From: Leptolyngbya sp. FACHB-321
GTDB lineage: Bacteria > Cyanobacteriota > Cyanobacteriia > Leptolyngbyales > Leptolyngbyaceae
DNA length: 64,000 nt
Assembly: GCF_014695975.1 (NCBI RefSeq)
Contig: NZ_JACJPI010000081.1
Span: 1-64,000 of the forward strand
Direction of reading: 5' to 3'
A model generated the notes under the pieces. It saw only the letters and a program-made list of their open reading frames with translations. It ran no database searches and had not been told where the DNA came from. Below are positions 1 through 64,000 of the stretch, piece after piece (the first letter of the stretch is position 1; each line of letters begins with the position of its first letter). The position numbers and the translations under genes were made by a program.

Positions 1-141
<141 letters not shown>

Positions 142-182
142 TCCTGAGACTGTTCCACTGATGCAGTTGATTGCCTGATTAA

Positions 183-220
183 GCAAAGAGCGCTTCCTCA
201 CGTGAGGAAGCGCTCTTTGC
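183..220 (+). terminator. psbA terminator, perfect 38-bp palindrome
   Basis: Two perfect 19-base arms (GCAAAGAGCGCTTCCTCAC and its complement) meet without a spacer at CACGTG, 41 bases after the psbA stop. Written as RNA this is a long GC-rich hairpin, though no T-run follows. It probably ends or stabilises the psbA message. A degenerate relative of the same hairpin occurs at 1341-1368. Confidence 0.75.
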
Positions 221-271
221 ATTGGAGGAGTACAGTGTAATTCAAAGTGGTTGAATGCCAGGACGATCGCG

Positions 272-1201
272 ATGATTAGCAGCAGAAATATGCGCTTTTA
301 CAGGCGGAAACAAGTGTTGCTCTTGATTAGTGCAGTTGCGATCGCTTACACGTTAGCCTGTCTTTTACTCTTCTTTGGGCAACGCTACTTGCTCTATCGT
401 CCCAAGCCTGAGCTTACGATGCTGCCTAATGCAGCGGCGTTTAACTTGCCCTATGAGGATGTGTGGACGCCGATCGCAGGAACGCATGATCAACTACATG
501 GTTGGTGGATACCCTCACCTTCTATACAAGAGCGCTATGCAGTAATCCCTGATGAGCCTGCGAACGTATTGACCGTGCCAAAAGTCATGCTGTATTTCTG
601 TGGAGTAGGTCGCAACATGGGCGACTATAACTACCTTGCGAGAGTTGCTGCTTTCCATCAGCTTGGTTTTTCTGTCTTTGTGTTTGATTACCGGGGGTAT
701 GGTCAGAGTAAGGGATCATTCCCTCACGAACGCCAAGTTTATGAAGATAGTGAGGCTGCCTGGTCTTATCTCCACGAAAGCCGTCATATACCGCCTGAAC
801 AAATTTTGCTATATGGGGAATCGTTGGGAGGTGCGATCGCACTAGACTTGGCTGTGAAGCATCCTGAAGCGAACGGATTAATCATGCAAAGCTCCTTCAC
901 ATCAATGGCTGATGTGTCCCAGCATCGGGGCTTCTCGCGGTTTTTTCCTGTACCTTGGCTGCTGACGGAGCGCTTTGATTCACTTTCCAAACTGCGATCG
1001 CTGCATATTCCTGTTTTGTTTCTGCATGGAACTGCTGATTCTGTCGTGCCGCCTGAGATGAGCCAACGTCTGTATGATGTCGCTCCTATGCCCAAACAGC
1101 TCTTTTTCATTACTGGCGCCGAACACGTTAGGCTTTACCAGCCTGGAGCACAGTCATATTTGAGAGCTATTCAGAGGTTTGTTGGGCTCTTGCCACCCTA
1201 A
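272..1201 (+). CDS. alpha/beta hydrolase, membrane-anchored (BEM46-like)
   Basis: This is a serine-hydrolase-fold protein of about 309 residues; the substrate is not predictable. An N-terminal membrane segment (about residues 10-36, LLLISAVAIAYTLACLLLFF) precedes the hydrolase core. The core shows the nucleophile elbow GESLGG (Ser near 184), the acid in HGTADSVVP (Asp near 255) and the histidine in GAEHVRL (near 284). This order and the FDYRGYGQSKG strand-turn match the BEM46/YqkD-type hydrolases. ATG at 272 is chosen; an in-frame TTG at 251 and an ATG at 290 are alternatives. The gene sits between the real psbA tail and a decayed duplicate of that tail, so it probably arrived or was trapped between two psbA copies. 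Confidence 0.85.
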   Translation: MISSRNMRFYRRKQVLLLISAVAIAYTLACLLLFFGQRYLLYRPKPELTMLPNAAAFNLPYEDVWTPIAGTHDQLHGWWIPSPSIQERYAVIPDEPANVLTVPKVMLYFCGVGRNMGDYNYLARVAAFHQLGFSVFVFDYRGYGQSKGSFPHERQVYEDSEAAWSYLHESRHIPPEQILLYGESLGGAIALDLAVKHPEANGLIMQSSFTSMADVSQHRGFSRFFPVPWLLTERFDSLSKLRSLHIPVLFLHGTADSVVPPEMSQRLYDVAPMPKQLFFITGAEHVRLYQPGAQSYLRAIQRFVGLLPP

Positions 1202-1240
1202 TGTTGAGCAGTAGACCACGTGCCCTTCTGTGTTCTTATG

Positions 1241-1315
1241 GATTTGTCTGCGGGTGAAGCGGCTCCAGTTGCCCTTTCCGTGTCTAGCATCAACGGTCAG
1301 TCTCAAGACAGCTAG
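1241..1315 (+). pseudogene. decayed duplicate of the psbA 3' end
   Basis: Translation in this frame gives [20 protein letters not shown], which matches the D1 tail [19 protein letters not shown] at 91-138 almost residue for residue. The stop has been lost (TAG became CAG) and the frame now runs to TAG at 1313. Similarity upstream of 1241 is weak or absent. The following bases also echo the true psbA downstream region, including a related hairpin. There is no start and no body, so this is a fossil rather than a gene. Confidence 0.8.
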
Positions 1316-1340
1316 ATTTCTGGAGGATTGATTACACAAG

Positions 1341-1368
1341 AAGCGCTTCCTCCTAGGAGGGAGCGCTT
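1341..1368 (+). terminator. hairpin related to the psbA terminator
   Basis: AAGCGCTTCCTC and GAGGGAGCGCTT form a 12-bp stem with one G-U pair around CTAG. Sequence and position relative to the psbA-tail fossil match the perfect palindrome at 183-220. It may still terminate transcription of the hydrolase gene that ends at 1201. Confidence 0.6.
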
Positions 1369-1641
1369 GTTGCATTTAGAGCCGAATAGCAAACTGACTC
1401 AGATAGGGTTCGATTAGGTTCAACCTTTCCCGTATTATGTCAGGCTTAGCTAAAAAACATTTTGACTACGGATTTGCAATTTCAAATCGTCTTAGAATGC
1501 TGAAACCTTTCAGCAGGGGCAAATAGCATAGCGTGGAACTGTGATCATTAATTCCCTGCAAGCCTCTTAGTGTCTGCCGTATGCAAGTTCCCTTGAACCG
1601 TAAAGGATTCATTAACTGGCTTCAACTTGATTAGAAAGGCT

Positions 1642-2031
1642 TTAGTCCCGGCATTCTACAGGAGGAAGTTGGACAAAATCTGCACGTACCCAGCCATACG
1701 CACGACTTGTAGGAAAGCCCACCTGATACCAAACCTTCCCACTTTTGTCTTTGCGACTCATCCATTGCTTGGGATCACCATTTTGACTTAAGAAGTCAAC
1801 CCGGTCTCCTGAAATTCCATAGTGGCGCGCTTTGAAAGTAGTGCCAGGTCCTTCCCGCAGATTAATCTGTGCTTTGGCATCTTGAGCACGCAGTTTGGTG
1901 GAACAGTAGGTGCCATCTTTGGCTGGTGTATAGCCAGTGCCCGCGCCTGTCCCTCGCGCCTCTGCCACAGATGCAAAACTCAAGACGATCGCTAATCCTA
2001 ACCCTGCACCTAAACACTGTTTAATTTTCAT
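1642..2031 (-). CDS. secreted SH3-like domain protein
   Basis: This 129-residue protein has a clear signal peptide (LGLAIVLSFASVAEA, predicted cleavage after about residue 25). A single bacterial SH3-like domain follows (about 50-125), recognised by INLREGPGTTFKARHYGISG and the later WYQVGFPTSRAYGWVRADFV. Such domains usually bind peptidoglycan or other envelope components, so a periplasmic role is likely; no catalytic domain is present. It is transcribed on its own, opposite to both neighbours. Start ATG at 2029-2031. The specific ligand is unknown. Confidence 0.8.
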   Translation of the reverse strand: MKIKQCLGAGLGLAIVLSFASVAEARGTGAGTGYTPAKDGTYCSTKLRAQDAKAQINLREGPGTTFKARHYGISGDRVDFLSQNGDPKQWMSRKDKSGKVWYQVGFPTSRAYGWVRADFVQLPPVECRD

Positions 2032-2201
2032 AGCTTCTAATGCTTTCTGTAGAGATTATTCATAAGTGTGCCCATGGCAATGCTACAAATCACGTTCTCA
2101 ATCCAATCTCTATCTCTATACGGCTCTCTGATAGTCAGTCTGGTTATGGCTAGGTAAACCAGTAATATAAGTGGTGGTTGGATCAATAGAGTAGAAAAGC
2201 G

Positions 2202-3272
2202 TTGCTAGCAGCATTATTGTACGGTCAAGAAGATCTCCGATTAGAAACAGTTGAAGACCCAACTCCAGCGGCAGGAGAAGTCGTTATCCGAGTAGGATCA
2301 GCGACAACTTGTGGGACTGACTTGAAGGTCTGGCGTCGGGGTGGTCATGCTCGGATGCTGAAGCCGCCGACACTATTTGGTCATGAGGCAGCGGGTGAGA
2401 TTGTGGCGATCGGTCACGGTGTAACGCACTGGAAGGTTGGCGATCGCGTGGTTGCTAACAACTCGGCTCCCTGCATGACTTGCTTTTTCTGCAAAAAGGT
2501 TGAGTATTCTCTCTGTCAGAACTTATTGTTCAACAATGGCACGTTTGCTGAATACCTTAAAATTCCAGCGGCGATCGTGCAGCATAACCTGTTGCCCATT
2601 CCAGATGCCTTGCCTGATGCTTTAGCGTCTATGACCGAACCGCTGGCGTGCGTGCTACATGGGGCAGCGCGATCAAACGTGAAGCCGGGCGATCGCATTG
2701 TGGTTTTGGGTGACGGTGCGATCGGTCTCATGTTTGTGGCAGCGCTGGCATCCGGTCAAGGTGAATGGTGCAACCAGCCATCAACAGTTAGCGGTCAGCC
2801 ATTTGCTGAGGTCATTCTCTTTGGTGGCAGTGACCAGCGGCTACAGCTTGGCAAAACGCTGGGTGCGGTCAAAACGTTTAACTACCGTCAAGTAGAAAAT
2901 GTGCCAGCACTGGTGAAGGAATTAACAGAGGGGTGGGGAGCCGATGTTGTGATTGAGGCAACGGGCGTACCATCCGTTTGGGAGATGGCGATCGCCTGCG
3001 CACGACCGGGAGCGACTGTTAATTTATTCGGTGGCTGTCCTCGTGACACCAGTATTACAGTGGATACAGAACGCCTCCACTACAGCGAGTTAACGGTCAA
3101 AGGTGTCTTTCATAACACCCCAACCTATGTTCGAGCCGCGCTGAAACTACTGGCAAGCCGTGCGTTGCCCTTTGAGCATCTGATTACCGAGCAGCAACCA
3201 CTGGCGCAGTTAGGTCAGGTGTTTGAGGCGATGAAGCAGCGAAAAGTGGTGAAGGTGGCGATCGCACCCTAA
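2202..3272 (+). CDS. zinc-dependent alcohol dehydrogenase (MDR superfamily)
   Basis: This is a 356-residue medium-chain dehydrogenase/reductase that oxidises an alcohol or polyol with NAD(P). It has the catalytic zinc site (TTCGTDLK and LFGHEAAGEIVAIG) and the structural zinc cysteines CMTCFFCKKVEYSLC (about residues 88-102). A Rossmann fold follows, although the loop is diverged (VVLGDGAIGLMFVAA, near 168). An extra segment of roughly 13 residues follows that motif (WCNQPSTVSGQPF), which may be a local insertion. The only plausible start is TTG at 2202: the family begins M-x-A-A-x-x-Y, and a stop lies upstream at 2187. Sorbitol- or threonine-dehydrogenase-like members are nearest, but the substrate cannot be assigned. 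Confidence 0.85.
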   Translation: MLAALLYGQEDLRLETVEDPTPAAGEVVIRVGSATTCGTDLKVWRRGGHARMLKPPTLFGHEAAGEIVAIGHGVTHWKVGDRVVANNSAPCMTCFFCKKVEYSLCQNLLFNNGTFAEYLKIPAAIVQHNLLPIPDALPDALASMTEPLACVLHGAARSNVKPGDRIVVLGDGAIGLMFVAALASGQGEWCNQPSTVSGQPFAEVILFGGSDQRLQLGKTLGAVKTFNYRQVENVPALVKELTEGWGADVVIEATGVPSVWEMAIACARPGATVNLFGGCPRDTSITVDTERLHYSELTVKGVFHNTPTYVRAALKLLASRALPFEHLITEQQPLAQLGQVFEAMKQRKVVKVAIAP

Positions 3273-3524
3273 CCAACTTTTACAACTGTGTGCGATCGCC
3301 CGTACTGAGCGAAGTGTAACGCTGGAGCAAGCATACTAAGCCCTCAGTGAAAGCGTTGAAGGCAGCGAAGCCTTTAAGCAGCCTTAAGCAAGAGGCGGAC
3401 TGGTTCAAGTGAAAACGCCTGCCCCTTGAAAGTTTTCGCCGCCGATTCGTACAGATGTACTATAATTGTGGAAACGATCGTTCATGGCTAATGGGGCGGT
3501 CGTTTTCCTACGTTTGGTTGCTGT
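3273..3524. other. intergenic region with possible promoter and hairpin
   Basis: No reading frame of note is present. A TATAAT-like element (ACTATAATTG, about 3459-3468) precedes an imperfect hairpin near 3470-3510 whose arms resemble GGAAACGATCG and CGGTCGTTTTCC. It lies directly upstream of the gene starting at 3525 and could be its promoter and leader. Evidence is by eye only. Confidence 0.35.
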
Positions 3525-4067
3525 ATGAATGCTCCACTGAGCCTGCTACAACGCGCGAAGCAAGGAGACGCTATGGCTATTGCAGTGCTGATGAATGATG
3601 CCTTGCAAGCTCAAGATATTTGGGTAAAAGCCATACTAGACGGCAGTTGCCTTCAGGTCATGTTAAAGGGACAGATGCCATTGCATCAGGCTAACTGCGT
3701 TGCGTTTATCCGGCGAGGTTTACTGCGTCTTCAGCCAAAAGCGATCAATCAGGTCGTTGCTTACGGCTGGATGGTTGGCGATACATTCCCGCTGTGGATC
3801 GCAGCCTTTTCCCTGGAGCAATCTCTGCTGCCACAAAAGCCGCTCCACACTCTAGCAAGCGGGGCGACAGAACCAGCGCTGGAGCATCCACTGCCTCCCA
3901 CAACTGTTCCTGATACCAATACACGACCCAATCAAACGACCGTTCAGCAACCGATCGTATCGCTGGCTAAGTCTTCCAATACTGCCAAGCAACGCTCTGA
4001 ACTTCTCAAGCTTGGTGTCGTCATTGTATTAACGACGGCAGTTTATTTTATGGTAACGGGCGTGTAG
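3525..4067 (+). CDS. uncharacterised protein with cyanobacterial repeat-type domain and C-terminal membrane helix
   Basis: This 180-residue protein is of unknown function. Residues 5-100 form a compact domain (LLQRAKQGDAMAIAVLMNDAL, then IRRGLLRLQPKAINQVVAYGW). It is visibly paralogous to the N-terminus of the next gene (RLAKQGDRAALAQLISYA, then IERELVSLRQDVITTVVING). A Pro/Thr-rich linker (105-155) follows. The protein ends in a hydrophobic helix (LGVVIVLTTAVYFMVTGV), so it is probably tail-anchored. The domain resembles one found in many cyanobacterial hypothetical proteins, which I cannot name. It is probably co-transcribed with the downstream HEAGH protein, whose start is 60 bp after this stop. 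Confidence 0.7.
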   Translation: MNAPLSLLQRAKQGDAMAIAVLMNDALQAQDIWVKAILDGSCLQVMLKGQMPLHQANCVAFIRRGLLRLQPKAINQVVAYGWMVGDTFPLWIAAFSLEQSLLPQKPLHTLASGATEPALEHPLPPTTVPDTNTRPNQTTVQQPIVSLAKSSNTAKQRSELLKLGVVIVLTTAVYFMVTGV

Positions 4068-4088
4068 TTCCGGCGGTAGGAGGGAATA

Positions 4089-4130
4089 ATGCGGGTAGAG
4101 GTATGGTGCCAGGAGGCGCAAACTCGATGA
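4089..4130 (+). CDS. possible 13-codon leader peptide coupled to the downstream gene
   Basis: ATG at 4089 is preceded five bases upstream by a strong Shine-Dalgarno (AGGAGGGA, 4078-4085). It opens a frame MRVEVWCQEAQTR that stops at TGA 4128-4130. That stop overlaps the ATG at 4127 of the next gene as ATGA, the usual geometry of translational coupling. The product itself is probably unimportant. It could equally be chance, with the Shine-Dalgarno serving the in-frame ATG at 4103. Confidence 0.35.
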   Translation: MRVEVWCQEAQTR

Positions 4131-5062
4131 TACAGCCCGATCGCCTTTCAACTACCAAGCGGCTTGCCAAGCAGGGCGATCGCGCTGCCCTTGCCCAACT
4201 CATCAGTTATGCCGTTGCCCATAAGCAGATTGCTGCTACCGTAGCGTTTGATGCTGATCGTCTGCACGTTGGCCTGGAAGGGGTAAGCATTCCTAACCAG
4301 CAGATTGCTACGACGCTGATTGAGCGAGAGCTAGTAAGTCTTAGACAGGATGTAATTACAACCGTTGTCATCAACGGCACCCAGACTGGAGCTAGTGAAC
4401 CAGCCTGGGTGCATGAACTTCAGCTTGAGGCACCAGTACCAGTTGTTGCTAGACCGCTGAGACGATCGCCCTATGCAGCGCACCGCTCGCGTTGTCAAAA
4501 ACCTTTTACCCTTACGGTGAACGATGTCCTGACGTTTTTGGCAACGTTTGACCCACTTAAAGCAGTCTTCGTCAGTCTTCTAGCGCTCTATGGCTTCTTT
4601 GGAGCTTCCAATTACACGGTAGACGGTTTCCTGGAAGGTTCCGATCGCATCATGATGTTTCTGCACGGCGTAAATTTGATTTTTCACGAAGCTGGGCACA
4701 CCATCCTGGCTATCTTTGGGCGCTTTCTACACATTCTAGGCGGCTCGCTGATGCAGGTCATGGTGCCAGCGGTCATTGCAGGTTATTTTGTGGTGACACG
4801 CCAGATGTATGCAAGTGCGATCGCCCTCTGCTGGACGGCACAAAACCTTTGGGATGTATCCATCTACATCAAAGACGCGCAGGTGCGCTCACTGCCGCTG
4901 TTGGGTGGTGAAGGTGTGTTGCATGACTGGCACTTTCTGCTGCTCGACTTACATCTGCTGACTCAAGATCAACTGGTGGGTGGCATTGCCTTCTTCTTAG
5001 GTTCGCTGCTGTATGTAGCTGCGATCGCGGGTGGCTTTTACTACGCTCGGATGGAGACTTAA
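4127..5062 (+). CDS. membrane protein with HEAGH metalloprotease-like motif fused to an uncharacterised N-terminal domain
   Basis: About 311 residues. The N-terminal ~95 residues repeat the domain seen in the upstream gene. After a basic linker comes a multi-helix membrane domain (about 140-311). At its second helix it carries GVNLIFHEAGHTILAIFG, an HExxH zinc-binding signature set in a membrane helix as in M50 site-2 proteases. Later segments include a conserved-looking LLGGEGVLHDWHFLLLDL, which might supply the third ligand. No PDZ or cytosolic domain is present. Start choice: ATG 4127 (AGGAGG 11 bases upstream, coupled to the leader frame) or ATG 4103 in the same frame. Proteolytic activity is inferred from the motif only. 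Confidence 0.65.
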   Translation: MIQPDRLSTTKRLAKQGDRAALAQLISYAVAHKQIAATVAFDADRLHVGLEGVSIPNQQIATTLIERELVSLRQDVITTVVINGTQTGASEPAWVHELQLEAPVPVVARPLRRSPYAAHRSRCQKPFTLTVNDVLTFLATFDPLKAVFVSLLALYGFFGASNYTVDGFLEGSDRIMMFLHGVNLIFHEAGHTILAIFGRFLHILGGSLMQVMVPAVIAGYFVVTRQMYASAIALCWTAQNLWDVSIYIKDAQVRSLPLLGGEGVLHDWHFLLLDLHLLTQDQLVGGIAFFLGSLLYVAAIAGGFYYARMET

Positions 5063-5143
5063 ACCGTTAGCTACCGACGAAATCCCTAGAAGCTACAAGC
5101 AAGCGTAGCGGTACAGCATTCCGCTCTAGCTTCGTTGAGTTTC

Positions 5144-5234
5144 ATAGCAGCCGAAGAGAATGTTAGAACAGACCTAAACCTTGAAACTTGCTTTGAGCAA
5201 GGGCTTCGATTCATCCCTTATCCTGTTGCTATAT
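5144..5234 (+). repeat. dispersed repeat, copy A
   Basis: This 91-bp intergenic sequence begins ATAGCAGCCGAAGAGAATGTT, contains TTTGAGCAAGGGCTTC and ends TTGCTATAT. Two diverged copies occur at 20823-20917 (reverse) and 23527-23624 (forward). It has no coding capacity and no obvious terminal inverted repeats. It lies in the 293-bp gap between the HEAGH gene and tRNA-Ser. Confidence 0.8.
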
Positions 5235-5355
5235 AACTCAGACAGCTTTCAGAGGCGGCTGCCTTAACCCTACTGATATCGTTTACCACTACCGACAACG
5301 TGTTCCCAGCCGTTATGTAAACAGAACAAGCTAGACAACGATGGGCTATGAGAAC

Positions 5356-5446
5356 GGAGAGGGAGGGATTCGAACCCTCGGTACGGTCTTACGATTCGTA
5401 CAACAGATTAGCAATCTGCCGCTTTCGACCACTCAGCCACCTCTCC
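5356..5446 (-). tRNA. tRNA-Ser (anticodon GCU)
   Basis: On the minus strand a 91-nt class II tRNA runs from GGAGAGGTGGCTGAGTGG to CCTCTCC. The acceptor stem GGAGAGG pairs with CCTCTCC. The anticodon arm is CAGATT-GCT-AATCTG, reading AGC/AGU serine codons. A long variable arm and the T-loop GGTTCGAATCC follow. CCA is not encoded. Confidence 0.95.
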
Positions 5447-5608
5447 AGGTGATGGAACATCATAATAACAGATCTCGCCTGCATCACACCAGCGCAAAGT
5501 AATTTCTTTTACGGCGGCTGCTCAGGGCACGAAGAGCAAGACTCTGTGCCCTAGTTGCAAAAGACATCAAACGATCGCTCTCTTAATTAGCGGTTAATCA
5601 GCGAATGC

Positions 5609-6703
5609 TTAACAAACTGCCAACGTTACAAAAGACAACAGCCCAGCAATAACGTAAAAGGCAGCTACAATGCGTGTCTCGGACCAGCCTGAAAGCTCCA
5701 GGTGATTGTGATAGGGCGACATCTTAAAGAAGCGCTTACCGATGCCATCCGAACCCTTGGTTGCCTTGTAGTAACCAACCTGGAGCATCACCGAAAGCGT
5801 CTCAATTAAAAACAGACCACTGAGGATGAGCAACGCAAACAAACTATTTGTCATTAGCGCAACACCAGCAAGAGCACCCCCCAAGGCTGTTGAGCCTGTG
5901 TTGCCCATAAAAACACGTGCTGGATTGCGGTTGTGCAGTAAAAAGCCCAAACAGCTACCGCTTAGAGCCGCACAGAATAACATTAGCTCTGGCGCTATTG
6001 GTGCAACAAGCGCACCCAAACCTAAGAGCGCGATCGCCACCGTGCCACCCGCTAACCCATCAACTCCATCGGTTAAATTGGTGGCATTGCTTTCTGCCGC
6101 TAACACAAAGACGGCTAGTAGCCAAAAAGTCGCCCCCAGAGGCAGCACAAGACCAAAGGGGAGCGCTATGGTTGTAATAGTTGCGGGCTGCGTCAAAGCG
6201 AGCCAGAGACAGAAGACAGCCCCAACACCAACTTGTAACAAAAGCTTCATCCGAGGCGTAATGCCTTTGTTAGAACAGCCTCGAATAATCTGCCAATCGT
6301 CAATCCAGCCGATCGCGCCATAGGCAAGAGTCAAGGCAGAAACCGCTACGACTGACGGAGCAAAACCAGACCAGATCAGTGCTACCAGAAGCGCGATCGG
6401 CAGAAAGAAAATGCCACCCATGGTTGGGGTGCCAGCTTTCTTCAGATGCGATTTGGGACCATCTTCGCGAATGACCTGACCTGCTTTGAGCGCTCGCAGC
6501 AACGGCACTGCCCAGAAACCAAGACCTGCCACTGCTAGGGCACAAAACCAGAACGGTAGTGTTAAAGAAAACACTTGAGTCAAGGCTCGTCCTGCTATTT
6601 CATCTGCGATGAGGGCAAAGGCACCTAGCCCCATCGTTAACAGTACAAATAGCCGTGTCCCGGAAAGATTTAACGTTTGAGTTGAAAATAACTTAGCGTC
6701 CAC
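5609..6703 (-). CDS. mraY: phospho-N-acetylmuramoyl-pentapeptide-transferase
   Basis: MraY transfers phospho-MurNAc-pentapeptide from UDP to undecaprenyl phosphate, forming lipid I in the inner membrane; this is the first membrane step of peptidoglycan synthesis. The 364-residue polytopic protein shows the family motifs in order: KKAGTPTMGGIFF (about residue 85), the Asp-rich NATNLTDGVDGLAGG (about 205), and GIGKRFFKMSPYHNHLELSGW (about 325, Mg/substrate histidines). Length and about ten hydrophobic segments fit the family. It is transcribed away from tRNA-Ser's far side and in the same direction as the DUF3134 gene upstream. No other mur genes are adjacent. Confidence 0.96.
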   Translation of the reverse strand: MDAKLFSTQTLNLSGTRLFVLLTMGLGAFALIADEIAGRALTQVFSLTLPFWFCALAVAGLGFWAVPLLRALKAGQVIREDGPKSHLKKAGTPTMGGIFFLPIALLVALIWSGFAPSVVAVSALTLAYGAIGWIDDWQIIRGCSNKGITPRMKLLLQVGVGAVFCLWLALTQPATITTIALPFGLVLPLGATFWLLAVFVLAAESNATNLTDGVDGLAGGTVAIALLGLGALVAPIAPELMLFCAALSGSCLGFLLHNRNPARVFMGNTGSTALGGALAGVALMTNSLFALLILSGLFLIETLSVMLQVGYYKATKGSDGIGKRFFKMSPYHNHLELSGWSETRIVAAFYVIAGLLSFVTLAVC

Positions 6704-6793
6704 GAAACTCTCACTTCACTCCACACACACTGTCAACACGCGTTTCCTGTCAAGATTCGGAAAAACAACTAGGCTTTCAACAAACCAGGTCAT

Positions 6794-7033
6794 TTAGTCC
6801 TCTAGTTCCAATTCATCATCGTCGTCGTCAATGTCAAAACTATTATCTTCCCCTGCCATCAGATCGTTGAGTTCTTCGCCATCTGCCTCGCGGTAACTGA
6901 CTTCCTGAACATCGCGTGCCAGCAAGCGACCAGTGCTTTCCAGCCAATCCAGGATTGAAGATTCTTGCTTTAGGGGGATGACTGCTGCTCGTTGGCTACG
7001 AGGTTCTTCACGAAGAGAGGGATTGTATGTCAT
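6794..7033 (-). CDS. DUF3134 family protein
   Basis: This small acidic protein (79 residues from the chosen start) begins MTYNPSLREEPRSQRAAVIP and ends in a run of Asp/Glu. The sequence AVIPLKQESSILDWLESTGRL is characteristic of the cyanobacteria-restricted DUF3134 family, whose function is unknown. ATG 7031-7033 is chosen because AAGG lies eight bases upstream and the family starts at that residue. An in-frame upstream start at 7069 would add 12 residues. It lies 91 bp upstream of mraY on the same strand. Confidence 0.8.
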   Translation of the reverse strand: MTYNPSLREEPRSQRAAVIPLKQESSILDWLESTGRLLARDVQEVSYREADGEELNDLMAGEDNSFDIDDDDDELELED

Positions 7034-7331
7034 AGAGTGCCTTGTAGTTTGTTTCAGTCGTGCAATCAATTCTTTTCAAATCTTAGCCAGAATTAGCACA
7101 ACATTATTCGACTTTATGAATAAACAACCAGAGTGTATCACCATAGAAAAGAATTGCAAGAGTTTTTGCTGCTTAAAGGCAAGTTTGGCTTGTGGCGGAA
7201 GCGTCATGGCTGCATGATACGGCACCTGACCTTTTTTGCCCTCTTTTCTCTTTCCACGGGCTGTCTCTGCTGATCCGTAGCAAAATTAAATTAGATTCTC
7301 GTCCAGTTGTTGCATATATAGGTTGGCAGAA

Positions 7332-7916
7332 ATGATTGGTAAAGCATCCTTACTAGAAGCGATCGCCGGTACAAATCGTGGGCTACTTGCCACCGACAGC
7401 GACAAGAATGCTATTGCAGTCGCGATCGCTCAGCTAGAAGGATACAACCCTACACCGAAACCGCTTGAAGCAACCGCGTTGCTAGAGGGAAATTGGCGCT
7501 TGCTGTACACCACCAGCCAAGAGCTTTTGGGCATTGATCGCGTCCCGCTAGCTAAACTTGGGCAGATCTATCAGTGCATTCGACCTGCAACCGCAACGAT
7601 CTACAACATTGCCGAAATTAGTGGGCTACCGTACCTGGATGGACTGGTAAGTGTGGCGGCTCGCTTCAGCCCTGCGTCAGAGCGGCGCGTAGATGTGAAA
7701 TTTGAACGCGCCATCATTGGACTTACGCGGCTGATCGGCTACCAAGCGCCCGATCGCTTCATTCAAGACATTGAAGCAGGCAGAAAATTTGCCGCGATCG
7801 ACTTCAACATTGGCAATAGCGATCGACAAGGCTGGCTAGACATCACCTATCTCGATGAAGACCTGCGGATTGGTCGTGGCAATGAAGGCAGCGTATTTGT
7901 GCTGGCGAAGAAGTGA
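7332..7916 (+). CDS. PAP/fibrillin family protein (plastoglobulin-like)
   Basis: About 194 residues. The protein matches the plastid-lipid-associated (fibrillin) family of cyanobacteria and plastids, which bind lipids at the thylakoid surface and help in photoprotection. Diagnostic segments are LEGNWRLLYTTSQELLGIDR (about 55-75), the YQCIRP strand, VKFERAIIGL and the C-terminal WLDITYLDEDLRIGRGNEGSVFVL. There is no signal peptide, so it acts at the cytosolic or thylakoid face. ATG 7332 gives MIGKASLLEAI; TTG 7323 in frame is an alternative. Exact ligand unknown. Confidence 0.85.
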   Translation: MIGKASLLEAIAGTNRGLLATDSDKNAIAVAIAQLEGYNPTPKPLEATALLEGNWRLLYTTSQELLGIDRVPLAKLGQIYQCIRPATATIYNIAEISGLPYLDGLVSVAARFSPASERRVDVKFERAIIGLTRLIGYQAPDRFIQDIEAGRKFAAIDFNIGNSDRQGWLDITYLDEDLRIGRGNEGSVFVLAKK

Positions 7917-8062
7917 TGGGAGGAGGGAAAGGATAAGGGATGAAGGAGGAGAAGCAGCAGAGGACGGAATGCTAAGGAATTGGGCAGTATGGCTCAAAGT
8001 GCTGTTCAAAGTTCCTTTATGACTGCTGCTCCATTGCACAAGCATTTGGACAGGAAAGCGAT

Positions 8063-8983
8063 ATGAACGATCAAGCAGATAAGAATGATCAAGTAGATAA
8101 GACAGTCGGACTATTAGCCAACGAAAACGCTGTATCCTTTAGCCCTTATCCTTTAACCTTTCCGATCCGGCTGTCTCAATCGCAGTTGAACCGTTTGGCT
8201 GCCTGCCCGCGAAAATTTCAACATACAGATTTGGAGCAGTTGGCAGCGCCAAGTGAACCAGACCAACAGGAGCGGCAGAATCAGGGCACACGGTTCCACT
8301 TGTTAATGCAGCAGTGGTTGTTGGGTTTGCCCGTAGAGTCGCTGGTGCAGGAAGATCCCCAACTGCAAACCTGGTTTAGTGCGTTTATGGCGGTGGCTCC
8401 TAAAATTCTGACACTGGGAGGCGATCGTCCAGCCTGGGGGCAAAGCGAACACTCGCGCACACTAGCCTTTGAAGGCTACTTGTTGACGGTGGTGTATGAC
8501 TTGTTATTAGCTAACGGTCAGCAGGCGCAAATTCTAGACTGGAAGACCTATCCCCGTCCGCAAAATCCGCGCTGGCTGCTGCAAAACTGGCAAACACGGC
8601 TCTATCCCTTTGTGCTGGCTGAAACGAGCGATTATGACCCCGATCGCATTGCCATGATCTACTGGTTTTTTGAGTCCTCTAATGAACAAACTCCAGAAGC
8701 CCGACGGTTCAGCGTTGCCTACGATACGATGCAGCATGAGCAAACCCGCAAGGATCTCACCCACTTGTTGAGCCGACTGACGGGTTGGCTAGAACGCTAT
8801 CAGCAGGGTGAACCCTTTCCGCAAGTGCCCTTAGCCTCAAAGGAATGCGATCGCTGTAGCTTTGCCATCCGGTGCGATCGGGTGACGTTTCGAGATGAAA
8901 AGGAGCAATCACAGCAGCCGATCGATCAAGAAAATGCTTTCTCGTTACCCAATCTTGCCGATATCCAGGAAGTTGTTTTATGA
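8063..8983 (+). CDS. PD-(D/E)XK nuclease superfamily protein (RecB/Cas4-like)
   Basis: This 306-residue protein belongs to the PDDEXK_1 group. N-terminal SQSQLNRLAACPRKFQHTDL is the typical opening. GTRFHLLMQQWL gives the helix-I histidine, and YDLLLANGQQAQILDWKTYP supplies the catalytic D...D-x-K. NWQTRLYPFVLAE carries the following Q-x(4)-Y helix. The C-terminal KECDRCSFAIRCDR could be part of an iron-sulfur cluster, but only three cysteines are close together. There are no cas genes nearby, so a stand-alone DNA-processing role is more likely than CRISPR adaptation. GA-rich repeats precede it at 7917-7960. Confidence 0.8.
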   Translation: MNDQADKNDQVDKTVGLLANENAVSFSPYPLTFPIRLSQSQLNRLAACPRKFQHTDLEQLAAPSEPDQQERQNQGTRFHLLMQQWLLGLPVESLVQEDPQLQTWFSAFMAVAPKILTLGGDRPAWGQSEHSRTLAFEGYLLTVVYDLLLANGQQAQILDWKTYPRPQNPRWLLQNWQTRLYPFVLAETSDYDPDRIAMIYWFFESSNEQTPEARRFSVAYDTMQHEQTRKDLTHLLSRLTGWLERYQQGEPFPQVPLASKECDRCSFAIRCDRVTFRDEKEQSQQPIDQENAFSLPNLADIQEVVL

Positions 8984-9065
8984 ATGGGCAGAATTCAGCA
9001 GTCAGGACTTCAAGGACAACTAACAACCAAAAACTAACAACTAGCAATCAACAACTCCTTCGACC

Positions 9066-9641
9066 ATGACCGACATTGATAGATCTCCCGACGAATCACA
9101 ATTAGCGATCGACATTCGCGAGATGGAAATTGATGACCTCGCGCCTGTGTTTCATCTGGGCGAAAACCTCTTCACTAGCGACCTGTACCCTTACATCTAC
9201 CGCACCTGGGATCAGTGGGAAGTGATTGGGCTGTACAACACCGATCCAGAGTATTGTCTGGTTGCCGAAGTGCAAGAGCAACTAGCGGGCTTCATTCTCG
9301 GCACGATTATCAACAAGGCATCCTGGACGTATGGCTATATCATCTGGCTGGGTGTGAGTCCTGCTTTCCATCGGCGAGGCGTTGCTGACAAACTGGTCGA
9401 TCGACTAGTTGAACGCATGATTGATGATGGCGCACGGTTCATGATGGTAGACACCGACCCAGAAAATACGCCAGCGCTGAAATTCTTTGCTCGTAAAGGT
9501 TTCGGCAATATTCGCAAGCACGTCTACCTGTCGATGAACCTGAGCAAGCACGAATACTACGGCAAGCTCATCGCTTACGAACGCGAAAAAGCTGAACGCC
9601 AAGTATGGAAACGACCGAGAAAGCGATCGCCCAAAGCTTGA
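9066..9641 (+). CDS. GNAT family N-acetyltransferase
   Basis: This 191-residue single GNAT domain is expected to transfer acetyl from acetyl-CoA to an amine. The acetyl-CoA loop is GVSPAFHRRGVADKLVDRL (R-x-x-G-x-A, about residues 98-115). The following MMVDTDPENTPALKFFARKGF is the usual motif B. The basic C-terminus (WKRPRKRSPKA) is unusual and might contact nucleic acid. Start ATG 9066. The substrate, small molecule or protein, cannot be read from sequence. Confidence 0.85.
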   Translation: MTDIDRSPDESQLAIDIREMEIDDLAPVFHLGENLFTSDLYPYIYRTWDQWEVIGLYNTDPEYCLVAEVQEQLAGFILGTIINKASWTYGYIIWLGVSPAFHRRGVADKLVDRLVERMIDDGARFMMVDTDPENTPALKFFARKGFGNIRKHVYLSMNLSKHEYYGKLIAYEREKAERQVWKRPRKRSPKA

Positions 9642-9689
9642 TATGATCGCGTCCTCTTTCTACTTTTCCACTGGAGTTTTGACTAATCG

Positions 9690-10340
9690 GTGAAGAGAAT
9701 TAGTTCCAGAATTGTAGTGTTTCTACTGGTAGGCGTGGGCCTTGCGATCGCGGGTGTAGCGGTGTATCGCAGTGGTGGCATTTACCCCGGACAGCTTCAA
9801 AATTGGTTGCAACAGGCAGGTAACTGGGCACCGCTTTGCTATGTGCTGGCATACATTGTAATGACGATTGTGGTGTTGCCGTCTACCCCACTTAACATTG
9901 TCGGTGGAGCCATGTTTGGTGCTGGATGGGGTTTGGTCTGGACAAGCCTTGGGGCATTGCTAGCCGCGATCGTGCCGTTTACCTTTACGCGAACGGTTGG
10001 GCGAGAAATCGTTGCTCGACGACTGGCTGGGCGCTGGCAGGCAATGGATGCTGAAGTGCGCCACGGCGGGCTGTTCTATATGTTTGCGATTCGTCTCGTG
10101 CCTGTCATGCCATACGGTTTAGTCAATTTTGCGGCTGGGCTAACCGCTGTAAGCTTCAAAGATTATCTGCTGGGTACGGCTCTGGGTACTGTCCCAAGTG
10201 TCTTACCGTTTGTACTCTTGGGTAGCTATGGTGTAAGAGCCGTGCAAACTAGGGATGTGCTGCCGCTCATGGGCGCATTGGGTCTAACGAGTGTGTTGGT
10301 CGCAGGTTCGACGTGGTATCGCCATCGCATGAAGAAGTAA
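9690..10340 (+). CDS. TVP38/TMEM64 (VTT) family membrane protein
   Basis: This 216-residue integral membrane protein has the VTT domain of the DedA superfamily, members of which act as lipid scramblases or undecaprenyl-phosphate/lipid transporters. Recognised by LPSTPLNIVGGAMFGAGWG (about 69-87, re-entrant loop), FTRTVGREIV, and FAIRLVPVMPYGLVNFAAG (about 132-150, conserved R...P...N). Start is GTG 9690 with CTGGAG about 14 bases upstream; no ATG fits. Transport specificity is not predictable. Confidence 0.85.
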   Translation: MKRISSRIVVFLLVGVGLAIAGVAVYRSGGIYPGQLQNWLQQAGNWAPLCYVLAYIVMTIVVLPSTPLNIVGGAMFGAGWGLVWTSLGALLAAIVPFTFTRTVGREIVARRLAGRWQAMDAEVRHGGLFYMFAIRLVPVMPYGLVNFAAGLTAVSFKDYLLGTALGTVPSVLPFVLLGSYGVRAVQTRDVLPLMGALGLTSVLVAGSTWYRHRMKK

Positions 10341-10585
10341 GGTATGAGGTGTTAGGTGACTGATCTGTAAGTCAAGGTCTTGAGGTGTAACGAAAAACAG
10401 CCGCTCTGACAGGGTGTTTGAAAGGTAAGACCATGACCCAAGCGAAGGGGCTTACGATTGGATAAATACTTAAAAGACCAGAGTTCCGACTACCTTTGGA
10501 AGTAAAGATATACTGGCATCTAACAACATTCAGCGTTGGCTCGATCGCTAATTTTTTGGATTAACCTACTTTCACTTATGCAAGT

Positions 10586-11419
10586 ATGCGAATTGCTTAC
10601 ATCGTGCTGGTACATCAGTATCCTGATCAGTTGGTGCGGCTAGTCCATAAACTTAAGACTGAAAACACAAGCTTTTTTATACACATTGATCGCAAGGCAG
10701 CGCCAAGCATTTACCATGCCATTGTGAATGAAATTGGTAATTTACCTGACGTTTACTTGCTTAAACGGCACAATTGTTACTGGGGAGAACTGGGCCATGT
10801 TAACGCTACTATTGAGGGCATCAAAGCACTCTTAAACAGCAAAACCGTCTTTGACTATACCGTTCTGTTAACTGGTCAGTGTTACCCGCTCAAAGCCAAT
10901 AGTGCTATTGAAATGTTCTTAAACGCACAGCAAGGCTTTTCTTTAATGGAACATTTTCCACTGCCCTCATCATGGCGATGGCGTATTGAAAAGTGGCACA
11001 TACGGTTCTTTTCTAAAAAGTTTATGGTGCCAAAGCGACAAAGCGATCTTTCCATCAAACGACGCTTTCCGTCTGGTCTTGAACCGTTTGGTGGTTCAGC
11101 TTATTGGTGCTTATCAAGAGAATGTATAGAGTATATTGATAAATTTTTGCATCACAACCATAACTTTATTAACTTCTTCCACTTTTCGTTCGCTCCTGAT
11201 GAAATGTTTTTTCAAACAATCCTTCTTAATTCACCCTTAAAACACACGATCATTAATGATAACTACTGGCATATAAAATGGTTGCCTGCTGCTGCAAATC
11301 CAATTGTGTTAGGTGTCGCTGATTTTGAGACTATGACGACATCATCAAAACTCTTTGCTAGAAAGTTTGATGCTACTCAAGATCCAGAAATTTTAGATAA
11401 GCTCGATCGCGCTCAATAA
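10586..11419 (+). CDS. GT14-type (core-2/I-branching, beta-1,6-GlcNAc transferase) glycosyltransferase
   Basis: This 277-residue protein matches the Branch family of beta-1,6-N-acetylglucosaminyltransferases. It opens with MRIAYIVLVHQYPDQLVRLV. Later motifs are FFIHIDRKA, the W-G sequence NCYWGELGHVNATI, LLTGQCYPLK, and the C-terminal FAPDEMFFQTILLNS carrying the catalytic acid. It probably adds a sugar branch to an exported glycan. The gene is AT-richer than its neighbours and lacks HIP1. It ends only six bases before the P-loop ATPase gene, so the two are probably co-transcribed, which is an unexplained pairing. Confidence 0.82.
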   Translation: MRIAYIVLVHQYPDQLVRLVHKLKTENTSFFIHIDRKAAPSIYHAIVNEIGNLPDVYLLKRHNCYWGELGHVNATIEGIKALLNSKTVFDYTVLLTGQCYPLKANSAIEMFLNAQQGFSLMEHFPLPSSWRWRIEKWHIRFFSKKFMVPKRQSDLSIKRRFPSGLEPFGGSAYWCLSRECIEYIDKFLHHNHNFINFFHFSFAPDEMFFQTILLNSPLKHTIINDNYWHIKWLPAAANPIVLGVADFETMTTSSKLFARKFDATQDPEILDKLDRAQ

Positions 11420-11425
11420 CGATTC

Positions 11426-12757
11426 ATGACTATTAATGCGTCTCAATTTCTCAAAGCCTGTGATCCGAGTCGAGCGCTGTCGATTAGCAATCCACAAGAC
11501 CGGAGTTACTACATCGATTTTGCACCCGTACGTGGCAGCAACATTATTCAGGAGCTAAAGCGAACGATCGCCCTACTTGCTGATGAAGGCACCTGCCAGC
11601 TTTTTACAGGACACATCGGCTGCGGTAAATCGACGGAATTATTGCGGCTCAAAACTGAGCTAGAACAACAAGGCTTCTACGTTATTTACTTTGTCTCCAC
11701 CGAAGATTTAGATATGTCGGATGTGGATGTCACCGATATTTTGATTGCGATCGCTCATCAAGTCAGTGAAAAACTAGAAGCGGATCAAATCCGGCTCAAG
11801 CCAAAGTATTTTGCCAACTTGTTTGCTGAAATTGGTGACATCTTGCAAACGCCGATCGAAATTTCGCAGGTCGATTTTTCGGTTGGTATTAGCAAAATTA
11901 CTGCCAGAACCAAAGATAGCCCGCGCTTACGCAATCAACTTCGGCAGTACATGGAGCCACGCACCAATGGCATTTTGCAGTCGCTAAATGAAGAACTGCT
12001 GGGGCAAGCCAATCTGCAACTCAAGCAGCGTGGCAAGCAGGGCTTGGTTGTAATTATTGACAATCTTGATCGCGTTGACGCGAGGCAACTCCCCTCCGGA
12101 CGGACGCAGCCAGAATATTTGTTTGTCGATCGAGGTGAGCAACTTTCTAAGCTCAACTGTCATGTGGTCTACACCATTCCACTGGCGCTTGTGTTTTCTA
12201 ATGAAGTCGAAATTTTGAAGCAGTGGTTTGGCGGTGGCGTGTCGCCCAAAATTTTGCCGATGGTGCCAGTACAGCGACGCGACGGTACTCATGCTGAGGA
12301 TGGTATTGCGCTGCTGCGGCAAATGGTGCTGGCACGAGCGTTTCCTGGGCTTGATGCCGCACAACGTCTTGCCCGTATTCCCGAAATGTTCGATTGCGTT
12401 GAAACGCTCGATCGCCTCTGTCTCATCAGCGGCGGTCACGTCAGGAATCTGCTAGGTTTGTTGCGTAACTGCGTCCAGCGGGGCGATCCACCCTTTTCGC
12501 GCGATGCAGTAGAACACGTCATTCGCGGACAGCGTGACGCGCTGGTTAGGACGATTGATGATCAAGAATGGGCGCTCATTCTCCAGGTGGTGGAACAACA
12601 GAGCGCACGTGGCGAAGTGGAGTATCAAACGCTGCTCCGCAGCATGTTTATGTTTGAGTACCAGGATCAACAAGGCGGCTGGTTTGGCATTAATCCGATG
12701 CTGACAGAGACGAAGAAGTATCAAACGTGGGCAGAGGGGAGAGGTGTGAGAGCGTGA
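11426..12757 (+). CDS. P-loop ATPase (AAA/KAP-like) paired with a STAND protein
   Basis: This 443-residue NTPase has Walker A GHIGCGKST (about residues 62-70), Walker B LVVIIDNLDRV (about 208-218), and helical and winged-helix-like C-terminal parts (SGGHVRNLLGLL, then WALILQVVEQQ). No membrane segment or effector domain is evident. The architecture recalls KAP and AAA_16-type ATPases of conflict systems. The next gene, 238 bp downstream on the same strand, encodes a TPR-STAND NTPase. The last residues (AEGRGVRA) come from GA-rich tandem repeats that begin at about 12730, so the original C-terminus may have been overwritten. Function is unknown. Confidence 0.65.
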   Translation: MTINASQFLKACDPSRALSISNPQDRSYYIDFAPVRGSNIIQELKRTIALLADEGTCQLFTGHIGCGKSTELLRLKTELEQQGFYVIYFVSTEDLDMSDVDVTDILIAIAHQVSEKLEADQIRLKPKYFANLFAEIGDILQTPIEISQVDFSVGISKITARTKDSPRLRNQLRQYMEPRTNGILQSLNEELLGQANLQLKQRGKQGLVVIIDNLDRVDARQLPSGRTQPEYLFVDRGEQLSKLNCHVVYTIPLALVFSNEVEILKQWFGGGVSPKILPMVPVQRRDGTHAEDGIALLRQMVLARAFPGLDAAQRLARIPEMFDCVETLDRLCLISGGHVRNLLGLLRNCVQRGDPPFSRDAVEHVIRGQRDALVRTIDDQEWALILQVVEQQSARGEVEYQTLLRSMFMFEYQDQQGGWFGINPMLTETKKYQTWAEGRGVRA

Positions 12758-12890
12758 AGAGAGAGGCAGCGCGGTGGGACGGTGAAGAGTAAAGGGGTGA
12801 AGAGTTGAAGGAGTGAAGGGGTGGGAAGGTGAAGAGAGCGGCAGATTGGTGAGACGGTGGAGAAGTGAAGGGGTAGAGGATACAGTAAAT
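12735..12890. repeat. GA-rich short tandem repeat (STRR)
   Basis: This is purine-rich degenerate repetition of units such as GGTGAAG and GAGTGAAGGGG, starting inside the end of the ATPase gene and filling most of the gap before the STAND gene. Similar tracts are at 7917-7960 and 23385-23440, and inside coding sequences elsewhere in this window. These resemble the short tandemly repeated repetitive sequences known from filamentous cyanobacteria. Confidence 0.8.
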
Positions 12891-12995
12891 TTCGTTGTCA
12901 CTGTTCGATTTTCGGCTTCTGCTTCTCAAGCTTCTGCCTTTTGCCGTCTTCTTCCACGTGCCAGGACGTAACGTACAACAATAGGGCTTTAGGCT

Positions 12996-15900
12996 ATGAG
13001 CACGACTCCGCGACCGCGACCAGAAGCCTATGTGGAGAATGATCGATCGCTGGATACCCTCATTCGCGCTATTACGCTATCGCGGCATCAGTTTGCGCTG
13101 ATTTTAGTGCGCTGCAACTACACCAAACTGCGCGATCACTTGATGCAACAGTTTAACAAAAACTGTCCGTTTCCCGTCCGTGAATACACTCTGCCCGAAT
13201 CGGCAAAGACGCTTTATACGAGCATTCGGACGGAGATGAAGGATGACGGGCAGACGTGTGGGGCGGCTGCGGAGACAGGGGCGCAAGAAGAGTTTGCTCA
13301 AAGTTTAGAAGTGCAAAGTGCTGCCAACGTTAACACAACGCCTGACGCGCAACTCCTGGCTTCCGGCGAGCCGTCCCCACGCTGCCAGCCGCCGAACGCT
13401 CTGATGGTTTATGGATTGGAGTCGGTCACGGCGATCGATCAGGTGTTGTTAGCGACTAATCTGGTGCGCGAGGAGTTGCGCAAAAAGTTTCCGTTTCCGC
13501 TGGTGCTATGGATCAACGATCGCATCCTGGCAAAGCTCGATCGACTGGCACCTGATCTCAAAAGTTGGGCAGGCAATACGGTCATCTCGTTTGATGTGGC
13601 AGCAGAGGATGTGGTGGAAGGCTTGCGACAGCATACTGATCGCCTCTTTGCGTCCATTTTGGATGCGGGTGATGAGCAGTTTTTACCCAACTGGGCGCTG
13701 CTGCAACCGGGCAATACTGGTACGTGGGGTACGAATTCACTCCGACGTACAGAGCTAGAATTTGCCCTTGACCGCGTGCTGACCAGTGGTCAAACCTTTG
13801 ATCCTGCACTTCAGGCTAGTCTCGACTTTTTGCTGGGGCAGGATGCTCACGCGCAAGGAGAACTAGAAACGGCACGCCTCTGTTACGAACACAGCTTGAA
13901 GTTTTGGCGGGAGGAAAGCAAGCGGCAGCAAGCGCAAAAGTTGTCAGAGTCCTTTGTTTTGCTGCCTTCTGCTAGAGAACGATCGGCGTGCGTATTGGTT
14001 TACCTGGGGCTGTGGTGGCGATCGCAGGCAATGCAACAGCGCACCGCCTATGCCAATGCCTGCCAGCAAGCACGCAACTATTTTCGGCGCGGTCTGGAAG
14101 TGTTTGAGCAAGCCAACCGTCAGGATCTTGTGGCACGGTTCATCATCCCGCAAGCCGAAACGCTGCAAAAGCTGCAACAGTGGCACGAACTGGAGATGAT
14201 GGCAAAGAAGGCACTCGTGTTGCACAAGCTCTATGCCGATCCGGTGCGGCAGGCTCGTGATCATGGCTTTCTGGCAGAAGTGGCGCTTGCACGGTCTGAT
14301 TGGGCGGAGGCAAAGCAGCAGGCAGAAACCGCACTTCAAATTCTGGCGACCACTGCTGCCACGATCGAGCAAGTGGCAGATCCGCCACCCAATCCTCATC
14401 TTGAATTCAGCCTGGAGATGGCACGACGGTATCATCAGGGCTGGTATCTGCTGCTGTTGGGTAGAGCTGCAGCGAACCTGGGGCAGATAGAAGCTGCGAT
14501 CGACCATCTAGAAGCAGCGCAGAACCAGACTTACCCACTGGATGATCCCCAGCTTTATATCAACATCCTGCGACATCTACGGGAGCTTTACTTTCAGCAA
14601 GGGCGCTACCTGGAAGCGTTTTACACGAAGCAAACGCGACGATCGCTGGAGCATCAGTACGGGTTTCGTGCCTTTGTTGGAGCGCTGCGCTTAGAACCCC
14701 AGCAACCCCTGCCAGCCCTGCTACCTGGGCAACCCCTACCCGAAAGTCCCCTGGCACTAGAGATTAAAGCCTCTGGTCGTCAACAAGATGTCGATCGCCT
14801 GGTTGCCCGCATGGGACGCAACGACTTCAAACTTACGGTGATTCACGGTCCCTCTGGTGTGGGCAAAAGCTCGATCGTCAATGCGGGGCTGGTGCCTGCG
14901 CTCAAAGAACGAGCGATCGGCGATCGTCTCGCGCTGCCCATCCTGCTAGATGTCTACACCGACTGGCAAGCAACGTTAGAAGCGAAACTAGCGATCGCGC
15001 TGAGATGGCAAGAAGCAGACGGCAGAAGGCAAGAGACGGAAGACAACACAACTCAAGCCCTCCCTCATCCCTCATCCCCCCTCCCCTCCCTCATCGCCCA
15101 ACTTCGCCAAGCCACTAGCCTCAACCGTCTTCCCGTCCTCATTTTTGACCAGTTTGAAGAATTCTTCTTCGTCCATGAAACCGTGCAGCAGCGTCGTCCG
15201 TTTTACGAGTTTCTGCGTGATTGCCTGCATCTTGACTTTGTAAAAGTTGTGCTGACCTTGCGGGAAGACTATCTTCACCATCTGCTGGAGTTTCACCGCT
15301 ATGCCAGCCGAGACGGCATCAACCTGGATAGCATCACCGATATTCTTGGGAAAGATGTGCGCTACGCTCTGAACGACTTTTCCCCAGAAGATGCGCGATC
15401 GATTATCAAAAGCCTGACTAACCGCGCTCAGTTTTACCTGGATGAGGCGCTGGTAGAAGCGTTGGTGCATGACCTGGCAGGAGAAGACGGGGCGGTACGA
15501 GCGATCGAACTGCAAGCGGTGGGTGCTCAACTGCAAGCTGAAGGCATCACGACTCTGGCAGACTATCGGCAGAAAGGACCCAAGGCAAAGCTGGTGGCGC
15601 GATCGCTCGACAATGTGGTGGAAGACTGTGGCACCGAGAATGAGGTTGCTGCGCGTAATGTCCTTTTTCTGCTGACAAACGAAAACGGTACTCGTCCGCT
15701 CAAAAGTCGTGAAGACCTGGAAACTGATCTGGTCGATTTGGGTTTAACCGCTGAAATCAACAAGCTGGATCTGGTGCTGGATGTGCTGGTTGGCTCTGGT
15801 CTACTGTTTCTGGTGCCCGAAAACCCTGCGAATCGCTACCAGCTTGTACATGATTATTTAGTCAGTTTCATTCGCCAACAGCAGGCAGAAACGGTGGCTA

Positions 15901-16166
15901 ATTTGGAGTTGCACGATCGATCGGACGACGCTTCAGAGCCAGAGCAGAGCCGAAAGCGACTCATCAGCCTGCAAGAGCAAAATATGTTTCCAAAAGACAG
16001 CCTTCACCCAGCTCGGTTCACCCGGCGATCGCTAAAGCCCCTGCTGCTCCTCTTTTTAATGACACTACTTGCTGCTATGTTGGCGGTTAGCTTGAAGCCG
16101 CACTCCAGTACATACCAACCCCAAAAAGCGACAGCCATAGCCAGTCACACCGTTGCTAAACCCTAG
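12996..16166 (+). CDS. large TPR-STAND (nSTAND1-like) NTPase with C-terminal membrane anchor
   Basis: This is a 1056-residue multidomain protein. Residues 1-235 resemble a P-loop fold without Walker A (FALILVRCNY, NALMVYGLESV, FPLVLWINDRIL as successive strands). About 265-570 is helical and TPR-like (DAHAQGELETARLCYEHSLKF, then IDHLEAAQN). About 600-975 is a STAND NTPase: HGPSGVGKSSIVNAG (Walker A, about 615), LPVLIFDQFEEFF (Walker B, about 712) and a winged helix ending RYQLVHDYLVSFIR. A hydrophobic helix (PLLLLFLMTLLAAMLAVSL, about 1015-1035) ends it. A Pro/Ser-rich low-complexity insert lies at about 672-700. WD40 or nuclease effectors, usual in this class, are missing. With the preceding ATPase it forms a candidate signalling or defence pair. 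Confidence 0.72.
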   Translation: MSTTPRPRPEAYVENDRSLDTLIRAITLSRHQFALILVRCNYTKLRDHLMQQFNKNCPFPVREYTLPESAKTLYTSIRTEMKDDGQTCGAAAETGAQEEFAQSLEVQSAANVNTTPDAQLLASGEPSPRCQPPNALMVYGLESVTAIDQVLLATNLVREELRKKFPFPLVLWINDRILAKLDRLAPDLKSWAGNTVISFDVAAEDVVEGLRQHTDRLFASILDAGDEQFLPNWALLQPGNTGTWGTNSLRRTELEFALDRVLTSGQTFDPALQASLDFLLGQDAHAQGELETARLCYEHSLKFWREESKRQQAQKLSESFVLLPSARERSACVLVYLGLWWRSQAMQQRTAYANACQQARNYFRRGLEVFEQANRQDLVARFIIPQAETLQKLQQWHELEMMAKKALVLHKLYADPVRQARDHGFLAEVALARSDWAEAKQQAETALQILATTAATIEQVADPPPNPHLEFSLEMARRYHQGWYLLLLGRAAANLGQIEAAIDHLEAAQNQTYPLDDPQLYINILRHLRELYFQQGRYLEAFYTKQTRRSLEHQYGFRAFVGALRLEPQQPLPALLPGQPLPESPLALEIKASGRQQDVDRLVARMGRNDFKLTVIHGPSGVGKSSIVNAGLVPALKERAIGDRLALPILLDVYTDWQATLEAKLAIALRWQEADGRRQETEDNTTQALPHPSSPLPSLIAQLRQATSLNRLPVLIFDQFEEFFFVHETVQQRRPFYEFLRDCLHLDFVKVVLTLREDYLHHLLEFHRYASRDGINLDSITDILGKDVRYALNDFSPEDARSIIKSLTNRAQFYLDEALVEALVHDLAGEDGAVRAIELQAVGAQLQAEGITTLADYRQKGPKAKLVARSLDNVVEDCGTENEVAARNVLFLLTNENGTRPLKSREDLETDLVDLGLTAEINKLDLVLDVLVGSGLLFLVPENPANRYQLVHDYLVSFIRQQQAETVANLELHDRSDDASEPEQSRKRLISLQEQNMFPKDSLHPARFTRRSLKPLLLLFLMTLLAAMLAVSLKPHSSTYQPQKATAIASHTVAKP

Positions 16167-16279
16167 TTAATTCTGTCTTTGGCAAACTTATGCAGTGTGC
16201 GGCTTGCCTCTGTGTGACTGAGGTTGCACCGTGATGAAAGCAGGTGCGGTACTGTAACGGATGTTGTTGTCTTCCACTC

Positions 16280-17068
16280 ATGATGTCTGTTAACGCCCCC
16301 ACTGTACTTGCGCTCGACTTTGATGGTGTGCTTTGTAACGGGATGAAGGAATACTTTCAGACAGCGTGGCGTGCGTATTGCAACCTCTGGCAACCTGAAA
16401 ACACAACACCGCCAGAGGGCTTGGCTGAACGCTTTTACCGCACTCGTCCAGTGGTGGAAACAGGCTGGGAAATGCCGTTACTGCTGCGATCGCTCTTGCT
16501 GGGCACTCCGGAAGCTGAGATTCTGCTCCATTGGACTGCGATCGCTCCGTCCTTGGCTGACAAAGAAGGCATCGCACCAACGCAACTTGCGGCTGAAGTA
16601 GATGGGGTGCGCGATCGCTGGATCTCTACTGACGTGCGTAGCTGGCTAGCTGAGCAAGAGTTCTACCCCGGCATCATTCCGCAATTACAGACGTGGCTGA
16701 CTGGTACGACGGCAGTGGTAATCGTCAGTACTAAAGAGGGACGCTTTATCCAACAACTGCTGCAACAGCACGACGTTGATTTCACAAAGCTGCAAATTTT
16801 CGGCAAAGAGGTAAAGCGACCAAAACCCGAAACGCTGCGATCGCTGATAGCAGAGCATGGGAGTGATGCAACAGTTTGGTTCGTCGAAGATCGGCTGCAA
16901 ACCCTTCATGCAGTGCGTCAGCAGCCAGATCTGAACGATGTAAAACTTTTTCTGGCTGACTGGGGCTACAACACGCCAGCAGAACGCAACGCGATCGTGC
17001 AAGAACCGCACATCCACCCACTATCCTTACAAACATTTAGCCAACCTCTAACCACCTGGATCGTTTAG
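16280..17068 (+). CDS. HAD superfamily hydrolase
   Basis: About 262 residues. The HAD phosphotransfer loop LALDFDGVLCNGMKEY holds the nucleophile Asp and the acid two residues on. Motif II is VVIVSTKEG, motif III the Lys in GKEVKRPKPE, and motif IV WFVEDRLQTL. A helical cap lies between motif I and II. It is probably a phosphatase acting on a small phosphorylated metabolite; no substrate can be assigned. The ATGs at 16280 and 16283 are both possible starts; the in-frame extension back to 16244 is not supported by family length. It lies in the same direction between the STAND and NACHT genes, but its link to them is uncertain. Confidence 0.8.
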   Translation: MMSVNAPTVLALDFDGVLCNGMKEYFQTAWRAYCNLWQPENTTPPEGLAERFYRTRPVVETGWEMPLLLRSLLLGTPEAEILLHWTAIAPSLADKEGIAPTQLAAEVDGVRDRWISTDVRSWLAEQEFYPGIIPQLQTWLTGTTAVVIVSTKEGRFIQQLLQQHDVDFTKLQIFGKEVKRPKPETLRSLIAEHGSDATVWFVEDRLQTLHAVRQQPDLNDVKLFLADWGYNTPAERNAIVQEPHIHPLSLQTFSQPLTTWIV

Positions 17069-17587
17069 TTAGGGACAAAAGGTTGTTTGTTTTCAACGAG
17101 CCTCTCCATAATCTGGTACAGCGGTACAGAACGAGAGAACAGGAGTTTTAGTCTTCCTTCTAGCCGCTTTAACTAGTTTGTCCGTCACCATATGCTGAAC
17201 GACTACTCAAACCCGATTTCATACTCTCTGCCCTTTTTAGAGTTGTCGCTCGACTCAACGCCTTTAAGGTGTTTGAAATGAGCCGTAATGGTTGAATTCG
17301 TTGCAAAAATTTAGAAAATTATTCCAGGTGGCTTCACGTCTGGTAAGGCGACAACACGCCAAGCCTGTAGAAGCTGAAAGTCATTCTAGGCATCATTTAT
17401 AGCCTCAATTACATTGCAGTCTTGAGAACGTGCAGGTGAATCCGCTGGTTGAATTCTTTGTCTTTCGCTCAAGCTTTAACTAGATCGCTTGGCTGATGTA
17501 TATCTTCCGCCATTCCTATGTTCCACACCGTACAGGGGTCTTAGTATGAAGGCATTGATATGAATTTTTATTGATTAAATTTATTTT
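17069..17587. other. 519-bp intergenic region, nothing recognised
   Basis: There is no convincing reading frame, repeat or RNA gene. The 3' half is AT-rich (GAATTTTTATTGATTAAATTTATTTT just before the NACHT gene start), which may contain its promoter, but no clear -35/-10 pair can be defended. Confidence 0.5.
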
Positions 17588-19901
17588 ATGGTTAAACGAT
17601 CGCTCCAGGCATCAGAGCTAGGCATTCAGGAAGCAAAACGAGCCTTTGCTTTGAAAGGCTGGACGCAAGAGAATCTCGCTGGCGAGGTGAACTTAAAGAC
17701 ACGCCAACCGATCTGGCGCTTTTTCTCCGGTCAGTCTGTCGAACGCCATGTTTTTCTCGAAATCTGCTCTGTGCTGGGGTTGGCTTGGCGCGAGATTGCC
17801 ATGAATCCACCCGCAGACTTTCCAGAAACGTCTGGGAATAGTCAGTCTGCGGGCGTTGATCTAGAGGCGCTTGTACAAAAGGTGCGATCGCACCGATCCG
17901 CTAAAATTCAAGACCAGGGCGGCATCTTGCAGCTCTTAGATATCAGTCGTCCCGTCAGCATTGATGACATTTATATTGATGTCAATATCTTGGAGGAAAT
18001 TGCGAGCCAGCAATCGGTGGCGATCGAAGACCTGAAAAACTTGGGACCCGAAGCGTTCGATCGCTTTGGGCTCGGCACGGTAGACCAAAAGCAAGTACCG
18101 GGTATACAGGTAGTTGAAACGTATTCTAAGCTCCGAGTGTTGGGCAAACCAGGCGTTGGTAAAACCACGTTTCTACAGCATCTCGCTATCCAGTGCAATA
18201 ACGGCACGTTTGCCGCAGACCGGGTGCCCATCTTCATCGCGCTGAAAAACTTTGCGGACGAGTCTAGAAGCAGCGGCGAATTCAGCCTTTTAACCTACAT
18301 CCGTCAAGAATTTTTCACCGCTGGTTTGACCGACCCAACTGCGATCGAAACGCTGTTGCAAGCAGGCAGGGTCATGCTCTTGCTGGATGGTATGGATGAA
18401 GTGCTGAATCAAGAGAGCACTGCCGTCCTACGCGAAATGCGTCGCTTTGCGGACAAATATCACAGCAATCAATTTGTAGCAACCTGTCGCACGGCAGCGC
18501 AAAAGCTCAGGCTGCGGGGCTTTACCGATGTTGAAATTGCCCCCTTCAGCCAGGGACAAATCACTGCGTTTGCCCAAAAATGGTTTGTTGCCTTCACCAA
18601 GACCACTGCTCAGGCAGGGCAGGCAGAGTCCGATCAATTTGTACAAAAGCTGGACTTGCCGGAAAACTGGCAGTTTCGCCAACTGATTGTTACTCCCCTG
18701 TTTTTGCACCTTGCTTGCTGGGTGTTTCATGGTCAAGCAAAATTTCCGACCAAGCGCACAGAGTTTTATAAGCAAGGACTAGACCTGCTTTTGGGCAAAT
18801 GGGATGAAGCCAGAGGCATTGAGCGCGATGATGTGTATCGAGACTTTCTTATTGCCCCAAAAGCTCAAGCTGTTGAGCCAGATTGCAGCGGCATCGTTTG
18901 AGCGGGGTCAATACTTCTTTGAGCAGCGCGTGCTGGAACAATACATTGGAGACTACATACGGAGTTTGGCAGCGGTTCCCCCTGAGCCAGAAGCCCTGCA
19001 AGTTGAGAGCGAAGCAGCGCTAAGGGCGATCGAAGCACAGCATGGTCTCTTGGTAGAACGGGCACGCGGGGTGTTTTCCTTCTCCTATCTGGCGTTTCAA
19101 GAATACTTTACGGCGCGCAACATCGTTGCCAGCTATAACTTGGAGGCATTTGAACAAGCCCTGAGTGGGTTGGTCAGTCACCTCACCGATCCACACTGGC
19201 GCGAAATCTTCTTGTTGACTACGGCAATGCTGCGGAGTGCCGACTCTCTTATGCAGTTGATGAAGCAACAGATTGATGCGTTGGTTGCGAAAGACCCTTA
19301 CCTACAGGAGTTTTTGACCTGGGCAAGCCAAAAAGCGCAGCTTGTTCCATCCCCACCGAAGGTCGCGACGGGACGAGCCTTTTACCTAGCGCTTGCTCGG
19401 ACACCTCATGTTGCGTCTCAATTTGTTTTAGCCAGCACCCTTGATCAAGGGATGTTTCTGGATGCGGCACTGGATGACCTGCTGCTCAATTGTGCGATCG
19501 AGCAAAGCCAGTCTTTTGCTCATGCTTATGCCTGTAGCGATGCGCTCAACAACCTTCTGGTGATTGTGCTAGATGCAGGCTTTCAAAAATCACTGCAACA
19601 ACTTAAAGATCAATTACCCAATGCCACTCAAAATCAGCATCACTGGCAACTCTGGTGGAAGACGCACTACACCGCCTGGGTAGAACAATTGAGAAGTACG
19701 ATCGCAGACTATCGCAACATCCACCACCAATGGCGGTTCAGCCCTGAGCAACAGCAAACGCTGCAACATTATTACGATGCTAATCAACTCCTACTGGATT
19801 GTTTACGCAGCAATTCTGAGGTAACAGCCGCAGTGCGACAAGAAATTGAAGCAACATTATTATTGCCGCAGAAAGAACTTGAGAAGAGAGAGTGGGAATA
19901 G
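17588..19901 (+). pseudogene. NACHT NTPase with N-terminal HTH-like domain, split by a frameshift
   Basis: Two frames together make one NACHT (STAND) protein of about 770 residues. The first (17588-18901) has an N-terminal helical domain common in cyanobacterial signalling proteins (KGWTQENLAGEVNLKTRQPI, FLEICSVLGLAWREIA). A linker follows, then Walker A GKPGVGKTTF (about 186), Walker B VMLLLDGMDEVL (about 262) and RFADKYHSNQFVATCR. At about 18845-18854 the frame must shift by one base. The next frame then continues LLPQKLKLLSQIAAASFERG and FSFSYLAFQEYFTARNIV, the standard NACHT winged-helix continuation, to 19901. Removing one base in TTTCTTATTG joins them as RDFLLPQKLKLL. It could be a true mutation, a sequencing error, or less likely programmed shifting. 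Confidence 0.8.
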
Positions 19902-20203
19902 AAGTTAGCTTGCGATTCTTTTTGCTAAAGTTCAAATTTTTAGCTTAACTTATACAATCTCAACTTTATTCAAACAGTCGGTATACGCGATTTCTAACCT
20001 CTGGTTGTTACGCTTGAAATAGAAGCTAAACAACCGTCGATTTAGAACAATGTGCAGACAGCAAATCTGTCTTACATAAACGTTGTCTTTTATTGAAAAT
20101 TAAGGTAATGGCTTAAGACAGGAAATGAAACCGGGTTACAAAAAGCTTTTGTAAGAAAGCGATACCGTTGTCAAATTAAACGTCATCTACAGTGAATACA
20201 TTC

Positions 20204-20401
20204 ATGTCTGCGTCAAGTTCATTCTCAACGCATTTAAGGCTCGATCGTAGTCATCAGTTATTTTCTGACACAGTAGCCAAACGCTCAACCCCATATCGGC
20301 ATCATTGCTTGCTTTGTTCAGCAGTCTTACTACGTCATGTGCGCTCAGGTGGGCTTTATTGGCGCTGTAGCTATTGCCAGGAAGAAATGCCAATTTTATA
20401 A
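20204..20401 (+). CDS. small zinc-ribbon-like protein
   Basis: About 65 residues (69 if the GTG at 20192 is used). The C-terminal half holds two cysteine knuckles, CLLC and CSYC, separated by AVLLRHVRSGGLYWR, then QEEMP. The spacing looks like a zinc ribbon, and the sequence LLRH...YW..C..C.QEMP recalls small cyanobacterial proteins of unknown function. The neighbouring DNA is non-coding, with the frameshifted NACHT gene 290 bp upstream and a degenerate receiver 835 bp downstream. Codon usage is not informative at this length. Confidence 0.55.
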   Translation: MSASSSFSTHLRLDRSHQLFSDTVAKRSTPYRHHCLLCSAVLLRHVRSGGLYWRCSYCQEEMPIL

Positions 20402-21236
20402 AACGACATTGGTTTGAACGAGACTAGAAAAAATAGCATCAAAGCTTGGGGCTCTATAAATCTGATCAAGAATTGTCTTTCTTTAGGCAAAGATCAGTAC
20501 CTCCAAGTTTAGATCCAGAAACTTGCTTTCTCCCTGACTCTAGCTTCAAAGAATGGTGTTAGAAACCCTCCTCTGCTTGTAGATTCTGCCTCACTAAGCA
20601 CCACTATCGTTTTGGCACCCACTCAGCTATAGATTGGCGCTGTACCTAACACCATTTCAATCGGATAAGTAGTTGAGCATAATTATTTGTAAGCTGCATT
20701 GAGACATTCGACGTGAGTTTTCGACCTAAGCGCTCAAGCCGAAGGGCACTCAGCCCTACATATACGCGGGTTGAGCGCAATCGAAGCCTAGTCTCTCACT
20801 GGTGCTTAATTCAACCCTCCTGCTAGCAAAAGGATGAGGGTTAAGGGATAAATCGAAGCCCTTGCTTAAAGGAATTTTCAAGGTTTAGGTCTTCCTAACG
20901 TTCTCTTCGGCTGCCATATGTCCATTTTCCGGTTTCAGAATGAGAGCTATAGAGGCGCTTCTTACAAAGCTTTAGAGCAGACGTACACCAGAAGCTAGGA
21001 CATTTTGAAGTCAGTCCTAAGCCTTGTTACATTTTGTGTCGTACTCACTCAACCGATCTAATTCGCTCAGGAGATCAAACGGTCATCTGCCAATGTGTAG
21101 AGATTGAGCTTCTCATCTAAGTTCAAGCAGAAAGCTTCTCCTTAACTGTTGGCTAACCCGATCAGTTTACTCTCTTGAGCCGATTGGGTTTTCTACTTTT
21201 CCATCACGGGTGTAACGCCTATCTGGAGGTCCTAAT
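20402..21236. other. 835-bp intergenic region containing one dispersed-repeat copy
   Basis: Apart from the repeat copy at 20823-20917 nothing is recognised. Its right end carries a strong Shine-Dalgarno (CTGGAGGTCCTAAT, 21223-21236) for the receiver gene. The segment from 20402 to 20820 shows no coding bias or conserved motif by eye. Confidence 0.5.
20823..20917 (-). repeat. dispersed repeat, copy C (reverse orientation)
   Basis: Read on the minus strand it begins ATGGCAGCCGAAGAGAACGTT, passes CTTTAAGCAAGGGCTTCGAT and CCTCATCCTTTTGCTAG, and so matches the copies at 5144-5234 and 23527-23624 over its whole length with scattered substitutions and small indels. Confidence 0.8.
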
Positions 21237-21773
21237 ATGCTTCTTACCCATCCCCGATCTTCTCGAATTGAGCTACTTAAAAGCGTGCAGGTGCTAGTGG
21301 TTGATAACGATCAAGACAGCAGAGTGCTTTACCATGCTTTGCTCAAAGGCTGTGGCGCAAATGTCGTTAGCTGCGACTCTATCAAGGAAGCGTTAACTGT
21401 CTTTGATTGGCTCTCACCTCAGATTTTGCTTTGCGAGATGCGCTTTTTAGGCGAAAGCATTGAGACCCTGGTCACAAAATTGCATGACATGGAACGAAAG
21501 GGCGGTCAGTACATTCCAGCGATCGCCATTACGACCTTGATTACGGATGGCCTTGCCCAAATTCTCAACACTGGTTTTGAGGGCTTTTTGTTGAAGCCAA
21601 TTGATCTAGATGAGTTAGTCTGCATGATGCGGCATCTAGTGCGTACCAGAAAAACGAAGCTCTTTGCTTACAGCCCTATAGAAACTAAGTTAAGAGCTAA
21701 ACGAGCAACAAAAACTCATGTGCCAGGAGCGCTGACAAGCTCCACACATCCAGTCGAGAATTATAATGATTAA
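21237..21773 (+). CDS. receiver-domain protein with Glu at the phospho-acceptor position
   Basis: The 178-residue protein has a single CheY-like receiver (about 17-140): acidic pocket VLVVDNDQDS (Asp23, Asp25), then SPQILLCEMRFLG where Glu67 occupies the normal Asp position, AIAITTL as the switch strand and FLLKPID with the conserved Lys. The Asp-to-Glu change would prevent ordinary phosphotransfer and may mimic the active state. The 40-residue basic tail has no output domain. It has an excellent Shine-Dalgarno (GGAGGT) and overlaps the following truncated kinase by eight bases. Confidence 0.8.
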   Translation: MLLTHPRSSRIELLKSVQVLVVDNDQDSRVLYHALLKGCGANVVSCDSIKEALTVFDWLSPQILLCEMRFLGESIETLVTKLHDMERKGGQYIPAIAITTLITDGLAQILNTGFEGFLLKPIDLDELVCMMRHLVRTRKTKLFAYSPIETKLRAKRATKTHVPGALTSSTHPVENYND

Positions 21774-22225
21774 AAGTGCAAAAGCATCGAGCGAAACACA
21801 AGCAAAGCTTGAGCAACTTAAAGATAACTTCTTAAGCACGGTTTCACACGAACTGCGATCGCCAGTGACTAATATCAAAATGGCGACTCAGATGCTAAAA
21901 ATCCTCTTTCAGGATGACGATCTGCAAGCGCCACCAATTACTGCTCGTCTAGGTTCAGCTTCAGCTTCTAAGCCAACCACAGACTCCTCTAAACAGGTAG
22001 GTGAAGCACTCCTATCATCATTAAAAGTAAGAGCAGCACATTACATCCAACTTTTAGAACGTGAGTGCGATAAAGAAGTTAATCTCTTAATTCCTAGATT
22101 TAAGTGAGCCAGAAAGCAAAAACTTTCTCCAATGGGCTGCTTTTGTATCAAACAATTCAGATCCTTTAAAGCAGCTATGCGGTGCTGGTAAGGATGAGAC
22201 GAGGAATGCAGCATGGATAATCTGA
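21766..22225 (+). pseudogene. histidine kinase remnant (HisKA only, frameshifted)
   Basis: The frame starting at ATG 21766 gives the dimerisation/phosphoacceptor domain: LKDNFLSTVSHELRSPVTNI with the phospho-acceptor His28, and the second helix YIQLLERECDKEVNLL. It then stops at 22105. Shifting one base at about 22093 continues LDLSEPESKNFLQWAAF and runs to TGA 22223, overlapping the start of the next gene. This matches where kinases of this kind continue NDLLDLxR. No HATPase domain follows in any frame, so the catalytic half is lost. The overlap with the receiver gene suggests a former two-component operon. Confidence 0.7.
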
Positions 22226-23376
22226 AAGTGATTGTGATTGGTGCTGGGATGGGTGGCTTGACCACAGGCATCGCCTTGCAGCAGGCGGGCTACACCGTTG
22301 AGCTTTACGATCGTGTCCGTGAGTTACGTCCCGCAGGTGCTGCCATTTCGCTCTGGTCAAACGGGGTGAAGGTGCTAAATCAACTGGGTTTAAGTCAGGC
22401 GATTGCTAGCATTGGCGGACAAATGGATCGCATGGCGTACTACAGCCACACCGGCGAAAAACTCAATGATTTTAGCCTGCTCCCTTTAATTGAACGGGTG
22501 GGTCAGCGTCCGTACCCGGTGGCGCGGACTGATCTGCAACAGATGCTGCTGCAAGCCTTTGGGGCCGAGAATGTGCGTCTGGGCATGAAGTGTGTTGGTG
22601 TCGAACAGGATGTGACTAGCGTGACTGCTCGCTTTGAGGACGGCAGCACTACAACAGGCGATGTGCTGGTTGCAGCCGATGGCACGCACTCGCTCCTGCG
22701 CCCCTACGTGTTGGGGCAACCGCTCGATCGTCGCTACGTGGGTTACGTCAACTGGAATGGGCTGGTGCCTGCAACGGATGAACTGGCTCCTCCTACAAGC
22801 TGGGTCATCTATGTGGGTGAACACAAACGCGCCTCGTTGATGCCGATCGCGGAAGATCGCTTTTACTTCTTCTTCGATGTGCCTATGTCGAAGGAGAAGG
22901 CTCAGGAGTCCGGTGAGCTTCGTGCTGAACTGGAACACTCTTTTGCTGGCTGGGCGACCCCGGTGCAAACGTTGATTCAACGTCTGGAGCCAGACAAAAC
23001 CAATCGCGTGCTGATTCATGATATTGAACCGCTAGAAACTCTGGTGCGTGGTCGCGTCGCACTACTAGGAGACTCGGCACATGGTGCTGCTCCTGATCTA
23101 GGGCAGGGTGGCAGTCAGGCGATCGAAGATGCGTTTGTGTTGACAAATTGTCTGAAAACTACAACCCTTAGCGTCGCTGATGCCCTCCAGCACTATGAAG
23201 CCGATCGCAAAGAGCGCGTTGCTGATATCATCACTCGTGCCCGCAAACGTGCCGATATGATCCATGGCAAAGATCCCGCAAAAACCCAAAAGTGGTACGA
23301 AGAACTGAAGTATGACGATGGCACAGAGACGATCGACGGAATTGCGAAAACAATTCTGGCTGGACCGTTGGGGTGA
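22213..23376 (+). CDS. hpxO: FAD-dependent urate hydroxylase
   Basis: This is a 387-residue class A flavin monooxygenase that would oxidise urate to 5-hydroxyisourate with NADH and O2. The FAD sites are VIVIGAGMGGLTTGIALQQAG (about 5-25), the DG motif VLVAADGTHSLLRP and the GD motif ALLGDSAHGAAPDLGQGG. Beyond the general flavoprotein features it matches Klebsiella-type HpxO in specific stretches: GAAISLWSNGVK, GYVNWNGLVP, RFYFFFDVP, a KARKRxDxxHGKD-like helix and the terminal TILAGPLG. No other purine-degradation gene (hydantoinase, OHCU decarboxylase, allantoinase) is nearby. Start ATG 22213 lies within the tail of the kinase remnant. Confidence 0.82.
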   Translation: MDNLKVIVIGAGMGGLTTGIALQQAGYTVELYDRVRELRPAGAAISLWSNGVKVLNQLGLSQAIASIGGQMDRMAYYSHTGEKLNDFSLLPLIERVGQRPYPVARTDLQQMLLQAFGAENVRLGMKCVGVEQDVTSVTARFEDGSTTTGDVLVAADGTHSLLRPYVLGQPLDRRYVGYVNWNGLVPATDELAPPTSWVIYVGEHKRASLMPIAEDRFYFFFDVPMSKEKAQESGELRAELEHSFAGWATPVQTLIQRLEPDKTNRVLIHDIEPLETLVRGRVALLGDSAHGAAPDLGQGGSQAIEDAFVLTNCLKTTTLSVADALQHYEADRKERVADIITRARKRADMIHGKDPAKTQKWYEELKYDDGTETIDGIAKTILAGPLG

Positions 23377-23384
23377 AGGTCTGA

Positions 23385-23440
23385 GGAAGGGAAGGGGTGA
23401 GGGGGTGAAGAAGGGCAGAGGTGAAGGGGTGGGGATCGTT
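23385..23440 (+). repeat. GA-rich short tandem repeat
   Basis: Purine-rich repetition (GAAGGGGTGAGGGGGTGAAG and variants) lies directly after the hpxO stop. It is the same class as the tract at 12735-12890. Confidence 0.7.
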
Positions 23441-23460
23441 CGCGCCTGACATTACATAAG

Positions 23461-23510
23461 CTGCCTACGTAGGCTAGCAGGCATCAAGGTTGGAGCATCC
23501 GCGTAGGCAG
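23461..23510 (+). terminator. possible hairpin downstream of hpxO
   Basis: CTGCCTACG (23461-23469) and CGTAGGCAG (23502-23510) can form a 9-bp stem with a 32-base loop, followed by TTTAAGCTTTTT. The long loop makes terminator function uncertain. Confidence 0.35.
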
Positions 23511-23526
23511 TTTAAGCTTTTTGGGT

Positions 23527-23624
23527 ATGGCAGTCGAAGAGAACGTTAGGACAGACTCAATCCTTAAAATGTCCTTTGAGCAAGGGCTTCTATTCACCCT
23601 TCATTCCTCATCCTTTTGCTATAT
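23527..23624 (+). repeat. dispersed repeat, copy B
   Basis: A 98-bp sequence begins ATGGCAGTCGAAGAGAACGTT, contains CTTTGAGCAAGGGCTTC and ends CCTTTTGCTATAT. It is homologous to copies A and C and carries a small extra block (TTCATTCC) relative to copy A. It is intergenic between hpxO and the DUF3298 gene. Confidence 0.8.
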
Positions 23625-23693
23625 GGCTGCGCTAGTGCTTCTGTAGCGATGGTTTTGACTGCTCAGCAAAGAGATGTGTCAGGCAGTCAAATC

Positions 23694-24563
23694 CTAACGT
23701 TTACCAGCGGTAGTGTTGGGTAGAAACACGTTCAGCGCACCATCTGGCTTAATGTGTGCCCTTAACTGGTTATGGCTGAGAAAGTATTTGCCAGAGGGTT
23801 GCAGCGCCAGAATGACATGGGGAAAGCCGAAGTCGTAGAGAAACGTAATTCCTTTGTCGCTGATCGTAAAACTATCGAGATGCTTGGTTTGAAAGCGTTG
23901 ATTCTTGAGCTGCTCCCGCAGATCGGCACCCTCCTTGTCGCCGTTTGCGATCGCCTGTTTTACTTCAGCCTGCATCGCTTTATTAACCATCGCCGCGATC
24001 GTGCTCAGTGATTCCCGCTTGAACACATCTGCCGCTTTTACCACTTTGCCCGTCTTCAGGTTGACCAACCGATGCTTGTTAGAAGAACTGGGATAGGCAC
24101 CACTACCGCTCCTGGTAAACGTGAGATCCAGCAGCGAGTTTTGGTTGTAGTTCACCGTATAGTCAATTTCGCTCAACCACCAGCTTGCCAAAAACTCTGC
24201 CCGTAGCTCTGCGATCGACTGCCCCAAAACGCTTTTAAGACTGACGGCTGACTGCACATTTCGCAATACTGCCGGATTTGTCAGCCCTGTCACTTGAGGA
24301 TACTTGACGATCGCTTCTTTGTAATCTGGGTACTCCTGCCCTTTTTTGCCACGAACGAACGTCACCGTTTTGGTTTCAACCAGAACGCGATCGCCCTGTG
24401 GCGGTTTAGGAGACAGAGACAAGCGATTGGATCGATCGATTGCTCCGTCTCCTAGTCTGACTACTGATGCCTTGGGAGACGATAGCTCGTGAGCCTTTAA
24501 TGGCACGCTAGCCATCAACACCGAGCATCCAGCAAACAACCCAACGAGAAGGGAAATTTTCAT
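23694..24563 (-). CDS. exported DUF3298 (RsiV-like) domain protein
   Basis: This 289-residue protein begins with a signal peptide (LLVGLFAGCSVLMASVPLKA). The C-terminal half (about 130-270) carries the DUF3298 pattern: ASWWLSEIDYTVNYNQNSLL, a region LVNLKTGKVVKAADVFK, a helix of KQAIANGDKEGADL and the ending ITFLYDFGFPHVILALQPSG. Relatives include the extracellular lysozyme-binding part of RsiV, but here there is no anti-sigma N-terminus or transmembrane helix. A periplasmic binding role is plausible. It lies 108 bp downstream of the CHAT gene on the same strand. Confidence 0.7.
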   Translation of the reverse strand: MKISLLVGLFAGCSVLMASVPLKAHELSSPKASVVRLGDGAIDRSNRLSLSPKPPQGDRVLVETKTVTFVRGKKGQEYPDYKEAIVKYPQVTGLTNPAVLRNVQSAVSLKSVLGQSIAELRAEFLASWWLSEIDYTVNYNQNSLLDLTFTRSGSGAYPSSSNKHRLVNLKTGKVVKAADVFKRESLSTIAAMVNKAMQAEVKQAIANGDKEGADLREQLKNQRFQTKHLDSFTISDKGITFLYDFGFPHVILALQPSGKYFLSHNQLRAHIKPDGALNVFLPNTTAGKR

Positions 24564-24670
24564 AAAATCTTGACTTAAGCGACTAGGTTTAGTTTTGACA
24601 AATGATGCTAACTATTCCCAGCCAACCTAACACTTGTTCAATCCATGTCAATTCCTTGTTACACCCATCC

Positions 24671-27613
24671 CTACTCTGCTTCACCAATCAGCGTAAAGGC
24701 TGCCCAATCTTGTGGCTTGGGGTACTGCTTGAGCGTATCTAGCATGGCGCGTCGAAGTGCCTGTGCTTTGTCGGGTGTTTGGGTGAGGTTTTGATAGAAC
24801 GCGGTCATAAGAAACGCCGTGGGTGCGTCGGGCACTGCCCAGAGTGACACAACGAGGCTAGGAACGCCAGCCGCAATAAAGGAGCGCGATAACCCGATTA
24901 CTCCATCACCTGTTAACCGCCCTCTTCCGGTGTCACAGGCACTTAAGACAACCAGTTCAGCCTTAAGCTTTAGATCGAGAATTTCGTCAGCCGTCAAGAA
25001 GCCGTTATCTTTGCCAGAGGGAGCCAGCGCGATTGCCCCTGGTATACCCAAACCCTTAAGATCATCCAGTAGCCCATGCGTTGCCAGATGGATGATGCGT
25101 TCCTGAGGCATTCGCTGCACGATCGCCGCTTTCGTCGCCCGATCCCCTGTAATGGCTTGTGTGCCAAGGAGGGGCGCGATCGCCGCCGCCTCTAGTTCCG
25201 CTCCTGGCAAACTCCCTAACTGTTCTGCTGGCTCTCCCGCTTGAGTAGCCAGAAACGGCATGGTTGGATTACCCACCACAAGGGAGCCAGAAGTCGGAAG
25301 TGGGGAACCAGGTAAATTAGTTGTTCTTACCCCCTGCTCCTCCCCTCGACTCGCTCCCCCTGCTCCCCGTACTCCCCCTGCACCCCTTATTCCCCTTACT
25401 CCCTCTGCTCTTCTTACCTCTCCCCCCCCACTGCTTACTCCTCTCTCCCCTCCCCTCTCTCGCTGTTGCTGCGTCAGCGCCAGCACCTGAATCGACGGTG
25501 CAGTCAGAATGGTATGTCGCTCGATCAAATACTTGCCAGCCGGATCTTGCAGGGCAGCAAAGGGCACTAAAAAGAGCGATTGCTGGGGGATGAAGGTGAC
25601 GCGAGCGTTGGGGTCTTTTGGCAAGGCATCGGCGATCGGCTGAATGAGCAATTGATACAGCCCTTGAGACTTTGCTAGATCCTCGGCTGGTGCAGTGTTT
25701 TTAGGGGCACCGGAACCGCGACCACTCACCCCAATGGTTTCTCGGCTACTGGCAACGAGGTCGCCTAGCGCAAACCGACCCTTTGCCTGAGTTGTCAGGT
25801 CAACGTTACGGAAGGTGATAGTGCCATCCGGCGCGATCGCCCAAATAAGCAGTTCCGCCTCGCGTGGTTGCACCTTACCATCTATCAGAATGTCTTCATA
25901 GGTGATGGAATACTGTACCAGAGTTGAGTTTTGGGCTTTGGCAATTTGCTTGATTTGAGCGATCGTCGGTGGTGGCGTTGCTGGTACGGCAGCAGTGGGT
26001 TGCGTCTCTGCACCAGAAAGCCGTCGTGAGAGAAGCGCTACAAAGGCTCGCGCTCGACCACGTTCGGCAATTTCTAGCGCTGCATCGGTTTTGTTTTGAG
26101 CCACCAGCACTCGTTGAAGGAGGCGATAGGTACGGGCTTGCTGCTCGAACAGCGAAATCTGGTTGCGATCGTTGTTGCCCAAATTTGCACGTAGCGACTC
26201 CCAAAGCGTAAGACTGCTTGTAAGAGCGCTTTCTGCCTCTGCTAACTTGCCTAAACGGAACAGCGCTTTGCCTAAATTGTTCAGCACCAAGCCTTCGGTG
26301 GCGCGATCTTGCGTGTCACGGGCAATCGCCAATGCTTGCTGGTAAGACGTGACGGCTTTGTCAGATTGACCAAGCTCGTCATATTCCACCCCCAGATTTG
26401 CCAAAGCACTGCTTTCACTCGCTTTGTCGTTTGACTGACGGGCAAGCACTAACGCCTGCTGATGATAGTCGATCGCCTTCTCATACTGACCCATCGAGCG
26501 ATACACGTTGCCCAGGTTTGTGAACGCAGTCGTCACGCTGTTGGTATCCTTCATCGCTCGACCTGTTGCGAGCCGCTTCTCGTGGTACTCGATCGCCTTA
26601 GGAAAATCTTGCACGATGAGATAGAGGTTGCCTAACTTGGTGAGAAAGGAGGCTTCTAGCAAGGGATTCTGAATGTCTCTGGCGATCGCTAACCCTTTGA
26701 ACGCAGTGTCGATCGCCTGGTTATAATCACCCAGGTCATAGTAAACAGTGCTGAGATTACCAAGTGACTGCGCTTCACCTAACCGATCCTGAATTTGACG
26801 GGCAATAACAAGGCGCTGATCCAAATAGTCGATTGCCTTGCCATAGTTGCTCAGTGCGTAGTGGTTTGTCCCTAAATTGTTGAGCGCCGCCGCCATGCCC
26901 AGCCGGTCATCTAAACTGCGGGCAAGGGTAAGCTGCTGCTGCGAATAGTCAATCGACGTCGCTTGATCGCCTAGCCCTGCAGAAACAACGCTCAAGCCGC
27001 CCAAACTATTTGCCTCAAGCCGACGGTCTTTGATTTCGCGCGCAACAACAATCGCCTGCTGATACGCTGCGATCGCCTTAGGATAATCTCTCTGGTTAAC
27101 CGCAATCTCAGCCAGATTGCCGATCATCTGCCCTTCTCCGAGCCGATCCTTAATTTGGCGATAGAGCGTCAACGCTTGCTGATAGTACTCTGCTGCCTTG
27201 TCAGCCTTGCCCAGATTGATGGCAATCACGCCCAAATTGCCCAGCGCTGCTGCTTCGCCTTCCAAGTTTTTGGTTTTTCGCGCCAGGTCAAGGCTTTGTT
27301 CATAAAACGCTACCGCTTGCGGATAATTCGTCATCACAGAGTAGGCATTGCCCAGGTTCCGCAACGTTTTGACAACCTTGGGCTGATCTGCCAGTGCTTG
27401 ATAGAGCTTTAACGCTTGCTGAAGAGTGGCGATCGCCTGCGTTGGCTGCCCGGTGCGATACTGCTGCGTCCCCTGCTCTAGCAGTTGGTCAGCCTCAGTC
27501 TGCCGCGAGCCATTTTGTTGAGCCAGAGGAGAGTCAGCTTTGACGAATGGCACCAATGCTGTATGGCAAAACGCAGTCACAGCGACAATAAAAACAATCC
27601 GGTACAGTTGCAT
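24671..27613 (-). CDS. secreted TPR protein with C-terminal CHAT (caspase-like) domain
   Basis: 980 residues. A signal peptide (YRIVFIVAVTAFCHTALVPF) is followed by about twelve tetratricopeptide repeats (about 40-460; each with N-LG..Y...G.Y..A..), a helical linker and a CHAT domain (about 550-980). The CHAT domain keeps the caspase-like dyad: His in IIHLATHGLLDD (about 844) and Cys in VVLSACDTGRG (about 890), then SFIAAGVPSLVVSLWAVPD. A Gly/Arg/Ser-rich insert of about 60 residues (710-770) comes from GA-rich tandem repeats. It is probably a periplasmic or surface protease; such proteins are common in filamentous cyanobacteria. Start ATG 27613. Confidence 0.88.
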   Translation of the reverse strand: MQLYRIVFIVAVTAFCHTALVPFVKADSPLAQQNGSRQTEADQLLEQGTQQYRTGQPTQAIATLQQALKLYQALADQPKVVKTLRNLGNAYSVMTNYPQAVAFYEQSLDLARKTKNLEGEAAALGNLGVIAINLGKADKAAEYYQQALTLYRQIKDRLGEGQMIGNLAEIAVNQRDYPKAIAAYQQAIVVAREIKDRRLEANSLGGLSVVSAGLGDQATSIDYSQQQLTLARSLDDRLGMAAALNNLGTNHYALSNYGKAIDYLDQRLVIARQIQDRLGEAQSLGNLSTVYYDLGDYNQAIDTAFKGLAIARDIQNPLLEASFLTKLGNLYLIVQDFPKAIEYHEKRLATGRAMKDTNSVTTAFTNLGNVYRSMGQYEKAIDYHQQALVLARQSNDKASESSALANLGVEYDELGQSDKAVTSYQQALAIARDTQDRATEGLVLNNLGKALFRLGKLAEAESALTSSLTLWESLRANLGNNDRNQISLFEQQARTYRLLQRVLVAQNKTDAALEIAERGRARAFVALLSRRLSGAETQPTAAVPATPPPTIAQIKQIAKAQNSTLVQYSITYEDILIDGKVQPREAELLIWAIAPDGTITFRNVDLTTQAKGRFALGDLVASSRETIGVSGRGSGAPKNTAPAEDLAKSQGLYQLLIQPIADALPKDPNARVTFIPQQSLFLVPFAALQDPAGKYLIERHTILTAPSIQVLALTQQQRERGGERGVSSGGGEVRRAEGVRGIRGAGGVRGAGGASRGEEQGVRTTNLPGSPLPTSGSLVVGNPTMPFLATQAGEPAEQLGSLPGAELEAAAIAPLLGTQAITGDRATKAAIVQRMPQERIIHLATHGLLDDLKGLGIPGAIALAPSGKDNGFLTADEILDLKLKAELVVLSACDTGRGRLTGDGVIGLSRSFIAAGVPSLVVSLWAVPDAPTAFLMTAFYQNLTQTPDKAQALRRAMLDTLKQYPKPQDWAAFTLIGEAE

Positions 27614-27817
27614 AACCTAAACCTGACCAATGCTCCAAGACATGACTAAAGCGAGCAGAACCGCAACTCGTTGCGTATAACGGTTCTACCACCAAAGGAA
27701 ACAACAGATTTGAACCATTATCGGAAAATATACACAAGCGATCGCAAAAGTTTTGCAACCTTTATGAAGGAGTTGTAAAGCCACGATCGCTCTTTTCTTC
27801 ATTAGGGAACCATTAGA

Positions 27818-28684
27818 GTGAGAACCCCACTCACCCCCAGTGATCATCGCCCCATGAGAACACAGTCGAAGAAAATTGTTATTCGCCCTGGCAAACAGCC
27901 GTTAGCAGAAGCACTGCAAGAATTTTGGGAGTATCGGGATCTGCTCTGGATGCTTGTTGTACGTCAGGTAAGCGTTCGCTACAAGCAGACCGCCATCGGC
28001 ATCATCTGGGTTTTGCTGCAACCGCTGACAGCAATGGCAATTTTTACCGTCATCTTTGGCTATTTTGCCAAACTCGCCACAAACGGGTTGCCCTATCCCA
28101 TTTTTGTTTACTCTGCCCTAGTTCTGTGGACGCTCTTTTCAGAAGGCTTATCGCGGGCGGGCACCAGTCTGATTGCAGACGAAAAGCTAATCACAAAAGT
28201 TTACTTTCCTCGCCTCATTATTCCACTGGCAGCGGTTGGCTCTGCCTGGATTGACTTTGCCATCTCTCTGGTAGTGCTGCTGCCGCTCACTTACCTGTAC
28301 GGTCTTCGACCAACCTGGAGTTTGCTGCTGCTACCACTGGCAATGTTTGTCACAATGGTGCTGTCATCGGGGGTGGGGATGCTGCTGGCAGCGCTGAATG
28401 TAAAATATCGAGACTTTCAGTACACGGTACCGTTTCTGATCCAAATCTGGCTGTATGGTTCACCTGTAGTTTATTCCACTAGCATTGTGCCAGAGGCGCT
28501 CCGCCCGTTTTATTACTTGAACCCAATGGCTGGATTGATTGAGCTATCGCGGTTTGCCGTTACCGGGCAGGGCACAATTCCCTGGATGGGTTTGGGGATT
28601 TCTGTCGGTGTGGCGATCGCCTTTTTCCTCCTCGGCTCTACTGTATTTCGGCAAATTGAACGTAGCTTCGCAGACGTAATTTAG
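27818..28684 (+). CDS. ABC-2 type polysaccharide export permease (Wzm-like)
   Basis: This 288-residue (276 from ATG 27854) inner-membrane permease has six predicted helices and matches the TagG/Wzm family that exports O-antigen, teichoic acid or capsular chains. Typical stretches are LWMLVVRQVSVRYKQTAIG, IIWVLLQPLTAMAIFTVIFG, and the C-terminal YGSPVVYSTSIVP and YYLNPMAGLIELSRFA. It opens the polysaccharide cluster and is followed seven bases later by its ATPase. The start may be GTG 27818 or ATG 27854; the latter lacks a good ribosome site. Confidence 0.9.
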   Translation: MRTPLTPSDHRPMRTQSKKIVIRPGKQPLAEALQEFWEYRDLLWMLVVRQVSVRYKQTAIGIIWVLLQPLTAMAIFTVIFGYFAKLATNGLPYPIFVYSALVLWTLFSEGLSRAGTSLIADEKLITKVYFPRLIIPLAAVGSAWIDFAISLVVLLPLTYLYGLRPTWSLLLLPLAMFVTMVLSSGVGMLLAALNVKYRDFQYTVPFLIQIWLYGSPVVYSTSIVPEALRPFYYLNPMAGLIELSRFAVTGQGTIPWMGLGISVGVAIAFFLLGSTVFRQIERSFADVI

Positions 28685-28691
28685 GACAGGT

Positions 28692-29951
28692 ATGGAACCC
28701 ATCATTTCTGCAAGAGGGCTGGGAAAATCCTACCAGATCCGCACAGGTGAAAAGAAGCGTTATCACACCTTACGGGATGATCTGATTGAAGGTGCACGTG
28801 GATTTGTACAAGGTAAGTGGAAGCGATCGCGCATTGAGGAATTTTGGGCACTTAAGGATATAGACCTAGATATCTATCCAGGCGAAGTGGTTGGTATCGT
28901 CGGTCGCAATGGTGCAGGCAAAAGCACGTTGCTAAAAATACTGTCGCGGGTCGTCCAGCCTACTACAGGAGAAGCGGTTTTGCATGGTCGGGTTGCCTCT
29001 CTGCTAGAAGTTGGGACTGGCTTTCACCCAGAACTAACTGGACGGGAAAACATCTTCATGAGCGGTGCCGTTTTAGGAATGCAACAAGCTGAAATCAGAC
29101 GCAAGTTTGGTGAGATTGTGGCGTTTGCTGAAGTCGAAAAGTTTTTGGATACGCCTGTAAAGCGCTACTCCTCTGGGATGTATGTGCGGCTGGCATTTGC
29201 TGTTGCTGCTCACTTGGAACCAGATATTTTGCTAGTTGATGAAGTCCTTGCGGTTGGAGATGCTGCTTTTCAAAAAAAATGTCTGGGCAAAATGGAGGAT
29301 GTCAGCAAATCAGGGAGAACTGTACTGTTTGTGAGCCATCAAATGGGAATGATTAATCAGCTTTGTGATCAAGCCTTCCTACTAGAAAAAGGAACAATCG
29401 TTCAAAAAGGTAAATCAAATGACGTTATCACCTCTTATCTAGAGAAGTCATCCTCAAACCAGCAGAGAAGTTTTATCCGAGATAAGCCTTCGGAAATCAA
29501 TAAAAAGATTTTTGTTTCTGAAGCTCGGACTCTTAATAAGTCAGGTATTTCTACATCTGAATTTGGTCATACAGAGCCAATACTTTTGAATCTTATTTGC
29601 TTAGGTAAACAATGTCCAAATGATACGTTATTAAGTATTACAGTAAAAGACAGGCTTGGGAAAAAGATATTTAGTAGTGAAGTTAATCTTAACTCCTATG
29701 CTGAAAACATTAATAAAGGAGCTCTGTCAGCAACTGTTAGAATGCCAGAGCACTTTTTAACACCAGGTCGTTATTCTTTTTTTATAGGTTTACATATCCC
29801 AAAACTAGAAATTTTAGACTCTTTGGAGGATATGTGTGAATTTACAATCATAGATACGGGTTCTGAATTCGCAATCTATGAAGGGCTTGATTACGGCTGT
29901 GTTTTTGCCAAATGCGATTGGAATATAACAACCGTCTTTGAAAATCACTAA
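28692..29951 (+). CDS. polysaccharide export ABC ATPase with C-terminal Wzt-type carbohydrate-binding domain
   Basis: This 419-residue protein powers the adjacent permease. The nucleotide-binding domain (about 1-250) shows GIVGRNGAGKSTLLK (Walker A), the signature KRYSSGMYVRLAFAVAAH, DILLVDEVLAVGD (Walker B) and VLFVSHQ (H-loop). The C-terminal ~150 residues are a beta-rich domain (IFVSEARTLNKSG ... YEGLDYGCVFAKCDW) like the Wzt domain that recognises the finished, often terminally modified, glycan. From about 29390 the DNA becomes AT-rich and loses HIP1, coinciding with the domain boundary, so the recognition domain may have been exchanged. Confidence 0.9.
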   Translation: MEPIISARGLGKSYQIRTGEKKRYHTLRDDLIEGARGFVQGKWKRSRIEEFWALKDIDLDIYPGEVVGIVGRNGAGKSTLLKILSRVVQPTTGEAVLHGRVASLLEVGTGFHPELTGRENIFMSGAVLGMQQAEIRRKFGEIVAFAEVEKFLDTPVKRYSSGMYVRLAFAVAAHLEPDILLVDEVLAVGDAAFQKKCLGKMEDVSKSGRTVLFVSHQMGMINQLCDQAFLLEKGTIVQKGKSNDVITSYLEKSSSNQQRSFIRDKPSEINKKIFVSEARTLNKSGISTSEFGHTEPILLNLICLGKQCPNDTLLSITVKDRLGKKIFSSEVNLNSYAENINKGALSATVRMPEHFLTPGRYSFFIGLHIPKLEILDSLEDMCEFTIIDTGSEFAIYEGLDYGCVFAKCDWNITTVFENH

Positions 29952-29970
29952 TTTCTATCTGCAAAGAGCA

Positions 29971-30753
29971 ATGAAGAAGTCTATTTACAAGTCGATTAAA
30001 TCATTACTTAATCAAGTAGGGTTCGATATTGTTCGCTACCAGCCTCCCGGTTCATGCCCTTCCTTTCCACAAGATCTTGACGATTCAATAGTTGACATTA
30101 TTCAAAAAGTACAGCCGTTTACTCAAACGTCTATAGAAAGGTTAGCTGCTTTATGTGAAGCCGTTAAGTATGTTGTTGAGAACCAAATTCCTGGGGACGT
30201 GGTGGAGTGTGGAGTGTGGAAAGGAGGGAGTATGATGGCAGTTGCTCACACGCTATTACTTTTAAAGGATTACAGTCGCCATCTGCATTTGTTTGACACC
30301 TTTGAGGGTATGACTAAGCCGAGCGAAGAAGATGTATCGCTGAGTGGCGATCTCGCTTCTGAACTTTTAAAGACCCATCAGAAAGAAGATCAAGATTCTA
30401 TTTGGTGTTATGCTCCCTTAGATTTCGTGAAAGCATCTGTAAGCAGCGTCGGCTACAATACGAAAAAAGTGCATTTTATTAAGGGCAAAGTAGAAGATAC
30501 AATCCCTGACAAAGCACCAAAAGCTATCTCCTTACTCCGGTTAGACACTGATTGGTATGAGTCAACTCGTCATGAATTGATTCACTTGTTTCCTCGGCTT
30601 TCGCCTGGAGGTATCATCATTATTGATGATTATGGGCATTGGAAAGGGGCGCGAAAAGCAGTTGATAATTATATTCAAGAGAACAAGGTCAAAATTCTTC
30701 TAAATCGTATTGATTATACAGGGCGTATTGGAGTGAAATTGGTTGACACCTAA
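29971..30753 (+). CDS. TylF/MycF-family O-methyltransferase
   Basis: About 260 residues. It belongs to the macrocin-O-methyltransferase (TylF) family of sugar methyltransferases: VPGDVVECGVWKGGSMMAVA-like motif (here IPGDVVECGVWKGGS), HLHLFDTFEGMTKPSEED, LLRLDTDWYESTRHEL, and IIIDDYGHWKGARKAVD with the Mg-binding acids. In this position it probably methylates a sugar of the exported glycan, perhaps the terminal cap read by the Wzt domain. ATG 29971 has AAGAG just upstream; TTG 29938 would overlap the previous gene. Confidence 0.85.
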   Translation: MKKSIYKSIKSLLNQVGFDIVRYQPPGSCPSFPQDLDDSIVDIIQKVQPFTQTSIERLAALCEAVKYVVENQIPGDVVECGVWKGGSMMAVAHTLLLLKDYSRHLHLFDTFEGMTKPSEEDVSLSGDLASELLKTHQKEDQDSIWCYAPLDFVKASVSSVGYNTKKVHFIKGKVEDTIPDKAPKAISLLRLDTDWYESTRHELIHLFPRLSPGGIIIIDDYGHWKGARKAVDNYIQENKVKILLNRIDYTGRIGVKLVDT

Positions 30754-30754
30754 C

Positions 30755-31612
30755 ATGAATTTTATAAATATTGGCTGTGGAAATACCTATCATACTGATT
30801 GGGTGAATTTGGATGTAGCATCAACATCGCCGGATATCCAGATTTATGACTTACGTCAGGGTATCCCTTATGCAGACCAATCGTTTGATGCTTGCTACAG
30901 TTCTCATTTGCTGGAACATCTTACTAAAGATGATGCAAAAAATCTTATAGCTGAATGTTTCCGTATCCTCAAACCTAAAGGTGTTGTTCGAGTTGTTGTT
31001 CCTGACCTAGAAAATATTGTTAGGGCATATCTATATGCTCTTGAGTGCATAGAAAATAGTGCTTCCAAGTCAAACACCTCAGAGAAGATTGAAAACTATA
31101 ATTGGATCATGTTAGAGCTGTTTGATCAAGTTGCTCGCAGTGAGTCGGGAGGAGATATGATTCGTTATTTGAGAAAGCCCAACCTAATCAATAAATCATT
31201 CATTAAGTCACGCTTTGGCTGCGAGGCTGAACAGCATTGGAACTTGCCTTTGGCAGCTCAAGATAAGCCTAAGCTACTATTTGGTTGGGATGCAGCAAAG
31301 ACGAAACTTTCACCTCACCCAACTCAGAAAGTTAAACTTAAGCTCATTAAACTCCTGATTAAATTTGTTTTTGGAAAGCAAGCTTGCCAAGCGTTTGAAG
31401 AAGGGATGTTTCGTAACTCTGGCGAGATACATCGCTGGATGTACGATCGAGTCTCCCTTCGTCACCTTTTAGAACAAACTGGGTTTGTTGAGGTTACTGT
31501 CTGTAGTGCAGATCAGAGCCGTATTCCTAATTTCGCTCATTACTCTTTAGACGTGGTTGAGGGAGCTGTTCGTAAGCCTGATTCATTATTTGTAGAAGCA
31601 ATGAAGCCATGA
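30755..31612 (+). CDS. class I SAM-dependent methyltransferase
   Basis: About 285 residues. The glycine-rich SAM site is FINIGCGNTYHTDWVNLDVA at the very N-terminus. It is followed by FDACYSSHLLEHLTKDDA and ILKPKGVVRVVVPDLE, typical of the methyltransferase_11 group found in surface-glycan clusters. The C-terminal part (about 150-285) is not recognised. ATG 30755 is one base after the preceding stop. The stop overlaps the next ATG as ATGA, indicating translational coupling. The acceptor sugar is unknown. Confidence 0.82.
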   Translation: MNFINIGCGNTYHTDWVNLDVASTSPDIQIYDLRQGIPYADQSFDACYSSHLLEHLTKDDAKNLIAECFRILKPKGVVRVVVPDLENIVRAYLYALECIENSASKSNTSEKIENYNWIMLELFDQVARSESGGDMIRYLRKPNLINKSFIKSRFGCEAEQHWNLPLAAQDKPKLLFGWDAAKTKLSPHPTQKVKLKLIKLLIKFVFGKQACQAFEEGMFRNSGEIHRWMYDRVSLRHLLEQTGFVEVTVCSADQSRIPNFAHYSLDVVEGAVRKPDSLFVEAMKP

Positions 31613-32874
31613 ATGTCCTTCTACTAAGCACTAGTGACATTAATGGTGGTGCCGCAAGAGCAGCGTATCGATTACATCGAGGTTTGAAGCGGATTAACGC
31701 TTCTACTCAGATGATGGTGCAGATAAAATCTAGTGATGACGATGCTGTGATAGCCCCACGCCCTAATTTACGAAGAGACTTTGCCAAAGCTCGACCAGCG
31801 CTGAATGCTTTACCTCTCAAGCTCTATCCACATCACGGCTCAGGAACCTTTTCAACACAATGGCTACCAGATTATATTTCACCTAAAGTTCGGCAAATCA
31901 CCCCTGATATTGTCAATATACATTGGGCTTGCGATGGGTTCTTGCAGATTGAAACCCTTGCAAAGTTGAATTGCCCTCTGGTTTGGACGCTGCATGATAT
32001 GTGGGCTTTTACTGGAGGGTGTCATTATAGTCAGGAGTGTGACCGCTACACCGCATCCTGTGGCAGTTGTCCACAGTTAGGTAGCAACCGAAACTTTGAT
32101 CTGTCGCGCTGGATATTGAAGCGCAAAGCGAAAGCTTGGAAAAACTTGAATCTGTCGATTGTTACCCCTAGCCACTGGTTAGCAGAGTGTGCCCGTTCTA
32201 GCAGCCTCTTTCATGCCTTACCAGTCCATGTGATTCCTTATGGTATTGATTTAGAACGTTATCGATCGGCTGATCGTAAGTTCGCGCGACACATCCTTAA
32301 GCTACCGCAAGATAAGCAACTGATTTTATTCACAGCTATTGGGGCAACCAGCGATCGCCGCAAGGGGTTGCATTTACTTCAAGCCGCTCTACAGTATTTG
32401 GAGCAGATAGGATGTGCACAGCAAATTGAGTTGTTAATTGTTGGTGCTTCTCAACCTGATACTCACGTTGATCTGAAGCTTCGGATGCACTACTTAGGCA
32501 CATTGAGTGATGATATTTCCTTATCGCTAGCTTATGCTGCTGCTGATATTTTTGTCGCTCCATCAACACAAGATAATTTGCCCAATACGGTTATAGAGGC
32601 GCTTGCTTGCGGCACTCCATGTGTTGCATTCAACATTGGTGGAATGCCTGACTTAATTGATCACCAGCAGAACGGATATCTGGCTCAACCATTTCAAACT
32701 GAGGATTTGGCTCACGGTATTACCTGGGTCTTATCTAATGAAAAGCGCCATCAATGTTTGGCAGATGCCGCTCGTCAAAAAGCAGAGCGAGAATTCGCTT
32801 TGGAAAAGCAAGCAACCCGTTATGTTGATCTATTCAAACAAATACTTAACAGCTCCTTCCAAGCCCTTCCCTAA
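31609..32874 (+). CDS. glycosyltransferase family 4 protein
   Basis: 421-residue GT-B retaining glycosyltransferase. The N-terminal half opens LLLSTSDINGGAARAAYRLH. The C-terminal half has VIPYGIDLERYRSADRK, the D-x-x-G-type segment, and the nucleotide-sugar E-x7-E motif in FVAPSTQDNLPNTVIEALACG. An unusual cysteine cluster (CHYSQECDRYTASCGSC, about 140-157) is typical of the WcaC/WcfI-like subgroup. It probably adds a hexose to the lipid-linked glycan at the cytosolic face. Start overlaps the preceding stop by four bases. Confidence 0.88.
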   Translation: MNVLLLSTSDINGGAARAAYRLHRGLKRINASTQMMVQIKSSDDDAVIAPRPNLRRDFAKARPALNALPLKLYPHHGSGTFSTQWLPDYISPKVRQITPDIVNIHWACDGFLQIETLAKLNCPLVWTLHDMWAFTGGCHYSQECDRYTASCGSCPQLGSNRNFDLSRWILKRKAKAWKNLNLSIVTPSHWLAECARSSSLFHALPVHVIPYGIDLERYRSADRKFARHILKLPQDKQLILFTAIGATSDRRKGLHLLQAALQYLEQIGCAQQIELLIVGASQPDTHVDLKLRMHYLGTLSDDISLSLAYAAADIFVAPSTQDNLPNTVIEALACGTPCVAFNIGGMPDLIDHQQNGYLAQPFQTEDLAHGITWVLSNEKRHQCLADAARQKAEREFALEKQATRYVDLFKQILNSSFQALP

Positions 32875-32897
32875 AACAATTAGTGTGCGATAGGCTG

Positions 32898-33794
32898 ATG
32901 CTCCATAAAGAACCTACTTATATTTTAATTCCAGTTCATAACCGGAAACTAATTACCCTCAGTTGTTTGGAAAGACTGCATCAGAACAATGATTTAGGTC
33001 GTTACCATGTTGTTGTTGTGGATGATGGCTCTACCGATGGTACGGCTGAATCAATTCAAGCGTTCTATCCTGATGTTGTGGTATTGCATGGTGACGGTAA
33101 TCTATGGTGGACTGGAGCGATTAGGAAAGGCATGGAATATGCCTATGAACAGGGCGCAGAATTCCTTATCTGGCTTAATGACGATACGCTCCCGTCTCTC
33201 GGGTGTATTCCAGCGATCCTCAGTGAATGTACTCAGCACCCAAACAAAATTGTTTCTGCTCAGTGTTATGCTTCATCCGATTTTAAGACACCAACCTATG
33301 GTGGGCAAAAGAAAGGGTTGCTTTCAATTAAACTTTTCCCTACTCCGCCTGATCAGACAATTGCCTGTGATTGTATGAGCGGAAATCTAGTTTGTTTACC
33401 CCGCTCTGTTGTAAACAAAATTGGTTATCCTCCAAGTCGACAGCTACCTCATTGTCTTGCAGATATTGTGTATACCTGGGAAGCCAAAAAAGCTGGATAT
33501 GAACTGGAAGTTTTAGGGGATGCAACTGCTGTTTGTGATTTTAATCCAATGGATGAAGGATGGGCATCTAGCTCAATTCCAATGGAAAAACGCTGGAGAT
33601 TACTTAGCTCTCCTAAATCAAATTTGTATCCATCTGCATACTGGAATTTCTGCAAAAGCTTTTATGGAAATCTAGCTTTAATTACATTTATGCGGGTTTA
33701 TTTTCGTCTAACTTTATTTACGGTTATCCGGTGGATACTGCCACTTCGTTGGCTTAGAACAATGAAAGGATTGAAGAAAAAACTTTTATCTTAA
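32898..33794 (+). CDS. glycosyltransferase family 2 protein (first of tandem pair)
   Basis: About 298 residues. It has the GT-A fold with YILIPVHNRKLITLSCLERL, VVVVDDGSTDGT, NLWWTGAIRKGM and the metal-binding LIWLNDDTLP. It is clearly paralogous to the next gene, sharing motif order and spacing. Compared with that paralogue, this copy is AT-richer and lacks HIP1. ATG 32898 gives a sensible N-terminus; GTG 32883 is in frame upstream. The GNLWWTGA motif marks the subgroup related to rhamnosyltransferase-type GT2 enzymes, but the sugar is not predictable. Confidence 0.86.
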   Translation: MLHKEPTYILIPVHNRKLITLSCLERLHQNNDLGRYHVVVVDDGSTDGTAESIQAFYPDVVVLHGDGNLWWTGAIRKGMEYAYEQGAEFLIWLNDDTLPSLGCIPAILSECTQHPNKIVSAQCYASSDFKTPTYGGQKKGLLSIKLFPTPPDQTIACDCMSGNLVCLPRSVVNKIGYPPSRQLPHCLADIVYTWEAKKAGYELEVLGDATAVCDFNPMDEGWASSSIPMEKRWRLLSSPKSNLYPSAYWNFCKSFYGNLALITFMRVYFRLTLFTVIRWILPLRWLRTMKGLKKKLLS

Positions 33795-33806
33795 CAATCC
33801 TCAAAT

Positions 33807-34715
33807 ATGACCTTAAACAAATCTGTTTTTATTCTTATTCCCGTTCACAACCGGAAGACGATTACCCTGGCATGTTTAGAAGCACTAGAGAAAAACAGTT
33901 ACTTGGAGCGCTACCAGGCTGTAGTCATAGATGATGGATCTGTAGATAATACAGGGCAAGCAATACGGGCTACCTACCCAGATGTAACAGTTCTAGAGGG
34001 GAACGGCAATCTCTGGTGGACAGGGGCGATCGCGCTAGGAATGCAATACGCCTATAAGCAAGGGGCAGAATTTTTTATTTGGCTCAATGATGACTGTCAA
34101 TTTGCGGCAGATACGCTTAGTCACTTAGTTAACTTTGGGCAATTGCATCCAAGTAGTATTATTGGTTGCCAGGGCTTTGAAGCAGGTAAAGCTGGGGTGA
34201 TCGCCTTTGGTGGCAAGCGCAAAACATGGCAGGGTTATCGCTTTCTTGAGGCTGCGATCGGGCAGGTCATTCCTTGCGATTTACTCAGCGGTAATATTGT
34301 TTGCATCCCTCGCGCTGTTGTAGAAACGATCGGCTATCCTGACCCTAAGCTAGTGCCTCATTATGGAGGCGATTCCCTTTTTCTCATTCGTGCTAAAAAG
34401 GCGGGCTTTCCTCTCTTTGTTGATGCCACAACAACGGTTTTTAACCTGCCTGGTGAGTCAGCATTGTATCCCACTCATTGGCTGCTACAGCCGGGCGATC
34501 CACTTAAGCTGCTGAAGTTGGTCTTTGTGCCACAGTCTGGATTAAGCTGGCGGGTTTGGCTCAGACTAAACTGGGAAGCTTACTCGCTTTGGGGCATCGT
34601 AATGTTTCTCAAAAAATATAGTTCGATTCTACTCATAACGCTTTTACGCTTTTTACCGTTGTCTTTGCGTCAGCAATTTAGCAAACTAACATCAGCCCAT
34701 GAGCCTAACAACTAG
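33807..34715 (+). CDS. glycosyltransferase family 2 protein (second of tandem pair)
   Basis: 302 residues. FILIPVHNRKTITLACLEAL, VVIDDGSVDNTG, NLWWTGAIALGM and FIWLNDDCQFA align directly with the upstream gene, so the two arose by duplication. This copy contains a HIP1 site (near 34024) and is nearer the genomic composition. The C-terminal half diverges more, as expected if the acceptors differ. It ends 17 bases after the next gene's start. Confidence 0.86.
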   Translation: MTLNKSVFILIPVHNRKTITLACLEALEKNSYLERYQAVVIDDGSVDNTGQAIRATYPDVTVLEGNGNLWWTGAIALGMQYAYKQGAEFFIWLNDDCQFAADTLSHLVNFGQLHPSSIIGCQGFEAGKAGVIAFGGKRKTWQGYRFLEAAIGQVIPCDLLSGNIVCIPRAVVETIGYPDPKLVPHYGGDSLFLIRAKKAGFPLFVDATTTVFNLPGESALYPTHWLLQPGDPLKLLKLVFVPQSGLSWRVWLRLNWEAYSLWGIVMFLKKYSSILLITLLRFLPLSLRQQFSKLTSAHEPNN

Positions 34716-35625
34716 CACTATTAGCGTTGTTATTACCTGCTACTCAGAAGGGGAGCTGATTTTTGATGCAGTCAACAGTGTCTTAAAACAGACGTTGCCA
34801 GCAAACGATTTAATTTTGGTGAATGATGGCTCCACTGATACCAAAACGAATGAAGTCTGTCGTGAATTAGAGCAGCAAGGCGCTATTCAAGTTATCTGGC
34901 AGAAGCCAAACGGAGGACCTTCGATCGCCAGAAATCGTGGTTTTAGTGCCGCAACGGGCGATCTTTTTGTTTTGCTAGATGCTGATGATGTGTTGCCATC
35001 AACGGCACTAGAACTCATTCAAGCAGCATTCGATCAGCATCCCGATGCAGGCTTTATTTACGGAAATTATATCCGGCAAAATGAAGCGACTGCTGCTGGT
35101 ACTTTAGTTGATCCGGGTAATATTTCACTTCAGACAATGCTGAGTCCAAAGTCTTTTTCGCTTAGCTCTCAATGGAAGCTCGTTGGTACAACACCACTAC
35201 GGCGATCACTGTGGGAAGCCCTCGGCGGTTACGATCCTGAGTTTGGTGTACAAGATTTGCACGATGTCGAGTTTTGGATGCGTGCGATCGCCTCTGGTTG
35301 CCCTTACTATCACCTGGCAGAACCAATTTACATCTGGCGAAAATATTTGGGTCAAAATAGTCGCAAAGTTACACCGCTTGCCTGGTACAAAATTGCTCAA
35401 AAGCACTTTGAAATTTATCGCCAGGTAGGTTTAGAATGGCGAGCCTACGAATTACTCTTACTTGGCAGCAAATGGCTTAATCAAACCGCTTTGACGAACA
35501 CCTATGCTCAAAAACTATTGAAATTTCTTTGGCAAGGTAATATCCATTTTTCGTCCTTAGTTGCTCTGGCTTTGCCGACTCAACTGCTGCGTTGGTTGGC
35601 AAAACGTGCGACCTCCAAGCGTTGA
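34699..35625 (+). CDS. glycosyltransferase family 2 protein
   Basis: 308 residues. The GT-A motifs are VVITCYSEGELIFDAVNSVL, LILVNDGSTDTKTN, NGGPSIARNRGFSAATGD and FVLLDADDVLP (DxD). The C-terminal DLHDVEFWMRAIASG holds the catalytic-base ED-like pair. It differs from the preceding tandem pair and is closer to WcaA-type enzymes. It overlaps the upstream gene by 17 bases. It presumably adds another residue to the same glycan. Confidence 0.87.
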   Translation: MSLTTSTISVVITCYSEGELIFDAVNSVLKQTLPANDLILVNDGSTDTKTNEVCRELEQQGAIQVIWQKPNGGPSIARNRGFSAATGDLFVLLDADDVLPSTALELIQAAFDQHPDAGFIYGNYIRQNEATAAGTLVDPGNISLQTMLSPKSFSLSSQWKLVGTTPLRRSLWEALGGYDPEFGVQDLHDVEFWMRAIASGCPYYHLAEPIYIWRKYLGQNSRKVTPLAWYKIAQKHFEIYRQVGLEWRAYELLLLGSKWLNQTALTNTYAQKLLKFLWQGNIHFSSLVALALPTQLLRWLAKRATSKR

Positions 35626-35700
35626 TTGTGCTATCTACAATGCTTGCCAAAATTTGACAACCGCTTGCTTTAACTACACTCTTGTTTAACTAAAACCCTT

Positions 35701-36465
35701 GTGATTAATTCGCTCAATCCTATTCAGATCATTGCAACGCCTGTGTATCCAACCAGTTATGAGGATGCGTGCGATCGCATTCAGGCATGGGCACAGGCAA
35801 AAACCTCCTGCTATGTTGTGGCAGCTAATGTTCATGTGGTGATGACTGCCTATTGGCAGCGATCGTATCAGCAAGTGATTAATGGTGCCGCACTGGTAAC
35901 ACCGGATGGTATGCCGCTGGTGATGGGTTTACGCCTGTTGGGAGCTAAGCAGCAACAACGGGTCTACGGTCCTGATTTGATGCTGGCATGGTGTGATCGT
36001 GCGGCACAAGCAGGCATCCCGCTGTATCTCTATGGCGGCACCAAAACCATGCTGGACACACTTCAGCAAAATTTGGTGCAGCGCTTTCCGGGACTGCTCA
36101 TTGCAGGCACTCATGCCCCACCGTTTCGCCCGCTGACTTTAGAAGAGGAGCGTGCCGATCGCGATCGTATTCATGCGTCTGGTGCGTCTGTTGTCTTCGT
36201 AGGGTTAGGCTGCCCCAAGCAAGAAGAGTGGATGGCACGACAGCAGGGCAAGCTCAACGCAGTGATGGTCGGCGTGGGAGCCGCTTTTAGCTTTCATAGT
36301 GGCGAAGTGTCTCAAGCACCACGCTGGATGATGGCATGGGGCTTGGAATGGCTGTACCGCTTTGCTATGGAACCAGCACGCCTGTGGCGGCGCTATCTCA
36401 TTAACAACCCCGCCTTTCTCCTTTTATTTTCCTGGCAGCTAGTACGATCGCGACGATCACACTAA
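35701..36465 (+). CDS. WecG/TagA/CpsF family glycosyltransferase
   Basis: This 254-residue GT26 enzyme transfers ManNAc-type sugars to lipid-linked acceptors. Motifs: VVAANVHVVMTAYWQ, ALVTPDGMPLVMGLRLLGA, YGPDLM, LYLYGGTKTMLD, VVFVGLGCPKQEEWMARQ, VGVGAAFSFHSGEVSQAPRWM and a C-terminal LEWLYRFAMEPARLWRRYL. It closes the polysaccharide cluster. Its composition is normal for the genome, unlike the middle of the cluster. The start is GTG 35701. Confidence 0.92.
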   Translation: MINSLNPIQIIATPVYPTSYEDACDRIQAWAQAKTSCYVVAANVHVVMTAYWQRSYQQVINGAALVTPDGMPLVMGLRLLGAKQQQRVYGPDLMLAWCDRAAQAGIPLYLYGGTKTMLDTLQQNLVQRFPGLLIAGTHAPPFRPLTLEEERADRDRIHASGASVVFVGLGCPKQEEWMARQQGKLNAVMVGVGAAFSFHSGEVSQAPRWMMAWGLEWLYRFAMEPARLWRRYLINNPAFLLLFSWQLVRSRRSH

Positions 36466-36581
36466 CGGCAGGCTCTTCTCTAGATCCAGGATCGGGTATG
36501 GGTTGTGCGATCGTTCAGTGCAGGCGTATTAAAGTGCAAGTGTACTGCTAACCTGGAAGGTAGCTCTGCGGCATTAGCAGC

Positions 36582-39500
36582 ATGATCCCCCTGAAGCTAG
36601 TTCTTAAAAATTTTCTTAGCTACCGTAACGCGACCCTGGATTTTCGGGGTCTGCATACGGCGTGTATTTGTGGTGCCAATGGAGCAGGCAAATCATCGTT
36701 GCTGGAGGCGATCGCGTGGGCAGTTTGGGGGCAAAGCCGCGCCGCTTCTGAGGATGATGTCATTCACATTGGCGCTCAAGAGGCGCAGGTCGATTTCATC
36801 TTCAGCAACAACCAGCACACCTACCGCATTCTTCGCAGCCGCTATCGAGGGCAGTCATCGTCTCTAGAGTTTCAGGTGGCGCAGGGGGAAGGCAACGGGA
36901 AAGTAGAAGGCGAAAAGCAGAAGGTAGAGGCAGTAGAGGGTGCAGCAGCGGCGGGTGCAGAGGAAGCATGGGAAGCAGAGGGGCAGGGGAGAAGGGTAGG
37001 GCTGTCTAATCCCCGCTCCCCATTCCCTACTCCCCATTCCCTACGCTTCCGCACTCTCACTGCCAAAGGCGTTCGCGCGACGCAGCAGTTGATCCTCGAG
37101 CACCTGAAGCTAGATTATGAGACGTTTGTAAATTCAGCGTATCTGCGGCAGGGTCGGGCAGATGAGTTCATGCTGAAGCGACCCACCGAACGCAAGCAAA
37201 TTCTCGCCGATCTGCTGAAGTTGGAACAGTACGATCGGGTTGCAGACCAAGCTAAAGATCAATCACGCCAGTTTAAGGGACAGATTGAGCTACTAGAACG
37301 CAGTCTGGAAGCAATGCAGTCACAGCTACAGACGCGCGATCGTGTTGTGGCAGAGCGAGCAGCGCTGGAGTTAAAGCTGGCAATGCTGCGCGAGCAACAG
37401 ATGGCGGATAGCGAGCAGTTACATACGCTTCAGGCCATGCAGCAGCAACGCCAGACCTGGCAGCAGCAGCATACCTGGCAACAGCAGCAGCAGCGCCACC
37501 TGGAGCAGGACTGTCAGCGGTTGCAGCAAGAACTAACGGCAATCCAGCAGCAGCAGCAAGAGTTAGGGGCTTTATTGGAGCAAGAAGCTGCGATCGTGGC
37601 TGGCTACCGTCAGTTTCAAAACTTACAGGCGCAAGAAGAAAGCGTATCGGCTCGGTTCAAAGCTCATCAGCAGGCGCAGGCACAGCGTCAGCAATACCAG
37701 CAGCAGCAAAACGAGCGTTTAACAGAGCAGCAGCGTCAGATCCAGCAGGTGCAGGCACAGTTAGAGGCGCTCACCCAGCAGGATGCTGAGTTACAACAGA
37801 CCCTTGCCAAAGCGGCAGACATAGCGGCAGCAGTGCAGCAACTTCAGCAGGCACGTGCCCATTTGAGCCAACTCGATCAGCGGCAGGTGCAGGCTTCTCC
37901 CCTTTTACAGCGTCGTCAGGTCATTCAAAGCCAGCTTGATCGCCTGAGTACTCGTCTCACCACACGCTTAGAGGAACTACACGCCTCCGCGCAGCAGCTT
38001 CAAGCGCAGCAGTCGTGCCAACCCCAGCTTAAACAAGCCGTACAGGAAGTGAGCGATCGCATCGCTGCCCTGGATGCACGACGCGCCTATCAAGAACGAG
38101 TGCGCGAGAAAGGCTTAGAACGTCGCAGCTTCATGGAGCAGCTTCAAGAACAGCAACGGCACTGTGAAGGGCAACTGGCAGCATTAGAGCAAAAAATGCA
38201 ACTGTTAGTGGCGGAGGACAGGGGAGAGGAGGGAGGAGAGGCAAAAGGCAAAAGGCAAAAGGCAAAAGGTAAACAGCTGGAACATGAATTTACTCAAGCC
38301 GCAGAGTCTTCTAGCGTAGCAGCGCACTGCACAACGCCTAATGCTTCCCCACTCCCTACTCCCCACTCCCTACTCCCCACTCCCTATCCTCCCTGCCCTC
38401 TTTGCGATCGTCCCCTTGACGAACAGCACTGGAACCTGGTGTTAGAGAAGCATCAAATTGAGCAGCAAGCCGTGTTAGACCAAGTGTGGGTCATTCGGGA
38501 GCAGCTATCGGCATCCGAACGCGAAATTCAAATTTTGCGAGACGAATACCGTGCTCTGGAGCGCGAACTAAAGCCATACAGTGCAGTGCTGGAACGTCGG
38601 GGACAACTGCAAGAGCAGCTTCAAACGACGATCGCGGTGCAAGCAACCTTGCAGCAGGTTGTAGCAGAAGCGGCTGAGTTGGAGCGATCCCTTCAGCTTG
38701 GCAATTACGCGACTGAGCTACATGATGAACTGCGCTTACTCGATCGCAGTTTGCAGGAGCTACATTACGACGAGAAAGATCATGCACTCGCGCGGGGCGA
38801 GGTCGATCGCTGGCGTTGGGCAGAAATTCGCCAAGCCGAAATCAAACAGGCACAACGACGACACGACCAACTGTCGCAACGGCAACCCGACCTTTACGCT
38901 CAACTCACGGAACTGCAAGCCAACCTGAAGCAGTTAAATGCCGAAACGGCTACCCAGCTTGCCCTGTTGGATCGTCAAATCGCTGGGATTGGTTACGAGT
39001 TGGAGCAACATAACGCCCTACGACATGCCCTGCGCGAAGCGCAACATTGGCAATTGCGTTATCAAGAAATCGGTCGTGCCCGCCAGCACTATCCTCAGAT
39101 GCAGCAACGAGTCAGCGAATTAGCCCAGGCGTTGGACGATCGCCAGCATGGCTTGCAGGCGGCTCAAATGCAGTTGCAGCAACTGGTACAACAGCTAGAG
39201 CGCACCCCAGACTGCCAGGCACAAATGCAAACCCTGGAAGCACGGATGCAGCAGCAACGATCGCACCTAGATGAACAACTGGCATCCCTCGGTCGCCTAC
39301 AGCAGCAACAGCAGCAGCTTGAAACACTGAATACTCAATACTCAGCGCTCAACACTCAACTACAAGCCGTTCAGCGACAGCAGCGCATCTATCAAGAATT
39401 AGCTCAAGCCTTTGGTAAAAACGGCATTCAGGCGTTGATGATCGAAAATGCGCTGCCGCAACTAGAAGCCGAAACCAATCAAATCCTTAGCCGCCTCAGC

Positions 39501-39953
39501 GCTAACCAGCTACATATTCAATTCGTTACCCAGCGCTCAAACCGTCGTGACCAGGTGCGTCAGGCAAAAGCCAGTAAAGCTCGCAACACCCTGCAACAAT
39601 CAAAACTGATTGAGACGCTAGATATTTTGATTGCCGATGCTCATGGCACCCGCCCCTATGAAACCTATTCCGGCGGCGAGGCGTTTCGGGTCAACTTTGC
39701 AATTCGGCTGGCGTTAGCGCGACTGCTGGCACATCGATCGGGCACCGCACTGCAAATGCTCATTGTTGACGAAGGCTTTGGCACGCAGGATGCAGAAGGC
39801 TGCGATCGCCTCATTGCCGCCATTAACGCGATTGCCCCCGACTTTGCCTGCATTCTCACTGTCACCCACGTCCCTCACTTCAAAGAAGCGTTTCAATCAC
39901 GCATTGAGGTCTTCAAAACTGAACAAGGTTCTCAGGTGAGCTTAGTCATTTAG
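36582..39953 (+). CDS. sbcC: SbcC/Rad50-type exonuclease subunit
   Basis: 1123-residue SMC-like ATPase that with SbcD cleaves DNA hairpins and ends. Walker A is ICGANGAGKSSLLEA (about 31-40). A long Gln-rich coiled coil is interrupted by the zinc hook CPLCDRPLD (about 605). The signature YSGGEAFRVNFA (about 1028) and Walker B MLIVDEGFGTQD (about 1058) follow. Two low-complexity segments, about 103-150 and 545-603, are encoded by purine/pyrimidine tandem repeats inserted in frame. The second sits immediately before the zinc hook. No sbcD is in the window. The last 46 bases including the stop are duplicated downstream. Confidence 0.93.
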   Translation: MIPLKLVLKNFLSYRNATLDFRGLHTACICGANGAGKSSLLEAIAWAVWGQSRAASEDDVIHIGAQEAQVDFIFSNNQHTYRILRSRYRGQSSSLEFQVAQGEGNGKVEGEKQKVEAVEGAAAAGAEEAWEAEGQGRRVGLSNPRSPFPTPHSLRFRTLTAKGVRATQQLILEHLKLDYETFVNSAYLRQGRADEFMLKRPTERKQILADLLKLEQYDRVADQAKDQSRQFKGQIELLERSLEAMQSQLQTRDRVVAERAALELKLAMLREQQMADSEQLHTLQAMQQQRQTWQQQHTWQQQQQRHLEQDCQRLQQELTAIQQQQQELGALLEQEAAIVAGYRQFQNLQAQEESVSARFKAHQQAQAQRQQYQQQQNERLTEQQRQIQQVQAQLEALTQQDAELQQTLAKAADIAAAVQQLQQARAHLSQLDQRQVQASPLLQRRQVIQSQLDRLSTRLTTRLEELHASAQQLQAQQSCQPQLKQAVQEVSDRIAALDARRAYQERVREKGLERRSFMEQLQEQQRHCEGQLAALEQKMQLLVAEDRGEEGGEAKGKRQKAKGKQLEHEFTQAAESSSVAAHCTTPNASPLPTPHSLLPTPYPPCPLCDRPLDEQHWNLVLEKHQIEQQAVLDQVWVIREQLSASEREIQILRDEYRALERELKPYSAVLERRGQLQEQLQTTIAVQATLQQVVAEAAELERSLQLGNYATELHDELRLLDRSLQELHYDEKDHALARGEVDRWRWAEIRQAEIKQAQRRHDQLSQRQPDLYAQLTELQANLKQLNAETATQLALLDRQIAGIGYELEQHNALRHALREAQHWQLRYQEIGRARQHYPQMQQRVSELAQALDDRQHGLQAAQMQLQQLVQQLERTPDCQAQMQTLEARMQQQRSHLDEQLASLGRLQQQQQQLETLNTQYSALNTQLQAVQRQQRIYQELAQAFGKNGIQALMIENALPQLEAETNQILSRLSANQLHIQFVTQRSNRRDQVRQAKASKARNTLQQSKLIETLDILIADAHGTRPYETYSGGEAFRVNFAIRLALARLLAHRSGTALQMLIVDEGFGTQDAEGCDRLIAAINAIAPDFACILTVTHVPHFKEAFQSRIEVFKTEQGSQVSLVI

Positions 39954-40045
39954 AGTTTGTTTGCGCCTCATACTGCCAACGGTTCCGGTCGCACCACGGC
40001 TGAACAAGGTTCTCAGGTGAGCTTAGTCATTTAGAGTTTGTTTGC
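39919..40045 (+). repeat. 46-bp perfect direct repeat at the sbcC 3' end
   Basis: Copy 1 (39919-39964) and copy 2 (40000-40045) are identical over 46 bases, beginning CTGAACAAGGTTCTC and ending TTAGAGTTTGTTTGC, separated by 35 bp. Copy 1 encodes the last residues and stop of SbcC; copy 2 is non-coding. Confidence 0.9.
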
Positions 40046-40052
40046 CGCTCCT

Positions 40053-40256
40053 CTAACTGAGTTGGCTGCGAAACTGGTTGACGCTAATGGTTAGCAGAAC
40101 GATCGCAATCACTGCTAGTGCCAAAGCGTGCATCCACAGCGCTTCTAAACCAACTCCTTTCAGCAAAATGCCTTGCACGATCGTGATGTCGTGCCGCAGT
40201 GAATTGAGCAGCGACGCAAGCTGGAAAAAAGTTAGCATGGTTTCGATTGGATACCA
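40053..40256 (-). pseudogene. C-terminal remnant of an ABC-2 transporter permease
   Basis: The frame downstream of a stop at about 40257 reads YPIETMLTFFQLASLL, then NSLRHDITIVQGILLKGVGL, then ALALAVIAIVLLTISVNQF. This matches the end of YbhR/YhhJ-type permeases (SPIExMPxxFQ...NPLRYF..I.RGIFLKGVGL..LW). Only about 68 residues remain. There is no start, Walker-containing partner or upstream membrane region in any frame. It lies against the duplicated sbcC tail, suggesting that a recombination event removed the rest. Confidence 0.6.
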
Positions 40257-40348
40257 TTAGAGATGATCTGCTCAACGCCATCGAACTGCGTGAAGATGGC
40301 TGAGTGGCTTTCTTTATTGAAAAGCGACGTAGTCGTTCGTATAGAACG

Positions 40349-42097
40349 CTAGTCCTTTGCAGCACCTGGATCAAAGCGCTTGTCAGCCGCTAACAGTTCT
40401 TGGAGTTCAGTTCCCGACAATGGAGTGCTGAACAAACTACCCTGCATAGCATGACAACCACTTTGCCGCAAAAAGTTAAACTGTGCGACTGTTTCGACCC
40501 CCTCCGCAATGACCTTAAGCTGAAGGCTTTGCCCGACTGCAATAATCATTTTGGCGATCGCGGCATCATCAGTATCCGTCATCATGTTTTGAATAAAGGA
40601 CTTGTCAATTTTCAGGCTGTCGAGTGGAAAGCGCTTGAGATAGTTTAGCGACGAAAAGCCGGTGCCAAAATCATCAAGGGCAATTTGCACCCCGATCGCT
40701 TTAAGTTCCTTAAGTTTCAAAACAGTCAGTTCGACCGCAGACATGGCGCAGGCTTCGGTCAGTTCCAACACCAGTACATCGGCAGAAAGCCCGGTCTGCT
40801 GCAACGTGTTTGTCACAGTCGTGACCAAATTTTCTTGCTGGAACTGGTGCGCTGAAACGTTTATTGCTAGCCGCAGCGGTAGAGCCATTGCTGACTGCCA
40901 TACCGTTGCTTGACGGCAAGCAGTTTCTAACGCCCAACGTCCGATCGCCAGCTCTGTGGCAGGATCTTCGGCATTAGCAAGAAAAACGTCTGGATTGATT
41001 AGCCCATGCGTTGGATGGTTCCAGCGTAACAGTGCCTCAGCGCCAATAATCCGCCCTGTGATCAAGTTAACCTGTGGCTGATAGTAAACCTGAAATTCCT
41101 GCCGCTCAAGCGCAAGTGCCAGTTGACTCTGCATGAGCTGTTTCTCAGCCTCTAGCACAGCTAGTTCGGGTGAGTAAAGCTGGTACTGATTGTTCTGCGC
41201 TTTGGCGTAGCGTAAGGCAATTTCAGCATGGTCAAAGAGTTGGTCAGGGCTGCTGCCATGCTCTGGGTAAAAAGCAATGCCCATCCTTACCTGGATCTGC
41301 ACACTCTGCTCATCCAGCTCGTAGGGTTCTGTAAGGCTTGCCAAAAGGTTCTGCACAAGGTTGTCGATCGTCCGTTCATTACCAACTTCGTCGCTAACCT
41401 GATTGAGCAACACGCCAAATTCATTCGCAACAAGCCGTGCGACCGCATCACTTTCGCCTACAGCCCGCTTGAGTCGTGTGGCAACTTTTTGTAACAGGCG
41501 ATCGCCGTTGAAGTACCCCAACGCCGTGTTAACTGCACCAAAATCTTTTAGATTAAGGTGCATAACGGCGACACTATAACCTGCTTCCTGTGCCTGTTGA
41601 ATGGCGTTCTGGCATTGGTTATGAAAGGAAATGCGATTGGGCAGATTTGTCAGGGGATCAACATACGCCATCTGCCCTAACATACTGGCTGCCCGCTTCA
41701 TTTCACGAATGTAGGGCTGCGTCAGGGTATCGCGTTTCTCCAACCGGGCGGCAATGGCACCCAGCAACTCTGCCCGCTTGAAGGGCTTAGTCAAATAATC
41801 ATCAGCGCCCAGTTCCATACCCTGGCGTAGATCAGTACGATCGGCTTTGGCGCTCAAGAAAATAAACGGGATCGTTGCTGTTGCTGGTTGATCCCGCAGT
41901 TGCCGCAAGACTTCGTAACCGTCAAACTCAGGCATCATCACATCACAGATGATTAAATCTGGTTCATACATCTGTGCAAGCTGAACGCCTGTGGCACCAT
42001 CATTCGCAATGAGTATCTCAAAGGCTTCTGCTTTCAGTAGCTTGAGCATTAAAGTGCAGACAAGTGCATCATCTTCAATCACCAGAATCTGGGTCAT
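40349..42097 (-). CDS. response regulator with GGDEF and EAL domains (c-di-GMP phosphodiesterase candidate)
   Basis: 582 residues: receiver (about 1-125, Asp52 in LIICDVMMPEF, Lys in DDYLTKPFK), GGDEF domain (about 150-305) and EAL domain (about 325-570). The GGDEF signature is degraded to VANEF (VARLVANEFGVLLN), so cyclase activity is unlikely. The EAL domain keeps EALLRW, NVSAHQF, ELTEACAM, LDDFGTGFSSL, KIDKSFI and IAEGVET, so hydrolysis of c-di-GMP is expected, controlled by phosphorylation. No partner kinase is adjacent. Confidence 0.92.
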   Translation of the reverse strand: MTQILVIEDDALVCTLMLKLLKAEAFEILIANDGATGVQLAQMYEPDLIICDVMMPEFDGYEVLRQLRDQPATATIPFIFLSAKADRTDLRQGMELGADDYLTKPFKRAELLGAIAARLEKRDTLTQPYIREMKRAASMLGQMAYVDPLTNLPNRISFHNQCQNAIQQAQEAGYSVAVMHLNLKDFGAVNTALGYFNGDRLLQKVATRLKRAVGESDAVARLVANEFGVLLNQVSDEVGNERTIDNLVQNLLASLTEPYELDEQSVQIQVRMGIAFYPEHGSSPDQLFDHAEIALRYAKAQNNQYQLYSPELAVLEAEKQLMQSQLALALERQEFQVYYQPQVNLITGRIIGAEALLRWNHPTHGLINPDVFLANAEDPATELAIGRWALETACRQATVWQSAMALPLRLAINVSAHQFQQENLVTTVTNTLQQTGLSADVLVLELTEACAMSAVELTVLKLKELKAIGVQIALDDFGTGFSSLNYLKRFPLDSLKIDKSFIQNMMTDTDDAAIAKMIIAVGQSLQLKVIAEGVETVAQFNFLRQSGCHAMQGSLFSTPLSGTELQELLAADKRFDPGAAKD

Positions 42098-42716
42098 TTT
42101 CCTTGCTCTCTTTGGACAAGAACGGTGCTGCGATCGCGGTGAGGCACTGGGGCGATCGCCCCCACTGGTCTAAACAGCTTTGCGCCTGCTCTAGAAGACG
42201 ATGTGACTCTAGAAATCGATATGTAAGACTGCCAGCTTTACTGTTGAGGCTCGATAACATCTAAGTGAGCCTTCTATGCAATAATCTGGCGACAGCTTAC
42301 TACGCCAACAATACTACCAGCGACAGCTTTAGCGTTCTTTTTTAACGTTCCCTAAGTGTAAAGAAAATCAACCCAGGCAGTAGGTGTCTCTGTACCAGTG
42401 GTCTGTGCATTGCAGCAGCGCAAGACAAACCTTTGTAGGTAAAATGGCGATTGAGCAGTATAATTCAGGCGCTTATAGCTGAGATCTTCACAGCTAAACG
42501 CTTTAGCAGTCAGATCGTTTTAACCTTAAAAGGTAATTGAACAGATGTTCTGCCAGTAGTGCTGGTGGAAGCAACGCACTCTTGCTTAATCTGTCTTACT
42601 AATGATAAAACCTGATTCTAAGGTTGTTAGTGTTAAAAAAGCTGTCAAATCAGTCCCGTTATGGCTGAGAGTGCTTGAAATCTCTCCAGCCTTGCCCAGG
42701 TTGTTAATTCCAGGTT
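42098..42716. other. 619-bp intergenic region between divergent genes
   Basis: It contains two HIP1 sites, one in the longer palindrome GGGGCGATCGCCCC (about 42151-42164), and no convincing frame. It must hold the divergent promoters for the c-di-GMP regulator and the CURT1-like gene, but no consensus promoter can be defended by eye. Confidence 0.5.
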
Positions 42717-43175
42717 ATGAGTATGAGTTCTGACGTTCAAGAATCTGAGTTTCCCGATACAAGCCCTTCTGGTTTTGCTCCTGATCTAGGCATGCCAACG
42801 GATGAGCCTCTGTTGCTGCCACCTGCCACTGAATCCGAGACGAGCCAACAACTGAAGCAAGTCGGCGATCGTATTTATAAGTTTCTGTCCGGCTTGCCTG
42901 ACTATTTGTCAGACTTTTTTGGCGAGTACAAGCGCCCTCTTATAACGCTGGGTCTTATTTTCGGCTCGATTGTGTCTGTTAAGCTGACCCTTGCGCTTCT
43001 GGATGCCATCAACGACATTCCTTTGCTGGCACCAACGTTTGAGCTGATCGGCTTTGCCTACACTGCCTGGTTTATTTATCGTTACTTATGGCGAGCCTCT
43101 AACCGAGAAGAGCTAGCCCAAAGCTTTGGCTCCTTAAGAGATCAGGTTTTAGGCAGAGGCGCACCCAAAGTCTAG
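42717..43175 (+). CDS. CURT1/CAAD domain thylakoid membrane protein
   Basis: 152 residues. A disordered acidic N-terminus (1-50) precedes an amphipathic helix (IYKFLSGLPDYLSDFFGEYK), two closely spaced transmembrane helices (LITLGLIFGSIVSVKLTLALL and FELIGFAYTAWFIYRYLW) and a second amphipathic helix. This is the CAAD domain, also called CURT1, which shapes thylakoid margins in cyanobacteria and plants and is sometimes appended to aminoacyl-tRNA synthetases. Here it stands alone, as CurT-type proteins do. Start ATG 42717. Confidence 0.88.
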   Translation: MSMSSDVQESEFPDTSPSGFAPDLGMPTDEPLLLPPATESETSQQLKQVGDRIYKFLSGLPDYLSDFFGEYKRPLITLGLIFGSIVSVKLTLALLDAINDIPLLAPTFELIGFAYTAWFIYRYLWRASNREELAQSFGSLRDQVLGRGAPKV

Positions 43176-43359
43176 CGATCGCTGCTACAAGCAACGGGCG
43201 AACGCTTTGTTCTGAATGCCCTCTTTCCCTTTGCCGTTGAGATTGCTTCACGTTAAGCAGCCGACATTAAGAGTGTGTAGGCAAAAGGGTAGGAGGGTAT
43301 TTTCGATCGCGTTTTTGCCGAGACGAGGCGATTACACGATGCCTTTGCATAAGTTAATT

Positions 43360-43920
43360 TTACGGGTCACGCGGAAATTGTTCGTCAACGAGGGCGGCAA
43401 CGTCTCGGGCAGCAACACGACTATAGCGGGTTTTCTCAGGCATGAAGACAACATGCGGTCCTGCTTTACACTGTTTCATGCAGCCTGTTCCCCGAAGCGT
43501 TACCTGATCGGTAAGGTTGCGATCGCTCAGAGCTGCTTCCAACGCATGACAAACCGCTTTACCGCCTCGCTTTAAACAATCAGACTTTTGGCAGACCAAA
43601 ATAGTAGCGCTGGCTGGACGCTCTGGTTTTGCAGGCAGCACTGGCTCTGCTTGCCCAGGAGCGACGGTGCTAATTCTAAAGGCTTTCAGCTTTGTAGGAT
43701 CAGCTTTATAGCCGCTTTTCTTTTCACCCCAAACTTGAATCCAGGCTCCAGGGACTAGGGTTGCACTTACTGAAGCACGTAATTCTTTTGCTAGCTTGAT
43801 GCAGTACTCGCCATCAGCCGTCATTAACCGCATGTACTTAGGCTTACCATCTTTAACGAGCAAGCTCAGAAATCGCCCTTCAAGATGCCATACCGCTACT
43901 GGTTGCGCTGGTTTACTCAT
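43360..43920 (-). CDS. thioredoxin-like [2Fe-2S] ferredoxin domain protein
   Basis: 186 residues. The N-terminal ~80 residues (VAVWHLEGRFLSLLVKDG, YIKLAK-like strands) are not recognised as a named domain. The C-terminal ~85 residues are a thioredoxin-like 2Fe-2S domain: ILVCQKSDCLKRGGKAVCHA, then LRGTGCMKQCKAGPHVVFMP, giving the four cluster cysteines (C-x4+-C ... C-x3-C). It is probably a cytosolic electron carrier of unknown partner. Monocistronic on the minus strand; start ATG 43920. Confidence 0.8.
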   Translation of the reverse strand: MSKPAQPVAVWHLEGRFLSLLVKDGKPKYMRLMTADGEYCIKLAKELRASVSATLVPGAWIQVWGEKKSGYKADPTKLKAFRISTVAPGQAEPVLPAKPERPASATILVCQKSDCLKRGGKAVCHALEAALSDRNLTDQVTLRGTGCMKQCKAGPHVVFMPEKTRYSRVAARDVAALVDEQFPRDP

Positions 43921-44253
43921 GATGTTTTCATAATGAAGCTCAACAATTTATTGAGAAACTTATTCAATAAACTCTAGCTCTAGCCTACAGCAAAACGCAT
44001 TCTTTGCCAGCCGTGTTTCTCTGCTGACCATGTCTCCGCTGACGATAACAGTGTGTTCTTTCACACTTATGCTTGCTCGCGTTCTGGTCTCACGGCTAGG
44101 TTTGAAGCCTCCTGAAAAGTATGTACATTAGAAACCGGGGGAGCAGGCGACCGCATGAAAGGATGAAGAAAGTATGCATTGACTAATCAATCACATCAGC
44201 TAAAACTTTTGCTGTAATGTATGAGACGCACAAAGTGAAAGCCATTTTAATCT
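43921..44253. other. 333-bp intergenic region, nothing recognised
   Basis: This lies between divergent genes. There is no repeat, RNA gene or reliable promoter consensus by eye. Confidence 0.5.
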
Positions 44254-44670
44254 ATGCCAGCGCTTGACTCTGAAAATCTCACTCTGGATGCAGCTCAAGG
44301 TATCCTTAACCAGTTTGTTTGCCTTGATCGATCGCCTGCCGTTATGCCTCAAGCGCCTCTGGTCCGGCAGGCAATTTTGCTCGTCGCAGCCCATTCTGAC
44401 TATCAGATATTAGGCATCTGTGCTGACACGATCGCTCAGGCAATGATCGCCCTAAAACGCTATCTGATAGCGTTGGGTTACGAGACAATGCCTGAAGTGC
44501 CTACCCTAGATGGTGCTGTTTATGTCAAATTCAACCCTAACCGCAATGGGTGTCATGTTGCTCCCTACAACGGTAACCATCGCGGTGTACTTATTTCTTG
44601 CCAGTCTGCCTATGATGGCGGCGTGAATGAAACCTTTGGGCATTTGCCGCTCGATCTATTTGACTGCTAA
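44254..44670 (+). CDS. DUF1824 family protein
   Basis: 138 residues. The middle (LVAAHSDYQILGICADTIAQ, about 47-66) and the C-terminal half (VYVKFNPNRNGCHVAPYNGN, then RGVLISCQSAYDGGVNETFG) are characteristic of DUF1824, a compact cyanobacteria/plastid-lineage family of unknown function. There is no signal peptide or membrane segment. A bidirectional terminator 133 bp downstream separates it from tRNA-Glu. Start ATG 44254. Confidence 0.82.
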   Translation: MPALDSENLTLDAAQGILNQFVCLDRSPAVMPQAPLVRQAILLVAAHSDYQILGICADTIAQAMIALKRYLIALGYETMPEVPTLDGAVYVKFNPNRNGCHVAPYNGNHRGVLISCQSAYDGGVNETFGHLPLDLFDC

Positions 44671-44802
44671 AGGTTGGACCACCCTGGATAGGTGTAATGC
44701 AGCTTCTAACGTTAAGACACTGAATCGTAGACGTACTGCTGTCTAAGTAAGAACTGTCGTATACCCCTACAAACGCCTTCTGCTGAACGCAGATCTTTAA
44801 AT

Positions 44803-44836
44803 AAAAAAGGGAGAGCTATTAAGCTCTCCCTTTTTT
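44803..44836. terminator. bidirectional intrinsic terminator
   Basis: AAAAAAGGGAGAGCT (44803-44817) and its exact complement AGCTCTCCCTTTTTT (44822-44836) form a 15-bp stem around a 4-base loop, with T-runs on both strands. It lies between the DUF1824 gene (+) and tRNA-Glu (-) and can serve both. Confidence 0.92.
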
Positions 44837-44847
44837 AGTCTTTCCGA

Positions 44848-44920
44848 TACCCCCAGGGGAATTCGAATCCCCGTCGCCTCCGTGAAAGGGAGGTGTCCTA
44901 GGCCTCTAGACGATGGGGGC
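44848..44920 (-). tRNA. tRNA-Glu (anticodon UUC)
   Basis: 73 nt on the minus strand from GCCCCCATCGTCTAGAGGCC to GGGGGTA. Acceptor GCCCCCA pairs with TGGGGGT (G1-U72, as in plastid tRNA-Glu). The anticodon loop CCCTTTCACGG holds TTC. The T-loop is GATTCGAATTC. In cyanobacteria this tRNA also supplies glutamate for tetrapyrrole synthesis. CCA is not encoded. Confidence 0.95.
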
Positions 44921-45053
44921 GTATTGACCAGACCTTTATAAGAATAACGAACACTGCTGCGTTTGTCAACCTAGACTCACACGTTATAACCAGACCATGA
45001 GGACATTGTGTGATGCGTGGCGGCGTTCCTTACCTAATGTGGGGTTGTGCGGA

Positions 45054-45332
45054 TCAAGCAAGATCTTTAGAGTTGCGTAGACGAATCAACCGCCGCCGCA
45101 TTTGGGGGGAGGCTTCAGTCTCAGACAGCTCGTTAGCGGCAACCTCAATTTGAATTGGCTCTAGATACTCATCTGTACCGCAAGTAAAAGCATCAATGAG
45201 CAGTTCTAGAAGACGATCGCGATCGTTCAATGCATCCTTCTCCTCAATTAGCCTAAATTTGAGATGGATTTCGCATTCGTAGACACCTACCTCAGGAACG
45301 GTGGGCGGCTGACACTCTAAATCGTGGTTCAT
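45054..45332 (-). CDS. Npun_R1517-like small regulatory protein
   Basis: 92 residues, acidic N-terminal half and basic C-terminal end. The segments VPEVGVYECEIHLKFRLIEE and SPQMRRRLIRLRN resemble the small cyanobacterial family annotated from Npun_R1517 as a heterocyst-differentiation regulator. This rests on remembered similarity, so the name is tentative, and presence of the gene does not show that this strain forms heterocysts. No DNA-binding motif is obvious. Followed upstream by a 940-bp gene-free region. Confidence 0.55.
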   Translation of the reverse strand: MNHDLECQPPTVPEVGVYECEIHLKFRLIEEKDALNDRDRLLELLIDAFTCGTDEYLEPIQIEVAANELSETEASPQMRRRLIRLRNSKDLA

Positions 45333-46270
45333 TGTTGAGGTGACTCGCTAGCACTGCAAAGAAAATTCAGGTTACACACGACCAACCTTTCGTTGGACAT
45401 TTTGAGTGGTTTGAGCAACTACTTCCAGTAGAAACCTTTCACTACATTGCAAAGCTAACATCCCCACAAAATAACTCAAATCCGCTAAATAGCTGAACTT
45501 GAAGTTGCTTGTTCTAGGGGTTATTCCTAACTTTAAACCTGCTTTGCAAACTCTTCATAATTGCAATTAGCAGACCTTTAAAGTAAACCTTCTTGGAACT
45601 AATCTTGCTATCGAAGCAATTGACCTGGGGCTGCTATAAAGATCCTTTAGAAGGTGGTTAGAGAGTTGAAGAGTGCTACGTCAGAAGCTGCATCGCAGTT
45701 TTTTTCTGGCAATGTTGGTTAGTGCTTCAGTAATAGCGAGGCTTGCATTGTGGTCAAAGGATACATTAAGTGGCTACGTGTCAGTCGCTTCAGAGCCGTG
45801 AAGATAAATGAATGAAGAATTAATTCTTACCTTTGAAGTAAACATTAATCTTTAAGAATGAGCTTAATGTTTACTTCTGAGCAGGTATAAAATTGCTGTT
45901 TGAACTTTAAGTATACAAACCCTTGTTGAATACCTTTGCTTGGTAGAAAACCTAGAAAATATACCGAGAATGAATCGTGAAATAATTTGTTCTGCACTGT
46001 TTTCGCTGTTTGGCATAAGCTCAAAGTGATAATTTGTTGCTGCTAATTTGGCATTTTTTCATACCTGCTGTACTGAGATATGCTTGTGTTTAGCACACTT
46101 AACAAGCTGCTTCCGCTATCAGTCATTCTAAGCTTGAAAGCTCAGTACGCTGCTGCGAGCGTAGAGTGCTAGAAGGGCTACGTGTACTCGGTGCTTAGAT
46201 AGGTGTTTCAAGAAATGGTACGCAGACAAAAAAGGCTATAGATTAGAGAAAAGGTGAAGGCGAGGCAACT
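45333..46270. other. 938-bp intergenic region with hairpin and palindrome
   Basis: This is the longest gene-free stretch of the window. No frame has coding character. It holds a palindrome AAGAATTAATTCTT (45815-45828) and a strong hairpin at 45835-45877. It could contain a non-coding RNA or a complex promoter for the gene at 46271. Confidence 0.6.
45835..45877. promoter_or_regulatory. perfect 14-bp inverted repeat (operator or RNA hairpin)
   Basis: GAAGTAAACATTAA (45835-45848) and TTAATGTTTACTTC (45864-45877) are exact complements with a 15-base spacer. A TATAAA-like box follows about eight bases downstream (GGTATAAAATTG). There is no T-run, so a terminator is less likely than a regulator binding site or structured RNA. 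Confidence 0.5.
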
Positions 46271-46897
46271 GTGGAAAACGATCGAGCATCTCAGCTTGTA
46301 GCAGGCAGCTATTCTGAAGCATCGGAAGACGGTGTTTTGCAGAGTGCAAACGTTGATCCAACGGCTTCACTTTTCAAGCTTTCGCCACTGATTCGGCTGA
46401 CGCTGTTGCTCTTGTACGTGTCTTTAACGCTACCGTTGCCGTTTCTAGCAGACATGACGGTAGCCGTAGTACCATCCCCACTTTTATGGGTAGGCATTGG
46501 CTTGGGTGGCATCTTGCTGTATGCCGCGTTAAGTGAACGGGTTGTACTTGATAGCAACGGCATTCAAGTAACCTATGCTGCTTGGGTGCCGCGTTTCTTT
46601 CGTCAAGGGTGGTCGTTACCGTGGGCAGGCGTAACAGCATTGAAGCCCCGTTCTACTGGGCAGGGCGGACTAGTTTACTATCTCCTAAGTAAGTCGGGAA
46701 AGGCATATCTTTTACCGATGCGGGTTGCTGGTTTCAACCGTATGGTACAGCGAGTGCAAGCGGAAACGAACATTGACATGGCTGATGTGCGTCCACTCGC
46801 GCAACCCTGGATGTACTTCATTCTGCTTGGCTGTACGGTGCTGTTGCTAGCAATTGATGCCTGGACGATCGTGACCGCTTTAAGCCAGACGGTATAA
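46271..46897 (+). CDS. membrane protein with PH-like central domain
   Basis: 208 residues. Two N-terminal transmembrane helices (about 40-60 and 65-85) precede a beta-rich region (RVVLDSNGIQVTY ... GWSLPWAGVTALKPRS ... AYLLPMRVAGFNRMV, about 90-165) that resembles bacterial PH-domain membrane proteins. A final transmembrane helix follows (YFILLGCTVLLLAIDAWTIV). The function is unknown. It is followed 75 bp later, on the same strand, by an ABC ATPase lacking any other membrane partner. GTG start at 46271 with AAGGCGAG upstream. Confidence 0.65.
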   Translation: MENDRASQLVAGSYSEASEDGVLQSANVDPTASLFKLSPLIRLTLLLLYVSLTLPLPFLADMTVAVVPSPLLWVGIGLGGILLYAALSERVVLDSNGIQVTYAAWVPRFFRQGWSLPWAGVTALKPRSTGQGGLVYYLLSKSGKAYLLPMRVAGFNRMVQRVQAETNIDMADVRPLAQPWMYFILLGCTVLLLAIDAWTIVTALSQTV

Positions 46898-46972
46898 GCA
46901 TTGATGAGTGCGATTAGCGCTGTTTCTCACGCTGACGATAAACTGGGCAAGAGCCTTCGAGAGCGGTAACTA

Positions 46973-47770
46973 ATGCACACTGCCCGTACTAACCAGCTTG
47001 ACGTGAAGCAGGTGAGCCTTGCGTCTGGAATTATTGCGTCTGCCAAACATCGACAGCGCTCCACAGTGTTTGCTGAGACTCATTATTTGCTGAAGGACAT
47101 CTCGTTTGAAACAGTTCAGGGCGATCGCATTGCGATCGTTGGGGCTTCAGGCTCAGGCAAAACATCGTTGCTACGGTTGTTAAATCGATTGAGTGAGCCA
47201 ACGAGTGGTGTGATTCTCTTCAACCAGAAGGCGCTGACTCAAATACCGACGCTGACCTTACGACAGCAGATTGTGCTGGTGCTACAAGAATCAAAGCTCC
47301 TGGGTATGACGGTGCAGCAAGCCTTGGAATATCCGCTCGTGCTCCGTCAACTGCCGAAACAGGCGATTCGAGAGCGGGTGCAAAAATGGAGCGATCGCCT
47401 GCACATTCCCTCAGCGTGGCTGTCTCGTACAGAGCTACAGCTTTCGGTAGGGCAACGCCAACTGGTGGCGATCGTCCGTGCGCTGGTGACAGAACCTAGC
47501 GTGCTGCTGCTTGATGAACCCATGTCTGCGTTAGATGTCGGTCGGAGTGAGTTGCTTTTGAATGTATTTAGGGACACCACGCAAGTAAACGGTATGACGG
47601 TCTTGATGGTGAACCATCAACTGGAGCTGGCAGAGCAAGGTTGCGATCGTGTCCTTTACCTTGAGCAAGGGCGGTTGCTGCAAGACATTCCAGCTACGCA
47701 GATGGACTGGCAAGCTCTCAGGCAAGCTCTCGTGCAAGCAGAGGCACAGGAGGCAGAAGAGTGGAGTTGA
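46973..47770 (+). CDS. ABC transporter ATP-binding protein without an obvious permease
   Basis: 265-residue nucleotide-binding domain: Walker A VGASGSGKTSLLRL (about 57-70), Q-loop VLVLQESKLLG, signature LSVGQRQLVAIVRAL (variant of LSGGQ), Walker B VLLLDEPMSALD and H-loop VLMVNHQLE. It resembles PhoC/FetA-type ATPases (YbbL). The only nearby membrane protein is the upstream 208-residue PH-like one, which is not a known ABC permease. Start ATG 46973. Confidence 0.83.
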   Translation: MHTARTNQLDVKQVSLASGIIASAKHRQRSTVFAETHYLLKDISFETVQGDRIAIVGASGSGKTSLLRLLNRLSEPTSGVILFNQKALTQIPTLTLRQQIVLVLQESKLLGMTVQQALEYPLVLRQLPKQAIRERVQKWSDRLHIPSAWLSRTELQLSVGQRQLVAIVRALVTEPSVLLLDEPMSALDVGRSELLLNVFRDTTQVNGMTVLMVNHQLELAEQGCDRVLYLEQGRLLQDIPATQMDWQALRQALVQAEAQEAEEWS

Positions 47771-47840
47771 GAGAACGCCTTGCAACTATTGAGAAACAGC
47801 AGTTATAGAGAAGCAGCCATATTAATAAACCGCTTAAAGC

Positions 47841-47876
47841 AAAGAGGCGCTCACTGGCAAGCAGGAGCGCCTCTTT
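47841..47876. terminator. bidirectional terminator between ABC ATPase gene and glnB
   Basis: AAAGAGGCGCTC (47841-47852) and GAGCGCCTCTTT (47865-47876) form a perfect 12-bp stem with a 12-base loop between convergent genes. Confidence 0.85.
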
Positions 47877-47951
47877 CTAAGACGAGTGGAGCCACTTAAA
47901 AGCAGACCCACATCGTCGATCGCCAAGCAGATGCAAGGCGTGACCGTTAAA

Positions 47952-48308
<357 letters not shown>

Positions 48309-48338
48309 TTAGCTACTCGGTCTTCTCTAGCAAAACAC

Positions 48339-48381
48339 TTTCTATCACCGTCAAAAGCGTGTGTTTTGTAAACTGAGATAC
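48339..48381 (-). promoter_or_regulatory. NtcA-activated promoter of glnB
   Basis: On the minus strand GTATCTCAGTTTAC (48381-48368) is a perfect GTA-N8-TAC NtcA box. Twenty-three bases later comes TAGAAA (48344-48339), close to the TAN3T -10 element expected at this spacing. The box is about 78 bp upstream of the glnB start. NtcA control of glnB is established in several cyanobacteria. Confidence 0.8.
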
Positions 48382-48471
48382 AATTCCTGACCAGCACAAG
48401 CAAAGCTTGTTGGCAAGAGCGTGATCAATCAGCTCTTGCTATCTCAGCGCTCTGCCTTGTGCCGCTAACCG

Positions 48472-49041
48472 TTAGCGTGATGGCAGTAACGGACGCACAA
48501 TTAGAAAGCCGGTGCCAAATGCTGTCACAACAATAAAGCAGATGACGATCGCCAGCCACCAACCACCCATTTTTTCGGCGTTTCGCTCTGTTTTAGACCC
48601 ATGACGCGGTTTTGCTTCTTGTTCTGTAAACAGAGACTTGGGTGCCGTCGATCTGGGATCTATTTGATCGGGCGCGATCGCATCGGTACCATGAGGCGGT
48701 GCAGCAGGCGGGTTTTGAAAGTGTAGTTCTAGCCCTTGCAGCGAAGACGAGGATGCCGGTAGCGTCGGCGTTGGCAGATGAGCATCTGCCACTTGGCGAA
48801 GCTGAAGCGCAGACTGCACAACCCGCTCGATCTCTAGACGCAACTGCTGATTTTGGTGCGTCAACTGCTGGTTTTGCTGGGTTAGCGACTCCATTTTTAC
48901 CTGGGTCGCTTTCAGTTCGGTCGCAACTTCTCGATAGAGCGAAATGGGCACCGATGGTGAATGGGGATTGGCTGGAGTTTTTGGAGAACTAGCAGTTTGA
49001 GCCTTTCGCAGAGGCTGCTTGGCGTTTATTCTAGAGGTCAT
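48472..49041 (-). CDS. coiled-coil protein with C-terminal transmembrane helix
   Basis: 189 residues, unknown function. A Gln/Leu-rich coiled coil (VATELKATQVKMESLTQQNQ, then QLRLEIERVVQSALQLRQV, about 38-85) is followed by a Pro/Ser-rich disordered stretch and one transmembrane helix near the C-terminus (LAIVICFIVVTAFGTGFLIV, about 165-184). It is therefore tail-anchored with a cytosolic coiled coil. It is transcribed toward glnB. Confidence 0.6.
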   Translation of the reverse strand: MTSRINAKQPLRKAQTASSPKTPANPHSPSVPISLYREVATELKATQVKMESLTQQNQQLTHQNQQLRLEIERVVQSALQLRQVADAHLPTPTLPASSSSLQGLELHFQNPPAAPPHGTDAIAPDQIDPRSTAPKSLFTEQEAKPRHGSKTERNAEKMGGWWLAIVICFIVVTAFGTGFLIVRPLLPSR

Positions 49042-49160
49042 AGGTCTATGTCTGAACGCGAGAGTCGATAAGCTACGCTCACAATAGCCGCAATTAGGGT
49101 AATCGAAGCGGATTTTACCAAGAAATTCTCAAAAAGCTAGAAACATTTTTACGCACGACC

Positions 49161-49598
49161 ATGAGCCACCCCGAAACACAACCGTTTTCCACTGCTGAAT
49201 TGAATGTTCAGACCCAAGCCGACGAACCGAAGTACGGCGAACGTTTGATTACCGAAGGCAAGCTTATTACCTTTCCCAATCCCAGGATCGGGCGACGATA
49301 TGATATCCATATCACGCTGCCAGAATTTACCTGCAAGTGCCCCTTTTCTGGCTATCCAGACTTTGCAACGATTTACCTCAGTTACGTGCCGAACCAGCGG
49401 GTTGTGGAACTGAAGGCAATCAAGCTCTACATCAATAGCTACCGCGATCGCTATATCTCTCACGAAGAATCGGTCAACCAAATTCTGGATGACTTCGTTG
49501 CTGCCTGCGATCCCCTAGAGGTCAAAATCAAAGGCGATTTCTTGCCACGTGGGAATGTGCATACGGTGATCGAGGTGGCGCACAAGAAAGAGGTGTAG
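49161..49598 (+). CDS. queF: NADPH-dependent 7-cyano-7-deazaguanine reductase
   Basis: 145-residue type I QueF, which reduces preQ0 to preQ1 for queuosine tRNA modification. The catalytic Cys60 and Asp are in FTCKCPFSGYPDFATI. The NADPH motif region is ELKAIKLYINSYRDRYISHE, and the C-terminal strand GDFLPRGN. Length matches the single-domain (B. subtilis-type) enzyme. No preQ1 riboswitch was found upstream, and other que genes are absent from the window. Confidence 0.95.
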   Translation: MSHPETQPFSTAELNVQTQADEPKYGERLITEGKLITFPNPRIGRRYDIHITLPEFTCKCPFSGYPDFATIYLSYVPNQRVVELKAIKLYINSYRDRYISHEESVNQILDDFVAACDPLEVKIKGDFLPRGNVHTVIEVAHKKEV

Positions 49599-49701
49599 AT
49601 TCAGAATCTGGTCAACTTTTCCTGCTGAAAGTCCTGATGGGACGATTGCGATTACTGCTTATCACGTTGACTTGTGAAGCCCAACATAGAGCAGACAATA
49701 G

Positions 49702-51213
49702 CTACAGTTCCTTTGCCACAGGGTGTGGATTAGCTTTACGTCGATTCAAATCGAGTTTGGCGCGGAGTTCGTCTTTGATGCGGTTGAGGATGGAGGTTTC
49801 GTCGAGGGAGGCAAGAATGCGGGTAACGACGGCTTTCGGTCCATCGTCTCCCCAGGAGGCACCGTTGGCGAGGTAGGCTTTAGTGACTTGCCCGATCGCA
49901 TACGTTGAGACACCTGCAACGCCCGCCTGGGTCAGAGCGACCGACATATAAGCTCCGAGGGATACACCACCTGTTGCAGGTGCCGCTAAACCGAGCAGAC
50001 TTTTCAACGAACCAAGTCCCAGCGTTGCCAGCAGTTCACCAGCTGTTACACCACCCATTGCCAGGGCAATTTTTTGCAACAGGCTGATGGCACCGTGCTG
50101 GGTCATGCTAATGCCATACAGCTTGGAGAGAGAAAGGATCATCGCGACATCGATCACGGCGCTGCTGAGGATGTCAACGACGGTAATGGGATTGAGGGCG
50201 ATCGCCACTGATTTCGTAATCACACCATTCCAGATCACGCGATCAGCACTCTGATTGCGGATAACCATTTTGCGATCGACCAGGCGCTCGTTTACATCGT
50301 CGGCAAACAGCATCGTGTTAAGGGCAACGAGTGCTTTGCCTTCGCGATAGAGAATTTCGAGAATTTTTAGCTTGAGTTCGTCGATTTGAGGTTCGCCTGT
50401 GCTGAGTTGTGCGGCGACGCGACCATCGGGACGGCGAATAGCCTTTGCCTGTAGCGGTGATGCGGCTGCCATGACAATTTCATCGGGGGAGAGCAGTTCG
50501 CGCACGCGCTCGTCTCGAATTTTGTGGTAGATGGCAAGGCGATCCGCATCGGGATATTGGTCAATTTTGTTGAACACCAGGAGGATCGGCTTGCTGGCAT
50601 CACGTAATTCCGACAATGCCTGGTATTCCACCTTCGTCATGTCGCCTGCAATCAGAAATAGGATCAAGTCTGCTTGCTTTGCAACCTGCCGCGCCAGGGC
50701 TTCTCTCGCTTCGCCATTGACTTCATCAATGCCGGGAGTGTCAATGAGTTCAATGTGAGAGTCACCAACGCTAGGTAGGGCAACGCGCAGAATAGGACGG
50801 TTGCTACCAGCAATGGCTTCGCGCTTGATGTTCCAGCTTGCAGTTTGAGAGTCACGGGTGACGCCATGAATGGGTCCCGTTTCAAAGACCCGATCGCCCA
50901 GTAAGGCATTCAGCAAGGATGACTTACCACGTCCCACCATCCCAAAAACGGCAATGTGAACAACTTGGCGATCGAGCTTGTCTAGCAGCGATTCGAGGCC
51001 ACCAATTTCTGGCTCTAGTCCACGCCGCTCTTGAGGGGTCAAGTCCAGATTCTCGACCAGATCGTGAAGTGCCTTTTGAGCTTGTTTATAGTTTAATTCT
51101 GCTTGAATGTCTTCAAAGCCCAGAATGGCTTCGTCAAGCTCCTGACTAAATTGGCTGAAGCTTGACGGATGGGGGCTTTGAGGCGCGCCTAGCGCTGGAG
51201 CTGGCTCAGACAT
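49702..51213 (-). CDS. membrane-associated GTPase with C-terminal DUF697-like domain
   Basis: About 503 residues. The N-terminal Era/dynamin-like GTPase has G1 FGMVGRGKSSLLNALLG (about 90), a Thr for G2 in GVTRDSQ, G3 IELIDTPGIDEV, and G4 LVFNKIDQYP. The C-terminal ~190 residues are hydrophobic with Gly/Ala-rich helices (VDILSSAVIDVAMILSLSKL, LLGLAAPATGGVSLGAYMSV), like the YcjF/DUF697 domain. It likely acts at a membrane. ATG 51213 is preferred over TTG 51225. It is the last of four minus-strand membrane-related genes. Confidence 0.82.
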   Translation of the reverse strand: MSEPAPALGAPQSPHPSSFSQFSQELDEAILGFEDIQAELNYKQAQKALHDLVENLDLTPQERRGLEPEIGGLESLLDKLDRQVVHIAVFGMVGRGKSSLLNALLGDRVFETGPIHGVTRDSQTASWNIKREAIAGSNRPILRVALPSVGDSHIELIDTPGIDEVNGEAREALARQVAKQADLILFLIAGDMTKVEYQALSELRDASKPILLVFNKIDQYPDADRLAIYHKIRDERVRELLSPDEIVMAAASPLQAKAIRRPDGRVAAQLSTGEPQIDELKLKILEILYREGKALVALNTMLFADDVNERLVDRKMVIRNQSADRVIWNGVITKSVAIALNPITVVDILSSAVIDVAMILSLSKLYGISMTQHGAISLLQKIALAMGGVTAGELLATLGLGSLKSLLGLAAPATGGVSLGAYMSVALTQAGVAGVSTYAIGQVTKAYLANGASWGDDGPKAVVTRILASLDETSILNRIKDELRAKLDLNRRKANPHPVAKEL

Positions 51214-51308
51214 AGGTGACAACAAGCAGTTGAGTACGGCTAGTAGCGTGCTTCCATCCTAGCGATTTAGTGGAGGCTAGGAAAAAGGGTTTGCTTGATT
51301 CCTTGCTG

Positions 51309-51965
51309 CTATGGCTGGTCAGGAGGCAATTGGGTCTCAGGATGCTCGTCTGAGTCTAGGCTCTGGTGTTCTGCTAGGGGGCGATCGAGTTGGTTGAGTG
51401 TGTTCCGAATGGCAGGTGGGTTAGGATTGGACGATCGCGATCGCTCGACTCTTGTTAAGGGTTCTACCCTCTTTTCACTCATGCGTCCGTCCGGTAAGGG
51501 TTGGCTGATTCGTTCGCTTTCTCGCAGAGCTGGGCTAAAGTCAGTTGCACTACGGGGGGATGGCAGTCGATCGACGGGACGACGAGGTGTAGACGGTTTG
51601 GGCGATCGTGTAAACGTTCTCCAGGCAGCTTTAATGCCAACAACGACACTGCGGGTGCTGGACTGGATACGCTGTGTTTGTTGGCGCACGTCGCTTAAGC
51701 TCTGGTCTACTTGTTTTACTACCTGACCAGCACTCTGCACCCCTTCGCTGACATCCTCTGTCAAGTCGCTGATCTCCAAACCAGTGAGGCGAATTGCCTG
51801 TAGAGTGGGCGGAAATTCGCGTCGCAGGGTATCAAACAGCTTTTCAGCACTGCGGGAGGCACGTGCAAGCTCTCTCAGCGCTGGAATAGCTACTACCAGC
51901 ACGATCGTCAGGCTGACCGTGACAAACAACAGAGACAGTACTAGCCAGAACAAGGGATCAGTCAC
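51309..51965 (-). CDS. DUF948-like membrane protein
   Basis: 218 residues. One N-terminal transmembrane helix (PLFWLVLSLLFVTVSLTIVLVV) is followed by long amphipathic helices (LISDLTEDVSEGVQSAG-type heptads, QVVKQVDQSLSDVRQQTQRI) as in DUF948/YtxG-like proteins. A basic, Ser/Pro-rich disordered tail follows from about 120. It lies nine bases after the YtxH gene on the same strand, which is a common pairing in Gram-positives and cyanobacteria. Function unknown; possibly envelope stress. Confidence 0.75.
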   Translation of the reverse strand: MTDPLFWLVLSLLFVTVSLTIVLVVAIPALRELARASRSAEKLFDTLRREFPPTLQAIRLTGLEISDLTEDVSEGVQSAGQVVKQVDQSLSDVRQQTQRIQSSTRSVVVGIKAAWRTFTRSPKPSTPRRPVDRLPSPRSATDFSPALRESERISQPLPDGRMSEKRVEPLTRVERSRSSNPNPPAIRNTLNQLDRPLAEHQSLDSDEHPETQLPPDQP

Positions 51966-51973
51966 AGGTTTGC

Positions 51974-52327
51974 CTAGCGCAAATTATCGTGAACAGGCGG
52001 TTCGATATCAGGCGATCGCCTGAAGTCAACCGTCTCTAGCATCTGCTGCTCTTGCTGAGATGCTTCTAGCCCTGCGGCGATCGACTCTCGCAGCCGCACT
52101 AACGTACCATCCCAATTTCGGAGTGCTGATTCAGACAGGCGATCCGCTTGTAGCTGCACGCTGCTCGACAGATCTTCTGCCAGTTCAGGGAGGGCATCGG
52201 CTGATTTTTTCAAGAACTGACGGGTCTCACGCCCTGCACGAGGGGCTAATAAAATGCCAGTTAGGGTGCCGATCGCAGTCCCAACCAGCAATCCTCCTAA
52301 AAACGCGCCAGAGCGATTGTTTGACAT
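51974..52327 (-). CDS. YtxH domain protein
   Basis: 117 residues from the chosen ATG. The Gly-rich helix GAFLGGLLVGTAIGTLTGILLAPRAGRETR is the YtxH signature, followed by amphipathic helices (AEDLSSSVQLQADRLSESAL). ATG at 52325-52327 has AAGGGA about 11 bases upstream; an extension to 52396 would precede the conserved start. It is apparently in an operon with the DUF948 gene. Confidence 0.82.
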   Translation of the reverse strand: MSNNRSGAFLGGLLVGTAIGTLTGILLAPRAGRETRQFLKKSADALPELAEDLSSSVQLQADRLSESALRNWDGTLVRLRESIAAGLEASQQEQQMLETVDFRRSPDIEPPVHDNLR

Positions 52328-52645
52328 CGTTTGCTTTTTCCCTTTCTTTATAATTTGCGACGATAGCCCATTGCTACTACTTGCTAAACCGCTCATTTGG
52401 ACAGTACGACTGTTAGCAACGTGTTTAGTCTACAGCCGCCGCTGACAGTAACGGAGAGCCATAAATAACCAACAGACTGATGACCAACAGGTTAAACAAA
52501 CACAGTAGCCATGACACTGGCTTGGCTTGTCCCCTCTAATCTACCCCAACAATACCTCAATCATTTGTCGTCTGTGCATGAGGACTGTCAGCGGAGCGCT
52601 AGCAGACACTTGCCAAATGCTTGCCTCCTTACGACGCGCCACACT

Positions 52646-52993
52646 CTAAAGCGATCGACGTGCGGCTTGGCGGGTCGAGCGTGAACGTGGTGCAAGAAAC
52701 ATCAAGCGACGTTGCCACAGCGATTGTCCCAAGCTGAGTAGTGCCAGCGCTTTTTGGGCACGCTGCCACTGTGGTTCCAACCCCTGATAAGTTGCTCGCA
52801 ACTGCTGGATACCACCATCTTTCCTGTAAATAGCGTCTGGGGCACGTTCAAGTACATGCTGCACCGATCGCTCAAACGCTAGAAGGATGTCTGCTGCCCT
52901 TGCTAACCGCCGTTTAAAGTGCCACAGTTGCCATGCCGTCAGCAGGCAGAGCAGCCCAAGCACAAGATTGCTGACAACGACGACTGCCCACAT
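52646..52993 (-). CDS. small membrane protein, unknown function
   Basis: 115 residues from ATG 52993, which has AAGGGA upstream. One transmembrane helix (WAVVVVSNLVLGLLCLLTAWQL) is followed by a basic helical tail (RRLARAADILLAFERSVQHVL ... LWQRRLMFLAPRSRSTRQAA). No family is recognised. It lies 318 bp upstream of the YtxH gene on the same strand; the gap between them holds nothing identifiable. Confidence 0.6.
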   Translation of the reverse strand: MWAVVVVSNLVLGLLCLLTAWQLWHFKRRLARAADILLAFERSVQHVLERAPDAIYRKDGGIQQLRATYQGLEPQWQRAQKALALLSLGQSLWQRRLMFLAPRSRSTRQAARRSL

Positions 52994-53304
52994 AACTGAA
53001 CGTCCCTTTGGTGTGCGTTTTCCTTTGCAGCACGTGACTCTCTCCTGGCACAGTTCGCCAAGCATAGTCAGCAAGGCGTCACCAAACGCTTTTTGCGAGC
53101 GCCCCAGCTTGCTAAACAAAGGGACGAGCGTCACGCGTAACCCTTTCGCTTATTGTAGGAGCGATCGCTGCTGATCAGCCCTCATCCTCTCAACTACCGC
53201 CCTGCACAAAGGAGGTTAAATATCAACGAATGCAACGCGGCATCGCCGAATCTTTAATTGAAGGCAATAATCGTTTGAGAAAGAGGCGAGAACAAGGAAA
53301 CATT

Positions 53305-55479
53305 ATGGTGCAAGCGACTCCATCGATCACACGGTTTGTCAACGCAACGACCGGCAATGACGGCAGCAATGGAACCCAGGCGGCTCCCTTTAAAACGATC
53401 ACTCGTGCGCTTCAGGGCGCTCCAGCAGGTACGGCAATTCAACTTGCCCCAGGCACTTACAGCGCTGCTACTGGTGAGACCTTTCCCATCAAAGTTCCTG
53501 CTGGCGTAACGGTGGTAGGTAATGAAGCCAACAAGGGCAGCGGTATTTTGGTGTCTGGTAGTGGCATCTTCCCCAGCCCTACCTTTGCGAATCAGAATGT
53601 CACCTTTCAACTGGCAAACAATGCCCAACTGAAGGGCGTGACTGTCACCAATTCAGAGATTCGTGGGACAGGGGTATGGGTTGAGTCCAGCAATCCCACG
53701 ATCGCCAACAATACCTTCACCAACTGCAAGCGAGAGGGCGTGTTTGCCACAGGCACCGCTAGCCCTCTCGTAATCGGCAACGTTGCGATCCAAAACGCTG
53801 CCAGCGGCTTTTCCATTACTCGCAACTCTAAAGGCGAGTGGCGGCAGAATGTGTGTCGTCAGACCGGGTTTGGGATTGCTGTTGGGGATAGTGCCGCGCC
53901 GCTGCTGGCAGAAAACCAGATCTCTGAGAACCGCGCCGGTATTGTGATCAACAAGCAATCAAAAGCTGTACTGCGTGGCAATGTGATCCAGAACAACACC
54001 GAAACTGGCTTGGTTGTAACAGAAACAGCCTTACCCGATTTGGGTAACAGTCAGGCTCCAGGCGGCAATATTTTTCGGCAAAATGGGCAGTTTGATATTC
54101 AAAACGGCACGAGACTGACGCTGATCTCGGTAGGCAATCAGATTGATCCGACTAAAGTGCAAGGGGCGATCGACCTTGTTGGCAACGAGATCCCTGCTCC
54201 TGCACCTACGCCTGCTCCTACGCCCGCGCCCACAGCTACGCCTGCGCCCACGTCTACCCCTGCGCCTACGCCTGCGCCCACGCCTGCGCCCACACAACCA
54301 CCAACCACCCCAGCGGGCTTCACTGACACACGCGGGCATTGGGCAGAGAGCTTTATTCAAGGTTTGGTCAGCCGAGGCTTTATCAGTGGTTTTCCCGATG
54401 GCACCTTTAAGCCAGAGGCACCCATTACTCGCGCTCAGTATGCAGCAGTGCTAGCTAAAACCTTTGATTTGCCTGCCAAACAGCCTGCTAAGAGTTTTAG
54501 TGACGTACCGCAAAACTTTTGGGCAGCAGCAGTCATTGCCAAAGCGAATCAGATGGGCTTTATTGCCGGGTTTCCTGACAATACGTTTCGTCCTAATCAG
54601 AACTTGACGCGCGCGCAGTTGATTGTCTCCTTAATTGGTGGCGTTGGGCTGACAGGTGGCGTGTTGGATGTGTTAGGGGTCTACAGCGATCGTGCTCAGA
54701 TCCCCAGCTATGCCACTGAAACGGTCGCAACCGCCACGCAGCGCCGCATTATTGTTAACCATCCCAACGTCCGTCAACTAGAACCCATGCGGGATAGCAC
54801 CCGTGCGGAGGTCGTCGCGATTATTTACCAAACGCTTGTAGCGTTGAATCGCGTACCGGCGATCGCCTCTCCGTTCATTGTTGTACCCGATGTAACGCCA
54901 TCTGTCTTTACGGATATTCAAGGACATTGGGCTGCCGCTTTCATCACCGGGCTGGCAAACCAGAACCTCATCAGCGGCTTCGAAGACGGTAGCTTTAAGC
55001 CGGATCTCACCATGAACCGGGCACAGTATGCCGCCATTATTGCCAAAGCCTTCAACCCACCGCCCAAGCGCCCTGCATCCAATTTTGCGGATCTTCCAGC
55101 TAACTTTTGGGCAAAGCCTGCGATCGACCAGGCATATCGAGGTGGCTTTATCTCTGGCTTTCCCGATGGGACATTTCAGCCGGGTCAAAATGTGCTGCGG
55201 CTTCAGGTTTGGCTCTCGCTAGTAAGCGGTTTGGGGTTGCCTGCTGGTGATCTCAGCCTACTAAATGCCTACGACGATCGTGCCACCGTGCCCCAAAATG
55301 CCCAGGTTCAAGTGGCAACCGCAACGAAAGCAAAAATCGTCGTGAATTTTCCCAACGTGCGGCAGTTGAATGCGACCCGCGAGGCAACACGCGCAGAGGT
55401 CGCCGCGATCGTCTACCAGGGACTGGTCCAGGCAGGACGATCGACTGCGATCAATTCGCCGTACATCGTCTCGGTCTAG
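53305..55479 (+). CDS. parallel beta-helix (DUF1565) protein with six SLH domains
   Basis: About 724 residues. The N-terminal ~280 residues are DUF1565/right-handed beta-helix ([38 protein letters not shown], then repeated NNTFTNC-like rungs). A Pro/Thr-Ala linker of (PTPA) units (about 295-330) follows. Then come two triplets of S-layer homology domains: [48 protein letters not shown], and YSDRAQ/YDDRAT starters. The SLH part should bind cell-wall polymers, but no signal peptide is seen. ATG 53305 (AAGGAAA upstream) matches the family start. ATG 53230 after a perfect AAAGGAGGT is an alternative adding 25 basic residues. Confidence 0.85.
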
Positions 55480-55505
55480 CGACAATTAGCCTAGACAAAG
55501 GCAAT

Positions 55506-55551
55506 AACCGCAGAGACGCTGAAGACATAAAAAAGCTGCGTCTCTGCGGTT
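55506..55551. terminator. bidirectional terminator between SLH gene and ispH
   Basis: AACCGCAGAGACGC (55506-55519) and GCGTCTCTGCGGTT (55538-55551) form a perfect 14-bp stem with an A-rich 18-base loop between convergent genes. Confidence 0.85.
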
Positions 55552-55559
55552 TGCACTGT

Positions 55560-56768
55560 TTATGCCACGGTTGCTGCTGCCTTTAACTCAAAGATCTTCT
55601 CCAACACATCTGCCACAATTTTATCTGGTGTTGATGCGCCAGAGGTGATCCCCACGACGATCGGACCTTCGGGCAGCCAGTTCTCAACTACCTCCAGGTC
55701 GCGATTCAGGGGTTTGTGCTCGATGCGGTTGCCACTACCAATGCGGCTAGCGCTATCAATGTGATAGGAGGGAATGCCGCGCTCGGTTGCAATTTCCTGG
55801 AGGTGCGTTGTGTTTGACGAGTTGTAGCCGCCAATAACCATCATCAAGTCAAGTTTTTCTTCGACAAGCTGAAACATGGCATCCTGACGTTCCTGGGTCG
55901 CATCGCAAATAGTATTGAAGCTCAGGAAGTGCTGGTTGAGTTGGTCAGGACCATACTTCCGCATCATGGTGCGCTCAAACAGTTTGCCCAAGCGTTCTGT
56001 TTCACCTTTAAGCATCGTTGTTTGGTTAGCGATCCCCACTCGTTCGAGGTCACGATCGGGGTCAAAACCAGCAGAGCAAGCGCGGCTGAATTTTGTCATG
56101 AACTCAGCGCGATCGCCACCATTGAGAATGTAGTCAGCAACATACTCGGCTTCTGCCATATTCAGCACGATCAGGTACTTGCCTGCAAACGAGCTAGTAG
56201 CAACAGTCTCTTCGTGGTTGTACTTGCCATGAATGATGGAGGTGTAGTCTACCTTCTTGTGCTTCTCGACTGTGTTCCAAACCTTCGAGACCCAAGGGCA
56301 GGTGGTATCGACGATCGTGCAGCCTCGCTCATTCAAAAACTGCATCTCCTGCACGCTGGCTCCAAAAGCGGGCAAAATCACTACATCGCCGCGATCGACA
56401 CCCGAAAAATCTTTTTCATTATCCTTAACATCAATAAAATTTACCTTCATATCCCGCAAGCGCTGATTCACTGAAGGATTGTGAATAATTTCATTCGTAA
56501 TCCAGATCTGCTCAGTCGGAAAATGCTGCCGCGTTTCGTAAGCCATTGCGACTGCTCGCTCTACACCCCAACAAAAGCCAAAAGCCTCTGCCAGTCGAAT
56601 CGTGACATCACCCCGCTGAATGGTGAAATTATTGCTGCGAATTTGCTGCACCAAATCGCTTTGATACTCAGACTGCATCTGGTCTGACACATCAGCCTCG
56701 TGCCCAAACCCCTTCCGGTGATAATTGTCTGAACTGTTCAGCGATCGCTTAAAGGCTCTCGTATCCAT
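55560..56768 (-). CDS. ispH: 4-hydroxy-3-methylbut-2-enyl diphosphate reductase
   Basis: 402-residue last enzyme of the MEP pathway, giving IPP and DMAPP for carotenoids, phytol and quinones. The [4Fe-4S] cysteines are in [26 protein letters not shown] and [15 protein letters not shown]; conserved ESN-type residues occur in [12 protein letters not shown]. The length and the N-terminal extension [10 protein letters not shown] are typical of cyanobacterial/plant IspH, which are longer than E. coli's. ATG 56768 has GAGGAAA just upstream. Confidence 0.96.
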
Positions 56769-56917
56769 ACTTTTCCTCGGTTGCAACCACGCCCGGTGTT
56801 TGACTTCACCTCATCATAAGCGCTGGAGCCATTGTTAGAAAACTACCCTTGCAGTCTCCTCCAATTGGTTTGTAGACTTTTTGCCAGCTTTGTGCTGCTT
56901 CTTAAGAAAGATTCAGC

Positions 56918-56923
56918 TATAAT
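56918..56923 (+). promoter_or_regulatory. -10 box of the RRM gene
   Basis: TATAAT at 56918-56923, within TTCAGCTATAATATTTTTC, is a consensus -10 element about 100 bp upstream of the RNA-binding protein start. No good -35 at 17 bp is present. The long leader fits the post-transcriptional cold control known for cyanobacterial rbp genes. Confidence 0.5.
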
Positions 56924-57023
56924 ATTTTTCAAAAGAATCCCAAGTTGGTTTGGTGAGTAGCCAAAGTTCTTTGGTCAACTGCTCCAGTTTGGGATGCCCC
57001 CTCAAATTTGGTTGGAGACAAGC

Positions 57024-57317
57024 GTGACTATTTACGTTGGAAACCTATCTTTTCAAGCGACCGAAGAAGACTTGCAGGAAGTCTTTGCAGAATATGGTGA
57101 AGTCGGTCGTATTAGCCTTCCTACTGATCGCGAGACAGGTAGAAAGCGAGGGTTTGCCTTTGTCGAAATGAAGGACGAAGCGAAGGAAGATCTGGCGATT
57201 TCTGAGCTAGATGGTGCTGAATGGCTGGGACGCGAACTTAAAGTGAACAAAGCCAAGCCGCGTGAAGGTGCCCGCCCTTCCGGTGGCGGTCGAAACTTCT
57301 CTAACAGTTCCAACTAA
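57024..57317 (+). CDS. RNA-binding protein (single RRM, cyanobacterial Rbp type)
   Basis: 97 residues. One RNA-recognition motif with RNP2 IYVGNL (residues 3-8) and RNP1 RKRGFAFVEM (about 42-51), then a short Gly/Ser-rich tail (GGGRNFSNSSN). This is the glycine-rich Rbp family of cyanobacteria, often induced by cold and involved in mRNA targeting to the thylakoid. GTG 57024 with GGAGA upstream gives the conserved start V/M-T-I-Y-V-G-N-L; an upstream ATG at 56994 would add ten non-conserved residues. Confidence 0.92.
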   Translation: MTIYVGNLSFQATEEDLQEVFAEYGEVGRISLPTDRETGRKRGFAFVEMKDEAKEDLAISELDGAEWLGRELKVNKAKPREGARPSGGGRNFSNSSN

Positions 57318-57455
57318 TTGGTTGTAGCTCACCAGTCTAAGCCACCGATTTCTTAAAGTGGTCGAAGATCTGAAGTGTGTCGCATGGACGCTAGTCGTCA
57401 TAGGCTGCGTCTATCCGACACGTGTTCAATTGAACGTCAGGCTACGATCGCCAAG

Positions 57456-57773
57456 CTACGATCGTGCCTGAGGAAATTTCCGCACTTGATATTCCCCCGC
57501 CTCAATAATTTTGTGAACGCCTTCGCCTATTGCCTGCACGAACCGCTTTTCTGTTTCCTCTAGTTCCTTGGCGGGCACTGCTTTCCAGGCTTCGCGAGTT
57601 GCCCAGCGACTAATAAGTACAACGATGTCTGCATGTATTGGGTCAATCCAGACCTCTTTGCTGAGGTGTCCCGGTTGCTGCGACAACTGTTTTGTCCAAA
57701 TCTCGTTGTCTTTTTGAACAAATGCTTCGCGCAATGCTGGGTCAACCTGGATTTTTAACCACTCAATAACCAT
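57456..57773 (-). CDS. TIGR03792 family protein (ABM-like dimeric ferredoxin-fold)
   Basis: 105 residues. VIEWLKIQVDPALREAFVQ, GHLSKEVWIDPIHADIVVL and SRWATREAWKAVP match the TIGR03792 cyanobacterial family, related to antibiotic-biosynthesis-monooxygenase-type alpha/beta barrels. Its physiological role is not known. It stands alone on the minus strand; start ATG 57773. Confidence 0.78.
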   Translation of the reverse strand: MVIEWLKIQVDPALREAFVQKDNEIWTKQLSQQPGHLSKEVWIDPIHADIVVLISRWATREAWKAVPAKELEETEKRFVQAIGEGVHKIIEAGEYQVRKFPQARS

Positions 57774-58198
57774 AAAAGCAACGTGTGATGATAGAGAAAA
57801 CGTACTCTAGCGCTGCACGCTAACGAATGCAACTAGCAACCAGCGGCATCAATCACTGTTTTTTGTTGCATCGGATGAATTAGGCACAAACTAATGTCCT
57901 CGCTAAATACTTTGTAGCGAATGATTCGCTCAGAAATTAGCTGAGTGTAAATCTTTTTTACTGTAAGACTGCGCTGTTGTAGCGTTGATGCGGTTAACCG
58001 CACCCTGAACGACACAGAGGTAACCGCAAATTTGACAGAATAAAGCTATACGTGAGGGACAATGCCTGGAAAGCAGGATGGCAGTGTACCGTGTAACATA
58101 GTCACGCCTCTCCAACCCTGGCACTATGCGTTGGTGATTGGAGACAGTCATCCCGTTGCTCACAATGCCAACTTTCAACGTCATTATAGGAAAACCGC
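57774..58198. other. 425-bp intergenic region, nothing recognised
   Basis: There is no convincing coding frame. It contains only short imperfect hairpins (for example AGCGAATGATTCGCT near 57915-57932). Confidence 0.45.
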
Positions 58199-58528
58199 AT
58201 GGATAACAATAATTGGCTCTCGCAACTGTTGATGCTGGGTGTTGGTACAACATCACTAGTTGCAGATAAGGTGAAAGAGGTGAGCGAACAGCTTGTGAAG
58301 GATGGCAAGCTGAACCCAGAGCAAGCGAAAGACGTTGTAGACGATCTTATGCAGACATTGAAGTCAGAGCAGGGTAACTTTGAAACGGTTGTACAACGGC
58401 AAATTCGTAACATTATGCAAGATGTGGGCGTGCCCCGGCAGTCAGAAGTGGATGAACTGCGTGGTCGCATCGATCGCTTAGAACGACAGCTTCGAGACTT
58501 GGAAAATAAGCTTTGGCGTAAGCCGTAG
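58199..58528 (+). CDS. phasin-like coiled-coil protein
   Basis: 109 residues, mostly helical: LLMLGVGTTSLVADKVKEVS, a helical stretch LVKDGKLNPEQAKDVVDDLM and a C-terminal coiled coil DELRGRIDRLERQLRDLENK. This arrangement matches phasin-family/PhaF-like proteins that associate with polyhydroxyalkanoate granules or membranes. No PHA synthase is nearby, so the association is not established. Start ATG 58199. Confidence 0.7.
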   Translation: MDNNNWLSQLLMLGVGTTSLVADKVKEVSEQLVKDGKLNPEQAKDVVDDLMQTLKSEQGNFETVVQRQIRNIMQDVGVPRQSEVDELRGRIDRLERQLRDLENKLWRKP

Positions 58529-58632
58529 GGGTTAATTGTTGTTTCTGGGCTGCTAGAGAACGTTACTGTTACAGCATTTGTGCGTAAACTAACAGCCAGC
58601 ACATATCTATTCATCCTAAAAGCTCTTCTGCC

Positions 58633-59502
58633 ATGAACCAACGAGCGTTGCTTCTAGTCAACCGTCATGCCCGTCGTGGACAGACAGATCTATCACGGGC
58701 GATCGATCGATTGCGCGAACTTGACTTTGAGCTAGTGGAAGTGCCCATTGAGTCATCAGAGCAGATCTCAAAGGTAATTCGGCAGCATAAGGACGCGGTT
58801 GATCTAGTGATCATTGGTGGAGGGGATGGCACGCTAAATGCTGCGATCGACGGTTTAATTGCTACCCAACTGCCACTAGGGATTTTGCCGCTGGGTACTG
58901 CCAATGACCTGGCTCGTACGCTTCAGCTGCCAACGTCACTAGCCGAAGCCTGTGATGTGATTGCAAAAGGACAATTGGAACGGATTGACCTGGGTTGGGT
59001 CAACGGCAACCATTTCTTCAACGTGGCGAGTTTGGGCTTGGGTGTCAAGATTACGCAGCGGTTGAGCCGTGATATTAAGCGACGCTGGGGTGTGTTTGCC
59101 TACGCGATCGCCGCCGTCCAGGTATTGTTAAAGTCAGTCCCGTTTACTGCTGAAATTCGCGTGAATGGCGAGAGCTACCAAGTGAGAACCGTGCAAATTG
59201 CGATCGGCAATGGTCGTTATTATGGCGGCGGTATGACCGTAGCCAAAGATGCAGCAATTGATGATCAACGCCTCGACCTTTACAGTTTAGAAATCCAGAA
59301 GTGGTGGCAAATGGTAGCGCTATTGCCCAATATGCGATCAGGGACCCATAGCTCCTGGTCGTTTGTGCGATCGCTCTCAGGGCAGGAAATTGAGATCAAA
59401 ACGCTGCGACAGCACTCCATCAATACAGATGGTGAGCTTACAACCACTACTCCAGCTCATTTTCGCGTCATTCCCAAAGCTATCTCAGTTCTAGTGCCTT
59501 GA
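58633..59502 (+). CDS. YegS/DgkB-type lipid kinase family protein
   Basis: 289 residues with the diacylglycerol-kinase catalytic domain: LLVNRHARRGQT, the nucleotide-binding VDLVIIGGGDGTLNAAIDG (GGDGT, about 60) and ILPLGTANDLARTL. The C-terminal domain includes GNGRYYGGGMTVAKDAAIDD. Substrate may be diacylglycerol or another lipid alcohol. Start ATG 58633. No operon partners are evident. Confidence 0.9.
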   Translation: MNQRALLLVNRHARRGQTDLSRAIDRLRELDFELVEVPIESSEQISKVIRQHKDAVDLVIIGGGDGTLNAAIDGLIATQLPLGILPLGTANDLARTLQLPTSLAEACDVIAKGQLERIDLGWVNGNHFFNVASLGLGVKITQRLSRDIKRRWGVFAYAIAAVQVLLKSVPFTAEIRVNGESYQVRTVQIAIGNGRYYGGGMTVAKDAAIDDQRLDLYSLEIQKWWQMVALLPNMRSGTHSSWSFVRSLSGQEIEIKTLRQHSINTDGELTTTTPAHFRVIPKAISVLVP

Positions 59503-59538
59503 GAGTGTAAGAACCCACTAGCTATTAACTAGATTCGG

Positions 59539-60600
59539 TTAAGGATAGAAGGCAAGTTGCGGTAAGCCTAGAGTCTCATCCCAGCCCATCATGATGTTGA
59601 CACATTGGATTGCTTGCCCTGCCTGTCCTTTCATTAAGTTGTCGATCGCGGACATCACAATCACGCGATCGGTGCGGGGATCAACTTCTACCCCGATGTA
59701 GCAAAGGTTTGTGCCTGCTGCCCATTTGGTTTGAGGATAGGTGCCGCTGGGCAAGACTCTGACCCAGGGTGCATTACGGTAAAAGGCGTTGTAGATGGTC
59801 AAGAGATCCTCGCGTACTAGCCCAGGATCGCGTAGGGTGGCGTAAATGGTTGCCAGAATGCCGCGTACCATTGGCACCAGATGCGGCGTGAATTGAATCA
59901 GCACCTCATGTCCTGCCAGGTCACTGCAAACTTGCTCGATTTCTGGCGTGTGGCGATGGCGACCCCCAACGTTATAGGCTGCAAAGGTATTGTCAGCCTC
60001 TGCCAGCAGCATCCCTACTTTTGCCTGTCTGCCACCACCAGACGTACCCGATTTTGCATCAATAATGGCAGTCTCAGGAATCACTAAACCTTGTTTTAGC
60101 AAGGGCGAAAGACCGAGCAAGCTGGCAGTGGGATAGCAACCAGGGCAACCAACTAGCTGTGCTTCTGCAATACGATCGCGGTACAGTTCCGGCAAGCCAT
60201 ACACTGCTGTTTCCGCGATCGTCTGATCGGTTCGATCGCCGCCATACCAGCTTGTGTAAGTAGAAAGATCGGTAAAACGATAGTCTGCGGACAGATCCAG
60301 CACCTTACAGCCCTTTGCCAGCAGCGTGGGAGCCATCTTGTGCGCCAAGCCATTTGGCAATGACAGAAAGACCACCTCACAGCGATCGGCGATCTTCTCC
60401 AGATCAAGTGGCTCTACAACCTGCTGAACGCAATGTCCCAGGTGGGGATAAAGATCTGCAAACGGCTTTCCCGCACTGCTTTCGCCACCAAGATAGGCAA
60501 GTTCTAGACGCGGATGATCCATTAAAAGGCGCACTAGCTGCACACCGCCATAACCCGACGCACCGACAATACCAACCGGAATGCGTCCTACATCACCCAT
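59539..60600 (-). CDS. argC: N-acetyl-gamma-glutamyl-phosphate reductase
   Basis: 353-residue third enzyme of arginine biosynthesis, reducing N-acetylglutamyl phosphate with NADPH. Rossmann motif [18 protein letters not shown] (about 10-27), catalytic Cys155 in [11 protein letters not shown], and the C-terminal half with HRHTPEIEQ and the [16 protein letters not shown] dimer region. Length is normal. AAGG lies nine bases before ATG 60600. P-II, encoded elsewhere in this window, regulates the preceding step (NAG kinase). Confidence 0.96.
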
Positions 60601-61037
60601 GATGATTTACCTTCTTTGCGGATTAAAAGACTCAATGTTTGATGCATTGTAGTACCAGCGCACCCATTTTTGGGAAAATCGTTTGCCATCTACCAAGAAT
60701 TGCTGACTTTGTGGAGGCGTTAGCGGTCAGCAGCCAGAGGGCAGTAGTCAGCGGTCAGCTTTTAGCTTTCTGCCAGCCTTTAGCCTTCTTTCCTCCTCTC
60801 TCTGCCTAGCGTTCAGAAGTCAGCAATGCATGATGTGCTTATGTTCAGGCTACAAGGAAGCCTGAAACAATAACGCTTTTCTCAACCACTGCTCGCTGAT
60901 GGCTAATAGCTGACGGCTGATAGCTGATAGCTGTTAGCTGATTCCTTCAGTCAGTTATTCTAGCCTCATGCTGCCAGAGCAAAAAGACTACAATTTAAAG
61001 ATAAGTTCGCTTCAAAAAACTTTACGGTACTCCTGCC
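60601..61037. other. intergenic region with tandem-repeat remnants and possible ribBA promoter
   Basis: Degenerate repetition of GTCAGC/CAGCGGT at about 60725-60775 and of GCTGATAGCT at about 60895-60945 (short tandem repeats). A small hairpin TTCAGGCT/AGCCTGAA lies near 60844-60866. A TACAAT -10-like box is at 60989-60994, 44 bp before the ribBA start. No FMN riboswitch was found. Confidence 0.55.
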
Positions 61038-62729
61038 TTGAACGTCTCTGCTGATTCTTCTCAACCCATTCCCTTTAAATTTGATGCCATTGAAACAGCG
61101 CTGGCAGACCTTAAATGTGGTCGGGCGATCGTCGTAGTCGATGACGAAAATCGCGAGAATGAGGGCGACCTTATCGGTGCTGCCCAATTTGCCACACCAG
61201 ACATGATCAACTTCATGGCAGTGGAGGCCCGTGGGCTGATCTGTCTGGCAATGACGGGCGATCGACTCGACGAACTCGATTTGCCGCTGATGGTGACAAA
61301 CAACACAGATAGCAACCAAACTGCCTTTACCGTCAGCATTGATGCATCACCTAGCGCTGGTGTGACAACGGGTATCTCTGCCGAAGACCGTGCCCGTACG
61401 ATTCAGATTGCTATCAACTCGGTGACGCGCCCTAGCGATCTGCGTCGCCCTGGTCATGTGTTTCCGTTGCGTGCTAGAGAAGGCGGCGTGCTCAAACGAG
61501 CCGGACATACCGAAGCTGCTGTTGATCTGTCGCGGTTAGCAGGGCTGTATCCGGCTGGTGTCATTTGCGAAATTCAGAATTCTGATGGCTCCATGGCACG
61601 ACTCCCCGAACTGATCGAGTATGCCAAACAACATCAGCTTAAAATCATCAGCATTGCCGATCTGATCAGCTATCGCCTGGAGCATGAACGGCTGATCCAA
61701 CGGGAAGCGATCGCCGATTTACCGACCGAATTTGGTCACTTTCAGATCTATGCCTACCGCCACACTTTGGACAACACTGAACACGTAGCGATCGTCAAAG
61801 GCAATCCAGCGACCTTTCATGATGCGGCTGTGATGGTGCGGATGCACTCTGAATGTTTGACCGGCGATGCGATCGGTTCCCTTCGGTGCGATTGTCGGAT
61901 GCAGCTACAAGCTGCCCTAAAGATGATTGAGAATGCGGGACAGGGTGTAGTGGTTTACCTGCGGCAAGAAGGGCGAGGCATCGGGCTGGTAAACAAACTT
62001 AAGGCGTACTCACTGCAAGACATGGGCTTGGATACCGTCGAAGCGAACGAGCATTTGGGTTTTCCGGCTGACCTGCGAAACTATGGTATGGGTGCCCAAA
62101 TTCTCAATGACCTGGGCATCCGTCAAATGCGGCTAATTACCAACAATCCCCGCAAAGTTGCTGGGCTGAAAGGCTACGAATTAGAGATTGTTGAACGGGT
62201 GCCGCTGCTGATTGAGGCTACCGCTTACAATTCCGATTACCTGGCAACGAAAGCCGAAAAGCTGGGTCATTTATTCTTACGGACGTATTTGGTGACGCTG
62301 GCAATTCGTTGGCAAGCAACCGCTGATACTGTGGCAGAGCGCTACGATCGCCTCCAAAAACTACGCTATCTTGCAAAAGCACACGATCTGCTGTTGCAAG
62401 AAGAGGTGCGACCCGTTGCCAAGGCGTTGTTTGGTGACTCTGCGCTGATTGTTCATCTCGGCTTTGACCAACCGCTTTTGGGAAACCCAGACTGGTATCA
62501 CACGCCTGGGCATCCCTATGTGCAAGCGATCGCCAATATTTTGGATAGCCTTGTCGCGTTGCCCAACCTGCAAACGCTTGAGTTTATTGTTTCTCCTGGC
62601 ACTGATCCACTTACAGGCTTACAGGTGCAAATCGATCGTCAGGTTTTTCCCCTCCAGCAAAAGCCTTCGACGCTCATCGAAACCTTACAAACACAAACCA
62701 TCTATAGCTTCATAACCGATATGGTTTGA
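61038..62729 (+). CDS. ribBA: bifunctional 3,4-dihydroxy-2-butanone-4-phosphate synthase / GTP cyclohydrolase II
   Basis: 563 residues; it supplies both precursors of riboflavin. The RibB part (about 10-215) has [17 protein letters not shown] and [20 protein letters not shown]. The RibA part (about 220-415) has the zinc site [20 protein letters not shown] and the catalytic [18 protein letters not shown]-terminal extension of about 150 residues ([17 protein letters not shown] onward) is typical of cyanobacterial RibBA and of unknown role. Start is TTG 61038; no earlier ATG or GTG fits. Confidence 0.95.
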
Positions 62730-63046
62730 AGAAAGAGTGGTATGGAAAGATGGTGATGAAACGGGATGAAGTGCTATCTCAAGTGGCAGTACACCAGGAA
62801 GAACTTAAGCAACTGGGCGTGAAGTCACTCGATCTCTTTGGCTCTGTTGCACGCGATAAAGCTCGTCCTGAAAGCGATGTCGATTTCTTAGTAGAGTTTG
62901 CGATCGATGCTGGCTTTTTTGATTTGTTTCAGGTGCAACATTACCTAGAAGCTATTTTGGGGAGTGGCGTTGACTTAGGCACTCAAGCGGTGTTAAGGGA
63001 AGACCTCTGTGAACCCGTCTTAAGGGATCTAATCCATGCCTTCTAG
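62726..63046 (+). CDS. MNT-type minimal nucleotidyltransferase (antitoxin)
   Basis: About 96 residues from the internal ATG (62756, [10 protein letters not shown]), 106 from 62726. The polymerase-beta fold site [26 protein letters not shown] carries GSxxRxxxxxxSDxDxxV. Such proteins pair with HEPN ribonucleases and inactivate them by oligo-AMPylation. The next gene overlaps by 11 bases and encodes a broken HEPN partner. An intact antitoxin beside a dead toxin is the expected order of decay. Confidence 0.85.
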
Positions 63047-63387
63047 AGATTGGCGATTGCGCGTTCAAGATATTTTGAAAGCCATTGAAGGTATTCAACA
63101 GCGCACTGCAACCCTTACGCTAGAGGAGTTTGAGTCAAATGACACGATCGCTAAAACCGTTCTTTTTGATTTCATCGTGTTGGTGAGGCAAGCAGAAATA
63201 TTCCGATTGCCACTCAGGCTCGCTACCCTCATGCCCTTAGCGTTTGATGAACGATATGCGAAACATAGCCGCTCACGAATATTTTCGAGTCAATTTGACC
63301 CTCGCTTGGCGAACGATTCACAACAATCTGCCTCCGCTGATTGCCCCATTACAACAGCTCTTGGCAGCAGAGTTGGTCGAACCTTAG
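63036..63387 (+). pseudogene. HEPN (DUF86) ribonuclease toxin, disrupted by two frameshifts
   Basis: ATG 63036 opens [20 protein letters not shown], the DUF86 start. At about 63185 one base is missing; the next frame continues EASRNIPIATQARYPHAL to a stop. A second shift near 63245 restores MNDMRNIAAHEYFRVNLTLA and WRTIHNNLPPLIAPLQQLL to TAG 63387. The catalytic R-x4-H is visible in RNIAAH. In the unshifted frame the product after residue 48 is nonsense. The gene is therefore inactive unless the shifts are sequencing errors. Confidence 0.82.
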
Positions 63388-63417
63388 GCGATTGCCGTTC
63401 ATTCTCGTCTCTCTTGC

Positions 63418-64000
63418 TTACGGTGCAGCGGTTGTGACAGGTTGCGTAGAACCAGCGGCGATTTGATTAAGCTGATCAGCCGTCAAGGTGCGAAGGAGGG
63501 TTAAGGGCAACGGTGCTTCACTAATAGCATTGCTGTAGGAAGGACTCAAATAGCTGCGATAGGTTGGTTGCTTAGCAATGTAGGTTTGGAAAAAAGCAAC
63601 CGCCAGCGCATTAACATAACGACGACCAGTGGCAGGGCTAGGACCAATCACTTCTTGGGGTAGGGGCACCACATCTTTAGACGCAGTTGGGTCCAAGGTC
63701 GAAAAGTGCGTGCCACCTTCCATCAGCACCAAATAGCGATCGGTTGTTGTGAGCCAAGTAAATGGCTGGATTTGCTCTGGGACAGCCGGGGCGATCGTAT
63801 CGGCATTGCCGGTCATCATCAGGGTTGGCACTTTGATCTGGCTGATGCTGGCTTGTCCTAACACAGCACTTGTGATGGGATTGATGGCAAACACTGCCTT
63901 AATGCGCCCGTCCTGTAGTATGGGTGCTGGCTGCGCCAACGCACCAGCTCGACATTGCAATAGCAACGATAGGTTCAGCGTTTCTTCTAAATTCTGACAG
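63418..64000 (-). CDS. alpha/beta hydrolase (dienelactone-hydrolase-like), 5' end outside the window
   Basis: The frame is open to the window edge, so this is the C-terminal part (about 194 residues) of a larger hydrolase. VFAINPITSAVLG and VPTLMMTGNADTIAPAVPEQ hold the acid-strand Asp, and LMEGGTHFSTLD the likely His. The nucleophile Ser lies upstream, outside the window. The tail SEAPLPLTLLRTLTADQLNQI resembles cyanobacterial proteins with an N-terminal DUF1400 and a C-terminal hydrolase of this type. The first Met of the open frame is not meant as a start. Confidence 0.75.
   Translation of the reverse strand, partial: CQNLEETLNLSLLLQCRAGALAQPAPILQDGRIKAVFAINPITSAVLGQASISQIKVPTLMMTGNADTIAPAVPEQIQPFTWLTTTDRYLVLMEGGTHFSTLDPTASKDVVPLPQEVIGPSPATGRRYVNALAVAFFQTYIAKQPTYRSYLSPSYSNAISEAPLPLTLLRTLTADQLNQIAAGSTQPVTTAAP

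Follow-up and report, generated by a model that had tools for sequence, protein, structure and literature searches.

The window analysed here comprises 64,000 nucleotides of Leptolyngbya sp. FACHB-321 (contig NZ_JACJPI010000081.1), in which two neighboring genes on the forward strand, P1 and P2, encode proteins that begin with the same domain of ~95 residues (N-domain, Table 1). The two copies share 32 of 95 residues (34%) at E = 4e-09 in a single BLASTP comparison, confirming the common N-terminal domain proposed in a first-pass annotation of this DNA. That annotation also had P1 ending in one membrane helix and P2 continuing into a multi-helix domain with HExxH in a helix, and both descriptions hold. 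P1 contains a lone hydrophobic stretch at its C-terminus, which is retained in the aligned orthologues of relatives L019–L023 and L080, and P2 contains several hydrophobic segments, with HEAGH lying inside a predicted helix of residues 174–197 (numbered from the ATG at 4127). P2 had been listed with a start at 4103. This is unlikely, as in relative L019 a stop codon directly precedes the methionine matching position 4127; the true start is probably 4127, yielding a protein of 311 rather than 319 residues and a gap of 59 bases between the two genes. Rough dN/dS values, obtained from four relatives each at saturated dS (1.3–3.3), are 0.09–0.13 for P2 and 0.10–0.25 for P1. Being well below 1, they suggest that P1 and P2 are real genes, which look to be under purifying selection. 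Promoter- and terminator-like sites between positions 3200 and 5700 were not above the level of shuffled sequence.

Table 1 Features of the P1–P2 locus, in window coordinates
Feature	Position	Strand	Description	Basis
P1	3525..4067	+	180 aa; shared N-domain, linker, tail-anchor-like C-terminal helix	ORF, hydropathy, alignment, dN/dS
Shared N-domain of P1	3537..3818	+	residues 5–98	BLASTP
Single membrane helix of P1	3996..4064	+	residues 158–180	hydropathy
P2	4127..5062	+	311 aa; shared N-domain fused to an HExGH-bearing membrane domain; formerly listed start 4103	
Shared N-domain of P2	4145..4429	+	residues 7–101	BLASTP, structure prediction
Membrane domain of P2, type T1	4508..5059	+	residues 128–311	
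HEAGH	4685..4699	+	residues 187–191; candidate zinc ligands H187 and H191, candidate catalytic E188	HExGH invariant in 25/25
GGSLMQ segment	4739..4756	+	invariant G205, G206, Q210	T1 alignment
D250	4874..4876	+	candidate third ligand; next residue small (A/G/S) in 25/25	T1 alignment
HDW	4922..4930	+	residues 266–268; possible third zinc ligand or active-site residues; invariant	T1 alignment

Family searches with the two proteins returned no credible relative: Pfam gave no match at E up to 10, NCBIfam a single chance match (E 1.7), PHROGs one match only (E 0.27), and PADLOC nothing. Searching the PDB by sequence retrieved two antibody chains for P2 (E 0.7) and nothing for P1 or for a profile of the P2 membrane domain. 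Published descriptions of the N-domain or of the P1–P2 layout were likewise not found among titles and abstract openings, a search whose scope mostly excluded subscription journals.

The membrane domain of P2, here termed T1, was characterized from an alignment of 25 distinct sequences, namely P2 and 24 relatives, of which 17 sequences carry the N-domain, one (L027) lacks it, and seven are short standalone proteins from another class of the phylum. Although pairwise identity falls as low as 21% (median 40%), H187, E188, G190, H191, G198, G205, G206, Q210, P214, Y247, D250, L258, H266, D267, W268, and L272 are invariant. The first-pass annotation had tied its reading of P2 as a membrane protease to the conservation of HEAGH in homologues and to a common orientation of the two histidines. 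The motif is kept as HE[A/F/T/L/G]GH in all 25 sequences, with the spacing to D250 being 63 in 22 of them, and H187 and H191 lie one turn apart in the predicted helix rather than on opposite faces (moderate model confidence). With HExGH, a later aspartate, and HDW all invariant, the metalloprotease reading thus survives the test of motif conservation.

T1 is sparsely distributed. A single query (E up to 0.01) matched 11 of 386 genomes of the phylum, including one chance match, and a profile search found T1 in 10 of 386. The chance match (L018, E 4.4e-4) lacks HExGH at the corresponding position and was dropped before counting. Full-length T1 proteins occur in 16 of 58 relatives, and T1 in 13 of 42 genomes of the order. 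The short standalone form (L011–L017) was found in 7 of 18 genomes of the other class; these genes may be located on contaminant contigs, a suspicion raised by the fact that each of the seven genomes falls short of 90% completeness, exceeds 5% contamination, or does both. No relative of T1 was present among 57 pattern matches in viral contigs, and two T1 members used as queries had no match in plasmids.

Site-2 proteases (M50) are among the closest known families. Their motifs comprise the HExxH zinc motif and a conserved LDG on another transmembrane segment, as described in PMC10202637. T1 shares with them an HExGH in a predicted hydrophobic helix and a later invariant aspartate. The mean hydropathy of 19 residues centered on HEAGH is 0.84 in P2, inside the range of the four site-2-protease genes that this genome carries (0.35–1.04), whereas the most hydrophobic 19-residue stretch nearby reaches 1.16 in P2 compared with 1.18–2.48 in these four. 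Instead of LDG, T1 has an invariant D250 followed by A, G, or S; LDG itself is not conserved, being present in only 4 of 25 cores and there upstream of HExGH. The invariant HDW is, to our knowledge, not a site-2-protease motif. P2 further differs in having no Pfam PDZ or CBS match and carrying the cyanobacterial N-domain instead. Neither PF02163 nor PF13398 matched P2 (E up to 10) or 13 T1 members (E up to 1), for which Pfam returned stray single matches only (best 0.038) and NCBIfam equally stray ones (one member matching a transporter model at 0.0066 and two matching a VirB3 model, best 0.025). When compared as a profile with the four site-2 proteases, T1 gave P values of 0.0034–0.0073, hardly different from the value obtained with an unclassified HEAGH protein (P 0.004). 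Since both the sequence match and LDG are missing, we do not claim M50 membership for T1.

A second HExGH membrane family, T2, is M50B-like (GGG.T ... DNDF), occurs in 12 of 58 relatives (examples are L082, L084, L089, and L093–L104), and carries the N-domain at 12 of 12 loci. With E allowed up to 1, Pfam gave weak M50B scores for 8 of the 12 (best 0.0016), those among the matches listed being below the curated cut-off. T2 resembles T1 in the N-domain, HExGH, a glycine-rich segment, and, judged by eye, a late aspartate motif (DNDF versus HDW), and differs in its longer core and its different invariant residues. The T1 and T2 profiles matched at P 3.5e-5, or 2.3e-4 with query and target exchanged, compared with at least 0.0034 for T1 against site-2 proteases and controls, and T2 matched site-2 protease L061 at P 1.5e-4. 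These links, together with HExGH in one helix, a glycine-containing segment, and an aspartate plus A/G/S close to where a later predicted helix ends, would suit T1 being a very divergent site-2 protease with D250 as the LDG aspartate. However, the T1–T2 alignment spans just 27 columns around the motif, and the lack of Pfam M50/M50B matches in 13 T1 members and of a conserved LDG count against it. We regard this as conceivable though doubtful; it is a special case of the zinc metallopeptidase reading favored below rather than a competitor. On so short a match, a shared origin of T1 and T2 would likewise be no more than a possibility. T1 and T2 behave as if they were alternatives for one role: 16 and 12 of the 58 genomes carry them, respectively, and none carries both (3.3 expected, P 0.012), an exclusion weaker than its P value because the genomes are related. 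By genus, each occurs in 9 of 42, with no genus common to both.

The N-domain also heads members of a third kind of putative membrane protease. Two cyanobacterial PrsW proteins (PF13367), L035 (E 4.7e-29) and L049 (E 2.1e-28), carry one and two copies of it, respectively. The fusion is rare among PrsW, as these are 2 of 55 PrsW ORFs in the loci collected, and the membrane domains differ, a PF13367 match being absent from P2 in the Pfam scan. Fusions of PrsW to toxin domains, another arrangement, are described in PMC3482391. The presence of the N-domain on both PrsW and T2 supports a protease role for P2 by association.

Structure prediction was of limited use for the membrane part. The full P2 model has a mean pLDDT of 65.9 and a pTM of 0.36, and the membrane domain alone 71.6 and 0.56, with the HDW loop mostly below 50. 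In the search for the three-helix catalytic core of site-2 proteases, these low-confidence models gave no peptidase of any kind, PrsW included, in the best 50 of 254 and the best 50 of 112 Foldseek matches, and the VIA matches listed for the same models contained none either. DUOXA1 ranked first in VIA (Z 9.4, rmsd 3.5, 95 aligned), accompanied by other helical bundles in a range that the tool calls common, and was again on top in a second structural comparison (Z 8.0, rmsd 3.5, 93 aligned). Such matches to unrelated helical proteins, the missing peptidase family match, and an invariant H266-D267-W268 that is not known as a site-2-protease motif would fit a membrane domain that binds metal via HExGH, D250, and HDW for another purpose, for instance as a membrane-bound oxidoreductase, a metal transporter, or a lipid-modifying enzyme. 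On the other side stand the two further membrane-protease families headed by the N-domain and the motif itself: HExGH with invariant Glu and Gly is a classical zinc-peptidase signature. We consider a non-peptidase function unlikely.

Regarding the N-domain, the first-pass annotation had viewed it as a possible adaptor shared by a two-gene system. Part of this view stands, since the domain is a genuine and reused module, also found on other membrane-protease families, and part does not, since its use extends far beyond this pair. The N-domain of P1 matched 41 of 194 genomes of the phylum, and 55 of 58 relatives matched the P2 alignment A1, mostly via the N-domain, with up to 14 matches per genome. 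A profile recovered 88 copies in 78 host ORFs of the loci collected, P1 and P2 included; as the profile was seeded with these two, their own match is given by construction, whereas their pairwise E of 4e-09 is independent of it. The host list is biased, because loci were partly fetched for T1 and T2. In this list the domain lies at or near the N-terminus, L006 being the one host with a C-terminal copy. The consensus of 86 distinct copies reads ElAKQGDxxAIAxLmNrxLxxkgitakvxLxxxCLxvmLEaxxxPxQxxxvxfirxglxxLxxxxIxxVxvyGrqxGxxxPxWxeefxL. For P2, helices are predicted at residues 6–15 and 19–31, strands at 36–42 and 45–52, a helix at 58–72, and strands at 79–86 and 94–99, in a fairly confident model (mean pLDDT 79–91 in blocks covering residues 11–100). 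Among the matches listed for this model are RimP (Z 7.7, rmsd 2.3, 71 aligned) and the GTPase Era (Z 6.5, rmsd 2.6, 83 aligned); it also matched the alpha-lytic-protease-prodomain-like structure 4hlb (Foldseek E 0.27; Z 6.8, rmsd 3.5, 84 aligned). We draw no function from any of the three.

Pfam scans of 20 hosts identified, above curated cut-offs, type IV pilin-like G/H, pentapeptide repeats, DUF4870, PGA_cap (twice), SHOCT, and PrsW (twice) as partners, and, below the cut-offs, EcsC (twice) and M50/M50B (once), with no Pfam family in 9 of the 20. A search with the P1 N-domain alone returned 29 loci outside the window, three of which have a membrane-protease-like partner (two PrsW, one T1), as judged by motif and a two-sequence PrsW profile and, for ten hosts, also by Pfam. 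Most N-domain proteins are therefore something else. The N-domain is a widespread, promiscuous cyanobacterial module that is not specific to the P1–P2 pair, and we read its role as docking or regulatory.

Whether P1 and P2 belong together was addressed via their genomic neighborhoods. P1 adjoins P2 in the window and in L019–L023, that is, in 6 of 6 T1-bearing genomes of the genus; a seventh genome of the genus that was searched (G388) has no T1 match. The order ADH-P1-P2, in which ADH is an alcohol dehydrogenase gene, is conserved throughout these genomes, and mraY follows P2 in the window and in four of the five relatives, the L023 stretch being the one in which it was not found. Outside the genus, no second N-domain gene was detected near T1 in any of 9 testable relative genomes (1.6 to 5.8 kb upstream), a tenth T1 genome, G404, having been left out because its contig ends just upstream. 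The stretch examined beside T1 in L025 also contains no second N-domain gene. Conservation of gene adjacency thus holds within the genus of the window and was not seen in the genomes tested outside it. G412 carries ADH directly before T1 without P1 in between, and this ADH is the one neighbor found to be kept across T1 loci beyond the genus. Conversely, G392, a genome 82% complete, encodes a P1 orthologue (43% identity) with no ADH next to it on its 7.9-kb contig and no T1 match in the genome. An origin of P1 from P2 by recent tandem duplication was rejected, as several other hosts outscore the T1 proteins when compared with the P1 N-domain; an N-domain tree, read without regard to support values, separates the two as well.

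These data argue for P1 and P2 not forming a functional pair, with the N-domain serving generic localisation, docking, or small-ligand binding and the adjacency being synteny inherited in one genus: P1 lies next to T1 only there and within a conserved ADH-P1-P2 stretch, T1 elsewhere had no second N-domain gene within the stretches inspected, the P1 orthologue of G392 occurs without a detected T1, and the N-domain of P2 is not the nearest to that of P1. Against this stands the adjacency in every T1-bearing genome of the genus, as do neighboring N-domain genes at other places. Sets of two or three adjacent N-domain genes were seen in L209, L210, L211, and L212 (genomes G170, G027, G068, and G394), regions from which no rate can be derived because they were picked on the hint of clusters in the match lists. 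An N-domain protein (L144:112-747), 35% identical to P1 over the domain, is encoded 4.1 kb from T2 at 1 of 12 T2 loci, and one T1 chain carries two N-domains (L025:7707-8960). Combining modules may therefore have meaning. On balance, we hold the absence of a functional pair to be slightly the better bet. The sensor-plus-protease system suggested by the first-pass annotation is not borne out, given that P1 is adjacent only in the genus of the window and that its orthologue in G392 was found without T1; no sign of a sensor role for P1 emerged from this analysis. For P1, a role as clade-specific partner or client of P2 is the most that might tentatively be proposed.

Taken together, we read P2 as a membrane-embedded zinc metallopeptidase of type T1 headed by a general N-domain module, with P1 as a partner at most, and assign this reading as a whole a probability of about two in three. 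P2 is probably an intramembrane zinc protease missing from the family catalogues. By motif logic, the two histidines of HEAGH, H187 and H191, would coordinate zinc together with a third ligand from among D250, H266, and D267, E188 would activate a water molecule for catalysis, and a client protein would be cut in one of its membrane helices or next to it. The N-domain is probably cytosolic, as by eye no signal-peptide-like sequence is apparent ahead of it and the linker behind it is basic, and may dock clients or regulators there; P1 would be a tail-anchored carrier of the module alone, with any role in P2 function being conjectural. A farther-reaching version has one interchangeable docking domain heading three unrelated intramembrane metalloprotease families (T1, M50B-like, and PrsW), T1 being unrelated to M50, and the N-domain on tail-anchored proteins such as P1 marking partners or clients by like-with-like contact in a cyanobacterial network of regulated proteolysis. 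We deem this version improbable, even more so than a non-peptidase function of the membrane domain. If the favored reading of P2 is true, T1 would be a family of small membrane metallopeptidases new to the catalogues and marked by the invariant active-site signature HExGH...D...HDW, and a cyanobacterial module without credible Pfam or NCBIfam match in P1 and P2 would be common to three putative membrane-protease types and to pilin-like, pentapeptide, and other proteins. This module would then offer a handle on what these proteases recognise. One further host is an 894-aa protein (L208:5577-8258) in which the N-domain is joined to what, by eye, looks like a Ser/Thr kinase with ankyrin repeats.
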